DNA from: Peribacillus frigoritolerans
GTDB taxonomy: Bacteria; Bacillota; Bacilli; Bacillales; DSM-1321
Reading direction: 5' to 3'
Length of the DNA stretch: 64,000 nt
NCBI RefSeq assembly: GCF_040250305.1
Contig: NZ_CP158190.1
Location: 3,752,001 to 3,816,000 of the forward strand
The number at the start of each line of letters is the position of its first letter. The first letter of the stretch is position 1. Positions 1-64,000 of this stretch are shown piece by piece. Both the position numbers and the translations under genes were made by a program. The notes beneath the pieces were generated by a model that was not told the DNA's origin, did not search any database, and worked only from the letters and a program-made list of their open reading frames with translations.

Positions 1-2158
1 GTCCTAATTTATCCGACTCCGGATATTCAATCCTGGAGTGGAAGATACCATTAAGCGATTCACATAAAGAATGCTTCACGATACTCAATTCTCTCATAGT
101 AATGTCACATTCATCAAATTGACCATCAGAGATCCTGTCCTGAATGATGAAACTTACCAGTTCTTCAATCTTCTCCGGAGTTGGGTGCTTCATCGATCTC
201 ACTGCAGCTTCCACACTATCGGCTATGCCGATGACGGCTACTTCCTTCATTACTGCCCTCGGCCCGGGATAACGGTAGTCCGCTTCGAGTGTGGACTCAT
301 CTAGTTTTTTTGCCTTGTGGTAGAAAAATTTCAATAAAGTGGTCCCATGATGCTGCTCTGCAATATCCACAATCTCTTTCGGAAATTTGTTACTGCGAAG
401 CATCTCCCCGCCGTCTACGGCGTGGGCAATGATGATATCCCTGCTCGTTTCCGGCTGCAGCCGATCATGCGGATTCTCTTCATTCATCTGATTTTCGATG
501 AAGAAATGCGGCCGCTTCGTTTTACCGATATCATGATAATAACTGCCGACCCTTGCCAGCAATCCATTCGAGCCGATGGCTTCACAAGCCGATTCCGCCA
601 AATTGGCCACCATCACGCTATGATGATATGTCCCCGGAGCCTCAATCAAGATCCTCCGAAGTAAAGGATGATTGGGATTCGCGAGCTCGATAAGCTTAAT
701 TGATGATAAGATCCCGAAACCAGCCTCGAAAAACGGCAACAGGCCCATAGTCAAAACGGCTGCACCCACTCCAGAACCCATCGCAGCAGCAGCATAATAC
801 AAGTACTCCATTCTAGTATAATGGCTGTCCATAATAAAGATGAGCGAAAAAACAAATGCCATATTGATTAAAGCCAATAGCAGCCCCGCTACCAGCACCT
901 TTGATTTGAAATTGGGCCTCGATAGAATGATGATTGCCGTCAATCCCCCAAATATGATATAAAGCCCCATCGAGAAATCCAGATTTCCAGGTGTATCACC
1001 ATTGAATATAATCGTACCATACGAACCTAACAATATGATCATTGCTACCGCTAGCTTATCATTCAATAAAATCTTGATGAGCATCGCCGCCATGGCACCC
1101 GGGAAAATGTATTCCAAGTTCGAGTTTTTCAGGTCTGCGAGAATGCTGACTGTTTTCATGGTAGCCATTGAAAGGATGAAGACAAGACTGAAAATCAATA
1201 ACTGATTGTACTTGTTATCCTTTTTGGAAATGGAATAGTAGAAAAAGTAATAAAAAGCGGCAAAAGTCAGGAATATGAATAACAGCAGGCCGATATACGG
1301 GTAAATGGTAGACTCCGTATTTAAGAAGCCCGCCAGTTCAAGCTGCCTATATACATCCCTGTCCACTAATTGATTTTCTTCAACGATGATCTGACCTTGA
1401 AGGATCCTGATCGGCTCCACGCTTTCAACCGCTTTCCTACGCTGTTCCTCGGTTTTGTCCTTATCGAAAAATACATTCTGAATGATTGCCGTACGCGCAA
1501 GGGAAGTGGAGGCTTTTTTCATATCGCCGCTAATGCTCATATAACCCAATTCCTCTACAACCTTTTTCTTGGCATTTTCGACGTCACTTGCAGCGATTCG
1601 GGAGCTCATCACATTATTCACTGCTGTAATGGTTGAATCCTTCGCTATTTTCAACTCATCTTCATCAGCCTGCACTAATGCAAGGAAAACGGATTCCTCG
1701 ATATTTTTATTCACTTCATCGGTCAATTTTTCTTTTAATATGGAAACTTTTTGAGCATCCGTCTTTACGGTCTCTTTTTTATCCTCCTTTTCCTCATCTT
1801 CTTTATGATTTTCATCGGGGTCCGTTTCTTGATTCACCTCTATCGCTGAATCGAAAATGGATGAAATCAGATCGACTTTATTTTTGGCATATTCTTTTTT
1901 TAAAGAATATACATCCGCCACCTGTTTTGAAATCTCTTCTTTTTCCTGTTCCGTCTTATAGGTATCTTCCACAGTCTTGGTTGAACGGATCGTTTGTTCT
2001 GCAGGCTTAAACAGCTCTACCTGGACCCTTTCAGGTTTAACATTGGAGAACATTAACACATAAGCAAACAAACCAAGTATGATGAACAATAACACTTGAA
2101 AAAAACGATGGACCAACAGCCCTTTTATTTGAGTGAAAAATTTCTGGATACGATTCAA
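1..2158 (-). CDS. pgpH: 7TM-HD cyclic-di-AMP phosphodiesterase PgpH/YqfF (C-terminus cut by window edge)
   Basis: Membrane-bound HD-domain phosphodiesterase that degrades the second messenger c-di-AMP. The start is TTG at 2156-2158, seven bases after an AGGAGG site. The N-terminus has one membrane helix (about residues 18-37), followed by a long Glu/Lys-rich extracellular 7TMR-HD domain and a multi-helix membrane block (roughly plus-strand 700-1350). The cytoplasmic HD domain shows GTYHHSVMVA and then YYHDIGK (plus-strand about 515-640). The frame is still open at base 1 after 719 codons, close to the usual family length, so only a few residues are missing. It follows phoH on the same strand, but a strong terminator lies between them, so it probably has its own promoter in 2159-2317. 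The family function is established; the identification is from motifs and synteny. Confidence 0.93.
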   Translation of the reverse strand, partial: MNRIQKFFTQIKGLLVHRFFQVLLFIILGLFAYVLMFSNVKPERVQVELFKPAEQTIRSTKTVEDTYKTEQEKEEISKQVADVYSLKKEYAKNKVDLISSIFDSAIEVNQETDPDENHKEDEEKEDKKETVKTDAQKVSILKEKLTDEVNKNIEESVFLALVQADEDELKIAKDSTITAVNNVMSSRIAASDVENAKKKVVEELGYMSISGDMKKASTSLARTAIIQNVFFDKDKTEEQRRKAVESVEPIRILQGQIIVEENQLVDRDVYRQLELAGFLNTESTIYPYIGLLLFIFLTFAAFYYFFYYSISKKDNKYNQLLIFSLVFILSMATMKTVSILADLKNSNLEYIFPGAMAAMLIKILLNDKLAVAMIILLGSYGTIIFNGDTPGNLDFSMGLYIIFGGLTAIIILSRPNFKSKVLVAGLLLALINMAFVFSLIFIMDSHYTRMEYLYYAAAAMGSGVGAAVLTMGLLPFFEAGFGILSSIKLIELANPNHPLLRRILIEAPGTYHHSVMVANLAESACEAIGSNGLLARVGSYYHDIGKTKRPHFFIENQMNEENPHDRLQPETSRDIIIAHAVDGGEMLRSNKFPKEIVDIAEQHHGTTLLKFFYHKAKKLDESTLEADYRYPGPRAVMKEVAVIGIADSVEAAVRSMKHPTPEKIEELVSFIIQDRISDGQFDECDITMRELSIVKHSLCESLNGIFHSRIEYPESDKLG

Positions 2159-2317
2159 GGAAGGTCCTCCTAATAAAAATGATGTTTATTATTCTAGATA
2201 TGTAAAATCATAACAGTTTTTATGTGAATTTTCACCTTCGTATTAATAAATGTAAAGCTTCTTTCATTCCATATCCACTTTTTCACGATAAAGTTTGTCA
2301 TTTAGACACATCACGAA

Positions 2318-2344
2318 AAATCCGCCGATTGAAATGGCGGATTT
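2318..2344 (-). terminator. Intrinsic terminator after phoH
   Basis: Perfect 9-bp arms (AAATCCGCC and its complement) with a 9-nt loop, followed on the minus strand by TTTTTC. It lies just past the phoH stop and separates phoH from pgpH. Confidence 0.85.
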
Positions 2345-2348
2345 CTTC

Positions 2349-3311
2349 TTATGACTTCGCCTGCTCGTAAGCAGTAATGATTTTGGCGACAAGCGGATGT
2401 CTTACAACATCACTTTGTTCAAAATAAACAAAGGATAGACCTTTAACATTCTTCAAGATCTCTTCTACCCTGACAAGACCTGACTTCATGCCTTTTGGAA
2501 GGTCAATTTGGGTCCGATCTCCCGTAATGACCATTTTCGATCCGAAACCAAGCCTGGTCAAGAACATCTTCATTTGCGCTTCCGTCGTATTCTGGGCTTC
2601 ATCCAATATGACAAAGGCATCTTCAAGCGTACGGCCCCTCATATAAGCCAGAGGAGCTATTTCGATCGTTCCACGTTCTATCATCCTTTGTGTCTGTTCC
2701 ATCCCTAGAAGGTCATGGAGAGCGTCATACAGCGGACGTAGATATGGATCTACCTTTTCCTTCAAATCACCAGGCAGAAAACCAAGGCTTTCCCCTGCTT
2801 CGACCGCAGGCCGTGTCAGGATAATCCGTTTAACATGTCCATTTTTCAACGCATTGATGGCCATCACTACAGCAAGATAGGTCTTCCCGGTTCCGGCAGG
2901 CCCAATTCCAAATACAAGGTCCTGTTTCTTTATTGCCTGGATATAGTATCTCTGCCCGATTGTTTTGACTTTAATGGATTTCCCCTTAGCCGTTTTTGCG
3001 ATTTCCTCATCATATAATTCACCGAAATACTCCAATGTGCCTTTTCTTGCCAATTCAATTGCATAAAGCACATCTCTGGAACTGATTGCAATTCCTTTTC
3101 TGACCACTGTCAATAATGCCTTGAGGATTTCCTCCCCCATCGTTACCCGCTCGATATCACCGGCAACACTCACCGCTTCACCTCGGGTTATGACGGAAAT
3201 GCCTAGCTCCTCTTCGAGCACTTTTACATTTGAATCTCCATTGCCCAATAAAGCGATCGCTTCATTAGGTGATTCTATTTCCAGCTTAATTACTTTCACA
3301 TCATCTGCCAT
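2349..3311 (-). CDS. phoH: PhoH-family P-loop ATPase
   Basis: 320-residue PhoH/YlaK-type cytoplasmic ATPase, linked in the family to RNA metabolism. The N-terminal 100 residues form a KH-like region. The Walker A motif is GPAGTGKTYLA (about 138-148) and the Walker B is FVILDEAQN (about 233-241), followed by a helicase-like ITGDRTQIDLP motif. The start ATG has AAGGAG seven bases upstream. Only 3 nt separate it from the yqfD stop, so yqfC-yqfD-phoH are probably cotranscribed, and a terminator follows. Length is normal for the family. The in vivo substrate is not known from sequence. Confidence 0.95.
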   Translation of the reverse strand: MADDVKVIKLEIESPNEAIALLGNGDSNVKVLEEELGISVITRGEAVSVAGDIERVTMGEEILKALLTVVRKGIAISSRDVLYAIELARKGTLEYFGELYDEEIAKTAKGKSIKVKTIGQRYYIQAIKKQDLVFGIGPAGTGKTYLAVVMAINALKNGHVKRIILTRPAVEAGESLGFLPGDLKEKVDPYLRPLYDALHDLLGMEQTQRMIERGTIEIAPLAYMRGRTLEDAFVILDEAQNTTEAQMKMFLTRLGFGSKMVITGDRTQIDLPKGMKSGLVRVEEILKNVKGLSFVYFEQSDVVRHPLVAKIITAYEQAKS

Positions 3312-3314
3312 TCG

Positions 3315-4502
3315 TTAGTCTCCTTGAATGATTGGTTGTCCAATCGCTATATCTTCAATAACTTGGTAATGTATAGATAATTTAACTTTACCATTCTCCA
3401 TGCTTTCGTGCAAAATTTTTTCTTCGACGATTTCATCTTCCTCGTCTAAATGCTTTTTCAATTCAGCTTTAGCCATTTTCCTGCCTTCCTCCACCGCTTC
3501 TTTCTCCGTATAACTTCGTACAATATCTTCCTTGCTCCTTAACGTCACTTGTTTATAGGAAATGGGCAGTTCCCATTGAAGAAAGTGAAACGGCCTCATT
3601 GTCGTTTCTTTTTCCTGTTTTTCATATCCCGGATCCTTGAAACCCCATACCGGAAGGGAAAAGCCCCCCATTTTTAAAAAGTGCCTGCTCGTTTCATCTC
3701 CGTTAAAAACAGAAAACTTGGTTTTTAACGGAACTTCCACTTTCGCTTTATACCACGTTTTCCCTTTTATTACTCCCTGTGCGGATACAATTTCCTGTTT
3801 ATCCTCTTTTCCAATCAATCCTGAAACAAGAAGCTGTCCCTTTCCTACATAATCATTCACATTAACAATAGATTGTCCTTTTTCAACGAACATATCAGTG
3901 ATGATCGCTTTTTTAGAAGCTACCAAATTCTGTGGAGATGTCTTCTCGACCTCTTTAGGCTGCCGTTTTTCTACAACCCGAAAATGGTAAGTCGTTCCCT
4001 TCAGCTCTACCCCTACCCATGTCAATGCACCAATCCGGTCCGACAGCTTACGCTGAATCGTATCCACATCATCAACAAAGAATTGCACTTTACCGATTTT
4101 CACGCCCATCTTGTCCAATTCTTTCCGGATGGCATGCTCGGTTGCCGGTTTGGCATCTTGAACCTCGATGCCCCATACCATATTGGAAAGTACGAATATG
4201 CAAAGCAGGAAAGCGATCATCCCCGCTAAAAACCCGCTGTTTTTCATGACTCTCTTCAATAGGAAAGGGAAACCCTTTCCCTGCATGAACTTTACTTTAC
4301 AATCGCTCTTACGCATGACCTGACGGAGTTTTGGGATATCCCTGATATCCATATGGAAAATCAGGGATTCACTTCCGACACGCTTCACTTCCCAGATATG
4401 AAGCCCCCTTCTCGTCAGCATATTGATCAGCCGTTCTGCACCTTTGCCATAAGCCTTCACCTTTACATAGCCTGTATAATAGTTTGTCCATTGGTTTTTC
4501 AT
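3315..4502 (-). CDS. yqfD: Sporulation membrane protein YqfD
   Basis: 395-residue sporulation protein of the YqfD family. The N-terminal 80 residues are cytoplasmic, with a membrane helix near residues 88-110 (LAGMIAFLLCIFVLSNMV). The extracytoplasmic part includes a POTRA/BON-like region around residues 113-175, and the C-terminal half is charged. In B. subtilis yqfC-yqfD are mother-cell sigma-E genes. yqfC is 15 nt upstream, and a sigma-E-like -10 precedes yqfC here. The start ATG has GGGAGG upstream. Biochemical function is unknown. Confidence 0.92.
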   Translation of the reverse strand: MKNQWTNYYTGYVKVKAYGKGAERLINMLTRRGLHIWEVKRVGSESLIFHMDIRDIPKLRQVMRKSDCKVKFMQGKGFPFLLKRVMKNSGFLAGMIAFLLCIFVLSNMVWGIEVQDAKPATEHAIRKELDKMGVKIGKVQFFVDDVDTIQRKLSDRIGALTWVGVELKGTTYHFRVVEKRQPKEVEKTSPQNLVASKKAIITDMFVEKGQSIVNVNDYVGKGQLLVSGLIGKEDKQEIVSAQGVIKGKTWYKAKVEVPLKTKFSVFNGDETSRHFLKMGGFSLPVWGFKDPGYEKQEKETTMRPFHFLQWELPISYKQVTLRSKEDIVRSYTEKEAVEEGRKMAKAELKKHLDEEDEIVEEKILHESMENGKVKLSIHYQVIEDIAIGQPIIQGD

Positions 4503-4517
4503 GGAGACCTCCCGGGA

Positions 4518-4802
4518 TCATTCATTGATAAAATAAACCTTATCAATTTTGCCTTCGAGCATGATTTCTTCCGGCAAAATCGTCTTTATGACAAAGGCAT
4601 TTCCCTTTATCAGCAACTGCCCATTTTTCAGCATCAATCGCACTTCGCTGTCTGTAAAAGCCAATAAGCCACGATGGTTTTCAATATAAATATGTAATTG
4701 TCCAATCATTGTAATTCGCGGCAGGTCCATCATGACATCTTGCGGAAGGTCCATTGTTTTGGTCATAAGCTGTTTCACTTTTTTTCCCCAATTGCGTGCC
4801 AT
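4518..4802 (-). CDS. yqfC: Sporulation protein YqfC
   Basis: 94-residue YqfC-family protein containing the YabP-type fold: LPRITMIGQLHIYIENHRG, then a run of short beta-strands. It probably acts in the mother cell with YqfD. The start ATG is preceded by GAAAGGGGG. It is the last intact backbone gene before the foreign island. Its promoter region survives between the ATG and the island's first gene, so the insertion has not obviously silenced it. Confidence 0.88.
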   Translation of the reverse strand: MARNWGKKVKQLMTKTMDLPQDVMMDLPRITMIGQLHIYIENHRGLLAFTDSEVRLMLKNGQLLIKGNAFVIKTILPEEIMLEGKIDKVYFINE

Positions 4803-4825
4803 AAAAAAGAACCCCCTTTCATCTC

Positions 4826-4858
4826 AATGTATGTATTATTTTATAGATAGCTTGATGA
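4826..4858 (-). promoter_or_regulatory. Probable sigma-E promoter of yqfC
   Basis: On the minus strand the octamer CATACATT (plus 4826-4833) matches the sigma-E -10 consensus, 24 nt upstream of the yqfC start. The region 14-16 nt further upstream (TCAAGCTA) is only a partial match to a sigma-E -35. yqfC-yqfD are sigma-E-dependent in B. subtilis, which supports the call. The element lies at the edge of the island, so the -35 could include junction bases. Confidence 0.5.
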
Positions 4859-4909
4859 AAGTGTGATAACACAGCCTTTAGGTAATAATATTCTTCAAGG
4901 GGGAACATT

Positions 4910-6499
4910 ATGATAAAGCACGTAGGAATCTTATTGAGGATTAGTCGAGAGAGTACAGAAAACGCTGATACATTGCTTTCACATAGAACCATAGCCGAAC
5001 GGTATATGAAGGAACATGGCTATACCTATCAAATATATGAAGAAGTTAAATCAGGTGCTTCTAATATTGCTAACCGTACCGCCTTATTAGAAATGTTAGC
5101 AGATGTTGAAGCTGATAAATTAGATGCAGTGTTTGTCGTAAGTATTGACCGTATCAGTAGGGATACACTATATGCACAAATGGTAGCTAAAGTTATTGCT
5201 GATGCTGATATACCTGTTATAACGCCTGAAAAGACGTATGATTTAAATAGTGACGATAGGTTGTTATTTGATATTCAGAACGTTGTATCTAGCCAAGAAT
5301 TAAGGCTAATCACTAAACGTCAAAGGTCTGGTAAACGGGAACATATAGCTAGAGGTCAGTGGGCACAAGGTGTAGCCCCCTTTGGTTATAAAAGAAATGA
5401 AGATAATACTAGCCCTAACTATAAACACCTTGAAATTAACCCTACTGAAGCTGATGTAGTACGGATGATATTTACTTATGCAATTGCAGGAAATGGTATT
5501 CCTACGATTATAGATAAGTTAGCGGGCTACACTACAAGAAGTTACACAACCAGTAAGGGAAAATATCATACAGGCAAACCTTTTAGTATTAGTATGGTCA
5601 ATACGATTCTGAAGAATAGGGTTTATGTAGGTGAAGTTCAGATGCAAATTAAGGATAAACGGAAGAATGTTGTAGATGTTATTTCTACAGTTAATGCACA
5701 TGAAGCAATAATTGATACAGATACCTTCGAGAAGGCACAGGAAGCAGTAGCTGGACGTTTATCGGGTGGTGCTGAAGGTTTGGTTAAGCGTAACCGTAGT
5801 AGAGGTGAATGCCTATCTATATTGAAGGATTTAGTGTATTGCAATAGATGTGGTAGCAAGATGGGATTCAGGAAAGATTCTAAACAGCAGGATGTTGTAT
5901 ATCTAAAAGCTTGCCCATGTGGTAATAAAGGTGCAACAGAATCCCGACTATTAGAAGAGTTCTATAATCAGTTTGAATTCACAGAAAGATACTTTACGGA
6001 ACAATGGGAAAAGGCTTTAGCAACACCTATGGAAGATTCTAAGGAAGTACTACAAAAGCAATTGAAGCAACTACAGGAACAACAGGACAAACTAAACAGG
6101 AAACTAACTAAGATACGTTCCGCTTACCTTGATGAAGTTTTTACAAAAGAAGAATATTTAGCTGATAAAACGGCTACTGAAGAAGAACTGATGTTGCTGA
6201 AGAGGTCTACAAGCGATTTAGAAAGGCAATTGGTTAACCTAGATACTAAAGATGTTGCCGAAGGCTATGCAGAGAAGCTGAAGTTAATCCATAAGGTTAA
6301 GGAAATGGTTAAAGATAACCCTAGTTTAACGGATGAAGTAACAACACGTGCTAATACAATAGAAGCTAACCGAATGCTTAAAGTTCTGATTGATAAGATT
6401 TACTACCAGAAACATGATGAAAAGATTATAGGTTCTGATGCAATGGGTAATCCAGAAGTTGACTACAATATAATAGAAGTAACAATTGCACCTAAATAA
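4910..6499 (+). CDS. Large serine recombinase (site-specific integrase/excisionase)
   Basis: 529-residue serine integrase. The N-terminal resolvase domain carries LLRISRES with the presumed nucleophile Ser12, and FVVSIDRISRDTL supplies the conserved arginine region (about 75-88). The long E helix is followed by the recombinase domain (GQWAQGVAPFGYKR onward). A zinc ribbon starts at about residue 311 (LVYCNRCGSKMG ... ACPCGNKG), and a coiled coil runs roughly 370-450, typical of synapsis control in large serine integrases. RBS AAGGGGG lies 7 nt before the ATG. It sits beside the left junction and most likely moves the island. I see no recombination directionality factor that I can name. Confidence 0.93.
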   Translation: MIKHVGILLRISRESTENADTLLSHRTIAERYMKEHGYTYQIYEEVKSGASNIANRTALLEMLADVEADKLDAVFVVSIDRISRDTLYAQMVAKVIADADIPVITPEKTYDLNSDDRLLFDIQNVVSSQELRLITKRQRSGKREHIARGQWAQGVAPFGYKRNEDNTSPNYKHLEINPTEADVVRMIFTYAIAGNGIPTIIDKLAGYTTRSYTTSKGKYHTGKPFSISMVNTILKNRVYVGEVQMQIKDKRKNVVDVISTVNAHEAIIDTDTFEKAQEAVAGRLSGGAEGLVKRNRSRGECLSILKDLVYCNRCGSKMGFRKDSKQQDVVYLKACPCGNKGATESRLLEEFYNQFEFTERYFTEQWEKALATPMEDSKEVLQKQLKQLQEQQDKLNRKLTKIRSAYLDEVFTKEEYLADKTATEEELMLLKRSTSDLERQLVNLDTKDVAEGYAEKLKLIHKVKEMVKDNPSLTDEVTTRANTIEANRMLKVLIDKIYYQKHDEKIIGSDAMGNPEVDYNIIEVTIAPK

Positions 6500-6513
6500 A
6501 ATTAGGTGTTTTT
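6489..6513 (+). terminator. Terminator of the recombinase gene
   Basis: CACCTAA and TTAGGTG arms flank a 6-nt loop that contains the stop codon, followed by TTTTT. A short but canonical intrinsic terminator. Confidence 0.7.
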
Positions 6514-7345
6514 CTATGTTTACCGATTTGTAAAGCTAGGTGTAAAAAATCCTTACAATTAGATAAGTTTGTAAAATGAAAGAATTAACGGTAAGCGTTA
6601 TAGAAAGCCTGTTATCTCAACCTTTGTATGAAGTAGAGTAACAGAAATTGATTGATTTTAGTTGTCAATCTAAGCTACATTGTAATCATTATAATTAAGT
6701 ATACCGTTTTCCCCACCATAAATTACCCTTGACTTTTTACAGCAATTACCCCCACCTTTTTCTACAGCAATTACCCTACCCTTTTATACCACCCCTTTTC
6801 CCTACCATTATTAGTACACCTTTTCCACACCCTTTTTAGGCAATTTCCCCACAGAAATAGGCACAACTTTCCCCTACCATTTCCCCCACCTATTTATACC
6901 ACCCTTATTCCCACCCAAACACTACGCACTAAATTACCCCTAACATTTGCCCAACCTATTGCTACCACTACATTGTACGGCTATATGATTAGGAACAATA
7001 GGAACAGTTATATTATTAGTACCTACTACTATCGCCTTATACTAAATGATTAGTTTTAACATCATAGATATGTAATGATTTATAGATAGCTGTATCAATA
7101 ACCATTAACACTAATCATTACACTTAATGTAATATCCTAACACTTGTAATTAAATCATTAATGTGAATCAACCGTCACTGATGTTTAAATAATATCAATT
7201 AAAGTTGACCAGTAGGGGTGTTCTAAAATTTGGACGAATTCTGGTTTGGGTGTTAATCCTTATAATAAATATCAAACTAAACTGGCAGGTCAATTTTTTT
7301 CATCTTTAAAAATAAACTTGGCGATAACTTGTTCCAATTTATCAC
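6514..7345. other. Non-coding control region: C-rich, G-poor tract followed by AT-rich repeats
   Basis: No convincing gene. Bases 6709-6960 contain only about 11 G in roughly 250 nt, while C is abundant in ACCC/CACC/TACC blocks. TACAGCAATTACCC occurs twice, at 6738-6751 and 6763-6776. From about 6980 to 7170 the composition flips to AT-rich, with several copies of ATGATTA or its complement TAATCAT. TTGACC at 7204 and GGTCAA near 7290, followed by a T-run, form a loose inverted repeat just before the promoter of the next operon. The C-rich transcript is what a Rho loading site looks like; the complement is G-tract-rich. Confidence 0.6.
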
Positions 7346-7374
7346 GTTACAGAAAATACCTTATTTGTTATACT
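7346..7374 (+). promoter_or_regulatory. Probable sigma-A promoter of the membrane protein-KAP operon
   Basis: GTTACA (7346-7351), a 17-nt spacer, then TATACT (7369-7374) preceded by TG as an extended -10. It ends 35 nt before the TTG start at 7410 and lies inside the longest reading frame of that gene, which argues for the downstream start. Confidence 0.55.
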
Positions 7375-7409
7375 TTACAGTGATGACAAAATTATCAGGA
7401 GGTAAGGTA

Positions 7410-8246
7410 TTGAAAGGGATTAACGAATGGGTACAAAATAATAAAATAAAATCAGTCTTAATACTATTATTAACTTTTTATCTTTTACCGCTTTTAATCG
7501 TTCATATATTATATAAACTACCTACAATTTCCACGGTGTTTATAACAAAGTGGACAGCAGGTGAATTAATTGATTACTCTGTAACATTTATGGCATTTCT
7601 CGGAACTCTTGCATTAGGGGGTGTAGCTTACATTCAAAATAATAGACTTAATAAAATTAATAACGATTTAATTCAACATCAATATAAGCCAATTATTACT
7701 GTAAGCCCTTCTGTTGATGAAAATAATGAAAGAGAGAAATTAAGAACCTATTATAGGACAGTTGAAAGAGACAACACTGGTATTTTAATAAATCATGGAT
7801 GGTCAGAAAGCCAAACGTATTTCCCTTCTGCAAAATTAAGTTTTTTAAATATCGGTTTGGGACCTGCGGTAAATGTTCAATTATTTTGGTATCAACTTGA
7901 CAGTGTTGATGGAATCTCAAAATTAGATGAAATCTCAAAAAGAAATATCGATGATTTTTATGAAAAAGTTAAGTATTCTAATTTTACATATATTGATAAC
8001 GGTATCACTAAAAATGAACCTTGGGGGATTTTCACAGACTTTTCGTTAGGAGTAAACGAAGATGTAAATAGGCTTAATTTGTTATTATCATTTGAAAATA
8101 ATGCTTCTCCATTTCACAGTATCATAGAAATTAAATATGAAAATTTGTTGGGGATGAAATTTAAACAGCTTTTATATTTGGGATATAATGGAGAACCAAG
8201 CATGTTACCTATATCAAATGTATATGTTAATAATTCATCAGTTTAA
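7410..8246 (+). CDS. Two-helix membrane protein paired with a KAP NTPase (unknown function)
   Basis: I place the start at TTG 7410 because AGGAGGT ends 6 nt upstream and a promoter lies just before it; the frame is open back to an ATG at 7329 without a ribosome site. The 278-residue product has two membrane helices (about 15-35 and 56-74), both near the N-terminus. The soluble C-terminal domain of about 200 residues is probably beta-rich (LSFLNIGLGPAVNVQLFW, then IIEIKYENLLGMKFKQ). No catalytic motif is recognisable. It ends 22 nt before the KAP NTPase, so the two are one operon. A membrane effector or anchor controlled by the NTPase is a reasonable guess, not shown by sequence. Confidence 0.72.
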   Translation: MKGINEWVQNNKIKSVLILLLTFYLLPLLIVHILYKLPTISTVFITKWTAGELIDYSVTFMAFLGTLALGGVAYIQNNRLNKINNDLIQHQYKPIITVSPSVDENNEREKLRTYYRTVERDNTGILINHGWSESQTYFPSAKLSFLNIGLGPAVNVQLFWYQLDSVDGISKLDEISKRNIDDFYEKVKYSNFTYIDNGITKNEPWGIFTDFSLGVNEDVNRLNLLLSFENNASPFHSIIEIKYENLLGMKFKQLLYLGYNGEPSMLPISNVYVNNSSV

Positions 8247-8268
8247 GTTGGGATTGTGAGGTTACTTA

Positions 8269-9969
8269 ATGAAAGCAAATGAAATTGTTACCGTACTAAA
8301 TCAGTTTAAAGATTCCAGTTATCAAAAGGGGTTGATAGACGGTACTTGGGGAATTGGAAAGACTAAATATGTTGAAGATTTTAAAGATGCATATATAGAT
8401 GCTTGTTATGTATCACTGTTTGGAAAAAAAGATATTGAGAGTATAATTCAAGAAATATATTTTCAAATTGTTGATAGCGTACCAAAAGGGAAGTTAAAAA
8501 AACACTTTAGTGTGTGGAGAGAAAAACTTAATAATATCAACGTTCGTTTTTACGGCTTTTCTATCTCCGTTCCACTAATAGAAAACTTACATAAAACCTT
8601 GTACAAAGAATTAAATAAGAAAAACACATACATTATTATCTTAGATGATTTAGAAAGAAAGCATGAATCACTTAATATCAAAGAAGTATTAGGTTTAATT
8701 GATGGACTTGCTAAAATAGAAAAGATAAAAACTGTACTTATTGCTGCTACAGACCAACTAAAAGGGGAAGATGAAAGAACATTTAAAGATTATAAAGAGA
8801 AAGCTATCGATAAGTCATTTACAATAGATGAATACGCAGATGAAGCACCTGTAAAAATCCTGGGTGAACAGGTGTGGAATGTAATAGGTAAGTATTCTGA
8901 TGACTTTAAATTTAAAAATTTGAGGACATTTAAAAAAACTGACCTATTTATTAAAGAAGTAATTAAAGTTATTGGAGAAGATAAATTTACCGAAAAATTT
9001 ACTAAAGATGATGTATGCCGAATGTGTTTTGCTACTATTTTCTTTAAAGTTGAACATAAAAGTGAGATGAAATTATTAGATACTGAAGGAGATGCAAGTG
9101 ACTTCAAAAATACTTATTATAAAAGTAGCGATGCTGGAGTTATTGAGTATTTATGTAACCATATTTTAAAAAATTCTTTAGATAATACTCAAAGTAAAAC
9201 TGTATTTCATCATATTATAAAGTGGTATGACACAGGCACTTTCCCAAAAGAAACCTTATTTAATTTAATTTCTTCAATTAACAATTATGAGGAGAAACCA
9301 AAAAACTTCTATTCTTCAGAACAGGAGATTCTTAACGTAATTGACAATACAAAAGAGTACTTAAGAAATCTAAACGGAACTGAAAAAATAGATGAAATTG
9401 TAAGAAATATTTCTACCGCATTTGCATGGTGTGAGGTATTGTCCATTGATTTTGGATTAAGTGGAGATGAAATCATATCTTTGGCAAACAAAAATATTTC
9501 AAATAGTATCGACTTAGATACAGGTCTTTTTCATAATGAATTAGATTCTATAGGTGTAGAAAGCGGTGAAGCAAGAAATATTATCAATTCTTTAAATAAA
9601 GCATTAAAATTTGAGTATTATGAACAGTTGATAATACAAATCAAAAATAGTTATGTTGATGGTTCTTACAACGTTTCTTACTTAAGACAACTCAATGTTG
9701 TAATTAATTCAATTGTTGATGAAAAGTTTAGAGATAGCTTTATAAAAAATTTAAGTGACAATCAATTCTTTTTCCCTATACCTTCTGGGAGAATTTCCGA
9801 AGACCTTTGGACATGGTGTCACCAAATTAATAAACTTATAAAAGATTTTGACAGACGATGGGAATTAAAAAATTATTATGATGATTTTAAAAATTACATT
9901 AACGGTTTAGACGTAGTTCAAGATGATAAATTACTTCAACATAGGTTAAAAACTTTATTTAATAGATAA
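8269..9969 (+). CDS. KAP-family P-loop NTPase
   Basis: 566-residue predicted ATPase. Walker A is GTWGIGKT (residues 25-32), at the very N-terminus as in KAP NTPases. Walker B is YIIILDDLER (121-130), followed by a VLIAATDQ strand (about 156-163) and YKEKAIDKSFTID, resembling the KAP sensor region. The C-terminal 350 residues are helical and charged with no recognised domain. KAP proteins include the phage-exclusion protein PifA and often act with membrane helices. Here the helices are supplied by the preceding gene rather than inserted in the NTPase. The gene is followed immediately by a strong terminator. An antiphage role is inferred from family and location. Confidence 0.8.
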   Translation: MKANEIVTVLNQFKDSSYQKGLIDGTWGIGKTKYVEDFKDAYIDACYVSLFGKKDIESIIQEIYFQIVDSVPKGKLKKHFSVWREKLNNINVRFYGFSISVPLIENLHKTLYKELNKKNTYIIILDDLERKHESLNIKEVLGLIDGLAKIEKIKTVLIAATDQLKGEDERTFKDYKEKAIDKSFTIDEYADEAPVKILGEQVWNVIGKYSDDFKFKNLRTFKKTDLFIKEVIKVIGEDKFTEKFTKDDVCRMCFATIFFKVEHKSEMKLLDTEGDASDFKNTYYKSSDAGVIEYLCNHILKNSLDNTQSKTVFHHIIKWYDTGTFPKETLFNLISSINNYEEKPKNFYSSEQEILNVIDNTKEYLRNLNGTEKIDEIVRNISTAFAWCEVLSIDFGLSGDEIISLANKNISNSIDLDTGLFHNELDSIGVESGEARNIINSLNKALKFEYYEQLIIQIKNSYVDGSYNVSYLRQLNVVINSIVDEKFRDSFIKNLSDNQFFFPIPSGRISEDLWTWCHQINKLIKDFDRRWELKNYYDDFKNYINGLDVVQDDKLLQHRLKTLFNR

Positions 9970-9974
9970 CTAAC

Positions 9975-10001
9975 GAGGACATTACTAAAGTCCTCTTTTT
10001 T
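9975..10001 (+). terminator. Terminator of the KAP operon
   Basis: GAGGAC and GTCCTC arms with a 9-nt loop, then six T. Starts 6 nt after the KAP stop codon. Confidence 0.88.
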
Positions 10002-10040
10002 ATTTCCAAAAAGGCTAAGATTAGAGATTGATTAGAAGTT

Positions 10041-10075
10041 GGTTGTCCAGTTCTTGAGGATAACCTTCTTTTTTT
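10041..10075 (+). terminator. Second terminator-like hairpin in series
   Basis: GGTTGTCC pairs with GGATAACC (one G-U) around a 9-nt loop, followed by TTCTTTTTTT. No gene lies between it and the KAP terminator, so it may end a short RNA. Confidence 0.6.
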
Positions 10076-10291
10076 ATGCTGAGGTACGATTTTCATACCC
10101 GAATAAGACTTAATTAATAATACTTAATATAAAAAGACTTAATATATTAGAGATGAAAAGCTAAAGCTTTTAATTGATTATTGATTGATTATGAATCTAT
10201 AAAGGAATACCCGTTATAAGTGATAGATATATGAAATAGAAGAGAAAACGGTAAAGCCTTTAGAAAGAAAGAATAAGTAATAACTGCCCTG

Positions 10292-10319
10292 CCCTGCCAA
10301 TAACGGTGGGGATTTTTTA
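10292..10319 (+). terminator. Third terminator-like hairpin in series
   Basis: CCCTGCC pairs with GGTGGGG (two wobble pairs) around a 6-nt loop, followed by ATTTTTTA. About 215 nt of gene-free sequence precedes it. Confidence 0.6.
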
Positions 10320-10445
10320 TTTTTAAATTATTTTACGATTCAATGTCCCATAGCTTACGGTCACACTTGTTTAATTAGTATAGGGATTAAAAAGACCCTT
10401 AATAAATACTTAAATTTAATTACCAATAATTACATGCTGCTTAAT

Positions 10446-10497
10446 TGTCCCATCCCTGACAATCAGACTTTATTTATATAGTAAGAGAACAAATAAA
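10446..10497 (+). repeat. Duplicated leader/promoter block, copy 1
   Basis: TGTCCCAT at 10446-10453, then a 34-bp segment (10464-10497) identical to copy 2. It contains TTTATTTATATAGTAAGAG, plausibly a phage-type promoter or transcript start. The downstream sequence has a ribosome-site-like CGGAGA and a short TTG frame only. Confidence 0.8.
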
Positions 10498-11039
10498 TTA
10501 CAACTTAATATTACGGAGAACTTTGAAGCTGAAAGTTAACTCCTTTATCAAATAACTACAAGGGTACTAGTAAGCCCGATGCATAAAGTTTACTAGATGG
10601 GCAATTTGTCCATGTTGGGGATTTTAATATTTACCCTGTTGAGAATTAACTCACAAATAAATATTGGAGAAGGCTGTTGAAGAACAGTTAGTAATTGAGG
10701 AATTGACTATATTACTTTTACTTCGTGGATGTCAATTTACTAGTAGGATATTTGTCTCTTCTAACTTAAAGAATTCACCGTTTAGTAATACATATAGATG
10801 TTAACAAACGGTTGATTAATAAAAGAGATTAAGAGATTAAAACATTGGCTTCGCCAGTCTTTTGACCTTCTAAATATAACTATTAAATAGATATAGCCGT
10901 TACTAGATAAAACATTATACGATATGTCCCATTTTCCTAACTTTATGGGAGTTTGAACAGGACATGTATTTAAAAGATATTGAAGTATTAGAGGTAAAAC
11001 ATATTTTTTAAAAAATAATTTAAAAAAGTTTTAGATTGT

Positions 11040-11090
11040 TGTCCCAAACCTACAAACAGACTTTATTTATATAGTAAGAGAACAAATAAA
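11040..11090 (+). repeat. Duplicated leader/promoter block, copy 2
   Basis: TGTCCCA at 11040-11046, then the same 34-bp segment (11057-11090), in the same order and orientation as copy 1. It ends 30 nt before the ATG at 11121, so it is probably that gene's promoter and leader. Confidence 0.8.
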
Positions 11091-11120
11091 ATAAAACATT
11101 AAACTAAGGAGTTGAAAATA

Positions 11121-11459
11121 ATGAGAGTCGTATCCTATGGAAAGGTAAAGATTGAATTGGAATTACATGAATCATTCCCGTTATATGCTGAAAAAGTGTT
11201 AAAAGAAAATACTGCCCCTGATAATCCCCGTTCTCCTAATATGCATCCCTCTTCATACAATATCCTCTTTGAAAAAGATATGCCTTGGTTTGACAAAGCA
11301 GCGATGAACAATGTTGGATGCATGAGTAGTTACAATAAACTTATGGTTCAAATGTCTAACCGTTTACACAATGCAAAGCATATTGAAGAAATTGATAAAA
11401 ATGTTAGGTCATATGATTTATTCAAGTATGAAACAGGTTTACTTAGATACGGTAGCTAG
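11121..11459 (+). CDS. Hypothetical island protein, 112 aa
   Basis: Not recognised. I take ATG 11121 as the start because AAGGAG lies 9 nt upstream; an in-frame TTG at 11112 abuts that site. The product begins MRVVSYGKVKIELELHESF. It is soluble, mixed-charge, has no membrane helix, and contains several Met/Asn-rich stretches (residues 35-85). It follows leader copy 2 and precedes the hairpin-rich region, so it shares its promoter with whatever RNA that region makes. No function assigned. Confidence 0.65.
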   Translation: MRVVSYGKVKIELELHESFPLYAEKVLKENTAPDNPRSPNMHPSSYNILFEKDMPWFDKAAMNNVGCMSSYNKLMVQMSNRLHNAKHIEEIDKNVRSYDLFKYETGLLRYGS

Positions 11460-11465
11460 GTAACC

Positions 11466-12135
11466 CCGTCCTGAAGATGACGGTATAAAAGCTTCTAGCA
11501 TTAGCAAGTGCTTAGTCCTAAGTCATTTTTATACCCTCCCTTTCTCTTTCTAGAAATCATTACAGGTTTACTCCTATTTTCCTGTAGTGGTTTCAATGAA
11601 GGTAGAAATACTTTCCTAAAATATCCGGCAATAAGCCGACAAGAGAGAGGAAAAGAGGTACACCTCCTTTAATTTAGTAGTTGTTTATTTTGCATTCTAA
11701 GGCAGAAACATCTTCAACATGTAAGGCATCCATTAATTTATTCCTAAACGGGACTAGTCACCCCAAACTATTTTAAAAGTACCTAATTGAGGGGAATCAT
11801 TGAATTCTTCTAAAGCGAACAATTAGGTACTTTCTAAAGTAGTTTTGAATACGAGATGGATATCCTCGTTAAAAGGTCTTTATGGTTATAGAGAATGGCG
11901 TGAAACATTTTCTTATGTGTTAGCTGTAATTGATTTCTGTTTGATACAAAGAACCCTCCAATTGTTTTGAAGAGGTTAAAAGCTTTATACAACAACCTTG
12001 ATTAATTGATTGTTGTGGGGACATTCAATTTAAAAATGTACTAGACGGAAACCATAGACACGTAAGTCTAGTACTTAACCTTACCCGATAGATTTAATTC
12101 TATTGGCTATACTGCACCTTCTTCGGAGGGTGTAG
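11466..12135 (+). ncRNA. Candidate large structured RNA (many hairpins, no reading frame)
   Basis: Stems on the + strand in order: CCGTC/GACGG (11466/11479); GGTATAAAA/TTTTATACC (11482/11527); CATTACAGG/CCTGTAGTG with one G-U (11558/11581); CGGC/GCCG (11626/11635); a long imperfect stem of about 25 bp, 11765-11789 with 11820-11845, whose inner 14 bp are perfect; ACGAG/CTCGT (11851/11865); ACAACAA/TTGTTGT (11989/12010); GTACTAGAC/GTCTAGTAC (12038/12066); CCGATAGA/TCTATTGG (12085/12099); and a 10-bp stem closed by a C(TTCG)G tetraloop (12112-12135). The last four are consecutive and end 47 nt before the next gene. A single RNA, several small RNAs or a 5-prime leader are all possible. Confidence 0.45.
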
Positions 12136-12182
12136 AAATATTTAATAGAATATAAACAATATAGAAAAGAGGATAAATTAAA

Positions 12183-12878
12183 ATGACAAAAGCAAATGAA
12201 ATGATTAAATTACAACAGCAGGTGCAACAATTATCTAAACAACTTCAGGCGAACAATGCATATAAACATTCTGCAATTCATAAACGGATTGAAGCTGAAG
12301 CGGAACGGTGGTTCGATAGCAAGGTAGCCGAGAAGGAAACGGCACAAGCACATAAACAATTCTTACAAGAAAACATTACAAAAATGATGTTAGGTAATCC
12401 ACAGCACCGAGAAGTAAGTATACTAAAAGTTGTTAATGGTGTACCTATGAGAGTTGCCACTGATAATATGGCTAATGTGGTAAAGGTTGAACCTATCAAA
12501 AGTTTTGGTGAATTGGATTACGGGGAACGTTCCCAACTAATGACAGAAAATAAGAAGTTATATACACGCTTAAAACACGAGGTATATAAACCTGAAATGA
12601 ATGACTTTCATGTTGATGTAATGGTCAGTGATGGTATTAAGTTTGATGAATGGTCTATTCTAGCTGATACACCACAGAAGCCTAGCCTAGAGGGTTTAAG
12701 CACGGAAGATTCCTCTAAGGTGCTAAGTGAGTATAGTAAAGCTACAGAAGCCCATACAGCCCGTTTAACAACATATCAAGCAACTAAGACATCCTATGAA
12801 ACGGGTGTTATGAATAACGATTTGAGAGAAGCAGAAAATAAGATTGAAACTATCACTAAAGAATTAAACGGGGAATAA
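12183..12878 (+). CDS. Coiled-coil island protein, 231 aa
   Basis: Not recognised. The start ATG has AAGAGG 11 nt upstream. Residues 1-30 are Gln/Leu-rich and heptad-like (MIKLQQQVQQLSKQLQANN); the last 60 residues are again helical and charged. The protein is hydrophilic, rich in Glu, Lys and Thr, with no membrane segment or Cys cluster. Phage scaffold or tail-associated proteins can look like this, but nothing specific supports that. It heads a short operon with the 48-aa membrane peptide 5 nt downstream. Confidence 0.7.
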   Translation: MTKANEMIKLQQQVQQLSKQLQANNAYKHSAIHKRIEAEAERWFDSKVAEKETAQAHKQFLQENITKMMLGNPQHREVSILKVVNGVPMRVATDNMANVVKVEPIKSFGELDYGERSQLMTENKKLYTRLKHEVYKPEMNDFHVDVMVSDGIKFDEWSILADTPQKPSLEGLSTEDSSKVLSEYSKATEAHTARLTTYQATKTSYETGVMNNDLREAENKIETITKELNGE

Positions 12879-12883
12879 TTGAA

Positions 12884-13030
12884 ATGGATAAACTAGAAAT
12901 AGTTGTTGCAGTAGTTTATCTATTAGCTATTTACAATATCGTTAAAACAATACTTTTAACAGTTAAACTAAAGAAGACAGAAGAGAAGATGGAAAAACGC
13001 CTAGAAGAGTTTTATGCACAACTTGGGTAG
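12884..13030 (+). CDS. Small single-helix membrane protein, 48 aa
   Basis: Begins MDKLEIVVAVVYLLAIYN, giving one membrane helix at about residues 5-25, and ends with a highly charged helix rich in Lys/Glu. It starts 5 nt after the previous stop, suggesting translational coupling; the upstream GGGGAA is a modest ribosome site. Its TAG stop falls inside the following terminator. The topology resembles small phage membrane proteins, but no family is recognised. Confidence 0.65.
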   Translation: MDKLEIVVAVVYLLAIYNIVKTILLTVKLKKTEEKMEKRLEEFYAQLG

Positions 13031-13056
13031 CCTTAATTGGTTGCCCTCTTTTTTTT
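13025..13056 (+). terminator. Terminator of the 12183-13030 operon
   Basis: GGGTAGCC and GGTTGCCC pair with wobble pairs around a 6-nt loop, then eight T. The stop codon of the upstream peptide lies in the left arm. Confidence 0.8.
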
Positions 13057-13086
13057 ATTTATAAACAGAAAAGGAATGAATAAATC

Positions 13087-13599
13087 ATGAAGGTAGAACA
13101 CAACAGGGTAGATTTAAAACTATCTGAAATAGAAATGAAGTTTTGTCATGCTTATGTAGCAAATATGAGAAACACATCAGAAACGGCTAGACAGATTAAT
13201 ATTAGCAGACCTACTTTAAATAAATGGTTGAAGAAACCGCATATTCAAGAATATTTAAATGTGTTAGGTGAAGCAGGTATTGCAGAATCTATTCTAACCT
13301 TTGATGAAGCAATGCAGATTCTAACGGGTATAGCTAGGGGAACTATTACAGAAGAAGTAATAAACTTTAAATCAGGTAAGATTGAAAAGACAATCCCCAA
13401 TACTATTTCTAAGAAGCAAGCCGTTGAACTGTATCTAAAAGCTACTGGACAGCTTGTACAGCGTATTGATATTACATCAGACTATGATAGACCTAAACCT
13501 AATGTAAATGACCTTACAACAATAGATATGGCTACTAAGAAGATTGCACCTCCTATTGATGCAGAGTTTGAAGAAATTGATACGGGTGATTTAAATTGA
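13087..13599 (+). CDS. Phage small-terminase-like helix-turn-helix protein
   Basis: 170 residues. The N-terminal segment reads LSEIEMKFCHAYVANMRNTS, then a helix-turn-helix (ETARQINISRPTLNKWLKK), then PHIQEYLNVLGE: the layout of small terminase subunits and phBC6A51-type phage HTH proteins. The C-terminal half includes KKQAVELYLKATGQL, the segment that in TerS proteins precedes the acidic tail, here IDAEFEEIDTG. TerS recognises packaging sites on phage DNA. No large terminase is present, so it might redirect a helper phage's packaging, as in phage satellites, or be a DNA-binding regulator. RBS AAAAGGAA lies 10 nt upstream. Confidence 0.72.
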   Translation: MKVEHNRVDLKLSEIEMKFCHAYVANMRNTSETARQINISRPTLNKWLKKPHIQEYLNVLGEAGIAESILTFDEAMQILTGIARGTITEEVINFKSGKIEKTIPNTISKKQAVELYLKATGQLVQRIDITSDYDRPKPNVNDLTTIDMATKKIAPPIDAEFEEIDTGDLN

Positions 13600-14063
13600 A
13601 CAGTGAAGGATATTTCATAAGCAAGTATAAAGATGATGAAGGTAATCTGATTCATGAAATTGACTTACATCATTACAACCCTACCGAAGATGAAGAAATA
13701 GATGATAATATGGTTATTGGTGATTTTAACGGTATCAGTATAACTTCTATAGCTGAATGGTATTTCAATACTAACAAGCTTCAAGGGAAGGTTAAACTAG
13801 GTTCTGATTCAAGGATAAGCTTACCTACTGTTCCATCATGGAAAGAACTTTCTAAACGGTATCCAGAAGGAAAGCTACTTAGAATTAAAGGTGAATACTT
13901 TGTTGTAACTAGCATTGATGTTGAAATAGTAACTGAAGCCTTTAAAGATAATACTTGGCAAGATACAGACCTATGGACAGCAACCGTTAATGTTAAGCCA
14001 TACGGTGTAGATGTTGCAGAAGATTGGATTAGTGTTGACTTAGATATTAACTGGAATGAATAA
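13596..14063 (+). CDS. Hypothetical acidic island protein, 155 aa
   Basis: The TTG start overlaps the preceding stop as TTGA, a typical coupling arrangement. The product is acidic, mostly beta-predicted, with many aromatic residues (ISVDLDINWNE at the C-terminus) and no membrane helix or known motif. It could be a partner of the terminase-like protein because of the overlap. It is followed directly by a terminator. Function unknown. Confidence 0.68.
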   Translation: MNSEGYFISKYKDDEGNLIHEIDLHHYNPTEDEEIDDNMVIGDFNGISITSIAEWYFNTNKLQGKVKLGSDSRISLPTVPSWKELSKRYPEGKLLRIKGEYFVVTSIDVEIVTEAFKDNTWQDTDLWTATVNVKPYGVDVAEDWISVDLDINWNE

Positions 14064-14064
14064 C

Positions 14065-14100
14065 AAAACCCCTTTCCCTTAATTGGATTAGGGGTTTTTT
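14065..14100 (+). terminator. Terminator after the terminase-like operon
   Basis: AAAACCCCT and AGGGGTTTT arms followed by a T-run, starting 2 nt after the stop codon. Confidence 0.85.
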
Positions 14101-14169
14101 TGTCTAAAATACTTACCAGTAATAACCTAATGTAATCTAATATAATCTGTTGTATTCTAAGTCTTGTAA

Positions 14170-14340
14170 GAGAGACACCTTATACAAGGTTCTTTATTAG
14201 CTTCAAGAAGTAATGCTAATAAGCTTGTGCATAGTGCTAAAACAGAAGCTGAACGTGAAATGTTTATAGAGTATAGAAATCATGTTATAGAAACAATGAA
14301 CTTAGTAAAGCTTTATAATAAGCTTGATAAAGTTATTTAA
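14170..14340 (+). pseudogene. Open frame without a start: probable gene remnant
   Basis: After TAA at 14167 the frame stays open for 56 codons to TAA 14338-14340. It encodes a plausible helical C-terminus ending YRNHVIETMNLVKLYNKLD. No ATG, GTG or TTG with a ribosome site opens the full segment; the first ATG is internal at about 14258. CTTGTA (14163) and TACAAG (14183) form an inverted pair at its front. I read it as the 3-prime end of a gene that lost its beginning; chance openness is possible. Confidence 0.35.
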
Positions 14341-14395
14341 AGGCATTGGGGAGAAATCCCCTCCTTACATATTCATTCTAAAGGAGGTTGCAAAA

Positions 14396-14569
14396 ATGGC
14401 TAAATCAAGTGTTTCATTGAAGGTTGCTGAAGAGGTTAAGGGAATGTTAGAGGAACTTAGGGTATTCTACAGTAAAGAAGTATCCGTTGATTTAAACACT
14501 AGTCAAACGGCTGAACGTATTATTAGATTAGCCTACTTAGATATGAAAGAAAAAAAGGCTGAGGATTAA
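14396..14569 (+). CDS. Small ribbon-helix-helix-like protein, 57 aa
   Basis: Starts MAKSSVSLKVAEEVKGML after an excellent AAAGGAGGT site 8 nt upstream. The pattern of a short beta segment (SSVSLKV) followed by two helices (EEVKGMLEELRVFY, then TSQTAERIIRLAYLDM) is that of RHH/CopG-type DNA-binding proteins. It may regulate island genes. It is the last gene of the island before the right junction, and an imperfect terminator hairpin (about 14550-14592) overlaps its end. Confidence 0.65.
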   Translation: MAKSSVSLKVAEEVKGMLEELRVFYSKEVSVDLNTSQTAERIIRLAYLDMKEKKAED

Positions 14570-14592
14570 AACTTCCCCAACCTTTCTTTTTG
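14550..14592 (+). terminator. Terminator at the right end of the island
   Basis: AAAGGCTGAGGA and TCCCCAACCTTT pair with two mismatches, followed by CTTTTT. It would stop island transcription before it reaches the convergent yqfB. Confidence 0.55.
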
Positions 14593-14724
14593 TTTATTTA
14601 TAACCACCTCTAAATAATTTCAAATGTATGAAATGAAAGAGGGTTCTAGCACAAAATTATAAGGGAATGAAAGTCTATTTTTTCAGGCTTTTAATGACGG
14701 GCTTAAAAAAGCCCAGGCTCCGAA

Positions 14725-15219
14725 TCACCTTCTGGATCTGTGAAGACTTCTCTTCGCCCTTGGCGGTCCCAGCACTTCTGACATGATGATGCCATCAATC
14801 AGCTGTTTTTTGCCAAAAGACGGTCCTTTGCGATAGACCGGACTGTTATTATCAGAAATCGTTGATGTAAGTTGATCCGCTTTCGCTTTTTGATATAAAC
14901 GCTCTTGATCGTACCTCTGCTGAAGCCGTCTAAGCTCCGTAATCCTTTTGTTCGCTTCGTTCTTCGTCTCATCGATCACTTCAACAGCCTGTGCTGCCTG
15001 GTGTTCGACTTTCCTTACGGGAGGAGGTGCATGCTTTTGCTGCTGATTCCCTTGCGGCATTTCACCTTGAAGCTCCCGCATGACCTCCTGCCATTTCTTT
15101 TTCGGAGGGGTGTTAGGATCTTGAGTCTGCTTTTTCTTTCCTAACATGGACGTTAAAACACCGATCAAGACAATGATAAGGAATGGGTTCTCGAGAAAGA
15201 AATCAATAAAATCTCCCAT
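14725..15219 (-). CDS. yqfB: YqfB-like protein, last gene of the floA operon
   Basis: 164 residues. The N-terminal membrane anchor (residues 4-26, FIDFFLENPFLIIVLIGVL) is followed by a Lys/Gln-rich, coiled-coil cytoplasmic tail. Named by position: it follows floA with 22 nt spacing, as yqfB does in B. subtilis; the sequence itself is poorly diagnostic. The start ATG has GGAAGG upstream. A GGGCTT/AAGCCC hairpin at 14700-14715 lies past its stop. The island lies just downstream, so the operon transcribes toward the element. Confidence 0.65.
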   Translation of the reverse strand: MGDFIDFFLENPFLIIVLIGVLTSMLGKKKQTQDPNTPPKKKWQEVMRELQGEMPQGNQQQKHAPPPVRKVEHQAAQAVEVIDETKNEANKRITELRRLQQRYDQERLYQKAKADQLTSTISDNNSPVYRKGPSFGKKQLIDGIIMSEVLGPPRAKRSLHRSRR

Positions 15220-15241
15220 TTAAAGACCTTCCTTCCCTGAC

Positions 15242-16249
15242 CTAATTATTATTTTGGTTATTGTTGTTATCTTTTGGATTTTCGGATATTTTACTGATGG
15301 AATCGCGCATATCCGTATCAGCCGTGATATTTTGGATATTCATATAATCCATCACTCCAAGGTTTCCGCTTTTCAGTGCATCAGCCATGGCCAACGGAAC
15401 TTCGGCTTCGGATTGAACAACCTTCGCTCTCATCTCCTGAACACGGGCAACCATTTCCTGTTCAAGTGCAACAGCCATCGCACGGCGTTCTTCGGCCTTT
15501 GCCTGGGCTATCTTCTTATCGGCTTCGGCTTGGTCAGTCTGTAATATGGCCCCGATATTTTTACCGATATCCACTTCAGCGATATCAATGGAAAGTATTT
15601 CGAATGCCGTTCCTGAATCCAACCCTTTTGATAAAACCGTTCTTGAAATCAAATCGGGATGTTCCAGTACATCCGTATGCATTTTCGAAGCACCGATCGT
15701 CGATACGATCCCTTCCCCTACACGGGCAATGATCGTCTCTTCACCGGCACCACCGACCAAGCGTTCAATATTGGCTCGGACCGTAATCCTTGCCTTCGCT
15801 TTCACTTCAATACCATTCATCGCCACACCAGAGATGAACGGCGTTTCAATCACTTTCGGGTTAACGCTCATTTGAACGGCTTCCAGTACATCACGGCCGG
15901 CAAGGTCAATAGCTGCACCCCGTTCGAAAGGTAACGTGATATTGGCTCGTTCTGCAGCAATTAATGCATTCACCACTCGATCGACATTACCGCCTGCTAG
16001 GTAATGGCTCTCCAATTGATTCGTTGAAACATTGATTCCAGCCTTATGGGCCTTGATAAGCGGGTTGACGACCCTGCTTGGTATAACACGGCGAAGCCTC
16101 ATCCCAACTAACGTAAATATACTGATTTTGACTCCTGCCGCTAAAGCGGAAATCCATAGCATTACTGGTACGAATGTGAAAAATACTGCCAATACGATGA
16201 TAGCAGCAATCACTGCCAGTACAATAAATATCGTTCCTGAAGTTATCAC
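15242..16249 (-). CDS. floA: Flotillin-like membrane protein FloA
   Basis: 335-residue flotillin-like protein (YqfA) that scaffolds functional membrane microdomains. The N-terminal hydrophobic hairpin (residues 6-50) inserts into the membrane. The SPFH-like domain follows, then a helical region rich in Ala and Glu with repeated EA/AE motifs ([19 protein letters not shown]). Start GTG with AGGAAGGATG upstream. It lies between yqeZ and yqfB, the operon arrangement seen in B. subtilis, behind a sigma-W promoter. Length is normal. Confidence 0.95.
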
Positions 16250-16281
16250 TTAATGATTCATCCTTCCTGTATCTTTTAATT

Positions 16282-17607
16282 TTAATTTGAATCCGGAATT
16301 TCCCGGACGACTACCCTTGATCCTTCAACTTTCACGATAACGATTGACGAACCTTTGGAAATAAAGCTTCCTTCGGTCACGACATCCACTCTTTCTTCTT
16401 TGACCAAAGCTGTTCCTGAAGGCCTCAAATCTGTAAGGGCCTTCCCTTCAACACCTAATAAATCCAAACGATTCGGATTGCTGACATACCCTTGTTCCGT
16501 TTTTGTTGCATCGGTTAATATCATTTTCCTGAAAAATTTCATCTGTTTTCCAAACACCTTTACAAGTAGGATGAATACCAAAATGGATACGGTGACCGCA
16601 ATTAGCAAGGATATCGTCATATGGACCGGATCTCCTGTCGCGAGGAACAGACTCCCCACTATCGCTGTAAATCCGAGCAGCCCGATAATCCCCCCAGGGA
16701 TAAAAAATTCAATCAGTACGAGAATGACCCCAATGATGAACATCGCTAACGATTCGTATCCGGTGATACCGGCGACAAGATGACCATAGAAGAATAAAAC
16801 AAGACTGGTGATTCCAATGACCCCCGGAATTCCAAAACCGGGTGAAAACAATTCCATCACAATTCCGATTCCCGCTATCGTTAATAAAATGGGAACGACG
16901 ATCGGGTTGGTCAAAAAGCGGGCAAGTTTCTCAGGAAAGCTTTCTTCGATTGACCGAATATCAGCATCCTCAACGCCAAGTATACTATACAGCTCCGCTT
17001 TCCCAGAGACGGTGCCTTCGCTATATCCAGCCTTTTTTGCCTGCTCGGCTGTAAATGTCAGCAACTTTCCTTTTTCCGCTCCATATTCGGGTAAATCGAT
17101 GTCTACATCAGCCATCGCCTGGGCGTATATGGGATCACGTCCATTTTGTTCTGCAGCAGTCTTCATGGCTGCTAGCCAATAAGATTGCGCTTTTTTACCT
17201 GCAGCATTCCCTGTTGAATCAATTACAGCGGCAGATCCCATGGTTGCACTCGGAACCATATAGATCTCATCTGCACTTAGAGAAATGTATGCCCCTGCAG
17301 ATAAGGCCCTGTTATTGACATAGGCAACTGTCTTGATTGGTGAATCGGACAGTAACTTTGCAATTTCCCCTGCTGCATCAACAGCGCCTCCAGGGGTATT
17401 CACCTCGAAAACGACAAGATCTGCATCAGCTGCTTCAGCAGTGGTAAGCGCGCGTTCCAAAAAGGCCGAAAGTCCCTTTTCCACCGTTTCTTCTATTGGT
17501 ACATGGTAAACGATCTTCTCGTTTGCAGATACCGTCGATCCCCCAAAAGAAGACATGGTGAACAGCAATCCAAATAAGAGTACAGATAAATAACGCCAAA
17601 TTTTCAA
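16282..17607 (-). CDS. yqeZ: NfeD/ClpP-like membrane serine protease family protein YqeZ
   Basis: 441 residues. The N-terminal signal sequence is followed by a ClpP/SppA-like domain (VNTPGGAVDAAGEIAKLL; LSAGAYISLSADEIYMVP with the SAGA serine). Several membrane helices (about 240-355) precede a C-terminal NfeD OB-fold (LLGVEGKALTDLRPSGTA). Members partner with flotillins and stomatins encoded next door, here floA. The start is TTG with AAAGGGGG upstream. It is first in the sigma-W-controlled operon and so probably belongs to the envelope-stress response. Confidence 0.93.
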   Translation of the reverse strand: MKIWRYLSVLLFGLLFTMSSFGGSTVSANEKIVYHVPIEETVEKGLSAFLERALTTAEAADADLVVFEVNTPGGAVDAAGEIAKLLSDSPIKTVAYVNNRALSAGAYISLSADEIYMVPSATMGSAAVIDSTGNAAGKKAQSYWLAAMKTAAEQNGRDPIYAQAMADVDIDLPEYGAEKGKLLTFTAEQAKKAGYSEGTVSGKAELYSILGVEDADIRSIEESFPEKLARFLTNPIVVPILLTIAGIGIVMELFSPGFGIPGVIGITSLVLFFYGHLVAGITGYESLAMFIIGVILVLIEFFIPGGIIGLLGFTAIVGSLFLATGDPVHMTISLLIAVTVSILVFILLVKVFGKQMKFFRKMILTDATKTEQGYVSNPNRLDLLGVEGKALTDLRPSGTALVKEERVDVVTEGSFISKGSSIVIVKVEGSRVVVREIPDSN

Positions 17608-17742
17608 CGGAACGCCCCCTTTCCCGTATTAAACGCGGTAAGTGCCTCCAATATCAGGAGGAAAACCTACCAGTAAATTCAGCACTCAACTAAATTCGAA
17701 TAAGGAGCAAATGAGCAACCCTTTACTCTGTTCTTTAGTTAT

Positions 17743-17768
17743 TACGTATGTATATGAAAAAGGTTTCA
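17743..17768 (-). promoter_or_regulatory. Sigma-W promoter of yqeZ-floA-yqfB
   Basis: On the minus strand TGAAAC (plus 17763-17768), exactly 16 nt, then CGTA (plus 17743-17746). This is a perfect match to the sigma-W consensus, about 135 nt upstream of the yqeZ start. The orthologous B. subtilis operon is in the sigma-W regulon. Confidence 0.9.
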
Positions 17769-17852
17769 AAAAAAGCAAATAAAATTAAAAGTGCCCTATT
17801 ATCTTGGGCTTCGTTTCAATAATATACGCATAAAATTCATGAAATACACAAA

Positions 17853-17877
17853 AACCACAGGCAATTTGCCTGCGGTT
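17853..17877 (-). terminator. Terminator after yqeY
   Basis: Ten-base arms (AACCGCAGGC with one wobble) around a 5-nt loop, followed on the minus strand by TTTTTG. It separates rpsU-yqeY from the sigma-W operon. Confidence 0.88.
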
Positions 17878-17902
17878 AGGTTTCGAGTTTTAAGTTTAGA
17901 GT

Positions 17903-18346
17903 TTAAGATAGATGTTGTTGTACTAATTTGTTTACTAGAGAACCATCCGCTTTACCTTTAACTTTAGGCATTAAAGCTCCCATAACTCGCCCCATATCTG
18001 CTTTGGATGTTGCATTGACTTCTTCAATCGTTTGTTTAACGATATTAGAAATGTCTTCTTCTGAAAGTTGCTCAGGCATATAAGCCTCTACGTATACTAG
18101 TTCGGTGCGGACTTTATCCACGAGATCTGAACGACCTGCGTTTTCAAACTCCTGGAGGGAGTCTTTGCGTTGTTTTAATTCGCGAGAGAGCACTGTCAAT
18201 TCTTCATCATCTGTTAAATCTTGCCTCTGCTTCAAGGCTTCGTTTTGAATGGAAGCCTTCAGCATCCGAATAACAGATAGTTTGTCCTTTTCCTTGTTCT
18301 TCATCGCTTGTTTCATATCATTATTTAAACGCTCGAGAAGACTCAT
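17903..18346 (-). CDS. yqeY: GatB/YqeY-domain protein
   Basis: 147-residue YqeY protein, all helical, related to the tail domain of GatB amidotransferase. That fold binds tRNA, but the physiological role is not established. The start [17 protein letters not shown] follows GAGGGTGG. It lies 14 nt downstream of rpsU, probably in one transcript, the usual Bacillus arrangement. Length is typical. Confidence 0.95.
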
Positions 18347-18360
18347 CTTTCCACCCTCTC

Positions 18361-18534
18361 TTAGAATTTACGTTTTCTTGCAGCTTCAGACTTTTTCTTA
18401 CGTTTTACGCTTGGTTTTTCATAAAATTCACGCTTCCTAGCTTCCTGAAGCGATCCTGCTTTAGATACAGTACGTTTGAAACGACGAAGAGCATCTTCAA
18501 GCGATTCGTTTTTACGAACGACGGTTTTAGACAT
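18361..18534 (-). CDS. rpsU: 30S ribosomal protein S21
   Basis: 57-residue bS21 beginning [20 protein letters not shown]. The basic tail ([14 protein letters not shown]) contacts rRNA. An in-frame ATG nine codons upstream exists, but GGGAGGGAAAG immediately before MSK makes this the true start. Promoter at 18602-18630. Confidence 0.97.
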
Positions 18535-18601
18535 CTCTTTCCCTCCCTCCGAAAACAACACACTAACTCAAGTTGTCAACATGTTATACATGTACTAAAC
18601 A

Positions 18602-18630
18602 ATTATAATATATCATCTTTAGCAGGTCAA
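18602..18630 (-). promoter_or_regulatory. Sigma-A promoter of rpsU-yqeY
   Basis: Minus-strand TTGACC (plus 18625-18630), 17-nt spacer, TATAAT (plus 18602-18607). The roughly 60-nt leader contains an ACATGT/ACATGT inverted pair (18580-18594). Confidence 0.8.
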
Positions 18631-18770
18631 CCAATAAAATCAAACTTATTTTGAATATCATCATGTTATTATCATAATTTTTCACTAAACAATCATTCAA
18701 CTTGCATGAAAATCCAATTTATAGCATGTCTCCCGTTAATGGGCCATAAGCTTACTAAGAGGTGACAGTC

Positions 18771-19703
18771 ATGCATGAGCTATTTTTATTCCTATTATTC
18801 ATTGCGATATTTTTGGCCGGTATGTCAGTTTTACGAATCGGACTGTTCAATATGTCCGGTGCAGCATTAAAAAATTTTCTCTCGAAAGTTACGGATAAGC
18901 CATGGAAAGGCTTCATGGCCGGAACCATCTTTACGGGGATCCTGCAGAGCAGCTCGGCGGTCATGGTCATGACGGTCGGCCTCGTTTCCGCAGGAAGCTT
19001 AACGTTCCCGCAAACAATCGGGATTATTCTTGGAACGAATATCGGATCCACCTTTACAGCAGAGTTCATGACCTTTTCCTTGGATCGTTGGATCATTCCC
19101 GGTGTCGTAAGCGGCGCTTTCCTTTGCTTCATGCCAAAAGCATTACCGAGAAGCATAGGGATGTCCCTGATTGGAATCTCGGCCATCTTCGCGGCGATGA
19201 GCGGTTTTAAAATGCTTTCGACACCGATTGCAGCCTATTCTTCGATACAAACGCTCATCCATTACATAGAGGGCCATATGATTTATGCCCTATTAGCCGG
19301 GATATTATTAACCGCACTCATTCACTCCAGTTCGGCAACCATCGGGATAGCCATGAGCTTTTTGATGAACGGGGAGTTATCCGTCTCCTCCGCAATCATC
19401 ATCATGCTCGGATCGAATATTGGCACTTGCATCACCGGATACATGGCCAGCATCGGTTCTGGCAGACAAGCTGCCTTCACAGCTTATGCACATATTTGGC
19501 TAAACGTCATCGGGGTTGCCGCTTTCCTGCCTTTTGTGGATATTCTGGAAAGCGCTGCTGCCTTTTTCACCGAAAACAAAGGGACACAGCTCGCCCATGC
19601 CAGTGTCATTTTCAATATCTTGACTTCTTTGGCCGTCTTGCCATGCGCACGGCAATTCTCCAACCTCATTCTTTTGGTGCATCGGCAACACTTAAAGAAA
19701 TAA
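18771..19703 (+). CDS. yqeW: Na+/phosphate cotransporter family protein YqeW
   Basis: 310-residue polytopic membrane protein with two Na/Pi-cotransporter repeats, each with its serine signature: QSSSAVMVMTVGLVS (about 63-77) and HSSSATIGIAMSF (about 187-199). A GTNIGSTFTAEF / GSNIGTCITGYM pair follows each repeat. At least seven helices are apparent. ATG 18771 is chosen because AAGAGGTG lies just upstream; an in-frame GTG at 18762 lies inside that site. B. subtilis yqeW occupies the same position between rpsU and yqeV. Transported ion not proven. Confidence 0.9.
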   Translation: MHELFLFLLFIAIFLAGMSVLRIGLFNMSGAALKNFLSKVTDKPWKGFMAGTIFTGILQSSSAVMVMTVGLVSAGSLTFPQTIGIILGTNIGSTFTAEFMTFSLDRWIIPGVVSGAFLCFMPKALPRSIGMSLIGISAIFAAMSGFKMLSTPIAAYSSIQTLIHYIEGHMIYALLAGILLTALIHSSSATIGIAMSFLMNGELSVSSAIIIMLGSNIGTCITGYMASIGSGRQAAFTAYAHIWLNVIGVAAFLPFVDILESAAAFFTENKGTQLAHASVIFNILTSLAVLPCARQFSNLILLVHRQHLKK

Positions 19704-19814
19704 GGAGCTGTCCAAAAATTATTAGAGACTTTCTTATGGGCAGCTTCAGGGGAAGATGGACATAATATATAGCTGTAACAGATATAAAAGGATAAATGAT
19801 TACCGGGAGGTTTT

Positions 19815-20003
19815 TTAGCTAATCTTTTTATAATTAACTTTATAGTTTAATAAGCTCAAACCACTCAATATAACAGCAGCTAATATCAAAATCCACAAAC
19901 CTTTATTAGAGAAAGATGTTAGATAAAAAACGATTACTGCCATTATATATAAAACGGTTATTAATGTGTTATATACCCAAAATTTCATCATGCATTTCGT
20001 CAC
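19815..20003 (-). CDS. Small two-helix membrane protein, about 62 aa
   Basis: Not recognised. Two hydrophobic helices (about residues 12-29 and 35-52) with a short basic tail. The start is ambiguous: GTG 20003 has only AAAGA beside it, whereas ATG 19991 has AGAGTGA eight bases upstream and would give 58 residues. It stands alone on the minus strand between yqeW and deoC. A GGAGCTGTCC ... GGGCAGCTTC inverted pair (19705-19749) lies beyond its stop. Confidence 0.5.
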   Translation of the reverse strand: MTKCMMKFWVYNTLITVLYIMAVIVFYLTSFSNKGLWILILAAVILSGLSLLNYKVNYKKIS

Positions 20004-20281
20004 TCTTTGTAAGTAGTGTTAATGATAAAAGAAAGTTAAATACCCGTTTTTTCATTTTTCTCCCCCTGTTTATGCATTTAATATAAGTATGTTTACTCCC
20101 TGTTTGATACCCCTAATATCCATTGAATCCACAATAAACTTTTTTTTGAATGTATTGGTTCCAAAAATGACAAGTAAAAGTCCAAAATTGATACGTTTCC
20201 TCTTTTTCAAGGAAATAAGCGCAATGCACTCCACAAAGGCATGGGCACTCGACTTATACTCCGTTTTATGGAAGTAATAAA
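20004..20281. other. Gene-free interval before deoC terminator
   Basis: Overlapping frames on both strands (60-78 codons) lack ribosome sites and resemble no family I know. I see no confident gene, only a possible decayed sequence. Confidence 0.4.
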
Positions 20282-20323
20282 AAACAGGCGGAGAAAAATA
20301 ATTCATTTTTCTCCGCCTGTTTT
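20282..20323. terminator. Strong bidirectional terminator after deoC
   Basis: Perfect 17-bp arms (AAACAGGCGGAGAAAAA and complement) with a 7-nt loop and T-rich flanks on both strands. Confidence 0.9.
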
Positions 20324-20359
20324 ATTTTTAAGGACTTATTATACGGGTCCCTTACAAAA

Positions 20360-21031
20360 TCAATAATCGGAATCAGCCGTTAAGCCCTTTACGATTGAGA
20401 CACCTGCACTCGCACCAATTCTTGTTGCACCAGCTTCAATCACTTTCTGGGCATCGCTCGTGTTGCGGACTCCGCCTGAAGCTTTGACACCGATATCCGG
20501 GCCAACTGTTTTTCTCATAAGCGTGATATCTTCAACAGTCGCTCCGCCGGTCGAAAAACCAGTTGATGTTTTCACATAATCCGCTCCGGCTTTTAAGGCC
20601 AATTCACATGCACGGACTTTTTCTTCATCAGTCAATAAAGAAGTTTCAATGATCACTTTTGACAGAGCCTTACCAGTTGATGCCGCTACAACAGCACGAA
20701 TATCCCGCTCTACCAACTCATCATCCTTGTCCTTCAATGCGCCGATATTGATCACCATATCGACTTCATGAGCGCCATTGGAGATGGCGTCTTTCGTTTC
20801 AAAAGCTTTGGTTTCCGGTGTGGTTGCACCTAGAGGGAAGCCGATAACGGTACAAACTTTCACTTCTGAACCTTCCAAAAGTTCGCTTGCATATTTCACC
20901 CAAGTTGGGTTCACGCATACGGAAGCAAAGTTATACTCTCTCGCTTCTTCGCATAATACCTTTATTTGCTCTTTGGTTGCATCTGCTTTTAATAACGTGT
21001 GGTCAATTAAACCTGCTACATTTTGTGACAT
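20360..21031 (-). CDS. deoC: Deoxyribose-phosphate aldolase
   Basis: 223-residue cytoplasmic class I aldolase that splits 2-deoxyribose-5-phosphate into glyceraldehyde-3-phosphate and acetaldehyde in deoxynucleoside salvage. The Schiff-base lysine lies in [12 protein letters not shown] (about residue 152), and the phosphate-binding GVKASGGVR follows. The start ATG has GAGGAGG upstream. It is flanked by terminators on both sides, so it is monocistronic here. Length is normal. Confidence 0.96.
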
Positions 21032-21166
21032 TAATAAATCCTCCTCAAAAACAATCTATACCTAGTTGTACGTACCTCTCATAATACCATAGTTTATCCA
21101 CTTTGACGATATATATAGTCTTTACCCTAAAGTGCCAAGATAACACATTTAAAATAGGATAAAAAA

Positions 21167-21190
21167 AAGACAGCGATTTACCGCTGTCTT
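21167..21190 (-). terminator. Terminator after mtaB
   Basis: AAGACAGCG / CGCTGTCTT arms, 6-nt loop, then eight T on the minus strand; starts 3 nt after the mtaB stop. Confidence 0.92.
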
Positions 21191-21193
21191 AGA

Positions 21194-22531
21194 TTAGATA
21201 TTGGATGCTTGTTGCAACGGAAAATCCTTCACGACCGTCACGAACTGACCTTCACTAAATGGATAGCCAGACTTTGAAATCTTCACTTTGACGATTTCAC
21301 CGACCATTTCTTCCGAAGCCGGGAAGACGACTTTCATGTAATTATCGGAATAGCCCTCATAAAGGCCATTTTCCAACTTCGTTTCAGGAATGACTTCAAG
21401 AACTTCCCCCTCGAATCGTGAGGCATACTCTTTTGCCAGCTGATCCGACAACGTGATAAGGCGATGTACGCGTTCATTTTTGACATCTTCATCCACTTGA
21501 TCTTCCATACGGGCAGCCGGCGTCCCTGTCCGTTTTGAATAAGGGAAAACATGAAGTTCGGAGAATTTATATTTTTCTATAAAGTTATATGTCTCCATGA
21601 ATTCTTCTTCTGTTTCACCTGGGAAACCTACGATGACATCAGAGGTAACAGCAAGACCCGGAAGCGCAATTTTCAACTTCTCGATCCGATCCCCGAAGAA
21701 ATCCATCGTATATTTACGTCTCATCCGTTTTAGAACTGTATCGGAACCGGATTGGATTGGTATATGCAAATGACGTACCACTTTTTTCGAGTTCGTCAGC
21801 ACTTCAATGATCTCATCTGTAATCTGGCTGGCTTCGATGGATGAAATACGGATACGCTTCAATCCATCGACTTTTTCCAAGTCACGCAGCAGCATCGCCA
21901 AATTATAGTCTTTCAAATCGTCTCCGTAGCCGCCAGTATGAATTCCGGTGAGGACTAGCTCTTTATAGCCTGCCTCGACAAGCTGTTCAGCTTGGTTAAC
22001 GACTTCCTTTGGATCGCGGGAACGCATCAAGCCACGGGCCCAAGGGATGATGCAGAAAGTGCAGAAATTATTGCAACCTTCCTGAATCTTAAGTGAAGCT
22101 CGTGTACGGTCTGTAAAAGCAGGTACATCCAACTCTTCGTAGACACGGTTTTTCATGATATTCCCTACGGCATTGATTGGCTCACGCTCAACCTTGAATT
22201 GCTCGATGTAATCAAGGAGTTTAACCCTGTCCTGTGTTCCTACAACAATATCCACACCTGGTATGGCCATGATTTCTGCCGGTGATGTCTGTGCGTAACA
22301 TCCCGTTACCGCTATGACGGCATTCGGATTTTTACGAATGGCCCGACGGATGACCTGACGGCTCTTCTTATCGCCAGTGTTTGTCACCGTGCATGTGTTG
22401 ATGACATATACATCGGATGTATTTTCAAACTCAACACGATCATATCCTCCAGTTTTGAATAATTGCCATATAGCCTCTGTTTCATAATGATTCACTTTAC
22501 AGCCTAATGTATGGAAAGCGACCGTTGCCAT
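21194..22531 (-). CDS. mtaB: tRNA t6A37 methylthiotransferase MtaB
   Basis: 445-residue radical-SAM enzyme (YqeV) that converts t6A37 to ms2t6A in ANN-decoding tRNAs. The N-terminal UPF0004 domain has its cluster cysteines in LGCKVNHYE, INTCTVTN and VTGCYAQT. The radical-SAM CxxxCxxC is in CNNFCTFCIIPWARG (about residue 153), and a C-terminal TRAM domain follows. It starts 6 nt downstream of rsmE, so prmA-rsmE-mtaB run together apart from a terminator-like hairpin between prmA and rsmE. RBS GAGGTGATG. Confidence 0.95.
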   Translation of the reverse strand: MATVAFHTLGCKVNHYETEAIWQLFKTGGYDRVEFENTSDVYVINTCTVTNTGDKKSRQVIRRAIRKNPNAVIAVTGCYAQTSPAEIMAIPGVDIVVGTQDRVKLLDYIEQFKVEREPINAVGNIMKNRVYEELDVPAFTDRTRASLKIQEGCNNFCTFCIIPWARGLMRSRDPKEVVNQAEQLVEAGYKELVLTGIHTGGYGDDLKDYNLAMLLRDLEKVDGLKRIRISSIEASQITDEIIEVLTNSKKVVRHLHIPIQSGSDTVLKRMRRKYTMDFFGDRIEKLKIALPGLAVTSDVIVGFPGETEEEFMETYNFIEKYKFSELHVFPYSKRTGTPAARMEDQVDEDVKNERVHRLITLSDQLAKEYASRFEGEVLEVIPETKLENGLYEGYSDNYMKVVFPASEEMVGEIVKVKISKSGYPFSEGQFVTVVKDFPLQQASNI

Positions 22532-22537
22532 TTTTCA

Positions 22538-23302
22538 TCACCTCAAAAGTTCTACATGATAAGAAACAGCGGAAAGTGCATATAAAGGTGCTGTTTCAGT
22601 TCTTAATATTCTTGGTCCAAGACCGCAAGCCATAAAACCGGCATCAGTCAGTTTTTCAATTTCCTTATCTGCTAAACCACCTTCAGGCCCAAAAACGAAT
22701 AGGATGGATTGCCCAGCGGTAATATCTTTCAAGACAGAAGCGAGTACAGAAGTTTCCCCCCGTTTTGCCACTTCTTCAAAAGCGATTAATTTATGATCGA
22801 AACCAGTTGCATAATCAGCTAGCTGATCTGCCGTCATCGGTTCCTTGATGGCAGGGATAACCGTGCGGTGAGATTGCTCAGCCGCCTCTTTTGAAATCTT
22901 CTGGAGCCTCTCCAATTTCTTACCTACCTTTTTGTGGTCCCATTTTACCACCGAACGAGCAGCAATAAAAGGGATAAATTCAACAGCACCCAGTTCAGTG
23001 CCCTTTTGAACGATATATTCCAACTTATCCCCTTTAGGCAGACCGCTCGCTATCACAACCCTTACAGGAAGTTCCTTTTCTTCATTCTTCCATTCGGAAA
23101 CTGTCCCTATAACAGCATCATCAGTAATTTCCGAAATTTCCGCGACAGCTGTCATACCATTACCTTTTACCGTAATGATCCGCTCCCCTGGTCCCATTCT
23201 CATCACCCTTGCGATATGGTGAAAATCATCGCCTGATATCGTCACCGTGTTTCCATTGATGTCTACATCGTTAAGAAAATACCGTTGCACACTGCCACCC
23301 AC
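22538..23302 (-). CDS. rsmE: 16S rRNA m3U1498 methyltransferase RsmE
   Basis: About 250 residues. N-terminal PUA-like domain (VQRYFLNDVDI onward) and C-terminal SPOUT knot with LFVFGPEGGLADKEI and LGPRILRTETAPLYALSAV, the S-adenosylmethionine-binding trefoil motifs. It methylates U1498 of 16S rRNA. The start is uncertain: GTG 23302 opens the longest frame, but GTG 23290 (giving MQRYFL, the usual family N-terminus) has GGGTGG directly upstream and is perhaps better. Confidence 0.93.
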   Translation of the reverse strand: MGGSVQRYFLNDVDINGNTVTISGDDFHHIARVMRMGPGERIITVKGNGMTAVAEISEITDDAVIGTVSEWKNEEKELPVRVVIASGLPKGDKLEYIVQKGTELGAVEFIPFIAARSVVKWDHKKVGKKLERLQKISKEAAEQSHRTVIPAIKEPMTADQLADYATGFDHKLIAFEEVAKRGETSVLASVLKDITAGQSILFVFGPEGGLADKEIEKLTDAGFMACGLGPRILRTETAPLYALSAVSYHVELLR

Positions 23303-23374
23303 TTCGTCTAGTCTAAAAAAAACACAGGCTAACAGTCAGGAATCCAGAATGCAAGCCATGCAAAGATTCAAGCT

Positions 23375-23420
23375 AAAAAAAGGTACTCTGACTATCAAAA
23401 TACCCGATAATCAGAGTAAC
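23375..23420 (-). terminator. Terminator-like hairpin between prmA and rsmE
   Basis: Fifteen-base arms starting GTTACTCTGA pair with few mismatches around a 9-nt loop, then seven T on the minus strand. It may limit read-through into rsmE-mtaB. Confidence 0.7.
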
Positions 23421-23428
23421 TTTTTCAA

Positions 23429-24370
23429 TTAATCATTTCTTTTCGCTATTATTGCCACCCAATCTTCCATCAAGATCGTTTCCTCAACGGTGAAACCAGA
23501 TGCTATAATCGCATCCTTCACATCTTGTTTCTTAGTTTGAATGATTCCGGAAGCGATGAAATGTCCGCCAGGTTTAACGACTTTCGCTACATCATCCGTA
23601 AAACGCATGATCACCTCGGCAAGAATATTAGCCACGACGATATCCGCTTGTTCATTCACACCATCCAGCAAATTGCCTTGTGAAACGGACACTTTATCCT
23701 GCACGTTATTTATTTCAACGTTTTGGATGGCTGACTGTACTGCCACTTCATCCAAATCAAGGGACTGGATTCGTTTTGCGTCCAATAATGCAGCTGCAAT
23801 GCTTAGAACACCAGAACCCGTTCCTACATCAACGACTAAATCCCCAGGCCGTACTGTACGCTCCAGCGCTTGGATGCACATGACCGTCGTCGGGTGTGTA
23901 CCCGTTCCGAAAGCCATGCCTGGATCAAGTTCAATGATCAATTCGTCACTGCTTACTGGAGTGTAGTCTTCCCATGTTGGCACGATGGTAAAACGTTCGG
24001 ATATCTTGACGGGGTTATAATATTTTTTCCAAGCCGTCGCCCACTCTTCCTCATTCACTTCACTAATTGAAACAACATTTTTCCCAAGGTCTATATCAAA
24101 AAGAAGGAGATTATTGATTGATTCCTTAATAGCATCAACGGTATCGTTAAGGAAGCTGTTAACGGGCAGATAAGCCTTGATGACTACACCTTCATCCGGA
24201 TAATCATCTGGGTTCAAGTGGTAGATTTCGCCAAAAACATTTTCACGTTCCTTGACTAATTCTAGAGGATCCTCAATGACAACACCGCTCGCACCTGCCT
24301 CATGAAGAATATTCGAAACAGGTTCAACCGCTTCATTCGTTGTTTGGATTGCAAATTCAGACCACTTCAT
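23429..24370 (-). CDS. prmA: Ribosomal protein L11 methyltransferase
   Basis: 313-residue SAM-dependent enzyme that trimethylates ribosomal protein L11. The N-terminal substrate-binding domain covers about residues 1-120. The Rossmann methyltransferase shows [17 protein letters not shown] (motif I, about 178) and VVANILAEV (the NIL/A motif). It follows dnaJ by 36 nt, the same order as in the B. subtilis dnaK operon. Start ATG with GGGAG upstream. Confidence 0.95.
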
Positions 24371-24406
24371 AATCTACCAACTCCCAATTTGTTCTTTTAC
24401 TTTTAT

Positions 24407-25522
24407 TCACCTATCTTTAAAAGCACGCTTTACTTTTGAGAAAAAGCCATCTTCTTGTTCATCTACGCCTTGTCCGCTGATATCACTGAACTCACGAAGC
24501 AAGTCCTTTTGTTTTTCCGTTAATTTCTTAGGGGTGACCACTAATACGACCACATGCTGATCTCCTTGGCCATACCCTCTTACATTCGGAACACCTTTGC
24601 CTTTTAAACGGAAACGAGTGCTTGTTTGTGTACCTGCAGGAATCTTCAGCTTCACTTTTCCATGCAGCGTCGGAACTTCTATTTCATCGCCCAATGCTGC
24701 CTGGGCAAACGTAACCGGCATTTCACAATAAATATCATCGCCATCCCGCTCAAAGAATTCATGGCTGCGTACATGGAAGACTACATACAGGTCTCCTGCC
24801 GGACCGCCATTGATTCCTGGCTCTCCTTGGCCGGTTACACGCAACTGCTGGCCATCATCAATTCCTGCCGGCACCTTAACTTGGATCTTTTTACGTTTTT
24901 GGACTTTTCCGTCGCCGCCGCATGTTGAACATTTATTAGGAATGATTTTTCCTGTACCTTGACAATGGTGACATGCTCTCCGGTTCACAATCCTTCCGAA
25001 CGCTGTGTTTTGTTCAACATTCAATTGACCGGTTCCATGACAATGTGAACAGTTTTCCACTTTTGTACCAGGTTTGGCACCGGATCCTTTACATGTATCA
25101 CAATTCTCTTCACGCGGAATTTCAATCTCAGTTTCTTTTCCGAATGCAGCCTCTTCAAAAGAAAGCGTCATCGTATACTGTAAATCCGCCCCTTGACGCG
25201 GTGCATTAGGATCTCTCCTGCGACCGCCGCCACCGAAGAAGCTACTGAAAATATCTTCAAAACCGCCGAAACCGCCAAAGTCCTGACCGCCAAAGCCCTG
25301 ATTGGGATCTGTATGTCCGAATTGGTCATAATGGGCCTTTTTCTGTTCGTCACTCAATACTTCGTAAGCTTCCTTGATTTCCTTGAATTTATCCGCAGCA
25401 TCGTCCGCTTTATTAATATCAGGGTGATATTGTTTGGAGAGCTTTCGATACGCTTTTTTGATTTCATCCTTCGAAGCACTTTTCGAAAGGCCTAACACCT
25501 CATAATAATCGCGTTTACTCAT
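24407..25522 (-). CDS. dnaJ: Chaperone protein DnaJ
   Basis: 371-residue type I Hsp40 co-chaperone of DnaK. J domain with YHPDIN (HPD at about 31), then a Gly/Phe-rich linker. Four zinc-binding repeats follow: [24 protein letters not shown] and CSTCGGDG. The C-terminal client-binding domains follow. The frame extends 16 codons upstream, but [11 protein letters not shown] after GGGAGTGG is the conserved start. It lies 302 nt from dnaK, with a strong hairpin between. Confidence 0.97.
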
Positions 25523-25824
25523 ATCTAAAATCCACTCCCGATTCGATTCACATAAAGGTAATATTATCACTGAACGAAGATAATAATCAACTAGAAAAGT
25601 ACAATCGGCTTTGACACATTTTTGTAATTGGTACTGCCAGCCCCGATTTGCACATCTTTTTCTCTAAAATCCCATGATTCCCCACCAGCGATTGCAACAC
25701 TTCCTGACAATGATTTTACCCATTGTAAAAAAAGCCAAAGTCAAGATAACCTGACTTTGACTTTTTTACAATGGCAGGCAGAAACTAACTGCCCAATATT
25801 TCAGTGCCCCGATTGGGCCACTTT
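25523..25824. other. dnaK-dnaJ intergenic region
   Basis: 302 nt without a gene. It holds GCCCAAT/ATTGGGC (about 25794-25818) right after dnaK and the long dnaK terminator stem (25720-25774). The AT-rich stretch at 25550-25615 upstream of dnaJ could carry a separate promoter; I see no exact consensus. Confidence 0.5.
25720..25774 (-). terminator. Long-stem terminator between dnaK and dnaJ
   Basis: Arms of about 23 bases (ends CCATTG / CAATGG) pair with two mismatches around an 8-nt loop; the minus strand carries TTTTTTT inside the distal arm. Probably reduces dnaJ relative to dnaK. Confidence 0.8.
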
Positions 25825-27675
<1,851 letters not shown>

Positions 27676-27694
27676 TTATTTATATGTAAAAATC

Positions 27695-28285
27695 CTATTC
27701 GTTCACTTTTACCATTGCAGGTCGAATCACACGGTCTTTAAGAAGGTATCCTTTTTGGAATTCCTCGACGACGATGTTCGAACCGAAGTTTTCATCTTGA
27801 ACTTGCATGACCGCTTGATGCAAACGCGGATCGAACTCTTGGCCAACCGAACTGATCGGTTCGATGCCTTCTTTAGACAATGCATCAGTAATCGCTTTAT
27901 AGACCATTTCCATGCCGGATAGCAAGGATTTCGTCTGTTCATTTTCCGCTTCGATTTTTGTAGCTCTTTCAAAATTATCAAGAGCCTCCACTAAATCACT
28001 AGCAATGCTTTGAACTCTATATTTTTGAGCCGCCTCCATATCAAGCTTGGCACGGCGTCTTGAATTATCAAAATCGGCCTGCAGACGAAGATAACGGTTA
28101 TCCATTTCCTCGATTTTCGCCTCAAGTTCAGCAATCTTTTCATGAGCCAATTGAAGTTCATCTTTTTCAACCGGACCTTGGTTTTCTTCCGCTGGAATTT
28201 CTTCTTCAGCGAAAACTGCTTCTGCAGCACTTTCCTCGATTGTTTCATTTTCCAATGTTTGTTCTTCGTTTTTATTTTCTGTCAC
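27695..28285 (-). CDS. grpE: Nucleotide exchange factor GrpE
   Basis: 196-residue DnaK exchange factor. Acidic, low-complexity N-terminus (about 1-50), long coiled coil (about 50-110, [22 protein letters not shown]), and C-terminal beta domain with RLHQAVMQV and [13 protein letters not shown]. The gene lies 100 nt downstream of hrcA and immediately before dnaK. RBS GGGAGGTGA. Confidence 0.97.
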
Positions 28286-28385
28286 AATCTCACCTCCCTA
28301 AAAGGGTTTATACAATTTATGCTAAAGTAATATGCCAGGCCGCGGAATATGCTCCCCCGCCACCTTAACAATATTACCTTTGCTA

Positions 28386-29414
28386 CTATTTTTGATACAG
28401 TTTTGTCATTAGGGCCGTTAAATCTTTCGAGAAAAACGAAAGCAAACTGATCACTCTCGAATATTCCATTCTCGTTGGACCCAATATAGCCAATGTGCCC
28501 ACTTGCTCCTGCCCGATTGAGTAGGTCGCCGTTATCAAACTGCAGTCATCGAGCACTGTATTTTGATTTTCACGGCCAATCTTGACGTGGATGCCCGATG
28601 GATTTTGAGTAATCAGCTCATAAAATCCCTGTTCCTGCTCAATCATCGATAAAAGCGTGCTTACTTTAGCAATATCATGAAACTCCGGCTGCCTCAGCAT
28701 ATTAGTTTTCCCGCCGAAAAATATTTTTTCGGGCTTTGTGTCCGTCAGGGTCTCCGCAAGGACCGAGACCATCGATCCATAGTTATGGATATGGCGGCTC
28801 AACAGAACTGCCACTTCCTTATAAATCTTATCCTTCAGATCAACTAACGGAACATCGACCAAACGGGAATTCAATATGTTCACCATCTTTTCAATTTCGT
28901 TTATATCAAAAGAAGGCGGTAAGGAAATCATTCGATTTTCCACATGACCTGTATCGGTAATGATGATGGCTATTGCCGTTTCAGGACTTAAAGGAATGAT
29001 CTGGATTTTTTTCAGCTTATGCTCATTCACTTTTGGCCCCAGTACAATCGCCGTATAATTCGTCAGTTCCGAAAGTATTTTCGCTGACTTCTGAACGATC
29101 TTTTCCAATTCATAAATTCGTTCTACGAAAACGGATTTTAATATCTTCACTTCATTCTTTTTCGGAGCTTGAGGAGAAAGTAAATGATCCACATAATATC
29201 TATACCCTTTTTCAGAAGGGATCCTACCGGAAGAGGTATGGGTTTTTTCTAAAAATCCCATTTCTTCAAGATCGGACATTTCGTTGCGAATTGTGGCAGA
29301 GCTGAACGTAATTTCATCTTTCTTCGACAAGCTTCGTGACCCGACTGGCTGGGCAGAATGGATGAAATCCTCGATTATCACTTGTAGAATCAATAATTGA
29401 CGATCAGTTAGCAT
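28386..29414 (-). CDS. hrcA: Heat-inducible transcription repressor HrcA
   Basis: 342-residue repressor that binds CIRCE and controls class I heat-shock genes. N-terminal winged helix ([36 protein letters not shown]) followed by a GAF-like dimerisation domain. First gene of the operon; a perfect CIRCE lies 15-42 nt before its ATG, giving autoregulation. RBS GAGGTGA 7 nt upstream. Confidence 0.97.
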
Positions 29415-29429
29415 GTATGATCACCTCTG

Positions 29430-29456
29430 TTAGCACTCTGTCTCATCGAGTGCTAA
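29430..29456 (-). promoter_or_regulatory. CIRCE operator
   Basis: TTAGCACTC, nine bases, GAGTGCTAA: an exact match to the CIRCE inverted repeat bound by HrcA. It lies just after the sigma-A promoter at 29466-29494. Confidence 0.98.
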
Positions 29457-29465
29457 TATACTAAT

Positions 29466-29494
29466 AAATTATCAAATGAAGCTTATGATGTCAA
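29466..29494 (-). promoter_or_regulatory. Sigma-A promoter of hrcA-grpE-dnaK
   Basis: Minus-strand TTGACA (plus 29489-29494), 17 nt, TAATTT (plus 29466-29471) with TG as an extended -10. CIRCE follows at once, so repressor binding would block initiation. Confidence 0.82.
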
Positions 29495-29538
29495 CAATGA
29501 AAACCGCTAATTCACCGTTAAAATAACTTGAGTTTCCT

Positions 29539-30690
29539 TCAGTCGGAATCAATAACGCCCAAAAATGATTGGAACACTTCATTTCCAAGCAGTTTGCCCT
29601 GCTCAGTCAAGCGCACGAACCCGCCTTCCACCTTAAGCAGACCCTTTGCCGATCCTTCTTCGAGCGGTTTCCTGAAAATCTCCGTCATTTCAACAAAAAA
29701 TTTATTCTTGAAGATTTCCAATGATACACCTTCCGTTTTCCGGAGCCCCAAAAACATCTCCTCTTCCATCCGTTCATGAAGCGGTACTGGGTGTTCTTCC
29801 AATACTGGCAGCTCGTTCTCCAGCAATGGCGTAATATATTTCTTCACAGGACCATGATTGGCCACCCTTTTTCCTCCAGTATAGCCATGTGCACCGGCAC
29901 CAATCCCATAATACTCCACATTATCCCAATATGTCAGGTTGTGCCTGCTTTCAAACCCAGCTCGGGCAAAATTACTGATTTCATATTGATGCAGACCATG
30001 CTTCTCCATCTCTTCCATTAGCCTCTCATACATCGAAGCCTCGAGCTCCTGCGGCGGCAGGTTCAATTTACCCCTTCTCATCTGGTTATAAAAAACCGTC
30101 TTCGGCTCAACGATCAATGAGTAGCTGGAATAGTGCGGCAATTGAAGGGCAATCGCTTTATCCAGCGTATCCTTGAAATCTTCCATCGTTTGGCCTGGCA
30201 ATCCATATATCAAGTCGATGCTGATATTCGTAAAGCCAACCTCTTGAGCCAAATGAATCGTTTCATAAACTTCTATAGCCCGGTGAGTCCGGCCAATTCG
30301 TTTTAACAATTCATCATTGAAGCTTTGCACTCCAAAGCTAAGTCTATTGACTCCTGAATCATAAAGTATCTCGAGTTTTTTCCTCGAAAGATCCCCTGGA
30401 TTGGCTTCGAATGTATATTCAGCCTTTTTAGGATCAAAGGGCAGGGTTTCATTGATCGCTTCACATAAGAATGCAAGCTGCTTTTCATCCAGAGAGGTCG
30501 GTGTCCCTCCACCGACGAAAACCGTATCCAAACCGGCAGTCGGGTATTTGGAAAGCTGCATCTCCATTTCCCTTTTCATCATCTGTAAATATTCGTCCAC
30601 CGGCTGTCCCTGCAAAAATACTTTATTGAAATCACAATAGTGACAAATATGTTCACAAAATGGTATATGGAGGTAGGCGCTTTTGATCAT
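29539..30690 (-). CDS. hemW: HemW-type radical SAM heme chaperone
   Basis: 383 residues. Radical-SAM cluster motif CEHICHYCDF (CxxxCxxC) near the N-terminus, GGGTPTSL next, and a C-terminal HemN-like domain. Older annotations call such proteins oxygen-independent coproporphyrinogen oxidase, but the short HemW class lacks the HemN N-terminal extension and acts as a heme chaperone. I choose ATG 30690 (MIKSAYLHIPF); GTG 30699 is too near the ribosome site. It lies between lepA and hrcA. Confidence 0.92.
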   Translation of the reverse strand: MIKSAYLHIPFCEHICHYCDFNKVFLQGQPVDEYLQMMKREMEMQLSKYPTAGLDTVFVGGGTPTSLDEKQLAFLCEAINETLPFDPKKAEYTFEANPGDLSRKKLEILYDSGVNRLSFGVQSFNDELLKRIGRTHRAIEVYETIHLAQEVGFTNISIDLIYGLPGQTMEDFKDTLDKAIALQLPHYSSYSLIVEPKTVFYNQMRRGKLNLPPQELEASMYERLMEEMEKHGLHQYEISNFARAGFESRHNLTYWDNVEYYGIGAGAHGYTGGKRVANHGPVKKYITPLLENELPVLEEHPVPLHERMEEEMFLGLRKTEGVSLEIFKNKFFVEMTEIFRKPLEEGSAKGLLKVEGGFVRLTEQGKLLGNEVFQSFLGVIDSD

Positions 30691-30725
30691 TGTGTTCACA
30701 ACCTTTTAATCGAATGAGTCGATAG

Positions 30726-30759
30726 AAAAAGAGGCTAGATTTCCTCTACCCTCTTTTTT
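30726..30759 (-). terminator. Terminator after lepA
   Basis: Fourteen-base arms starting AAAAAGAGG with one mismatch, 5-nt loop, T-run on the minus strand. Confidence 0.85.
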
Positions 30760-30779
30760 CTATCTATCGTTTATTTTAT

Positions 30780-32615
30780 TTATTTCTTTGGTGTCGTATC
30801 ATCCATTTTCAAAACAGCCATGAAAGCTTCTTGCGGAACTTCAACGGAACCTACCTGTTTCATCCGCTTTTTACCTTCTTTCTGTTTTTCGAGCAACTTA
30901 CGTTTACGGGAAATATCGCCGCCGTAACATTTAGCCAATACGTTTTTGCGCATTGCACTAATTGAAGAACGGGCGATGATTTTTTGCCCGATTGCTGCTT
31001 GGATCGGCACTTCAAATTGTTGTCTTGGAATCAATTTCTTCAATTTTTCAACGATGACTTTACCGCGTTCATAAGCAAAGTCCTTATGAACGATGAAACT
31101 TAAAGCATCGACAGTTTCAGCATTCAGCAAGATATCCATTTTCACAAGCTTGGACGGTTTATAGCCGATCAGCTCATAATCGAATGAAGCATAGCCTCTT
31201 GTATTGGATTTCAATTGATCGAAGAAATCATACACGATTTCCGATAATGGTATTTCGTAATGAATACTTACACGGGTCTCATCGATATATGCCATATCAA
31301 TGAAGTTACCGCGTTTATTTTGACAGATTTCCATGATCGCCCCGACAAACTCCGTCGGTGCCATCATCGTTGCTTTGACATATGGCTCCTCGACCCGTTC
31401 GATTTTTTGAGCATCAGGCATATTAGACGGGTTATCCACTTTCAGGACCGTTCCGTCCGTTTGGACCACATCATAAATAACACTCGGTGCAGTGGTGATC
31501 AGATCGATTTTGAATTCACGTTCAATCCGTTCCTGGATAATTTCCATATGAAGGAGTCCAAGGAATCCGCAACGGAAACCGAAGCCCAATGCTTGCGATG
31601 ATTCCGCCTCGAACTGCAGCGCTGAATCGTTCAATTCCAATTTCTCCAACGCATCCCGTAAATCATTGAATTTCGATGCGTCAATTGGGTATAGACCGCA
31701 ATATACCATCGGATTCATCTTCCGGTAACCCGGCAATGGTTCTGTCGCACTATTCACGGCACTGGTAATCGTATCACCAACAGTCGTATCACCAACGTTT
31801 TTAATGGATGCCGTAAGGAAACCTACATCACCTACGTTCAGTTCATCCAACAGCTGGGTTTTAGGGTTGAAGACACCCAATTCGGTAACATCGAATTCCT
31901 TGCCAGTGGACATCATTTTGATTTTGTCGCCCACTTTAATGGAACCCTCAACAACACGGATATAGGCAACTACACCGCGGTACGCATCAAACAGTGAATC
32001 GAAAATAAGAGCCTTGAAAGGAGCATCTGGATCACCTTGTGGAGCTGGAACCAATTCAACGACCTGTTCCAGAATCTCCTCGATTCCGATTCCCGCTTTA
32101 GCCGAAGCCAAGACTGCATCGGAAGCATCCAACCCGATCACTTCCTCGATCTCTCCACGCACCCGTTCCGGATCTGCACTCGGCAAATCGATTTTATTGA
32201 TGACCGGAATGATTTCCAGGTTGTTGTCCAATGCTAAATAAACGTTTGCAAGCGTTTGGGCCTCAATACCCTGTGCCGCATCGACAACAAGGACAGCTCC
32301 TTCACAAGCTGCAAGGCTTCGTGACACTTCATACGTAAAATCGACATGTCCCGGTGTATCAATAAGATGGAAGATATATTCTTCTCCATCTTTCGCATTA
32401 TATTTCAATTGAATCGCATTCAATTTAATCGTAATTCCACGCTCACGCTCTAAATCCATGGAATCCAACAACTGACTCTTCATTTCACGCTGAGTCATGG
32501 CGTTCGTTTTTTCAATGATCCGATCCGCCAATGTAGATTTACCATGATCAATATGAGCGATGATGGAAAAGTTACGAATTTTTGATTGTCTTTTTAATTT
32601 TTCTTCTCTATTCAT
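30780..32615 (-). CDS. lepA: Elongation factor 4 (LepA)
   Basis: 611-residue ribosome-associated GTPase. G1 [10 protein letters not shown]3 DTPGHVDF and G4 NKIDLP are present, then EF-G-like domains II, III and V and the LepA-specific C-terminal domain ending in [17 protein letters not shown]. The upstream frame adds 35 codons, but [19 protein letters not shown] after GGGAGTGA is the conserved start. Confidence 0.97.
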
Positions 32616-32725
32616 GACGTTCACTCCCACTTGTCGACACAATACACTATTTTTTATTATATCAATAGAAAATGCAAGATTCAACAGAATAGTTACAAAA
32701 GAAGCATCATTACAGGGCAACGGAT

Positions 32726-32763
32726 AAAAAAAGGCTGCATTCCGGATTCGGATGCAGCCTTTT
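32726..32763 (-). terminator. Terminator after yqxA
   Basis: GGCTGCAT / ATGCAGCC arms with flanking A/T pairs, then seven T on the minus strand; 29 nt after the yqxA stop. Confidence 0.88.
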
Positions 32764-32791
32764 GGCAGGGCACACTCAACTTATTTCATAC

Positions 32792-33115
32792 CTAAATCAT
32801 ATCAATAAGTGCTTGAAAGGCACCTGATATGGTCTCTCCAAGCGTTTTGCCGATCGATGAGAAAAAGTTGAAGGCCTTCATTTCTTCAAGCTTTTCTTTT
32901 TTCGTCTCCAAATCATGACTCGTTACTTTTTCGCCAAGGATATCCGCTTCCATCTCGCCTTGGTCCGATTGGTTAATAATGAATGCACTATTCAAAGAGG
33001 GATCTTCATACCCCTTCATTTTTTTCATCCCGTCGTTCGCTTGCTGCATCCCGATTAGAACACCTAAAAATAATACGAGCACAATCCCTGTACATTTCAA
33101 CCAAAATCGAACCAT
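32792..33115 (-). CDS. yqxA: YqxA-family small membrane protein
   Basis: 107 residues. One N-terminal helix (about 5-23), then a charged external part and a second amphipathic or hydrophobic C-terminal segment (ISGAFQALIDMI). It lies directly downstream of spoIIP, as in B. subtilis, and is probably cotranscribed in the mother cell. Function unknown. RBS AAAGGAG. Confidence 0.88.
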   Translation of the reverse strand: MVRFWLKCTGIVLVLFLGVLIGMQQANDGMKKMKGYEDPSLNSAFIINQSDQGEMEADILGEKVTSHDLETKKEKLEEMKAFNFFSSIGKTLGETISGAFQALIDMI

Positions 33116-33136
33116 GATAAGAGAACTCCTTTCAAA

Positions 33137-34336
33137 TTACTGCGCTTCCGAATCCCCGGTCGGGTTATCCACTGCTTTGGCATCCCAGTAAAATTCACTG
33201 AAAACCTCGGTAAAGGCATCAACGGTCAAGTACATTTCCTCGAAAGTATTATCAACACCGCCAATTTCCAAGAGCATGGCATTGCCTGACAAATCCTGAT
33301 TGTATACTCCATTATGTCCCGCTCCGCCTTGTTTCATAACCCCTCGTGAAATGCCAGGGTATTTTTTCTCCAAAGCTTTATGAAGCTTATTGGCAAGCGC
33401 TGCATTTTTTTCGAAGTTCGGGTTATTGCCCCCAACCACGAAGGCAATCTTGGCATAATCTTTACCTTTAATGTTAATGGTCGTATGTTTTTTTCGTTTA
33501 GAATCACGATGGATATCAATGATATATTCTAAATCTTTGTTATTGGCCAATGCCGTCTGGACGGATTTTCGTGATTCTTGATAGGATTTGGCATAATTCA
33601 ATCCTTTATTATTCAGATTCCCCATGATATCCGTTTTATCGAGCGAGGAGCCAATCCCCTTATCAGCCATATCTTCAACCATCCGTTCCCCGAGTTTCGT
33701 AATATTGATTTTCGAATGATAGGCTAGATCCGGGTTGGTCACTCCTTTTAAATATGGAAGATATGACTCCCGGTTATGGCTATGGTATATCTCGACCACT
33801 TTCCGTCCATTCGTCGTTTGTTTCGGCTGATCGGCGACTCCTTTTTCCGGTTCTTCAATCTCATCCAGGTTTTGCAGGGACGCATCCCTTTCTTCATTCA
33901 GGACGTCCACTGGCGGCGAGGATTCGTATGGCATATTCGTATAATTCGTTCCTTCCCCGGCAACGAGGATCTCATTATCAAAAATCGAAAAGCCAGGAAG
34001 TTCCCTGCCAAGTAAGCTTCGCGGGTCCTCCAGCGAAATGTTGGTCGAAGCTTTTATCAATTGATTCGTGATCATCGATTCCTGCTTACCTTCCGGCAGG
34101 GCATTAAAAAGATAATGATTTTCGTTGGCCAGCATCGAGAACAGCATTTTTCCCGAGAATTGGTTGGCTACAGTATGTACGGAATTAGAAGATATCCGAT
34201 ACTCCGGTCTTAGGGAAGTCATGACCCCACTGACTGAAAAAACAAAAAGAAGCAAGGCGAGAATACCTAGAAAAGTTTTTATTATTGTTGATCCGTGAAC
34301 GGCTGTTATGATTCCTGGGGAATTTCTTCTTTTCAT
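33137..34336 (-). CDS. spoIIP: Stage II sporulation protein P
   Basis: 399-residue peptidoglycan hydrolase (amidase and endopeptidase) of the SpoIIDMP engulfment complex. N-terminal membrane anchor (about 20-40). The C-terminal SpoIIP domain has the metal-site segments EIYHSHNRESYLPYLKG and YIIDIHRDSKRK. It acts in the mother cell membrane with SpoIID and SpoIIM. gpr lies 86 nt upstream, the standard Bacillus order. RBS GAGGGTGG. Confidence 0.95.
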   Translation of the reverse strand: MKRRNSPGIITAVHGSTIIKTFLGILALLLFVFSVSGVMTSLRPEYRISSNSVHTVANQFSGKMLFSMLANENHYLFNALPEGKQESMITNQLIKASTNISLEDPRSLLGRELPGFSIFDNEILVAGEGTNYTNMPYESSPPVDVLNEERDASLQNLDEIEEPEKGVADQPKQTTNGRKVVEIYHSHNRESYLPYLKGVTNPDLAYHSKINITKLGERMVEDMADKGIGSSLDKTDIMGNLNNKGLNYAKSYQESRKSVQTALANNKDLEYIIDIHRDSKRKKHTTINIKGKDYAKIAFVVGGNNPNFEKNAALANKLHKALEKKYPGISRGVMKQGGAGHNGVYNQDLSGNAMLLEIGGVDNTFEEMYLTVDAFTEVFSEFYWDAKAVDNPTGDSEAQ

Positions 34337-34422
34337 CCTTCCACCCTCTCTATAGCTTGTCTATTAATACCTATGACTTTGCTAGAAAGGGTAGAACACC
34401 ATTTTTGGGCACTAAAAATGAT

Positions 34423-35541
34423 TTAACGGGTGTAATAGCCGGTATTATCTTGATTTATTGAATGATGCAAGGCTGCATTTAACCCATTGGCTATTAAATT
34501 GGCCATATCCTCAATGAAAACATCGACTTCTTTCGGTGTAACCATTAAATTTTGACCAAGCGGTGACAGTACCTCATAAATCAATTTCCGTTTCTCTTCA
34601 TCAGGGAGGACACCTATCATTCCCAAGAAGGTTTGGCGCTCCTTTTCACCTGGCATATCCTCTTCGGTCAGCTTTGTGCGCTTTCCAAAACTGAATCCAG
34701 CGGGCGCCAACGAACGTGATGGTCTGTCCCCTTCATTCAGTTCCTTGCCAAAGTGCTTCAAGATATAATCTATCGTATCGCTGGCAATTGATACGGCATC
34801 CACGACGGTAGGTATACCAATCGCTATAACAGGAACTCCCAGTGTAGACTGGCTCAATTCTTTTCGTTTATTCCCAACACCAGACCCAGGATGGATGCCT
34901 GTATCCGTTATTTGAATCGTCGAATTCACTCGTTCGATCGAACGGGCAGCCAATGCGTCAACGACGATCAGGAAATCCGGCTTACTTTTTTCGATGACTC
35001 CTTTTATGATGTCACTCGTCTCGATTCCCGTAATCCCCATCACCCCGGGGGAAATCGCACTGACCGGCCGATAGCCTTCCTTGACGGACTCCGGCTGCAA
35101 TTCGAACAAATGTCTTGTGACCACAAGGTTCTCAACGACTGCAGGTCCAAGAGCATCGGGAGTAACATTCCAATTACCAAGACCGACAACCAAACAACTG
35201 CTTTCTTTGGTGATTTTATTCCGTTTCAAAAAGGAAGCCAGTTCGTTGGCGAACACCTTTTCCACCCGTTGCTGCGTATCCGTATCCTGCTGGCGGATCC
35301 CCTGCACTTCGATGGTCAAATAGCTGCCCTGCTTCTTCCCGATTTCTTTTTCACCCTCAGCCGTGACCTCGACTAAGGATACCTTCAGATCATCCACTTC
35401 TTTTTCCTTAATAATGACCCCTTCGATACGGGATACATCCACTTCCTCTACAACACCTTTATGTTCAAGGGCAATTTCCTTTGCTTCAATCGCCAAATCT
35501 GTACGAATTCCGTATTCACTAAGGTCCAAATTATTTTCCAT
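34423..35541 (-). CDS. gpr: Spore germination protease GPR
   Basis: 372-residue aspartic-type protease that cleaves small acid-soluble proteins during germination. It is made as a zymogen; the N-terminal propeptide here ends near [11 protein letters not shown]. Conserved DALAARS and [10 protein letters not shown] segments are present. Forespore expression (sigma-F/G) is expected from the family; I could not place a convincing promoter. RBS AGGAGG. Confidence 0.95.
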
Positions 35542-35640
35542 AACGGCCTCCTGATGTTTGAATTGAATCTAATCTAGTATTTTCAATAGTCTCTCTTAAA
35601 CATTCTGTCGTTTTTGCTTTTTTATTATTCATTTTTTTGG

Positions 35641-35806
35641 TACAATGAGTGATGACGAGATGAATTTATTCCCGAAATTATAATTACTTTTCGATTCTCA
35701 ATCTGAAGTATTGCATATTTATGGGCAGTCTGATAGAATATCACTTGTGCTATTTGATATGGATTTGAAAAGTCGAGTTCATATAATCTCGATTTCTTTG
35801 TAGGAG
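35641..35806 (+). promoter_or_regulatory. rpsT promoter and long leader
   Basis: TGGTACAAT (TACAAT 35641-35646) is an extended -10 with no clear -35. The leader of about 165 nt has a TCGAG/CTCGA stem (35773/35788) just before the ribosome site AGGAGGTGA. A leader this long before a ribosomal protein gene suggests regulation, which I cannot prove. Confidence 0.45.
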
Positions 35807-35815
35807 GTGAACGGA

Positions 35816-36082
35816 ATGCCAAACATTAAATCTGCTATTAAACGTGTAAAAATCAACGACAAAAAACGCGTTCATAACATTACTGTTAGATCAACTATGC
35901 GTACTACAGTGAAAAACGCTGAAGTTGCATTAGCTGGTGAAAACGTTGAAGCTGCTAAAGAAGCTCTTTTAACAGCTGCTGTGAAATTAGACAAAGCTGC
36001 ATCTAAAGGATTAATCCATAAAAATGCGGCAGCCCGTAAAAAATCTCGTTTAGCGAAAAGACTTAACGCTCTTAACGCATAA
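35816..36082 (+). CDS. rpsT: 30S ribosomal protein S20
   Basis: 88-residue bS20, MPNIKSAIKRVKINDKKR at the start and Ala/Lys-rich helices throughout. An ATG three codons upstream overlaps the GGAGGTGA site, so ATG 35816 is used. Divergent from gpr, convergent with holA. Confidence 0.97.
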   Translation: MPNIKSAIKRVKINDKKRVHNITVRSTMRTTVKNAEVALAGENVEAAKEALLTAAVKLDKAASKGLIHKNAAARKKSRLAKRLNALNA

Positions 36083-36094
36083 TGACAAAAAATT

Positions 36095-36121
36095 AAACGA
36101 TCCAACCGGATCGTTTTTTTT
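36095..36121 (+). terminator. rpsT terminator
   Basis: AAACGATCC / GGATCGTTT arms, 4-nt loop, eight T. Confidence 0.9.
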
Positions 36122-36137
36122 GTGCCGTTTTTTGCAT

Positions 36138-36171
36138 AAAAAAGGCAGCAGGATATCTGCCGCCTTTTTTT
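36138..36171 (-). terminator. holA terminator
   Basis: Minus-strand AAAAAAAGGCGGCAG stem followed by TTTTTT, adjacent to the holA stop; convergent with the rpsT terminator. Confidence 0.85.
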
Positions 36172-36172
36172 A

Positions 36173-37186
36173 TCATCTAATTTTTAAAAGCAGCAGCTCA
36201 AGCGTGATTGCCTTATCGGCTTGGCCCGTCTTCATTTTATAATCCGCTTCCGCTAAGTCGTTGATGATGCTCAATAGCTCGCGTTCCTGGAATTTCCCCG
36301 TCTTTTCAAGTGCCAGCTTTACCCTGTATGGGTGCACCTTCAGTTGACCTGCAATTTTTTGCTGGCTATAGCCCTGACGGGAAAGCTCCTTCACTTGATA
36401 CATGAGCCTGACCTGACCCGCCATGACACTCAAGATTTTGATCGGCTCTTCATTCTGCCTGAGAAGATCGTGCAGTATCGTCATCGCACTCTCCATTTTT
36501 CGCTGTAACACATGATCAACAAGCGTGAAGATATTCTGTTCAAGGGATTTAGCAACCAGCTTTTCCACTACCTCGACCGTAATGTGTTTATCAGCTTCTA
36601 CATAAAGCACCATTTTATCCAGTTCATTCGTAAGCATCATCAGATTCGTTCCTGCAAGTTCAAGTAAAAGCTCTGTAGCCTGCTCATCTATTTGGACTGA
36701 AGAAGCTTCGACCCTCTCCTTCACCCACCCTTTTAACTCATGATCACCAAGCTTTTTCGCTTCAACGAGAACCGCCTTACGCTTAAGTTCCTTGGTGATT
36801 TTTTTCCGTTCATCCAGTTTCTCATAAGGTGCGGTCAATACGACAATTGAATAAGGAACCGGGTCAGCCAAATACGCTTCGAGTCTTTTCACATTATGTT
36901 CAACTCTTGATTTCGTTTTTTCAGCTGTCAAAAAAAATGGGTTTTGCATGAAAACAAGGCGCCTTTCCCCGATAAACGGGAGGGTTTCGACATCTTCAAG
37001 TGCAGTTTCAACAGGCGTCTCTTCTAAATCAAATTGAGAAAAGTTAAAATCCATCTCATCCTCGTGAAGGACATTCTCGATCAATAGCTGCTTCGTTTCA
37101 TTAATTAGATAGGCTTCCGACCCATATAACAAGTATACCGGCGCAAATTGCCCTTTTTTTATACTTTTCCAAACATCTAATACCAA
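36173..37186 (-). CDS. holA: DNA polymerase III subunit delta (YqeN)
   Basis: 337-residue clamp-loader delta subunit. It begins MVLDVWKSIKKGQFAPVYLLYG, followed by AAA+-like domains I-II (LPFIGERRLVFMQNPFF) and the C-terminal collar helices (VMAGQVRLMYQVKELSRQG). The start is TTG 37186, 7-8 nt after AGAGGCGG; the longer frame has no ribosome site. Opens the sliding clamp within the replisome. Confidence 0.92.
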   Translation of the reverse strand: MVLDVWKSIKKGQFAPVYLLYGSEAYLINETKQLLIENVLHEDEMDFNFSQFDLEETPVETALEDVETLPFIGERRLVFMQNPFFLTAEKTKSRVEHNVKRLEAYLADPVPYSIVVLTAPYEKLDERKKITKELKRKAVLVEAKKLGDHELKGWVKERVEASSVQIDEQATELLLELAGTNLMMLTNELDKMVLYVEADKHITVEVVEKLVAKSLEQNIFTLVDHVLQRKMESAMTILHDLLRQNEEPIKILSVMAGQVRLMYQVKELSRQGYSQQKIAGQLKVHPYRVKLALEKTGKFQERELLSIINDLAEADYKMKTGQADKAITLELLLLKIR

Positions 37187-37529
37187 TAGAATCCGCCTCT
37201 TTACTATGTATTCTTCTCTAATGGTATAGGTGGATGGACCATTTGACAAGCTATAAAGGGAACTAGCCCTTTAAAAGGGCTAATTCCGGATCTATATGAA
37301 CACTTTCAAGAAAGGCCCGGGTAATCTCCCTTGAAAGCGGGTAGAGTATTCATGTAGAACAAAAATCGAGCTTTTCTTTTTCGCTTGCTTTGTTTGTACT
37401 GTTATTTTGACCTCAAAATCCCAAACTATTTGTGACAACTCTTGTCAGTAAAGGAAATGAAGGAATGAAGCCTGTAGATTTTTTTTTGGTAATGTTTTAT
37501 ACTATTAGCAGAAATAGGAGGGGTAAACA
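37187..37529. other. holA-yqzM intergenic region
   Basis: 343 nt without a gene. Contains a near-perfect AGCCCTTT/AAAGGGCT hairpin (37265-37281), other short GGGC/GCCC pairs to about 37340, and TATACT (37498-37503), a likely -10 for yqzM with a weak -35. Confidence 0.5.
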
Positions 37530-37664
37530 ATGAACGAATTCGAAAAGAATGTTCAATCAAAGACAGATGACGTCGCTGATTCCGCTATAGGATTCATCGG
37601 TTCTTTTGTATTTTTCGCTGCCATGTTCACCATAGCTGTCGTCATTAAAGCTGTCGGATCCTGA
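37530..37664 (+). CDS. yqzM: YqzM-family small membrane protein, 44 aa
   Basis: Reads MNEFEKNVQSKTDDVADS, then one membrane helix (about 20-42). Length and N-terminus match YqzM, which lies between yqeN and comEC in B. subtilis. AGGAGGGG lies 7 nt upstream of ATG. Function unknown. Confidence 0.9.
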   Translation: MNEFEKNVQSKTDDVADSAIGFIGSFVFFAAMFTIAVVIKAVGS

Positions 37665-37740
37665 TTTCATTTACTACATGCACTTATTTTTCCTGATGGA
37701 GGCTGCCGCTGCAGTCTCTTTCTTTTTGATTTTCTACATA

Positions 37741-40047
37741 CTATGGGAGAGTCTTCCGAAAGGTTCCACTGCTTTTGTAATACTTGTAAATAATAGAACC
37801 ATCCTCGTCCGTCCTGAACACCTTTATGCCATTTCTCTCCAGATTCCCAATTACGTCTCGATGAGGGTGACCGTAGCCATTATCTTTTCCAACTGAAATA
37901 AGCGCCGCTTTCGGCTGCAGCTGTTCAAGGAAGGGCGTGGAAGAAGAAGTTTTGCTGCCATGGTGACCGACCTTCAAGATATCCGCCTGCAACTGCGGAA
38001 ATGTTCTCAAAAGTTCACTTTCCCCTTCTTCTCCCATATCGCCGGTCAATAACCATGACAATCCCCCAAGCTCCGTGAATAGAACTATGGATGAATCATT
38101 CTTATTTTCTTCTTTCTCATATGGACTTAGCACAGCAAACGGCGCTCCGCCCGCCACCCAATGGTCCCCCCTTTTCAGGACAGTCATTTTCATTTTTTTA
38201 TCTCTTGCCACAGTCACAAAATCCATATCCCTGTATTGCTCTTCACTCCAGCCTCCAATGATGATCTCCCCAACTTTAAAATTTTCTATTAATTCTTTTG
38301 CACTTCCCATATGATCTGCGTCCGGATGGGTTAAAATCAGTTTGTCCAATTGGTGGATTCCCTTACTTTTCAATAATGGAACAATGATATCATCCGCGGT
38401 GTTGAACTTCTTTCGCTTTTTTGCCCACGTGTCGATTGGAAATGTAATTTGTCCACCCGTATCAATCAAATAGTTACCGCGATTGAAAGGCAGGATAATT
38501 AAAATGGAGTCACCTTGCCCAACGTCGATGATCTGCACTTCACCAAAAGGCGAGAACCTTTGTAAGTTATATTGCAAAAGTAAAAGGACAATTATTATTC
38601 CGCACCAGATTTTACTTTTTTCAAAGGATACTTCCCATGTCAGGTATAACCCTAAAAGCGAAATAACAAGTAATCCCATCATGATGAAAGGCGGTTTTCC
38701 AAACGGAATGGAGGCCAGCGGCAAATCCGATGCAGCATCCGCAGCTTTATTGCAGAGTATGAAGGTATAATTCAATAATGAGATGAGGGGTTGCCCCAAG
38801 GAAGGCAGTAATATATGAATGAAGAGGGAAATCAGTGAAAATGGCAGCAATACGATGGAATAAAGCGGAACATACAATACGTTCAGAAACACCCCAAGAA
38901 AGGATGCTTCAAAAAAGTGAAAAAGCAGAATCGGAAGGGATGCCAATTGGCAGATGGAGCTGACGATGAATAGCTGCGTTGTTTTCTTCGGGTATTGCAA
39001 GAAAATGCTTGAAGACATGATAATGGAGAAAGTGACCGCGAATGAAAGCTGAAAACCTATATCAAAGAGCATATTAGGCCGAAAAAACAAAAGTGCCATA
39101 TAAGCCGATCCGATTGCGATACCCGCCGAGATTCGCTTCTTGAGAAGCAGCAGTAGAAAGAAAAGCATAGCCATTAAACAGGATCTCACCACTGATGGAC
39201 TGGCACCTGAAAGTAACATGTAAACCGGAAGGAAGAATAAGATGGCCATCATCATTCTTTCCCGTGTAATCCCGACCCTGATGCCGAAGTAAAATAACAG
39301 CCCCGTTAAAAAACTGACATGAAGACCGGAAATAGCCAGTAAATGAACCAGTCCGAGCCGCTGATAATTAGTAAGGTCGCCTTCATCTATATATGTCTGG
39401 TCGCCGAATATGAGGGCTGTGACAAAACCGCTGGATTCTTCCGGAAAGTGTTCTCTAATATACGTAATCCCCTTCAGGCGCAAATTACGAATCGAAACAA
39501 GAATCGGGTTTCCAACCACTTTACAATCTTGAAATGAAATTGAATCCGCTTTGAAAATCCAATGGGTGCCTTGACGCAAAAGATAACGCTGATAATCGAA
39601 ACTGTTTTCATTTCTGTTTTTGTCGGGAATTTGCAATGTCCCTTCGGCCGGACATGATAAACCGATTCGCAGAAACCGACCCAGCTTTTCCTGTTCCAGT
39701 TCTGTGGTGATTTTATAACGCAGCACTAACCGTTCGCCTTTCTCACTGGCAACGAATCCTTTTAAAGAATTTCCATCTATATTCGGTTGATCGGTAAATG
39801 TAATGATAAATTGGCTTTCCGTTCCATGATAGGCAGTTTTGTTGCGGTGATCGGTGAAGGAGGCGGACCCTAAAAACACCCCCATGATCACCAAATGAAA
39901 ACTAAGGGCCTTCACACTTAATCCCACCGAAAAGTAAAGTAAACAGAGAAAAATAAGGATGATGATCAGCAGCCTTACATTTATAAAAGAATGGGCCGTA
40001 ACACCAAATGAGGCCGAAACGGCTAATAAGATAAGGTGTCGAGCCAT
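37741..40047 (-). CDS. comEC: Competence DNA channel ComEC
   Basis: 768-residue polytopic membrane protein that transports single-stranded DNA during transformation. N-terminal helices (about 1-50) flank an OB-fold-like external domain. The competence domain has about eight helices (roughly 220-480), with LLAISGLHVSFLTGL. The C-terminal metallo-beta-lactamase domain has LTHPDADHMGS (HxDxDH), LTGDMGEEGE and VGHHGSKTSSS. Start ATG after AGGGGGG. Third gene of comEA-EB-EC. Confidence 0.95.
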   Translation of the reverse strand: MARHLILLAVSASFGVTAHSFINVRLLIIILIFLCLLYFSVGLSVKALSFHLVIMGVFLGSASFTDHRNKTAYHGTESQFIITFTDQPNIDGNSLKGFVASEKGERLVLRYKITTELEQEKLGRFLRIGLSCPAEGTLQIPDKNRNENSFDYQRYLLRQGTHWIFKADSISFQDCKVVGNPILVSIRNLRLKGITYIREHFPEESSGFVTALIFGDQTYIDEGDLTNYQRLGLVHLLAISGLHVSFLTGLLFYFGIRVGITRERMMMAILFFLPVYMLLSGASPSVVRSCLMAMLFFLLLLLKKRISAGIAIGSAYMALLFFRPNMLFDIGFQLSFAVTFSIIMSSSIFLQYPKKTTQLFIVSSICQLASLPILLFHFFEASFLGVFLNVLYVPLYSIVLLPFSLISLFIHILLPSLGQPLISLLNYTFILCNKAADAASDLPLASIPFGKPPFIMMGLLVISLLGLYLTWEVSFEKSKIWCGIIIVLLLLQYNLQRFSPFGEVQIIDVGQGDSILIILPFNRGNYLIDTGGQITFPIDTWAKKRKKFNTADDIIVPLLKSKGIHQLDKLILTHPDADHMGSAKELIENFKVGEIIIGGWSEEQYRDMDFVTVARDKKMKMTVLKRGDHWVAGGAPFAVLSPYEKEENKNDSSIVLFTELGGLSWLLTGDMGEEGESELLRTFPQLQADILKVGHHGSKTSSSTPFLEQLQPKAALISVGKDNGYGHPHRDVIGNLERNGIKVFRTDEDGSIIYKYYKSSGTFRKTLP

Positions 40048-40066
40048 GCCTGCCCCCCTGTCCTAT

Positions 40067-40627
40067 TTAATTTTCAAAAATCTGATTGGCCTGCTTTTCC
40101 AGCTCCAATACAGCTTCTTTTCCCAGGCCTGTTCGTTCAAGTTGAGCTAACAATGAGAATACAAAGTCCTTTTTTTGTTTTCCATTAACATCGATGGCCC
40201 CTTTTGCTTCAACCTTCTCGGTCTTGACGCCAGCCTGTTTAAATAATTCCAGGGCATATGGATGATTTTTGTAATCTTCCGCATAATAAACAGCCTTGAT
40301 ACCAGCTTGGATGAGTGATTTACAGCACTGAAGACACGGAAAATGCGTCACATATATTTCCGCCCCATCAGTAGGCACCCCAAATTTCGCACATTGTAAA
40401 AGTGCATTCATTTCTGCATGTATCGTTCTGACACAATGATTATCAATTACATAACAGCCGTCATCAATACAATGCGTCCCACCCGCAATGGACCCATTAT
40501 ATCCCCCCGCAATGATTCTGTTGTCCCTGACGATGGTCGCCCCTACAGTGAGGCGAGTACATGTGCTTCTTAAGGCTAATAAATGGCTTTGCGCCATGAA
40601 ATATTGATCCCAACTAATTCTGTTCAT
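40067..40627 (-). CDS. comEB: ComEB, deoxycytidylate deaminase family
   Basis: 186-residue zinc deaminase converting dCMP to dUMP. HAE zinc motif in RTIHAEMNALLQC, and the two-cysteine site in FPCLQCCKSL. The start MNRISWDQYFMAQ follows AAGGGGA; the longer frame is not conserved. Lies between comEA and comEC; not required for transformation in B. subtilis. Confidence 0.94.
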   Translation of the reverse strand: MNRISWDQYFMAQSHLLALRSTCTRLTVGATIVRDNRIIAGGYNGSIAGGTHCIDDGCYVIDNHCVRTIHAEMNALLQCAKFGVPTDGAEIYVTHFPCLQCCKSLIQAGIKAVYYAEDYKNHPYALELFKQAGVKTEKVEAKGAIDVNGKQKKDFVFSLLAQLERTGLGKEAVLELEKQANQIFEN

Positions 40628-40705
40628 GTTGTATCCCCTTACCACTAGAATGATTTTCTTCAATTTTACCCTCTTCCTGTCCATTTGTGTAGCATATTAA
40701 ATCAT

Positions 40706-41341
40706 TCATTTCACCGAAATGGAATCCCGTAACCTTTCAAACGTTTTATCGCCGATTCCCGTTACCTTCTTCAATTCATCGACCTCCTTGAATTTCCCTA
40801 CCGTTTCCCTGTATTCCAGGATCGCATTCGCTTTGGATGGTCCAATCCCCGTCAAGGTTTCCAAATCTTCCTGTGTAGCTGTATTCAAGTTCACCAGTCC
40901 TCCTGACGCCCCCATAGTGGCGGCATCACCATACGACCCGACTGGTATATTCTCCAAGCTCCCCGTGACTTCTTCACCTATTTCCGGAACATAAATGACC
41001 ATTTGGTCTTCGACGATTTGGGCAAAATTCACTTTATTTTTATCGGCCTTGTCCGTAAAACTGCCTGCAGCCGAAATTAAATCAATCACCCGGTCACCTG
41101 CCTGTGCAGTAAAAATCCCAGGGGACTTGACCGCTCCTTTAACGTCCACTTTAATGATGACAGGTTCGGCAGCTGTTTCATTTTCACTTTGTTCGATTTC
41201 AGCTTCTTTTTCAGAAATGGAAAATATATCTTCCGTATCCGCCGGATCCTCCCCTTGTTGCAAAAAAAAGTAAATACCAGCTGCAACAAATGCCACCGCA
41301 ACGGTAATCTTCGGCATTTTCCTTTTTAAAATTTCATCCAT
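40706..41341 (-). CDS. comEA: Competence DNA receptor ComEA
   Basis: 211-residue membrane-anchored DNA-binding protein. One N-terminal helix (about 10-28), an acidic Glu/Ser linker, an SLBB-like segment (VDVKGAVKSPGIFTAQ) and C-terminal tandem helix-hairpin-helix motifs (ETLTGIGPSKANAILEYRE; ELKKVTGIGDKTFERL). Start MDEILKRKMP follows AAGGAGG. Binds incoming double-stranded DNA and passes it to ComEC. Confidence 0.95.
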   Translation of the reverse strand: MDEILKRKMPKITVAVAFVAAGIYFFLQQGEDPADTEDIFSISEKEAEIEQSENETAAEPVIIKVDVKGAVKSPGIFTAQAGDRVIDLISAAGSFTDKADKNKVNFAQIVEDQMVIYVPEIGEEVTGSLENIPVGSYGDAATMGASGGLVNLNTATQEDLETLTGIGPSKANAILEYRETVGKFKEVDELKKVTGIGDKTFERLRDSISVK

Positions 41342-41451
41342 TTCTTTGCCTCCTTGTTGGATTTCGCACGATACATAGTCATAGGACAGATTAAAAATAC
41401 ATAGTGTTTTTAGGAGAATCAATCGCTTTAAGTGAGAGGAGTTGAAAGGAA

Positions 41452-42282
41452 TTGAAGAAAATCGGTGTTATCGGAACCGGAAATATGGGTACCATTTTAA
41501 TCGAGGCATGGCTGGAGGCAAAAATATTGAATCCGGCAGATCTAGTCATTACAAATCGCACACTTTCCAAAGCATTGGTGCTGAAAGAAAAACACCCTGG
41601 CATCAAGGTTGCGGAAAGCGCAGCCGAAACCGTCCAACAAGCCGACTTTATCTTTCTATGTGTAAAACCATTACAAATTAACAGCCTATTACAAGGCATC
41701 AAACATCATATAAAAAGGGATCAGCTGGTCATTTCCATCACAAGCCCGCTTTCAGTCTCCCAGCTTGAATCGGCAGTGAATGCCCCCTGTGCCCGTTTTA
41801 TACCGAGCATAACGAACCGTGTCGGTTCAGGGGTATCGTTACTGAGTTTCAGCAAGAGCTGCAGTAAAGAGAAAGTGTCAGCTTTATATGATTTGGCCTC
41901 CGCCATATCGGCACCGGTCATCATTGAAAATGATATAACCCGGGTAGCTTCCGATATCGTCAGCTGCGGTCCTGCCTTCTTCAGCTATTTAGCACAAGCT
42001 TTTATTGACGCGGCCTGCCAAACGACGAAGATAGATAAAGAAACGGCTACGACTTTGACTGAGAATATGCTGGTTGGCTTAGGGGAACTGCTTGGTAAAG
42101 GGGTTTATACATTGCCGACCTTGCAGGAAAAGGTTTGTGTAAAGGGTGGAATAACGGGTGAGGGGATCAAGGTTTTAGAAGCTGAAACAGGGGAAATGTT
42201 CCATCATCTTTTTCAAGCGACACACGAAAAGTTTGCAGAGGACCTATACGAAGTTGAAAAGCAGTTCGGCCATCCTTATTAA
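41452..42282 (+). CDS. comER: ComER, pyrroline-5-carboxylate reductase-like protein
   Basis: 276 residues with the NADP-binding GVIGTGNMGTILIEAWL and the ProC-type C-terminal domain (GITGEGIKVLEAE). Encoded opposite comEA, as in B. subtilis. Linked to sporulation or biofilm regulation in some bacilli; genuine reductase activity not shown. Start TTG after AAAGGAA; a stronger GAGAGGAG lies 11 nt upstream. Confidence 0.92.
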   Translation: MKKIGVIGTGNMGTILIEAWLEAKILNPADLVITNRTLSKALVLKEKHPGIKVAESAAETVQQADFIFLCVKPLQINSLLQGIKHHIKRDQLVISITSPLSVSQLESAVNAPCARFIPSITNRVGSGVSLLSFSKSCSKEKVSALYDLASAISAPVIIENDITRVASDIVSCGPAFFSYLAQAFIDAACQTTKIDKETATTLTENMLVGLGELLGKGVYTLPTLQEKVCVKGGITGEGIKVLEAETGEMFHHLFQATHEKFAEDLYEVEKQFGHPY

Positions 42283-42325
42283 TATTCGTAATTTATATCT
42301 CAATTCCTTCTTAAAATAAAAAAAG

Positions 42326-42383
42326 AAGAGGTCAGACCTCCACTCGTACAGGATGATGTACGAACGGGGATTCTTGACCTCTT
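42326..42383. terminator. Bidirectional terminator between comER and yqeM
   Basis: AAGAGGTCA / TGACCTCTT arms with A-run and T-run outside and a small GTAC-paired hairpin in the 40-nt loop. Confidence 0.7.
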
Positions 42384-42385
42384 TA

Positions 42386-43129
42386 TTATTTACTGGCTAC
42401 AAACAAGATTCTTTCGGTTTCCGTTACGAGCGGTGCTTCTTCAAGATCCGCCAGAATTTCAGAAACCGTAAAACCTGCTTGCTCCAACCACTTTTTATAT
42501 TGTTCAACCGGATAGGTCCGTTGATAATGCAACTCATCAAAACGGTCATACAGTCCGCTTTCATCGTCCCTTACGAAAAAACTTAAATCATGCTCAACAC
42601 TGTAAAGTTCTTCACCCGGGAAGCAGTCCCATATATAGGATACTTCTTCACCGTTGACAGCAAACGTATTATCGCGAAAGATTTCTTCCATTTTATAAAT
42701 GGAATGGATATCAAACAAGAATAATCCGCCATCCTTCAAATGCTCATGAACCCGGCTGAACGTCTTGACTATATCCTCCTCATCGCGAAGGTAGTTCAGC
42801 GAATCACAAAAAATCGTGACACAATCAAATTGGCCAAGTCCCTCGAGTTCTGCCATATTCTGCTGAAAAAGCGGAATTGATAATCCAAGCTTAACCGCCT
42901 TTTCATTGGCAACAAGAAGCATTTCATCAGATAAATCCACGCCGGTGACTTCGAATCCGTGCTGCGCCAATTCAACGGTCATTTCCCCGGTTCCACACGC
43001 TAAATCCAGGACTTTCCTTCCACCAATTCCATACTGTTCCAGCTTCGCCGTAAGGATCATCAGCCATTTTTCATAAGGTGCGTCCTTCATCAATTCATCG
43101 TATACATAGGCAAAGCGTTCATAAGTCAT
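42386..43129 (-). CDS. yqeM: SAM-dependent methyltransferase YqeM
   Basis: 247 residues. Class I methyltransferase with VLDLACGTGEMTVELAQHG (motif I, about 40) and LFDIHS. It overlaps rsfS by 4 nt in the yqeG-to-yqeM operon. Substrate unknown. Start ATG; the ribosome site GAGAGTGA lies inside rsfS. Confidence 0.93.
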   Translation of the reverse strand: MTYERFAYVYDELMKDAPYEKWLMILTAKLEQYGIGGRKVLDLACGTGEMTVELAQHGFEVTGVDLSDEMLLVANEKAVKLGLSIPLFQQNMAELEGLGQFDCVTIFCDSLNYLRDEEDIVKTFSRVHEHLKDGGLFLFDIHSIYKMEEIFRDNTFAVNGEEVSYIWDCFPGEELYSVEHDLSFFVRDDESGLYDRFDELHYQRTYPVEQYKKWLEQAGFTVSEILADLEEAPLVTETERILFVASK

Positions 43130-43482
43130 GTAGTCAGTTCACTCTCTAGATCTTCAAAAGGTGCATCTCCCCATAAACGTTCAAGATTATAGTAGTTTCT
43201 TTCATCTTTATGGAAAATATGGGCCACTACATCTCCAAGATCCACAAGCACCCATTTCGCCTCGTCAAAGCCTTCAAGACGTTTTACATTGATTCCTGAT
43301 TCATCAGCTTTGCTCTTCATTTCACGAGCTATTGCTTGTACTTGTTTTTCAGAATTACCGTGGCAGATCAAAAAGTAATCCGCTACAAGGGAAATACCTT
43401 GCATGTTCAATGCCACGATATCCTCCGCTCTTTTATCATCCGCCGCTTTTGCTGCAATTACAAGAAGTTCACGTTCAGTCAT
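43126..43482 (-). CDS. rsfS: Ribosome silencing factor RsfS
   Basis: 118 residues of the RsfS/Iojap family, which binds ribosomal protein uL14 and blocks subunit joining when nutrients are scarce. Conserved DYFLICHGNSEKQVQAIA and WVLVDLGDVVAHIFH. Start and yqeK stop overlap as TAATG. RBS GAAGGAGA. Confidence 0.96.
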   Translation of the reverse strand: MTERELLVIAAKAADDKRAEDIVALNMQGISLVADYFLICHGNSEKQVQAIAREMKSKADESGINVKRLEGFDEAKWVLVDLGDVVAHIFHKDERNYYNLERLWGDAPFEDLESELTT

Positions 43483-44054
43483 TACATCTTCTCCTTCAAA
43501 TTCATGATCAAATCATTATATGTCTTAAATGTGTCAGGGTAAATTGCCTGATTTCTTTTCATTAAAAAAACAACAGTATTCCTTAAAGCCTGGATGACAG
43601 CATGATCCAAGTTTTGCTTTGCCGTCTGCCTGACTTCTTCGACACCGGGAAAAGAACGTCCCGGCTCAATATAGTCGGCAAGGTATACGACTTTATCCAA
43701 AAGGCTCATGCCAACCCTGCCAGACGTGTGATAGGCAATCGCATCCAAGACTTCAGCGTCCTGAATGCCAGCTTCCTTTTTCACCAGATAAGCCCCGACA
43801 GGAGCGTGCCACAGCTCCATATTGTATTCAAGTAACGCCTGGTCCATTTTTTCAGCGATTATAATTTGCTCCATTTCCTCTTTTGGACGGAATTTTGCAT
43901 AATCATGGAAAATGGCTGCCAGTTCCGCTTTTTGGACGTCGGCACCATACCGTTCAGCAAGTTCAATCGCTGACTCGACCACACCCAAGGTATGAATGTA
44001 CCTGTGCTCAGTGATTTGTTCTTTGACCAGTGCCAATGCTTCCTCACGATTCAT
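43482..44054 (-). CDS. yqeK: HD-domain diadenosine tetraphosphatase YqeK
   Basis: 190 residues. HD metal motif in AAIFHDYAKFRPKEEM, with an upstream His in HRYIHTLGVVESA and DAIAYHTSGRVGMS further on. The family hydrolyses Ap4A symmetrically to ADP. ATG 44054 is preferred (9 nt after AAAGGGA); an ATG three codons upstream overlaps that site. Overlaps nadD by 11 nt. Confidence 0.93.
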   Translation of the reverse strand: MNREEALALVKEQITEHRYIHTLGVVESAIELAERYGADVQKAELAAIFHDYAKFRPKEEMEQIIIAEKMDQALLEYNMELWHAPVGAYLVKKEAGIQDAEVLDAIAYHTSGRVGMSLLDKVVYLADYIEPGRSFPGVEEVRQTAKQNLDHAVIQALRNTVVFLMKRNQAIYPDTFKTYNDLIMNLKEKM

Positions 44055-44613
44055 ATAAACCATTCCCTTTAATATACTTCACCACTGGATCTGCTATTAA
44101 ATATTTCACGGTTTTCCCCGTTCTTAACTTCCTTCGTATCATGGAAGAAGAAATGAACATTTGAGGGACTTTCACCATCGTGATTGGGTATACGGTCTTT
44201 TCATTATATCCAGGGCGCTTCACCCCGACGAAATTTACCATATGCACCAGCTCGTCGATACGGTGCCAATTCGGTAAGTACTCAATCATGTCTGCGCCAA
44301 TTATGAAATAGAACTCATTGGTTGGCTCAAGCTCTTTAAGCAATTTTATCGTGTCATACGTATAAGATGTGCCTTTTCTTTCTATTTCAATACCCTCAAT
44401 ATAAAAAGATGGGTTTCCGGCTATCGCGTTTTCCAACATAGCCAGCCTGTCCATGTCCGTTACTTCCTCCGATTTTTCCTTATGTGGAGGAACGTGATTT
44501 GGCATGAACCTGATTTCATCTAGCTCAAGGGCATCAAGCACTTCATTCGCTATAATCAAATGCCCGATATGCGGAGGATTGAATGTACCGCCAAGAATTC
44601 CAATTTTTTTCAT
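44044..44613 (-). CDS. nadD: Nicotinate-nucleotide adenylyltransferase
   Basis: 189-residue NAD biosynthesis enzyme joining NaMN and ATP. Nucleotidyl-transferase motif GGTFNPPHIGHLIIA (HxGH) at residue 8, and ISSSMIRRKLRTG near the C-terminus. RBS AAGGAA. Between yhbY and yqeK. Confidence 0.96.
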   Translation of the reverse strand: MKKIGILGGTFNPPHIGHLIIANEVLDALELDEIRFMPNHVPPHKEKSEEVTDMDRLAMLENAIAGNPSFYIEGIEIERKGTSYTYDTIKLLKELEPTNEFYFIIGADMIEYLPNWHRIDELVHMVNFVGVKRPGYNEKTVYPITMVKVPQMFISSSMIRRKLRTGKTVKYLIADPVVKYIKGNGLYES

Positions 44614-44624
44614 AGATAGGTTCC

Positions 44625-44915
44625 TTAAGGTAATTTAAGTTGTTTGTTTTCTTTTGATTCTTTATACAGCACAATTGTGTTGCCGATAATCTGAACCAAT
44701 TCCGCCCGTGCACCCTTTGATAAAGAAAGTCCCACATCATCGCGGTCCTCTTCACAGTTTTGCAGGATGCTGACCTTGATTAATTCACGTACTTCAAGCG
44801 CCTCACCAATTTGCTTGATGAGATTATCATTGACGCCGCCTTTACCAACTTGAAAAATTGGATTGAGGTGGTGGGCCTTTGATCGTAAAAATCTTTTTTG
44901 TTTTCCTGTTAACAT
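44625..44915 (-). CDS. yhbY: CRM-domain ribosome assembly RNA-binding protein YhbY (YqeI)
   Basis: 96 residues. CRM domain with the glycine-rich VGKGGVNDNLIKQIGEAL loop. Associates with pre-50S particles in the family. Overlaps the end of aroE by 7 nt; RBS TAGGAGG. Confidence 0.95.
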   Translation of the reverse strand: MLTGKQKRFLRSKAHHLNPIFQVGKGGVNDNLIKQIGEALEVRELIKVSILQNCEEDRDDVGLSLSKGARAELVQIIGNTIVLYKESKENKQLKLP

Positions 44916-45751
44916 GTGTTACCTCCTAGTTTGTTCAAGACAATATCTGTCATTCTTGCTGTATCCGGCATAATGCCTGTCCATATCTCAAAAGCGAGCG
45001 CAGCCTGGTTGATGAACATCCCCAGCCCATTTTGCGTTTCCGCCCCTTTTTCCCCCGCTTCACGCAGCAGCTTGGTTTGCAGAGGGTTATAAATGATATC
45101 ACTGACAATGGCACCGGTTTTAAGCTGGTCGACCTTTAACGGTGAATGATCCAATTCAGGACTCATTCCAGAAGAAGTCGTTTGGATGATTAAATCATAT
45201 TGTGATAAGCTTTCTTCCGCTTCGATAATCGAGAGTGCCTTCGATACTTTATCATATGGGCAATCAGAAACAAGCTGGGCCGCTCTTTCCTTTGTCCGGT
45301 TTGCAATATCAACTTGCTTTACCCCTTCTTTCACGAGGGTAAAATAAATCGCACGCGCAGCACCGCCCGCTCCGATCACTAACGTTTTTTTAGCCTTGAT
45401 GTCACCTGATATTTCATCGCATAAAGATTTGAAAAATCCTTTTCCGTCTGTATTATACCCTATAAACCGACCATTTTTGTTAACAACCGTATTTACAGCC
45501 CCGATTGCAAGGGCCAGTTCATCCACTTCATCAAGGAAAGGGATGATTGAAGTCTTATGAGGAATCGTGATGTTAAACCCTTCAATACCAAGGGCTTTCA
45601 TGCCTTTTACGGCATCGTTCAATCGCTCAGGTGTCACATGAAAATGATGATAAACCGCTTCTATATTTTCTTTTTCAAAAGCATCATTATGAATGTCCGG
45701 TGACATCGAATGCGCAATTGGATCTCCCATTACCCCATATATCTTTTTCAT
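44909..45751 (-). CDS. aroE: Shikimate dehydrogenase
   Basis: 280 residues. NADPH-dependent reduction of 3-dehydroshikimate in aromatic amino-acid synthesis. Substrate site HSMSPDIHN and NITIPHKTSIIPFLDE (catalytic Lys), nucleotide site VIGAGGAARAI (about 128), NRTKERA next. Operon with yqeH upstream. Confidence 0.96.
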   Translation of the reverse strand: MKKIYGVMGDPIAHSMSPDIHNDAFEKENIEAVYHHFHVTPERLNDAVKGMKALGIEGFNITIPHKTSIIPFLDEVDELALAIGAVNTVVNKNGRFIGYNTDGKGFFKSLCDEISGDIKAKKTLVIGAGGAARAIYFTLVKEGVKQVDIANRTKERAAQLVSDCPYDKVSKALSIIEAEESLSQYDLIIQTTSSGMSPELDHSPLKVDQLKTGAIVSDIIYNPLQTKLLREAGEKGAETQNGLGMFINQAALAFEIWTGIMPDTARMTDIVLNKLGGNTC

Positions 45752-45771
45752 AGACTAGACGACCCCTATAT

Positions 45772-46881
45772 TTAGATTAATGATTTGCGAACGATCACAT
45801 TGACGCCCTTTGGAACATGTGCAACGACTTTCGCTCCTGGCTCATTGACCGTCACCCAGCCAAGACCAGAAAACACAATATCCATTTTACCATCTTTCAA
45901 GGAGAATTCATGTGGAATCAGCTTCGGAAACTCCTCGATTTGTTCAGGCCGTGGGGGCGTCAATAATTCCCCGGCATGGTTTTTATACAATTCATCGGCA
46001 TTTTCCAGTTTCGTACGGTGAATATTCAATTCATTCGAAAGGTAGCAAGTCAGTGAACGCCTTCCGCCTGAGACATAGTCCAGCCGGGCCAACCCTCCGA
46101 AAAATAGCGTCTGTCCTTCATTCAGTTGGTAAACTCTCGGCTTGATTTCCTTTTTCGGCATAATCACCTTGAAGTCCCGTTTGTCCACATAGTGAGCCAT
46201 TTGATGATGATTAATGATTCCTGGTGTATCGATCAATGCCTGTTCATCATCCAAAGGAATTTCGATCATATCCAAGGTAGTCCCAGGGAAGTGGGAAGTC
46301 GTGATGATATCGTCTTCACCGCTCAATTCTTTTATAAGACGGTTAATGAAAGTGGATTTACCTACATTCGTACAGCCCACCACGTAGACATCTTTACCTT
46401 TGCGGTACCGCTCAATCGCATCAGCCGCTTCCAGTATGTGCTTTCCCTTTTCCGCACTGACAAGCAGGACATCAACCGGGTTTAGACCCAATTCCTTGGA
46501 CGATTGCTTCATCCAATTGATCAACTTGTTCGTTTTTACGGATTTAGGCAATAAATCGACCTTATTTCCGATCAAAAGAACATCATTTCTTCCTACAAAT
46601 CGATGAAGGCCAGGCAGCCAGCTTCCATTGAAATCAAAAATATCGACGACTTTGACGATTAAAGAGTCGGTTTCGCCTACTTTATTCAAGATTTTCAAGA
46701 AGTCATCGTCTGTTAAGGATACATCCTGAACTTCGTTATAATGTTTCAATTTAAAGCAGCGCTGACAAACGATCGTCTCTTTTTCCAGGGCTGATTTAGG
46801 GGCATAGCCCAACTCCTTCGGATCTTCAGTCTGGACCTTCACACCGCAGCCGATGCACACTAATTCTTGATGATTGTTCAA
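45772..46881 (-). CDS. yqeH: Circularly permuted ribosome-assembly GTPase YqeH
   Basis: 369 residues. N-terminal zinc finger CIGCGVKVQ ... CQRCFK. The GTPase motifs are in permuted order: NKVDLLP (G4), SAEKG (G5), GCTNVGKSTF (G1), then DTPGI (G3). The C-terminal domain resembles TRAP-like RNA-binding regions. Required for 30S assembly. The start is TTG 46881, overlapping the yqeG stop as TTGA and 7 nt after GGAGG. Confidence 0.94.
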   Translation of the reverse strand: MNNHQELVCIGCGVKVQTEDPKELGYAPKSALEKETIVCQRCFKLKHYNEVQDVSLTDDDFLKILNKVGETDSLIVKVVDIFDFNGSWLPGLHRFVGRNDVLLIGNKVDLLPKSVKTNKLINWMKQSSKELGLNPVDVLLVSAEKGKHILEAADAIERYRKGKDVYVVGCTNVGKSTFINRLIKELSGEDDIITTSHFPGTTLDMIEIPLDDEQALIDTPGIINHHQMAHYVDKRDFKVIMPKKEIKPRVYQLNEGQTLFFGGLARLDYVSGGRRSLTCYLSNELNIHRTKLENADELYKNHAGELLTPPRPEQIEEFPKLIPHEFSLKDGKMDIVFSGLGWVTVNEPGAKVVAHVPKGVNVIVRKSLI

Positions 46882-47399
46882 TTGTGATCCTCCCATTCTA
46901 TCATTCCTTTTCGTTTAAAGAACGCCATGATCTTTCTTTCAAAATAACGATTGATCCTTGTTCTGAATTCGTCGGTTTGTGCTACAGGGAGCACTAAGAT
47001 CGTATGAAACCCGCCTCTGTTCCCTCCCAATACATCCGTCAATAACTGATCGCCGATTACCACCGTTTCTTCCAATTTCAATCCCATTGACTTACGGGCT
47101 TTATTGAAAGCTCTTACCATCGGTTTTCTGGCCTGGAAGATAAACGGAATGTGAAGCGGATCGGAAAAAGCCCGAACCCGATTTTCATTATTATTGGACA
47201 CGATCGTCACTAAAATCCCATGATCCCGCAAATTGTCGAACCATTTGATTAAATCGGGGGTGGCAGTTGGCCTGTCCCATTCAACGAGAGTATTATCCAA
47301 ATCGGTAATGACTCCCTTGATCCCTCTTTTTTTCAATTCTTGAGGATCTATATTAAAAATGCTTTTAACATGTTCACTCGGCAAAAATAATTTAAGCAT
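46878..47399 (-). CDS. yqeG: HAD-superfamily IIIA phosphatase YqeG
   Basis: 173 residues. HAD motif I in ITDLDNTLVEWD, motif II in TIVSNNNE, motif IV in VVIGDQLLTDVLGGN. Promoter-proximal gene of the yqeG-yqeH-aroE-yhbY-nadD-yqeK-rsfS-yqeM operon. Start ATG; RBS GAGGTG. Confidence 0.94.
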   Translation of the reverse strand: MLKLFLPSEHVKSIFNIDPQELKKRGIKGVITDLDNTLVEWDRPTATPDLIKWFDNLRDHGILVTIVSNNNENRVRAFSDPLHIPFIFQARKPMVRAFNKARKSMGLKLEETVVIGDQLLTDVLGGNRGGFHTILVLPVAQTDEFRTRINRYFERKIMAFFKRKGMIEWEDHN

Positions 47400-47630
47400 A
47401 TTGACACCTCTATATTTTCATTAAAATTTACCGTTTCCATCATATCGAATTTTTAGCTCACTTTCAAAAAAAATTAGGAAAGAAGGGCTGACGGTAAAGA
47501 AACATCATAATGGATGTTTTAAGATATGGAAAGGCATTTTTTATTAAATAATGGGAAATTTGCAGGCAGACCAGAACCAAAGAACTAATTATTCATAAAA
47601 GATTTCGACAAAAATTTCATTTGTTCAACC

Positions 47631-47729
47631 TGTGGATAACTTTACTAACATTTTCCATACTGATGTGCACCATTTCGTTCACCTTGTAAACAACTTAACC
47701 ACAGGTTATCCACTTTCAACTGTGGATAA
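47631..47729. promoter_or_regulatory. DnaA-box cluster upstream of sda
   Basis: Two exact boxes TGTGGATAA (47631-47639 and 47721-47729), plus TTATCCACT (47706-47714) and TTAACCACA (47695-47703), each with one mismatch. They lie 10-110 nt upstream of the sda -35. DnaA directly activates sda in B. subtilis, so initiation activity is coupled to the sporulation brake. Confidence 0.88.
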
Positions 47730-47737
47730 CAGAACGA

Positions 47738-47766
47738 TTGTTCTCCACGTTTATTTCTGATACAGT
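47738..47766 (+). promoter_or_regulatory. Sigma-A promoter of sda
   Basis: TTGTTC (47738-47743), 17 nt, TACAGT (47761-47766) with TG one base upstream as extended -10. Leader about 90 nt to the start codon. Confidence 0.65.
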
Positions 47767-47853
47767 AGGGGTACATCAAGGAAGACTTATCAATATATGC
47801 AAGTAAACACCAAATTATTCCTCGCAATCCCTACTGGAGGTGAGCAGCCGTAT

Positions 47854-47865
47854 ATGGCGTTCTGA
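47854..47865 (+). CDS. Three-codon minicistron upstream of sda (coupling element)
   Basis: ATG GCG TTC TGA with GGAGGTGAG at optimal distance. Its TGA shares A with the sda start, so ribosomes ending here could re-initiate on sda. Inference from arrangement only. Confidence 0.5.
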
Positions 47866-48005
47866 TGCAAAAACTATCTGATGACCTGTTGCTTGAATCC
47901 TATTTTAAAGCACAGAATTTAAAGTTGAGTACCGATTTCATCCGCCTCATAGAAACGGAAATTCATCGAAGATCCCTAACGCATAAAATCCGATCAATAT
48001 TTTAA
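47865..48005 (+). CDS. sda: Sporulation checkpoint inhibitor Sda
   Basis: 46 residues, [20 protein letters not shown] ending HKIRSIF. This is the length and helical-hairpin pattern of Sda, which inhibits KinA when replication is stalled. It lies between yqeG and psd with DnaA boxes upstream. Translation start is unusual: the good site GGAGGTGAG ends 20 nt before this ATG but 9 nt before ATG 47854. That codon opens M-A-F-stop, and the stop overlaps the sda ATG as TGATG. Confidence 0.93.
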
Positions 48006-48017
48006 TATGGAATACAT

Positions 48018-48040
48018 AGGCTGACATCAAATGTCAGCCT
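48018..48040. terminator. Terminator shared by sda and psd
   Basis: AGGCTGACA / TGTCAGCCT perfect arms, 5-nt loop, T-rich on the plus side and A/T-rich on the other; lies between the convergent stops. Confidence 0.85.
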
Positions 48041-48057
48041 CTTATTTTCAATTGAAG

Positions 48058-48843
48058 TTAGACGGCCCTCATGAAACCGATCGTTTCACCTACACGGACA
48101 TCTGCGGGAATGGATATGTTTCCTTCAAGTTCAAAACTGCCTTTTTCAAAAAGAAGCACCACTGTTGACCCAAAGCTGAAATAAGAAAATTCCTGCCCTT
48201 TTTCCAATTCATGAGATTCATCAGTAATGACGATCGAATTTATGAACATGGCCCCGACTTTCACCATAGCCAGACTTCCCGCTTCATTTTGCAATTCAGT
48301 TACTGTCCGATAATTTTTTGATAAAGGCTCTTTTCCATATTTCATCCCCCATTTATTGACGGGGTACGATTTCCTTCCAAGGGTCCAGCGTTTGACTACG
48401 GAACCCTTGATTGGTGAATGGATCCTATGGTAATGACTCGGGCTTAAGTATAACACGAGATATTTGCCCCCTAAGTACTTTTCCAAAAAAAGCTCATCCC
48501 CGAGCATTTCCTCCATTGAATATATCTTTCCCTTAACGACGATCTTTTTATCAGCCTGTATCTCCCCTGAATCCTCGAGAACACCGTCCACAGGACAAGC
48601 TACCGCAGAAGGATCTGCCGTAATTGGCCTGGCGTCCGCCTTTAACTGCCTTGTAAATAGCTCGTGCAGATTGGTATAAGCTTTTAACTCTTTACCAAAT
48701 TCTTGTTGATTAAGGTTGAATGTTTTTACATACAGTAAAATTAAGGGCCTGCTCCAACGAGATTGGCTAAAATGCTTTAATAATCCTGATGAATACTGAC
48801 CATTCGTCAGTTCAATAAGAATGCGATATAAAGACTGAAACAA
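48058..48843 (-). CDS. psd: Phosphatidylserine decarboxylase
   Basis: 261-residue membrane-associated proenzyme that makes phosphatidylethanolamine from phosphatidylserine. The self-cleavage site is the FGST in FSYFSFGSTVVLLFEKG; cleavage before Ser makes the pyruvoyl group. I use TTG 48843 because GGAGTGG sits 6 nt upstream; the longer frame would encode that site. Divergent from pssA, which makes its substrate. Confidence 0.95.
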   Translation of the reverse strand: MFQSLYRILIELTNGQYSSGLLKHFSQSRWSRPLILLYVKTFNLNQQEFGKELKAYTNLHELFTRQLKADARPITADPSAVACPVDGVLEDSGEIQADKKIVVKGKIYSMEEMLGDELFLEKYLGGKYLVLYLSPSHYHRIHSPIKGSVVKRWTLGRKSYPVNKWGMKYGKEPLSKNYRTVTELQNEAGSLAMVKVGAMFINSIVITDESHELEKGQEFSYFSFGSTVVLLFEKGSFELEGNISIPADVRVGETIGFMRAV

Positions 48844-48892
48844 ATAAAACCACTCCAAATTGTAAAATTATTCTAAAATTCCCTTGCATAAA

Positions 48893-48921
48893 TTGTGTTA
48901 AGTAAAATATTATTATATAAT
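48893..48921 (+). promoter_or_regulatory. Sigma-A promoter of pssA
   Basis: TTGTGT (48893-48898), 17 nt, perfect TATAAT (48916-48921). Start codon about 60 nt downstream. Confidence 0.75.
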
Positions 48922-48979
48922 AAATACTTATGTTTACTATATATTGTTTTAATTTGTTTCATTTGAAAGGAGTGAAAAG

Positions 48980-49519
48980 ATGTTTTTATTACACGCCCTC
49001 GATCAAACCATTAAAAAAGTGAAAGCACAAACAGCAAATATACTTACTTTAATGAATTTATCCCTTGGTGGATTTGCAATAATTGCCGTGATGCACGGCC
49101 AATTGAATTTAAGCCTGCTTTTAATCTTCCTGGCTGCCCTTGCAGATCGCTTTGACGGTATGGTTGCACGGAAGTTCAACATTGAATCGGAATTGGGTAA
49201 GCAGCTTGATTCCATGTGTGACATCATATCTTTCGGCGTCGCACCAGCTCTATTATTATACCAAGGAATATTGATAGAATTCGGAGCACCTGGCACACTC
49301 TTCACCGTTTTCTATATTGGCTGTGGCGCATTTCGTCTCGCCCGCTTCAATATAAGTGAAAGCAATGGATATTTTATGGGAGTGCCAATTACGGTTGCGG
49401 GCTGCATCGCTACATTAAGTTATCTCGCCATCCCGTATTTCCATCCGGTCTTTTTCTTATCCCTCATGATTATATTATCATTGCTTATGGTCAGTCCATT
49501 TAAACTGAAGAAAGTTTAA
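48980..49519 (+). CDS. pssA: CDP-diacylglycerol-serine O-phosphatidyltransferase
   Basis: 179-residue integral membrane enzyme. CDP-alcohol phosphotransferase signature DRFDGMVARKFN...GKQLDSMCD (D-x2-DG-x2-AR-x8-G-x3-D-x3-D pattern). About five or six helices. Produces phosphatidylserine for Psd encoded next door. RBS AAAGGAGTG. Confidence 0.95.
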   Translation: MFLLHALDQTIKKVKAQTANILTLMNLSLGGFAIIAVMHGQLNLSLLLIFLAALADRFDGMVARKFNIESELGKQLDSMCDIISFGVAPALLLYQGILIEFGAPGTLFTVFYIGCGAFRLARFNISESNGYFMGVPITVAGCIATLSYLAIPYFHPVFFLSLMIILSLLMVSPFKLKKV

Positions 49520-49524
49520 ATAAG

Positions 49525-49557
49525 AAAGCGGATGTCCTATGGACATCCGCTTTTTTT
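49525..49557. terminator. Terminator between pssA and pepF
   Basis: Perfect 13-bp arms AAAGCGGATGTCC / complement with a 3-nt loop, seven T on the plus strand and A/T-rich on the other. Confidence 0.92.
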
Positions 49558-49582
49558 CGTTCATATTCAGCCTAAACCCCTT

Positions 49583-51373
49583 TTATGCTTTTCGGACTAA
49601 GGGGTCGGTCAAACGCATGAATTCTTCAACATCCTCCATACAGGCATTGACCGCTTCTTCCCAAAAATCCCGGGTCTTCAAATCGACGCCTAAATGTTTC
49701 TCCGCCAGATCCTCGACCTTCATGGAACCGGTATCCTTTAATAGAGCGATATATTTTTCTTCGAATCCTGCAGGTTCTTTCAGGGCATTCGCGTAAATGC
49801 CTAATGAGAATAAGTAACCGAATGTGTACGGAAAATTATAAAATGGTACACCTGTAATATAGAAATGGAGCTTTGAAGCCCAGAACGTTGGATTATAATC
49901 ACTTAAAGCATCGCCATAAGCTTCTTTTTGTGCATCGACCATCAGTTCATTCAACCGTTCGGCACTGACATACCCTTGTTTCCTCTCATCATAAAACCTT
50001 GTCTCGAATAAGTAGCGGGCATGGATATTCATGAGTAATGCAACCGAACGCTGTATTTTATCTTCTAAAAGCACAAGCTTTTCTTCCTCACTGGCCGCTT
50101 CCTTCACAGCCGCATCCGCTACGACCATTTCAGCAAAGGTTGAGGCGGTTTCAGCCACATTCATGGCATATGACCGATTCAATGGATGGATATCCCTCAT
50201 TGCATAAGAATGGAATGCATGTCCCAATTCATGAGCCAATGTCGATACATTGGATGGGGTGCCCGAATACGTCATGAAAATCCTTGACTGCTTATTTAAT
50301 GGGAAGCCGGTGCAAAAACCGCCTGGTCTCTTACCTGGTCTGTCCTCCGCTTCAATCCAGCTGTCTTCAAAAGCTTTTTGGGTGAAGCTTGCTAATTGAG
50401 AACCGAACTTAGAGAATTGCTGTATGATGAAGTCTGCACCTTCTTGATAATCCATTACTTTGGACTGTGCCGTAACAGCAAGCGGTGCATCCAAATCCGC
50501 CCAACTTAATTTATCCAAATCCAATAACTCCGCTTTCCTTTTTAAAAACCTCACAAGCGGCTCCTTATGATCGGCAATGACATTCCACATGCTTTCGAGG
50601 GTTTCTTTTTTCATCCTCCCTATTTCAAGAGGCTCTTTCAAAATATCATCCCAGCCCCTTTTTTCATTCACACTGAGACGGAATCCAGCCAAGTGGTTCA
50701 GCGTCCGGGCAAAAAGGTCACTCTTTTCCTCCCAAGCCTGTTCCCACCCGGTAAATAACTCTTTCCGGGCCCCTTCATCAGGATCAGAAAATTTATTCGC
50801 CGCTTGGCCTACAGAAAGCTTTTCACCCTTATAAGGGATCGTCATTGAACCGACGATTGTATCATACATTTGGCTCCATCCTTCGAAACCATCCATGGCC
50901 AATTGGGTGATTAATGATTCTTCCTTTACGGAAAGCTTTTCCTTTGCCTTTTCCCGACGTTCATCCAATACAAATTTCAATTCATTCAATGGTTCTTTTT
51001 CGAGGATTTCTTTAAAAAACGCATCATCAAGCTGTATCAACTTTTCATCCAGCTTGCTTACCACCATTTTTAGTGAAGCGACTATCTTCATTTGTTTGAT
51101 CCGCAGCTGACCAGCCTTTTTATCGTGCGCATTTTGAGCTTCCAGGCATCCAATGAATGCACTGGCCTGCGTGGATTTCATATTTGTATTTTTATAAAGA
51201 TCAAATGCCTGGATTAAACTGCTTTCATCATTTCCTTCTGGATTGATATTGCTTACAACCCGGTCTAATTCTTTTACCTCTTCGTTAATTTCATCTAAAA
51301 AAATCAGGAACTCCTTAGAAGAGCTTCCTCCTTTAAAAAAGATATCCAAATCCCACGTCAAAGAATATCCCAT
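49583..51373 (-). CDS. pepF: M3-family oligoendopeptidase (PepF type)
   Basis: 596-residue zinc oligopeptidase. Metal site HELGHAFHSYAM (HExxH) near residue 385, followed by the M3 glutamate region (VAETASTFAEM). Long helical N-terminal half as in PepF. Start MGYSLTWDLD, 9 nt after GGGGG; the longer frame adds 11 unlikely codons. Not part of the canonical B. subtilis neighbourhood, so a lineage-specific placement. Confidence 0.92.
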   Translation of the reverse strand: MGYSLTWDLDIFFKGGSSSKEFLIFLDEINEEVKELDRVVSNINPEGNDESSLIQAFDLYKNTNMKSTQASAFIGCLEAQNAHDKKAGQLRIKQMKIVASLKMVVSKLDEKLIQLDDAFFKEILEKEPLNELKFVLDERREKAKEKLSVKEESLITQLAMDGFEGWSQMYDTIVGSMTIPYKGEKLSVGQAANKFSDPDEGARKELFTGWEQAWEEKSDLFARTLNHLAGFRLSVNEKRGWDDILKEPLEIGRMKKETLESMWNVIADHKEPLVRFLKRKAELLDLDKLSWADLDAPLAVTAQSKVMDYQEGADFIIQQFSKFGSQLASFTQKAFEDSWIEAEDRPGKRPGGFCTGFPLNKQSRIFMTYSGTPSNVSTLAHELGHAFHSYAMRDIHPLNRSYAMNVAETASTFAEMVVADAAVKEAASEEEKLVLLEDKIQRSVALLMNIHARYLFETRFYDERKQGYVSAERLNELMVDAQKEAYGDALSDYNPTFWASKLHFYITGVPFYNFPYTFGYLFSLGIYANALKEPAGFEEKYIALLKDTGSMKVEDLAEKHLGVDLKTRDFWEEAVNACMEDVEEFMRLTDPLVRKA

Positions 51374-51536
51374 CCTGCTTTGCCCCCTTTTTATCACTAA
51401 TCCCATTATAGAGGTAAATTCAATATTTTTCTAATTAAAAGGAATTTTCAGTATTTTTGCCAGAACATTTTTCTATATCCCAGATTAAAAGCATGTTATG
51501 ATGAATATATTCTTGGGAGAGGGGTGGTTGATTCAT

Positions 51537-51839
51537 ATGAAATTCTTTATTCACATGTCTGCCATCATCCTGCTCCTTTGGACGCTGCCCATACAGTTCC
51601 ATCATCATGCACAGCAGCTGACCATTGAAGAACATACCGATGTTCACCATTGGGATAAGGCCGACAAGAAGCAGCCTTTCGTGCCTTCCTTCAATTCCTG
51701 GCAGTCACTTATCATTGTTCTCATTTTCGAATTTTCCATTTTGAGTTATCTTTATTTTCACTCAAATCTACGCCTGCGATATCTCAGTCCGGTTTTTTTT
51801 CAGGCGAATTACGTAGCCTTACGCTCTGACATTTTATAA
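51537..51839 (+). CDS. Small membrane protein, 100 aa (unknown)
   Basis: Starts MKFFIHMSAIILLLWTLPIQ after AGGGGTGG. Two helices (about 3-18 and 57-75), with a His-rich segment right after the first (FHHHAQQLTIEEHTDVHHW). That could bind metal or be fortuitous. Two small genes in a row lie on + before sigK. Not recognised. Confidence 0.55.
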   Translation: MKFFIHMSAIILLLWTLPIQFHHHAQQLTIEEHTDVHHWDKADKKQPFVPSFNSWQSLIIVLIFEFSILSYLYFHSNLRLRYLSPVFFQANYVALRSDIL

Positions 51840-51866
51840 AAACAATAAAATGGAGGAGTGATTCAT

Positions 51867-51983
51867 ATGTGGTTCCGACTAATTATGATAGGGGTATTTT
51901 CTTTAACCGCTTCACGTCTGTTCCTTTTTCAGGGAATCGAGATTTATCATGCATTTACGGATTTGATCCGAAATAAATATTAA
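51867..51983 (+). CDS. Small hydrophobic protein, 38 aa (unknown)
   Basis: Starts MWFRLIMIGVFSLTASRLFL, with excellent GGAGGAGTG seven nt upstream, ending IRNKY. One helix. 27 nt after the preceding gene, so cotranscribed. Not recognised. Confidence 0.55.
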   Translation: MWFRLIMIGVFSLTASRLFLFQGIEIYHAFTDLIRNKY

Positions 51984-51988
51984 AAAGA

Positions 51989-52015
51989 AGAGTGCGGGGA
52001 AATTCCCCGCACTCT
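51989..52015. terminator. Terminator between the small-protein pair and sigK
   Basis: AGAGTGCGGGG / CCCCGCACTCT perfect arms and 5-nt loop; T-rich on the minus side (TTCTTTTT). Confidence 0.88.
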
Positions 52016-52032
52016 CTTTGACTTTAACATTC

Positions 52033-52755
52033 CTATCCTTTAGCTTTCTTTTCCTTTTCTTTTTCTGCTCTGTAAAATTCGTGGAACATCTTCATCAATG
52101 CACGTTTTTCGATCCTTGATACATAACTGCGGGATATGCCAAGCTCCTTAGCGATTTCCCTCTGGGTTTTTTCCTTTTTCAAATCCAGTCCGAACCTGCC
52201 TACAATGACTTCCTTTTCGCGTTCATCCAAAATATCAATATACTTTTTCACTTTTTCTATTTCCATATTGAGCTGAATCGTATCGATGACATCTTCCGAT
52301 TCCGATTTCAGTACATCGATTAAACTGATTTCATTTCCTTCTTTATCCTGACCGATCGGATCATGCAGGGAAATATCTTTCTTCGTTTTCTTTGTCGCTC
52401 GTAAATGCATCAGGATCTCATTCTCAATGCATCGTGCCGCATATGTGGCCAGCTTCGTACCCTTCCCATCCGAATAACTCTCAATGGCCTTGATCAAACC
52501 AATTGTCCCAATCGAAATCAAATCCTCTGTATCTTCGCCCGTATTCTCGAATTTCTTGACGATATGGGCAACAAGCCTGAGATTATGCTCGATCAGGATG
52601 TTACGGGCATCACCATCACCCTCACTCATAAGCTTCAGATATTTCTTTTCATCCTGAGATGACAGAGGCTGGGGAAAAGCGTTGTTTTTCACATAGGAAA
52701 CGAATAAGTAAAATTCTTTGATAATATAACCGACAACTGTAAGTATTCCGGGCAT
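52033..52755 (-). CDS. sigK: Sporulation sigma factor SigK, uninterrupted
   Basis: 240-residue pro-sigma-K, the late mother-cell sigma factor. The hydrophobic pro-sequence ([20 protein letters not shown]) precedes [13 protein letters not shown], where SpoIVFB cleaves in B. subtilis. Region 2 shows [17 protein letters not shown] and region 4 the [27 protein letters not shown] 52755 is 9 nt after GGGGG; the upstream ATG abuts it. No skin-type insertion splits the gene. Confidence 0.96.
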
Positions 52756-52939
52756 TGGTTTCATCCCCCGTTTCTTTGGTTTCCCTATTCATACCTATGC
52801 AGCAGTGGGCTTGTTCGTGTCTGTCCCACTAAAAGAAATCAGGAAAGTGTTAAATGTTCAAACCAGCCTGGAGGAATTCCCAAACGAAGGAAGGCAAATG
52901 TTCATGATAGGGAATTTTTTAGGGAAGGGGGTTTTTACG

Positions 52940-53134
52940 ATGGGATATAACTATGGACCATACGGATGCAGCTATGGTTATCCGGCTCCTGTTCCTGCGC
53001 CTTGCTATGCAGGGTCCGGTTACGGCTTTGGTTATGGCCTGTTTATTGTCCTCTTGATTTTATTGCTCATTTTCGGGTTTTGGTGGTTGCCGGGATGTGG
53101 ATTTGGTTATGGAGGATCAGGTCCGTGCTGCTGA
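52940..53134 (+). CDS. YjcZ-like Gly/Tyr-rich small membrane protein, 64 aa
   Basis: N-terminus MGYNYGPYGCSYGYPAPVP, Gly/Tyr/Pro-rich, then the hydrophobic segment FGYGLFIVLLILLLIFGFWW typical of the YjcZ sporulation-protein family, and a Cys-containing tail ending GPCC. RBS AAGGGGG. Location beside sigK suits a spore-stage role. Function unknown. Confidence 0.72.
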   Translation: MGYNYGPYGCSYGYPAPVPAPCYAGSGYGFGYGLFIVLLILLLIFGFWWLPGCGFGYGGSGPCC

Positions 53135-53149
53135 TTCAGGCAAAGAAAA

Positions 53150-53173
53150 AAACTCGGCCCGAGTGCCGAGTTT
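53150..53173 (+). terminator. Terminator of the YjcZ-like gene
   Basis: AAACTCGG / CCGAGTTT arms; T-run short, so efficiency uncertain. Confidence 0.6.
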
Positions 53174-53218
53174 CCCCCTTTACATATTCATCTCTACCGT
53201 TGCAGTTCTGAGTTAGCG

Positions 53219-53344
53219 TCATAACAACATACCTTCAATTTTATCATGTTTCCAATAGCCTCTTCCGCTGTACATATATACATACAAACGCTGGCAATAC
53301 ACCGGCAGATCCGTTAGCCGGTATCCTTCTCCTGCCAATAGCAA
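53219..53344 (-). CDS. Possible 41-aa protein
   Basis: TTG 53344, 5-6 nt after AAAAGGAGAG, opens 41 codons (begins MLLAGEGYRLTDLPVYCQRL, ends EGMLL). A second start with AGGTGGAGG further upstream gives only 21 codons in another frame. Aromatic-rich, no membrane helix. Not recognised; may be noise. Confidence 0.3.
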   Translation of the reverse strand: MLLAGEGYRLTDLPVYCQRLYVYMYSGRGYWKHDKIEGMLL

Positions 53345-53440
53345 CGCTTCTCTCCTTTTACATAAAACAAATTCAACATTTTAACCTCCACCTTTCTTTA
53401 AATTTTATTTTAATGAACGGGATACCAACCTCGTATGTTT

Positions 53441-53581
53441 TTAGAAAAATGGACGGTGCTTCATCGCTTTATCTAGATGTTCTTCTCGAATCTTGTGAAT
53501 TCTCTCCTGCTGCAAACATTCCTCGGCAGTCATTTTTTTCATTTTAATCGTGATTGTGAAAAAAAGCATATTCAGTGTCAT
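53441..53581 (-). CDS. yrzI: YrzI-family small protein, 46 aa
   Basis: MTLNMLFFTITIKMKKMTAEE start and a charged helical tail, matching the YrzI family. AAAGGAGGTGAT lies right before ATG. In B. subtilis yrzI neighbours yrhC, as here. Function unknown. Confidence 0.82.
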   Translation of the reverse strand: MTLNMLFFTITIKMKKMTAEECLQQERIHKIREEHLDKAMKHRPFF

Positions 53582-53622
53582 AATATCACCTCCTTTAAAG
53601 GGGCGGCCCATCAAAAAGGCAT

Positions 53623-53664
53623 AAAAAGGCCGCAGAAAGTTAAGTTCTCCTGCGGCTTCTTTTT
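53623..53664 (-). terminator. GCCGCAG terminator, copy A
   Basis: GCCGCAG / CTGCGGC arms then CCTTTTTATG on the minus strand. Near-duplicate of the hairpin at 53673. Confidence 0.75.
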
Positions 53665-53672
53665 GAAAATAT

Positions 53673-53709
53673 AAAAAGGCCGCAGGATAAAACACTTCTC
53701 CCTGCGGCC
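53673..53709 (-). terminator. GGCCGCAGG terminator, copy B
   Basis: GGCCGCAGG / CCTGCGGCC arms then TTTTTATA on the minus strand. In series with copy A, with no gene between. Confidence 0.78.
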
Positions 53710-53743
53710 GCTATGTTTGAATGATTAATAAAGCCAAATTGCT

Positions 53744-53839
53744 TTAGAAATATTCCGCTTGGCACAGGTCGAATGTTATTTGATTGTCATTTGAAACGGA
53801 CCGGCTAATAGTGACGACTCCATGTAGATACAATGTCAT
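53744..53839 (-). CDS. Possible 31-aa protein before the tandem terminators
   Basis: MTLYLHGVVTISRSVSNDNQ start, ending CQAEYF, with AAAGGAGGTCG a few bases upstream. Similar in opening (MTL plus beta segment) and ribosome site to yrzI; may be a diverged relative. Followed by terminator copy B. Confidence 0.5.
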   Translation of the reverse strand: MTLYLHGVVTISRSVSNDNQITFDLCQAEYF

Positions 53840-53989
53840 TTTCTTCGACCTCCTTTGGAATATTTTTTATTACTTGGTAAGTATATCCACAAATCCGATA
53901 TTTGTAAACGGCTTTTGCCTATTTATTTGAAAATTTCGATCTTTTTACCCATTTTCAAGAGCTATTATTACCTAAAGGAGGTAAGTGGT

Positions 53990-54079
53990 ATGATAATCTG
54001 CCCCTTAATGGGCAACACCAACAGAAAAATAAAAAAACCTGATTCCATTAAAGAATCAGGTTTGCTTTTATTGTTTTAA
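53990..54079 (+). CDS. Possible 29-aa peptide overlapping the yrhC terminator
   Basis: AAAGGAGGTAAGTGGT precedes ATG of MIICPLMGNTNRKIKKPD. The last codons lie in the hairpin at 54036-54062 and the frame ends inside yrhC on the other strand. No plus-strand gene follows, so a leader role is unlikely. Low certainty. Confidence 0.3.
   Translation: MIICPLMGNTNRKIKKPDSIKESGLLLLF
54036..54062 (-). terminator. yrhC terminator
   Basis: AACCTGATTC / GAATCAGGTT perfect arms, 7-nt loop, seven T on the minus strand; 6 nt after the yrhC stop. Confidence 0.88.
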
Positions 54080-54334
54080 AGAGTCCTGGTCATCCATTTC
54101 GGCCAAGATCTTTTTATATTTTTTGGATAATGAGAAAAATACTATGGATATGCCCAGGAATGTTATTGTCGCTCCCATATAGACATATGTGTCAATGATC
54201 GCTTTGTCGCCAGAGGGAAGGATGGTTCCTAAATAGAAGAACGAACCTACACATAACAAAGTGATCGCAAATTGTTTAAAATCGACCATTTTCGAACGCA
54301 GCATTGCCGCCGTTTGCATTTTGCGGTTTTTCAT
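54068..54334 (-). CDS. yrhC: YrhC-family membrane protein
   Basis: 88 residues, two helices (about 21-40 and 50-68) and a charged tail. Last gene of the yrrT-mtnN-mccAB-yrhC order known from B. subtilis. RBS AAGGTGG. Function unknown. Confidence 0.85.
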   Translation of the reverse strand: MKNRKMQTAAMLRSKMVDFKQFAITLLCVGSFFYLGTILPSGDKAIIDTYVYMGATITFLGISIVFFSLSKKYKKILAEMDDQDSLKQ

Positions 54335-54447
54335 GCCATTCCACCTTCTTTCAAGCTAATAAGATATCGATATCTCATTCTACCATATTTATTCCAAATT
54401 CCAGGGTGTAAATAATGGCAGTAAGCTTGGAAGCGTTCCCTCTCCGA

Positions 54448-56509
<2,062 letters not shown>

Positions 56510-56603
56510 ATTTGGACATCCTTTCATAGTTATCCTACCAACTTAATAAGAATTATGCAATAAAGAATGATCAGCGGAAAGGCTTCCGCTGATCACTTAC
56601 CAT

Positions 56604-57299
56604 TCATTTCATTTTTTCGACCATTTTCAAAATCAGTGCCGCTGAATGAAGAGCCGCAGTTTCCAGGAATTTATCAAAGGAAATATTGGACTCCTTACCT
56701 GCGATATCCGAAAGGGAACGAATGATGACAAACGGTGTTTTGAATTGGAAGGCTACCTGTGCAATGGCTGCCGCTTCCATTTCCACCGCATATAAATCAG
56801 AGAATTTCCCTCTGACGAATTCAACCCTGACAGGATCATTCATGAAAGAATCCCCCGTAACGATCAACCCTTTCGCCACTTGAATATCCTCGATTTCTTT
56901 TGCTGCTTCTTCTGCGATTGCGAGAAGCTTTTCATCCGGGATGAAAGCTGCCGGAAGCTGAGGGACTTGACCGTACTCATATCCAAAAATCGTCACATCG
57001 ACATCATGGTGGCGAACTTCCGTGGATATGACCACATCCCCTACATTAAGTGCTGGATGATATCCGCCGGCAGAGCCAGTATTGATGACTGCATCCGGTT
57101 TGAATTTTTCTAACAGAATTGTTGTGGACATTGCCGCATTCACTTTACCGATTCCCGATTTAAGCAAAATGACCTCGACACCATTCAGTGTTCCTGTATT
57201 AAACTCGGAACCGGCAATGGTCACCCGCTCCAAACCTTCCAATTTATCACGTAAAATCGTAACTTCTTCTTCCATTGCTCCGATTATGGCTACCTTCAT
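56604..57299 (-). CDS. mtnN: 5-methylthioadenosine/S-adenosylhomocysteine nucleosidase
   Basis: 231-residue enzyme releasing adenine from MTA and [21 protein letters not shown] start, TGSAGG site, catalytic region RSLSDIAG (Asp). RBS AAGAGG. 16 nt downstream of yrrT, supplying homocysteine-pathway substrates to mccA/mccB. Confidence 0.96.
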
Positions 57300-57315
57300 T
57301 AGTAAAAACCTCTTC

Positions 57316-57954
57316 CTATAATTTTTCCGCCTCCATAATCCAGACAAATTGATTGCAGCGCTCGAAGTTCACTTTATATCCATTTGCTTCAAGTGCTTTT
57401 TCCAAAAAAGGAATCGTAGTATAATATTCCGTTTGCAAATCGTTCGCCAAATTATGAAAGCCTGCCTGCCTTGCATCTTGAATCGCTCGTTCATGAGCTT
57501 CCCTTGATTGATACATCGTATCCGCAAACACTATTTTACCACCAGTATTCAGTAACTTTCCATAGTTGGCTATCGCTTTTTCTTTTTCTTCATCGGTTAA
57601 ATGATGAAACGCATACGTGCTCACGATCGAATCAACCTGTTCCGGCTTCGGAAAATCGATAAAATCCCCATCTGCAATTTCTGTTTTCCCACGCAGCTTG
57701 CTTACCGCTATTTCCCTCATCGCAGGTGAGGGTTCAATTCCCGATACCTTTAGGCCTTTCATCAAAAGCCTTTCCGTCAAATTCCCGGTACCTACGCCGA
57801 ACTCCAGCACATGACCATGAGCCCGGTCCGTGACGCTATCCAATATCCTATCATAATGTTTAAAAACCTCTTGATACTCAATATCGTGTCCACTAACCGT
57901 ATCATCATACGATTTCGACCATTCTTCAAATAAATCGATAAATTCTCTGCCCAT
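57316..57954 (-). CDS. yrrT: SAM-dependent methyltransferase YrrT
   Basis: 212 residues, motif [16 protein letters not shown] (about 46), then [11 protein letters not shown]. First gene of the methionine-to-cysteine cluster; B. subtilis regulates this operon through CymR. I could not place a convincing CymR site in 57955-58114. Substrate unknown. Confidence 0.92.
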
Positions 57955-58114
57955 TTTTAATCACCTTTTTATGATAAGATAATAAAACCTATAAGCATAA
58001 TATGAAATAAACGCAGAAACAGTTCTTGTTTTTTAGGCAAATCCATCATTCGGTTCAGATTCGGCGAAAATGGTGTTAAACTAACAGTATCTAAAATGTT
58101 GGAGGGGAACAGTC

Positions 58115-58327
58115 ATGAGTTTTCAACTTGACTTAAACTTATTCGAAGATAAAATAGAATTTTTCGAGGCAGAAAGCATCAAGAATCTTGAAGAAAAAAT
58201 CCAATCACAAATTGAAATCAATAAAGCGATCATGCTCCAGGTGGAATCCGTATCACACCAAATGTATGTAAGTGAGGAAGGCAGACGTTTTTATAGTGCA
58301 GTCGTCCACTTTAAAGCAAAAAAGTGA
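58115..58327 (+). CDS. yrzA: YrzA-family protein
   Basis: 70 residues, MSFQLDLNLFEDKIEFFEAE start, alpha/beta, soluble. Divergent from yrrT, the position of B. subtilis yrzA. RBS TTGGAGGGG. Function unknown. Confidence 0.88.
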   Translation: MSFQLDLNLFEDKIEFFEAESIKNLEEKIQSQIEINKAIMLQVESVSHQMYVSEEGRRFYSAVVHFKAKK

Positions 58328-58337
58328 TCACGATGAA

Positions 58338-58373
58338 AAACCCCCGAAAAGCGGAATACCTTTCGGGGGTTTT
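58338..58373. terminator. Bidirectional terminator between yrzA and yrrS
   Basis: AAACCCCCGAAA / TTTCGGGGGTTT arms, 11-nt loop, T-run on + and A-rich flank for the opposite strand. Confidence 0.9.
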
Positions 58374-58392
58374 AAGTTTATGATTTTGAACA

Positions 58393-59097
58393 TTACCTTT
58401 TATCGTTTGTCTTCAGCTCTTCGACTTTTACAGGCTTCCAACCTGATCCGTCCACCCATTCAATATAAACACGGAAGGTTTTAGGACTATCTCCTTCAGA
58501 AACGGTTCCGATTGCCGTATTGGGCGAACCGCCGTTTTGCAGCCACCATATTCTCATGCTGCCTTCATCGATTCCAGCCCCAGTTGCTATGGCTTTACTC
58601 ATTTCATTCCAATCGACCGAGTCCTTTTCGAAGCTTGTAGTGTGTTCCCCGGATTGCTCAGTTCCTACTGGTTCCCAGCCCTCACTCGTATATGTGGCCG
58701 CAACATTGCCATCGCCGCTGCCTTCCACTTCCACAAGTTCGGCATCCCCTGCTTTTTCTGGATCTGCACCATCTTCTGCCTTCTCTTCTGAATCTTCCTC
58801 TGTTGCTTTACTATCTTCTTCTGAATCTTCCTCTTTTGCTTCACTATCTCCTACTGCGTCTTCCTTCTCTGAATCCGTTTCTTCCTTTTTGCCAGCAGGC
58901 TTGTCCGCTACCTTCCCTGAATCTGTATCGGCGATTTGCTTTGGTTCTGTCGTGGCTTTTTTTGTTTCGGTGCCATCGTCACTTAAGAAAATCGTGACTG
59001 CGACAATGACGATTAAAATGGAAACAATGGTGATAGCAATATTATATATTTTATTTACTTTTCTTTTTTGATCTCTCTGATTAAAACGTGAGCCCAA
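58393..59097 (-). CDS. yrrS: YrrS-family membrane-anchored protein
   Basis: 234 residues. N-terminal cytoplasmic basic segment, helix about 20-39, then an external Glu/Asp/Ser-rich low-complexity linker (about 60-115). The C-terminal folded domain (SEGWEPVGTEQSGEHTTSF ... WVDGSGWKPV) is typical of the family. TTG start after GGGAGG. Pairs with pbpI downstream of which it is encoded, as in B. subtilis. Confidence 0.9.
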   Translation of the reverse strand: MGSRFNQRDQKRKVNKIYNIAITIVSILIVIVAVTIFLSDDGTETKKATTEPKQIADTDSGKVADKPAGKKEETDSEKEDAVGDSEAKEEDSEEDSKATEEDSEEKAEDGADPEKAGDAELVEVEGSGDGNVAATYTSEGWEPVGTEQSGEHTTSFEKDSVDWNEMSKAIATGAGIDEGSMRIWWLQNGGSPNTAIGTVSEGDSPKTFRVYIEWVDGSGWKPVKVEELKTNDKR

Positions 59098-59184
59098 GGT
59101 CCATTCCTCCCTTACCTTTTCTTACTGCCTCATTTTAACATGATTTAGCTAGAGATAGAAGGGAAGGGTTTCCTACACTTTTCG

Positions 59185-60936
59185 TCAATTCTCGCTATTG
59201 TCCTGGTCCTTGGAGTACAGGACTTTTACAATATCTGAAAAAAGAGGCGTCATGCTGGAACTGTTTTCCTTTGTTTCAAAACTTACGGTAACAAGAGCAT
59301 ATTTGGGATCTTTATATGGAAAGTAGCCCGCAAACCATTTATTGAGCTCCCCTTTTTCGATATTGGTCTGAGCTGTTCCAGACTTGCCGGCAACCTCAAC
59401 AGGCAAATCTCTCAAGGCAGCGCCCGTCCCTTTCTCTTCCGTCACGACCTTCCTAAGAAGATGCTGCATCTTCATCGCCGTATATGGAGACAGTGTCTCG
59501 CCGCCAATACTTTGATTGGGAAAATCGACTACGGTCGTACTGTTGTTAAATTCGACCTTTGAAACGGCTTTGACCTGTTCCTTCTTGCCGCCGCGGGCAA
59601 TCGTAGCCATCATATTCGCTATAGCGAGCGGTGTCGTTTGGACATCCTGCTGGCCAATTGCCGTTTTGGCAATCATTTTCGGATCTTTTTTTAAATCGTC
59701 ATCATGCCAGACCTTACCGGCTTGTTCATGATGCAACTGAGTGACTTCGGTGTGATACACATCCCCTTGCCAGCCCGTTTCACCAACCAGACCTAACATT
59801 TCAGCATATTTATCCAAAAATTCCGGATCCTTCTCAGCTATTTCCTGTGACAATTCGGCAAACGTCCTGTTGCAGCTTTGGGCAAAGCTATTTTCAAAAT
59901 TAAGCATGCCCAGTTCCCTCTGTTTATCCGTTTTCCCGTCTATCGTCAAATTACAATTAAATGTCCGGGTGTGACTAGCGGCTTCATAATCGATGGCAGC
60001 TGCTGCCGTGACCGTTTTAAAGACGGAGCCCGGTGTTTTTTGAGTCAGCATCATATTGACGGCCCCTTCGCCATTCGGATCTTTTATATTAAGCGCCGGA
60101 CGTGATACCATTGCGACGATTTCACTTTTTTCAATATCGATCAGTACAAGACCGCCTTTTTTTATCCCGCGGTCATCGACGAGCTTCTCCGCTTTTTCCT
60201 GAATTTCTTTATCGATCGTCGTCACGACCTTCACCGGGTAAAGCGGATTTGCAGGTTCCACATATTTAACATCGACACCGAACATTGGTCCTCCGCTGGC
60301 GTCCACGTGAAAAACGAGCTTCGATTCCCCAGCGGAAAGCAAGAACTCATCGAAGGTCCTTTGCAGCCCCGTATTGCCTATTTTCGTTTCAGGGGATAAA
60401 TTCATGTCAGGATAACGTTTTTTCTTTTCTGCATCTGATATATTCGTCGTGCCGATCAATTGCGCTGCAGGGGTTTGATCATGATATAATTTCTCGTTCA
60501 CGGCAAAGACCCCGGGAATCTTCAGTTCATTGATTGCCTTCGATTGGCTCGATGTCAACTCTATCGGTTCATCCCCGCCAAATACGAATGGTTCCTCTGC
60601 CAGTTCTATCGCCCGTTTTAACTCCGCTTCCGATTTGCCTATTATCGAGGCCACTTCATCTATAGGCCATGTCATTTTTTTCAAAAATGGAAATAGGACG
60701 AGCGTTGGGATTTCTTCATGTGCAAGCGGTTCTCCATTTCTGTCATAAAACTTTCCGCGTCCATCATCAATCTTTAATATCTGTGAACGCTGATTCACGC
60801 TTGCTTCTAATAGGTTCACATCATGCTTTGAAAAAGATTCTGTCGATACAAGTTGGATGTAGGCAAGCCTGCCTATGAGCATCAGCATGAAAGCGGTCAA
60901 AAAAAGAGCCAGCAACCTCATTCGTTTCTTTTTCAT
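59185..60936 (-). CDS. pbpI: Class B penicillin-binding protein PbpI
   Basis: 583-residue transpeptidase (YrrR). Membrane anchor about 7-27, dimerisation domain, transpeptidase with STPGSVFKT-like SxxK (SVFK), SCN (SxN) and KSGTAQT (KTG-type). Forespore sigma-F expression is reported for B. subtilis. Start MKKKRMRLLALF after GAGGTG; longer frame excluded. Confidence 0.93.
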   Translation of the reverse strand: MKKKRMRLLALFLTAFMLMLIGRLAYIQLVSTESFSKHDVNLLEASVNQRSQILKIDDGRGKFYDRNGEPLAHEEIPTLVLFPFLKKMTWPIDEVASIIGKSEAELKRAIELAEEPFVFGGDEPIELTSSQSKAINELKIPGVFAVNEKLYHDQTPAAQLIGTTNISDAEKKKRYPDMNLSPETKIGNTGLQRTFDEFLLSAGESKLVFHVDASGGPMFGVDVKYVEPANPLYPVKVVTTIDKEIQEKAEKLVDDRGIKKGGLVLIDIEKSEIVAMVSRPALNIKDPNGEGAVNMMLTQKTPGSVFKTVTAAAAIDYEAASHTRTFNCNLTIDGKTDKQRELGMLNFENSFAQSCNRTFAELSQEIAEKDPEFLDKYAEMLGLVGETGWQGDVYHTEVTQLHHEQAGKVWHDDDLKKDPKMIAKTAIGQQDVQTTPLAIANMMATIARGGKKEQVKAVSKVEFNNSTTVVDFPNQSIGGETLSPYTAMKMQHLLRKVVTEEKGTGAALRDLPVEVAGKSGTAQTNIEKGELNKWFAGYFPYKDPKYALVTVSFETKENSSSMTPLFSDIVKVLYSKDQDNSEN

Positions 60937-61017
60937 AAAATACACCTCGTAACCATTGTTGACGAGGTGCGAATTTTTAAACAATTATGAACAAATTTAA
61001 CGCGGCATTTTTCCGAT

Positions 61018-61050
61018 AAAAAAGAGGATGCCCCATGGACATCCCCTTTT
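61018..61050 (-). terminator. greA terminator
   Basis: AAAAGGGGATG / CATCCTCTTTT arms on the minus strand around a 9-nt loop and TTTTTT. Confidence 0.85.
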
Positions 61051-61058
61051 GCATTTAA

Positions 61059-61535
61059 TTAGTCGATGGAAACAATCTTGACGCTCATTTCGCCGCCAGG
61101 AGTCATGATAGAAACCTTGTCGCCGACCCTTTTTCCTATCAGGCTTTTCGCGATTGGGGAATCATTGGAGATTTTCCCTTCGAATGGATCCGCTTCAACG
61201 CTTCCTACGATGGAATATGTTTCTTCGTCACCATTTGGAAGCTCAACGAATGTTACCGACTTTCCAAGTGAAACTGTATCTGTATTCGAATCATTGCCTT
61301 CAATGATTTTTGCATTACGGATCATGTTTTCGATTGTTGTAATCCGTCCTTCAACGAAAGCCTGCTCTTCTTTTGCGGAATCGTACTCTGAGTTCTCGGA
61401 AAGGTCCCCAAAACTGCGGGCGATTTTGATTCTTTCCACCACTTCTTTACGTTTAACCGTTTTTAACTGTTCCAGTTCCTGTTCAAGCTTTAACTTACCT
61501 TCAATAGTCATTGGATATTCTTTTTCAATTGCCAA
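61059..61535 (-). CDS. greA: Transcription elongation factor GreA
   Basis: 158 residues. N-terminal antiparallel coiled coil with the acidic tip ([14 protein letters not shown]) that stimulates RNA cleavage by RNA polymerase, and a C-terminal FKBP-like domain ending in [17 protein letters not shown] start after AAGGAG. Confidence 0.96.
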
Positions 61536-61839
61536 AACCCTTCACTCCTTCAAATTCTTTACAGCAAGCATTCGCTGTCACAAGTTTATGTACTATATAG
61601 TGCTTAACCCTGAAATCGAGTCAGAATATATAATTGCGCGACTTAAAAAGTACGCGCTTCGATACTAAGAAACATCCGTTCCTTAGTATATAAACCGACT
61701 GCGGTGTGCAGCCGGTTCGTTCTGTATCAAGAATAGAGTATTGCGTTTTCCAACATTTGTCCAGTCTTTCCCAATAAATAGTTGGGATTATTTAAATAAA
61801 CGGAGGAAAATGGCACCTATCATTATTTATGCTATGTTA
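61536..61839. other. udk-greA intergenic region with three consecutive hairpins
   Basis: 304 nt without a gene. Inverted pairs: AACCGaCTGC/GCAGcCGGTT (61693-61717), TACTAAG/CTTAGTA (61663-61688, with inner AAC/GTT) and GCGCG/CGCGC (61636-61657). All precede greA in transcription order. None has a U-run, so they are not plain terminators. Confidence 0.55.
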
Positions 61840-62478
61840 TTACAAAAAAGACTTTTGTTCAAGGATTGTTTGAATTTTTGTCACCATGAGGTCAATTGCC
61901 ACATGGTTTTGACCGCCTTCCGGAATGATGATGTCGGCATAACGCTTCGTCGGTTCTATGAACTGATTATGCATCGGGCGAACGACACTGATGTATTGTT
62001 CGATGACGGAATCTATGGAACGGCCGCGTTCTTTAATATCACGGGTCATCCGACGAAGGATCCGCAAGTCTGCGTCCGTATCAACATATAGCTTCATATC
62101 CATCAAGTCTCGGAGGCGCTCGTCCTCCAGCACAAGAATCCCTTCAAGGATGATGACATCCTGGGGTTCAACTGTGATGACTTCTTCCGAACGCGTATGG
62201 ATCGAATAATCATAAACCGGTTTTTCTATCGTTTCATAGCGCAGCAATGCGTTAATGTGATCGATTAGCAAATCATTATCAAATGCAAGCGGATGATCAT
62301 AGTTCGTTTTCAAGCGCTCTTCAAAAGGCAGATGACTTTGATCTTTATAGTAATAATCTTGTTCGATCATCAAGATGGAATGTCCTTGAAAGAATTCAAA
62401 AATGGAACGGGTAACACTTGTTTTACCTGATCCAGACCCTCCGGTAACTCCGATGACCACTGGTTTCTTTCTTGTCAT
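61840..62478 (-). CDS. udk: Uridine/cytidine kinase
   Basis: 212 residues. P-loop [16 protein letters not shown] at residue 9, [11 protein letters not shown] substrate segment, [13 protein letters not shown] lid. Phosphorylates uridine and cytidine in salvage. 1 nt after the yrrO stop; RBS GAAGGAG. Confidence 0.97.
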
Positions 62479-62479
62479 G

Positions 62480-63751
62480 TCAATTCTCCTTCCGCATCAT
62501 ATTGTTCACATAAACTCTATTATCTACTTGAATGCGGACAATTTGAAGCGGATGGCGGGCTGCCTCCAGCTCCTTACCTGACTCATCCCAGATCGTACCG
62601 ATTTTTTGAGTGAAGTTTTCGATTTCCGGTCCAAAAAACTCCACTTCATCTCCAGGCTTGAAGAAGTTACGTTGCTGCATGGTAACGATTTTAGTTTCCT
62701 CGTCGTAATCAAGCACCAACCCTGCGAAGTCGAAGCGAGTCTTTACGGTATGATTCCCGAACATTTGCTGTTTATACCCAGGAATTTCACCTTCCATGAA
62801 CGATGATGCCGTCTCACGATTCGCACACTTATCAAGCTCTTCCAGCCATTCTTGTTTAATCTTGAAATTGTCCGGATCGGCACAATACGCATCAATCACT
62901 TTACGATAGACGCTGACAACTGTTGCAATATAATGAATGGACTTCATTCTTCCTTCGACTTTTAAGCTGTCTATGCCAATTTCAATCATGCCTGGCAGTG
63001 ATTCAATCAGCTTCAAGTCTTTTGGACTCATTGCGAATGGTGCATCTTCTTTATCGAATAAAGCCTTTTCCCCGTCTTGATCCAACTCATATAAATCATA
63101 ATCCCAACGGCAAGACTGACAGCAGCCGCCGCGATTCGAATCACGCGCCGTCATATGGTTCGAAAGGGTGCAGCGTCCAGAATAGGCAATGCACATGGCT
63201 CCATGAACGAAAGCCTCGATCTCGATATCGACCTTCTCCTTCATTTCACGGATTTCATCAGCACTCGTCTCACGTGCCAAAACAACCCGCTCCAAACCTT
63301 CCTCTTTCCAATACTGAACAGCCTTCCAGTTCGATAGGGATTGCTGTGTGCTTAAATGGATCTCGACGTTCGGAGCGACCCGTTTACAGGTTTCGATGAT
63401 TAATGGATCGGCTACGATGATACCATGAACCCCAGCCTCCTGAAGTCCTTCCAGGTATTCATCCAAACCATCTATATTTTCATTATGAGCGAAGATATTT
63501 GTCGTTACATATACTTTAGCGCCATACTTTTTAGCGAATTCGACGCCTTCCTTCATTTCCTCAAACGTGAAGTTGCCGGCATTGGAACGAAGACCATATT
63601 CCTGACCGCCAATGAACACGGCATCCGCGCCGTAATGGACGGCAATTTTTAATTTTTCAAGGTTGCCGGCCGGAGCCAGCAATTCCGGTTTTTTTACAAT
63701 GACTCTCTTTCCATCAACGATCTTGGAAATTTTATCAGCAATAGCATTCAA
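62480..63751 (-). CDS. yrrO: U32-family tRNA hydroxylation protein TrhP2 (YrrO)
   Basis: 423 residues. U32 domain starting [26 protein letters not shown]. Cys-rich Fe-S segment [15 protein letters not shown] ... [10 protein letters not shown]-terminal beta-barrel. B. subtilis YrrN/YrrO (TrhP1/TrhP2) take part in prephenate-dependent 5-hydroxyuridine formation at tRNA position 34. TTG start 7 nt after GGAGG. Confidence 0.93.
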
Positions 63752-63783
63752 GGCTATTCCTCCTCTTTCTCTTACCCTTTTCT

Positions 63784-64000
63784 TTAATAAACCGATTCTT
63801 TAAAGAAGAACCCGGTATCCAACTCGCGATTATCCGGCTGAACCGCTTTGACTTTTTCAAAGAGCTCAGATTTAATATCATCATAGCGGTCAGGGTCTTC
63901 AGCACATACGTCAATCGCTTCCCGATATAGCTTTGTCATTTCAATGATATATTCCGGTGTTTGCAATAGCCCTTCGATTTTCAGTGAATCGATTTCCGCT
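63784..64000 (-). CDS. yrrN: U32-family protein TrhP1 (YrrN), C-terminal part only
   Basis: 72 visible codons: IDSLKIEGLLQTPEYIIEMT near the window edge, ending DTGFFFKESVY. The SLKIEG segment is the U32 motif also seen in yrrO. The start lies beyond the window. 32 nt upstream of yrrO. Confidence 0.88.
   Translation of the reverse strand, partial: AEIDSLKIEGLLQTPEYIIEMTKLYREAIDVCAEDPDRYDDIKSELFEKVKAVQPDNRELDTGFFFKESVY

Follow-up and report, generated by a model that had tools for sequence, protein, structure and literature searches.

The gene-free stretch at 11460-12182 on the plus strand (called RNA2 for simplicity) of the window, i.e. the complete 64-kb piece of a 5.6-Mb single-contig genome that was analysed (probably Peribacillus, judging by the names of homologues), most probably gives rise to a large RNA of elaborate fold, and one end of this RNA recurs, together with its shape, before a related gene in a kindred island of another bacterial family. 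We consider it very probable that RNA2 is a real conserved RNA. Its hairpins were confirmed and belong for the most part to the plus strand, and our best guess is that it forms a cis-coupled leader or RNA-protein module.

The island harbouring RNA2

RNA2 lies in an island of low GC content that spans about 10 kb (roughly 4803-14724; GC 0.28-0.37 per kilobase from 6001 to 15000), whose ends are approximate because no direct repeat of more than 8 nt common to both was found. The flanking host genes are presumably yqfC/yqfD/phoH on one side and yqfB/yqfA on the other. With a recombinase and a terminase-small-subunit-like gene, the island is phage-satellite-like; scans of eight island ORFs, five of them without a Pfam match, recognised no capsid or tail gene. 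The following features (G141 denotes the genome from the other family) are referred to below.

4910-6499, plus strand: large serine recombinase, 40% identical to the recombinase of the G141 island
8269-9969: KAP-type NTPase (PADLOC PDC-S49, 1.6e-20)
10459-10518, plus strand: 60-nt direct repeat, copy 1, taken as the putative promoter of RNA1
10511-11050, plus strand: RNA1, a separate structured RNA (end approximate)
11052-11111, plus strand: 60-nt direct repeat, copy 2, preceding the 112-aa gene and taken as the putative promoter of ORF112-RNA2-ORF231
11121-11459, plus strand: 112-aa gene (ORF112) preceding RNA2; a search found a single homologue other than itself
11460-12182, plus strand: RNA2, hairpin-rich gene-free stretch of about 700 nt between ORF112 and ORF231
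12183-12878, plus strand: ORF231, its start codon 47 nt after hairpin H4
13087-13599, plus strand: terminase-small-subunit-like gene
13596-14063, plus strand: 155-aa gene with a distant relative (24%) in G141

The KAP-family NTPase falls into a candidate defence family (PDC-S49) and the 305-aa ORF upstream of it looks membrane-bound; together they are possibly defence cargo of the island. Between 9970 and 11111 no ORF of at least 60 aa was present. ORF231 itself had no Pfam match and a weak structure prediction (pLDDT 65, pTM 0.37, coiled ends); its relatives P0002-P0007 are 75-79% identical. In P. simplex the 112-aa and 231-aa genes carry the locus tags P4646_25945 and P4646_25935, a numbering with space for a single further tag.

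Folding and conservation of RNA2

On the plus strand, 11460-12180 folded at -199.5 kcal/mol versus -153.4 kcal/mol (sd 7.1) for shuffled sequences (z -6.5, none of 100 shuffles as stable), and on the minus strand it reached z -2.0, with 2 of 100 shuffles as stable; an earlier plus-strand fold against 20 shuffles had given z -4.9. Among the 97 tiles completed of 176, each compared with 12 shuffles, 11537-12257 on the plus strand was the most extreme (z -6.2). Two other tiles of the window approached RNA2, 30283-31003 on the minus strand (z -5.8) and 13700-14420 on the plus strand (z -5.5), again with 12 shuffles only. Pair probabilities above 0.9 were obtained for twelve RNA2 helices of 4 bp or more. 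The preliminary description had spoken of a hairpin-dense stretch, and the folding is indeed beyond chance but not evenly dense: the excess is confined to three blocks (z -6.2 for 11472-11716, -4.3 for 11746-11860 and -4.8 for 12004-12138), and 200-nt windows starting at 11600, 11800 and 11900 folded at chance level (z +0.4, +1.1 and -0.1). The three stems that it had named individually, i.e. the long stem of the middle domain and those of H2 and H4, were all recovered among the parts of RNA2:

11472-11716, plus strand: 5' domain, a predicted multibranch closed by UGAAGAUG/CAUCUUCA, purely folding-based
11553-11566/11581-11594, plus strand: predicted 14-bp stem, among others in the 5' domain
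11746-11860, plus strand: predicted middle domain with a long 23-bp stem, 11767-11789/11820-11843
12004-12030, plus strand: hairpin H1, not kept in G141 (9 of 10 pairs gapped)
12038-12074, plus strand: hairpin H2, 9-bp stem 12038-12046/12066-12074 with a 19-nt loop
12079-12086, plus strand: CCUUACCC, the same in G141; its final two bases open H3
12085-12106, plus strand: hairpin H3, 8/8 pairs kept in G141 by the model-fitted and 5/8 by the sequence-only alignment
12112-12135, plus strand: hairpin H4, 10 bp (12112-12121/12126-12135) with a C(UUCG)G tetraloop

The longest stop-free run in RNA2 is 55 codons (shuffle mean 62), a length attained by 192 of 300 shuffles; none of its seven small ORFs had a Pfam match and no homologue of the 54-aa one was found. 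The stretch in the window thus carries no coding signal, in line with the initial reading of it as lacking a reading frame. A simple scan of the plus strand from 11460 to 12182 found neither a sigma-70-type promoter nor a terminator-like site, and no plus-strand terminator-like site was found between RNA2 and ORF231.

At the DNA level, two overlapping genome sets, 199 relatives and 397 members of the order, returned only pieces of 30-49 nt; plasmids held no DNA homologue, and phages, at E up to 5, gave only short pieces of E 0.2 or more. As a measure of noise, the AT-rich RNA1 query produced scattered short matches down to E 1e-4 per genome. At 11688-11736, 33-49 nt resemble the antisense strand of cysS in the genomes G136 (91%, E 1.5e-5, below this noise level) and G127 (82%, E 4e-4), and the piece extends into the closing strand of the 5' domain; it was judged a coincidence, the best non-self match of 11670-11760 in its own genome having only E 0.44.

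A covariance model (R2) was built from 12004-12138 alone, with this one sequence entered twice, and used with stricter filters, as were all genome searches with covariance models including that of the RNA1 core. Across 299 genomes, four matched at E of at most 0.1, the genome of origin among them. G141 matched at 40.4 bits and E 3e-6, which applies to one genome of the 299 and therefore amounts to about 1e-3 over the whole search. The matches in G031 (22.5 bits) and in G023 (27.6 bits, directly preceding an ORF that by eye resembles a sensor kinase) were dropped. The G141 match directly precedes a 213-aa gene whose product shares 40% identity with ORF231 across 207 residues; this gene is followed by a terminase-like gene (27%; 23.4 bits, below the Pfam cut-off of 26.1) and by the relative of the 155-aa gene. 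Because R2 held no protein information, this gene context constitutes independent support. The distance from H4 to the start codon is 47 nt in both genomes. By eye, the G141 island appears to interrupt a transporter gene; other defence-like cargo, a type II methyltransferase and a restriction enzyme (PADLOC), lies at 5882-7456 of its contig L075, and Pfam scans covered part of the ORFs of this contig and of the G107 contig L079 discussed below.

The corresponding stretch of G141 (L075 9745-10212, 468 nt) folds with z -4.6 in the sense and -1.6 in the antisense direction. Its upstream part contains a 91-aa ORF (9920-10195, minus strand) and could be coding, since no more than 12 of 300 shuffles attained its stop-free run of 96 codons; the conserved hairpins of the 3' domain lie downstream of and outside this ORF.

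Covariation was evaluated between two sequences, those of the window and of G141, in the 3' domain. Of 65 cells in the model-fitted alignment, 98.5% were paired, with 11 two-sided changes, which none of 500 shuffles equalled, and slid controls gave 34-45% paired and 0-2 two-sided changes. For H2-H4, G141 keeps 26 of 27 pairs, 10 of them with both bases changed; in H4 all 10 pairs are kept, 4 of them changed on both sides. Because an alignment fitted to the structure leans toward it, the count was repeated on a sequence-only MAFFT alignment, in which 23 of the 27 pairs were kept (H4 10/10, H2 8/9, H3 5/8) and 8 showed two-sided changes, compared to 10-15 and 1-4 in slid controls. Some of the conserved pairs are G-U. 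Identical in both sequences are CCUUACCC, GGCU, CUUCUUCGGAGG and C(UUCG)G, and the H2 loops are similar by eye (GGAnACC, AGAnACG); in the MAFFT alignment 29 of 47 unpaired and 31 of 54 paired columns are identical. By these comparative counts, the 3' domain (H2, CCUUACCC, H3, H4) has a covarying counterpart in a second island before a related gene. Compensatory changes, for which the listed stems were to be checked, were encountered in the last three, H2-H4, and the 5' and middle domains stand on folding alone; together with a folding excess mainly on one strand, these changes support the original proposal that a phage-like element carries a large structured RNA.

When the 397 genomes of the order were searched with an ORF231-family profile, three matched, namely the window's own, G141 and G107 (E 4.4e-7; 40% identity to ORF231 over 50 residues). 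The G107 island starts with a tyrosine integrase, an OLD-like nuclease and a resolvase, and continues with about 1.3 kb lacking an ORF of at least 75 aa. The ORF231-family gene comes next, then a RepA_N-like gene that scores below the Pfam cut-off and a terminase small subunit (60.4 bits). Its OLD-like nuclease (Pfam; L079 4763-6664) represents other defence-like cargo. The segment 8300-9085 folds with z -9.7 on the plus and -4.7 on the minus strand (20 shuffles); 7728-8300 of L079, upstream of the part adjoining the ORF231-family gene, folds with z -7.3 on the plus strand and contains repeated TATCA/TGATA palindromes. Because neither blastn nor R2 detects RNA2 in this stretch, G107 supports the layout and not sequence homology. 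A strongly folding stretch ahead of the ORF231-family gene is present in all three elements found, and all three islands carry a recombinase and a terminase-small-subunit-like gene. A search of viral and genome contigs for ORF231, resting on few short peptide patterns, gave no match, and tblastn of ORF231 and the G141 protein against phages and plasmids gave none. Viral pattern matches (L078, L080-L089) were taken as chance: that in L078 falls inside an ORF, and L080-L089 showed no R2 match at E 1 and no match to the ORF231-family proteins (two proteins) at E 0.01.

RNA1 and the repeated upstream element

The two copies of the 60-nt repeat are 87% identical and share an exact 25-mer, none being expected in 100 shuffles. 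In position they resemble promoters; in sequence, as judged by eye, they differ from the pBS32 SigN consensus. A promoter role is suggested because of the layout of that plasmid. Relatives of RNA1 were found in pBS32 of B. subtilis NCIB 3610, in Geobacillus phage GR1 and in IMG/VR contigs (L064, L066, L067, L069 and the pBS32-like L007/L008). Of 70 predicted pairs, 20 showed two-sided changes in an alignment of seven sequences, in which L008 hardly differs from pBS32 and L066 is close to L069. From this alignment, RNA1 appears to be a second large structured RNA family with covarying stems. RNA1 had no Rfam match at the gathering score, and Rfam searches of L005, L039, L064, L066, L067 and L069 returned tRNAs only.

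Table 2 of PMC6751061 reports a 158.4-fold induction of the pBS32 SigN promoter zpbP by Rend-seq; its authors count zpbP among the genes, with function unknown, rather than among RNAs. A gene table consulted for pBS32, known to be incomplete, shows no gene at this place. In pBS32 the zpbP promoter ends 15 nt ahead of the conserved core, so that the RNA1 counterpart there has a mapped start. With the SigN promoter predicted before the next gene, zpbQ (PMC6751061), the promoter-RNA-promoter-gene order of pBS32 would, by analogy, be the same as that of the window island.

Within the window, a model of the conserved 5' core of RNA1 (R1) matches 10511-10605 only (E up to 1); no copy was present in RNA2 or in the G141 and G107 stretches examined, and the other 198 of 199 relatives gave no match under stricter filters. 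Seven genome contigs (L057-L063) and two viral ones (L065, L068) were rejected as RNA1 candidates, the rest of the core being missing. In an open library, no paper joining pBS32, prophage and noncoding RNA was found.

Possible roles of RNA2 and relation to known systems

The best explanation overall, to which we give somewhat less than even weight, is that RNA2 is a cis-coupled module of the ORF231 unit; provided that RNA2 is a real conserved RNA, the case for cis coupling is about evenly balanced. ORF112, RNA2, ORF231 and the terminase gene would be transcribed as one unit from the putative promoter in the repeat at 11052. The conserved 3' domain would be a leader or a platform for binding, by way of which ORF231 or a phage or satellite factor may control how much ORF231 and packaging protein is made, whereas the bulky domains, 5' and middle, would vary between elements. 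Cis coupling is favoured because the spacing is equal in both genomes, no plus-strand terminator-like site intervenes and the 3' domain is the shared part. Several observations count against it: 468-786 nt is large for a leader, the covariation comes from two sequences with the 5' and middle domains lacking a homologue, and in G107 neither shared sequence nor an R2 match was detected. The 91-aa ORF of G141 and the unpaired columns, which are hardly more alike than the paired ones, also count against it, concern mainly the 5' part and leave our assessment unchanged.

RNA2 could instead be a trans-acting large RNA cut from the operon transcript during induction of the element, abundant and perhaps oligomeric like GOLLD and ROOL. 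This we regard as possible, if rather doubtful: it is favoured because RNA2 is large and RNA1 lies next door, the pBS32 counterpart of which starts at the strongly induced SigN promoter (PMC6751061), and the many helices and mobile-element setting fit it as well, whereas the missing sigma-70-type promoter and terminator-like site of its own, the equally spaced coupling to ORF231 in the window and G141 and the lack of an Rfam match at the gathering score argue against it. In a further reading that we hold to be a long shot, RNA2 and the ORF231 protein would form a satellite-encoded ribonucleoprotein or RNA cage acting with the terminase small subunit in capsid assembly or DNA packaging; if true, it would be a satellite counterpart of packaging RNAs.

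That the stretch acts as DNA, its inverted repeats marking an origin or a site for packaging, is improbable. A terminase-small-subunit-like gene is nearby, and in G107 the palindromic repeats are followed downstream by the RepA_N-like gene, but each of the three elements shows the greater folding excess on its sense strand, and the conserved G-U pairs form no DNA palindromes. Chance folding of functionless, AT-rich degenerate sequence or decayed genes could account for the scarcity of DNA homologues, the two other strongly folding tiles and the G141 ORF, and is made very improbable by the covarying homologue with its related downstream gene.

The preliminary description had pointed to GOLLD, ROOL, OLE or HEARO, and membership of these families is not supported: the Rfam covariance search of the whole window yielded no match at the gathering score, 9900-12300 at E up to 5 gave just two hits, SpF19_sRNA and mir-245 (E 0.8 and 3.8), both short of the gathering score, and the 64 kb contain no tRNA or tmRNA gene. 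GOLLD and ROOL are described in PMC12286853 as large elaborate RNAs of phages and prophages of unknown function, often near tRNA islands. RNA2 shares with them size and elaborate folding, and differs in standing, with neither Rfam match nor tRNA in the window, directly before a conserved gene. Its setting, with an integrase and a terminase small subunit and no virion gene recognised, is satellite-like. The functions of large phage-borne RNAs are unknown and their families few; RNA2 would tie one to a defined gene in satellite-like islands.

OLE RNA is tied to partner-protein genes. It is similar to RNA2 in length (about 600 nt) and occurrence in Bacillota, whereas RNA2 lacks an Rfam match and resides in a mobile island, and ORF231 has no Pfam match. 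Gram-positive phage satellites of the PICI type resemble the island in size (about 10 kb), recombinase, terminase small subunit and defence-like cargo; to our knowledge, a large RNA and ORF231 are not among their parts. No paper joining any three of phage satellite, noncoding RNA, terminase small subunit and conserved structure was found in an open library. The zpbP transcript of pBS32 (RNA1 family) is unlike RNA2 in that R1 misses RNA2 and that a repeat copy stands directly before RNA1 and none directly before RNA2. It is alike in being a large structured RNA of a phage-like Bacillus element whose counterpart adjoins RNA2, and because its promoter in B. subtilis NCIB 3610 is mapped and inducible (PMC6751061), RNA1 and RNA2 should be genetically testable.
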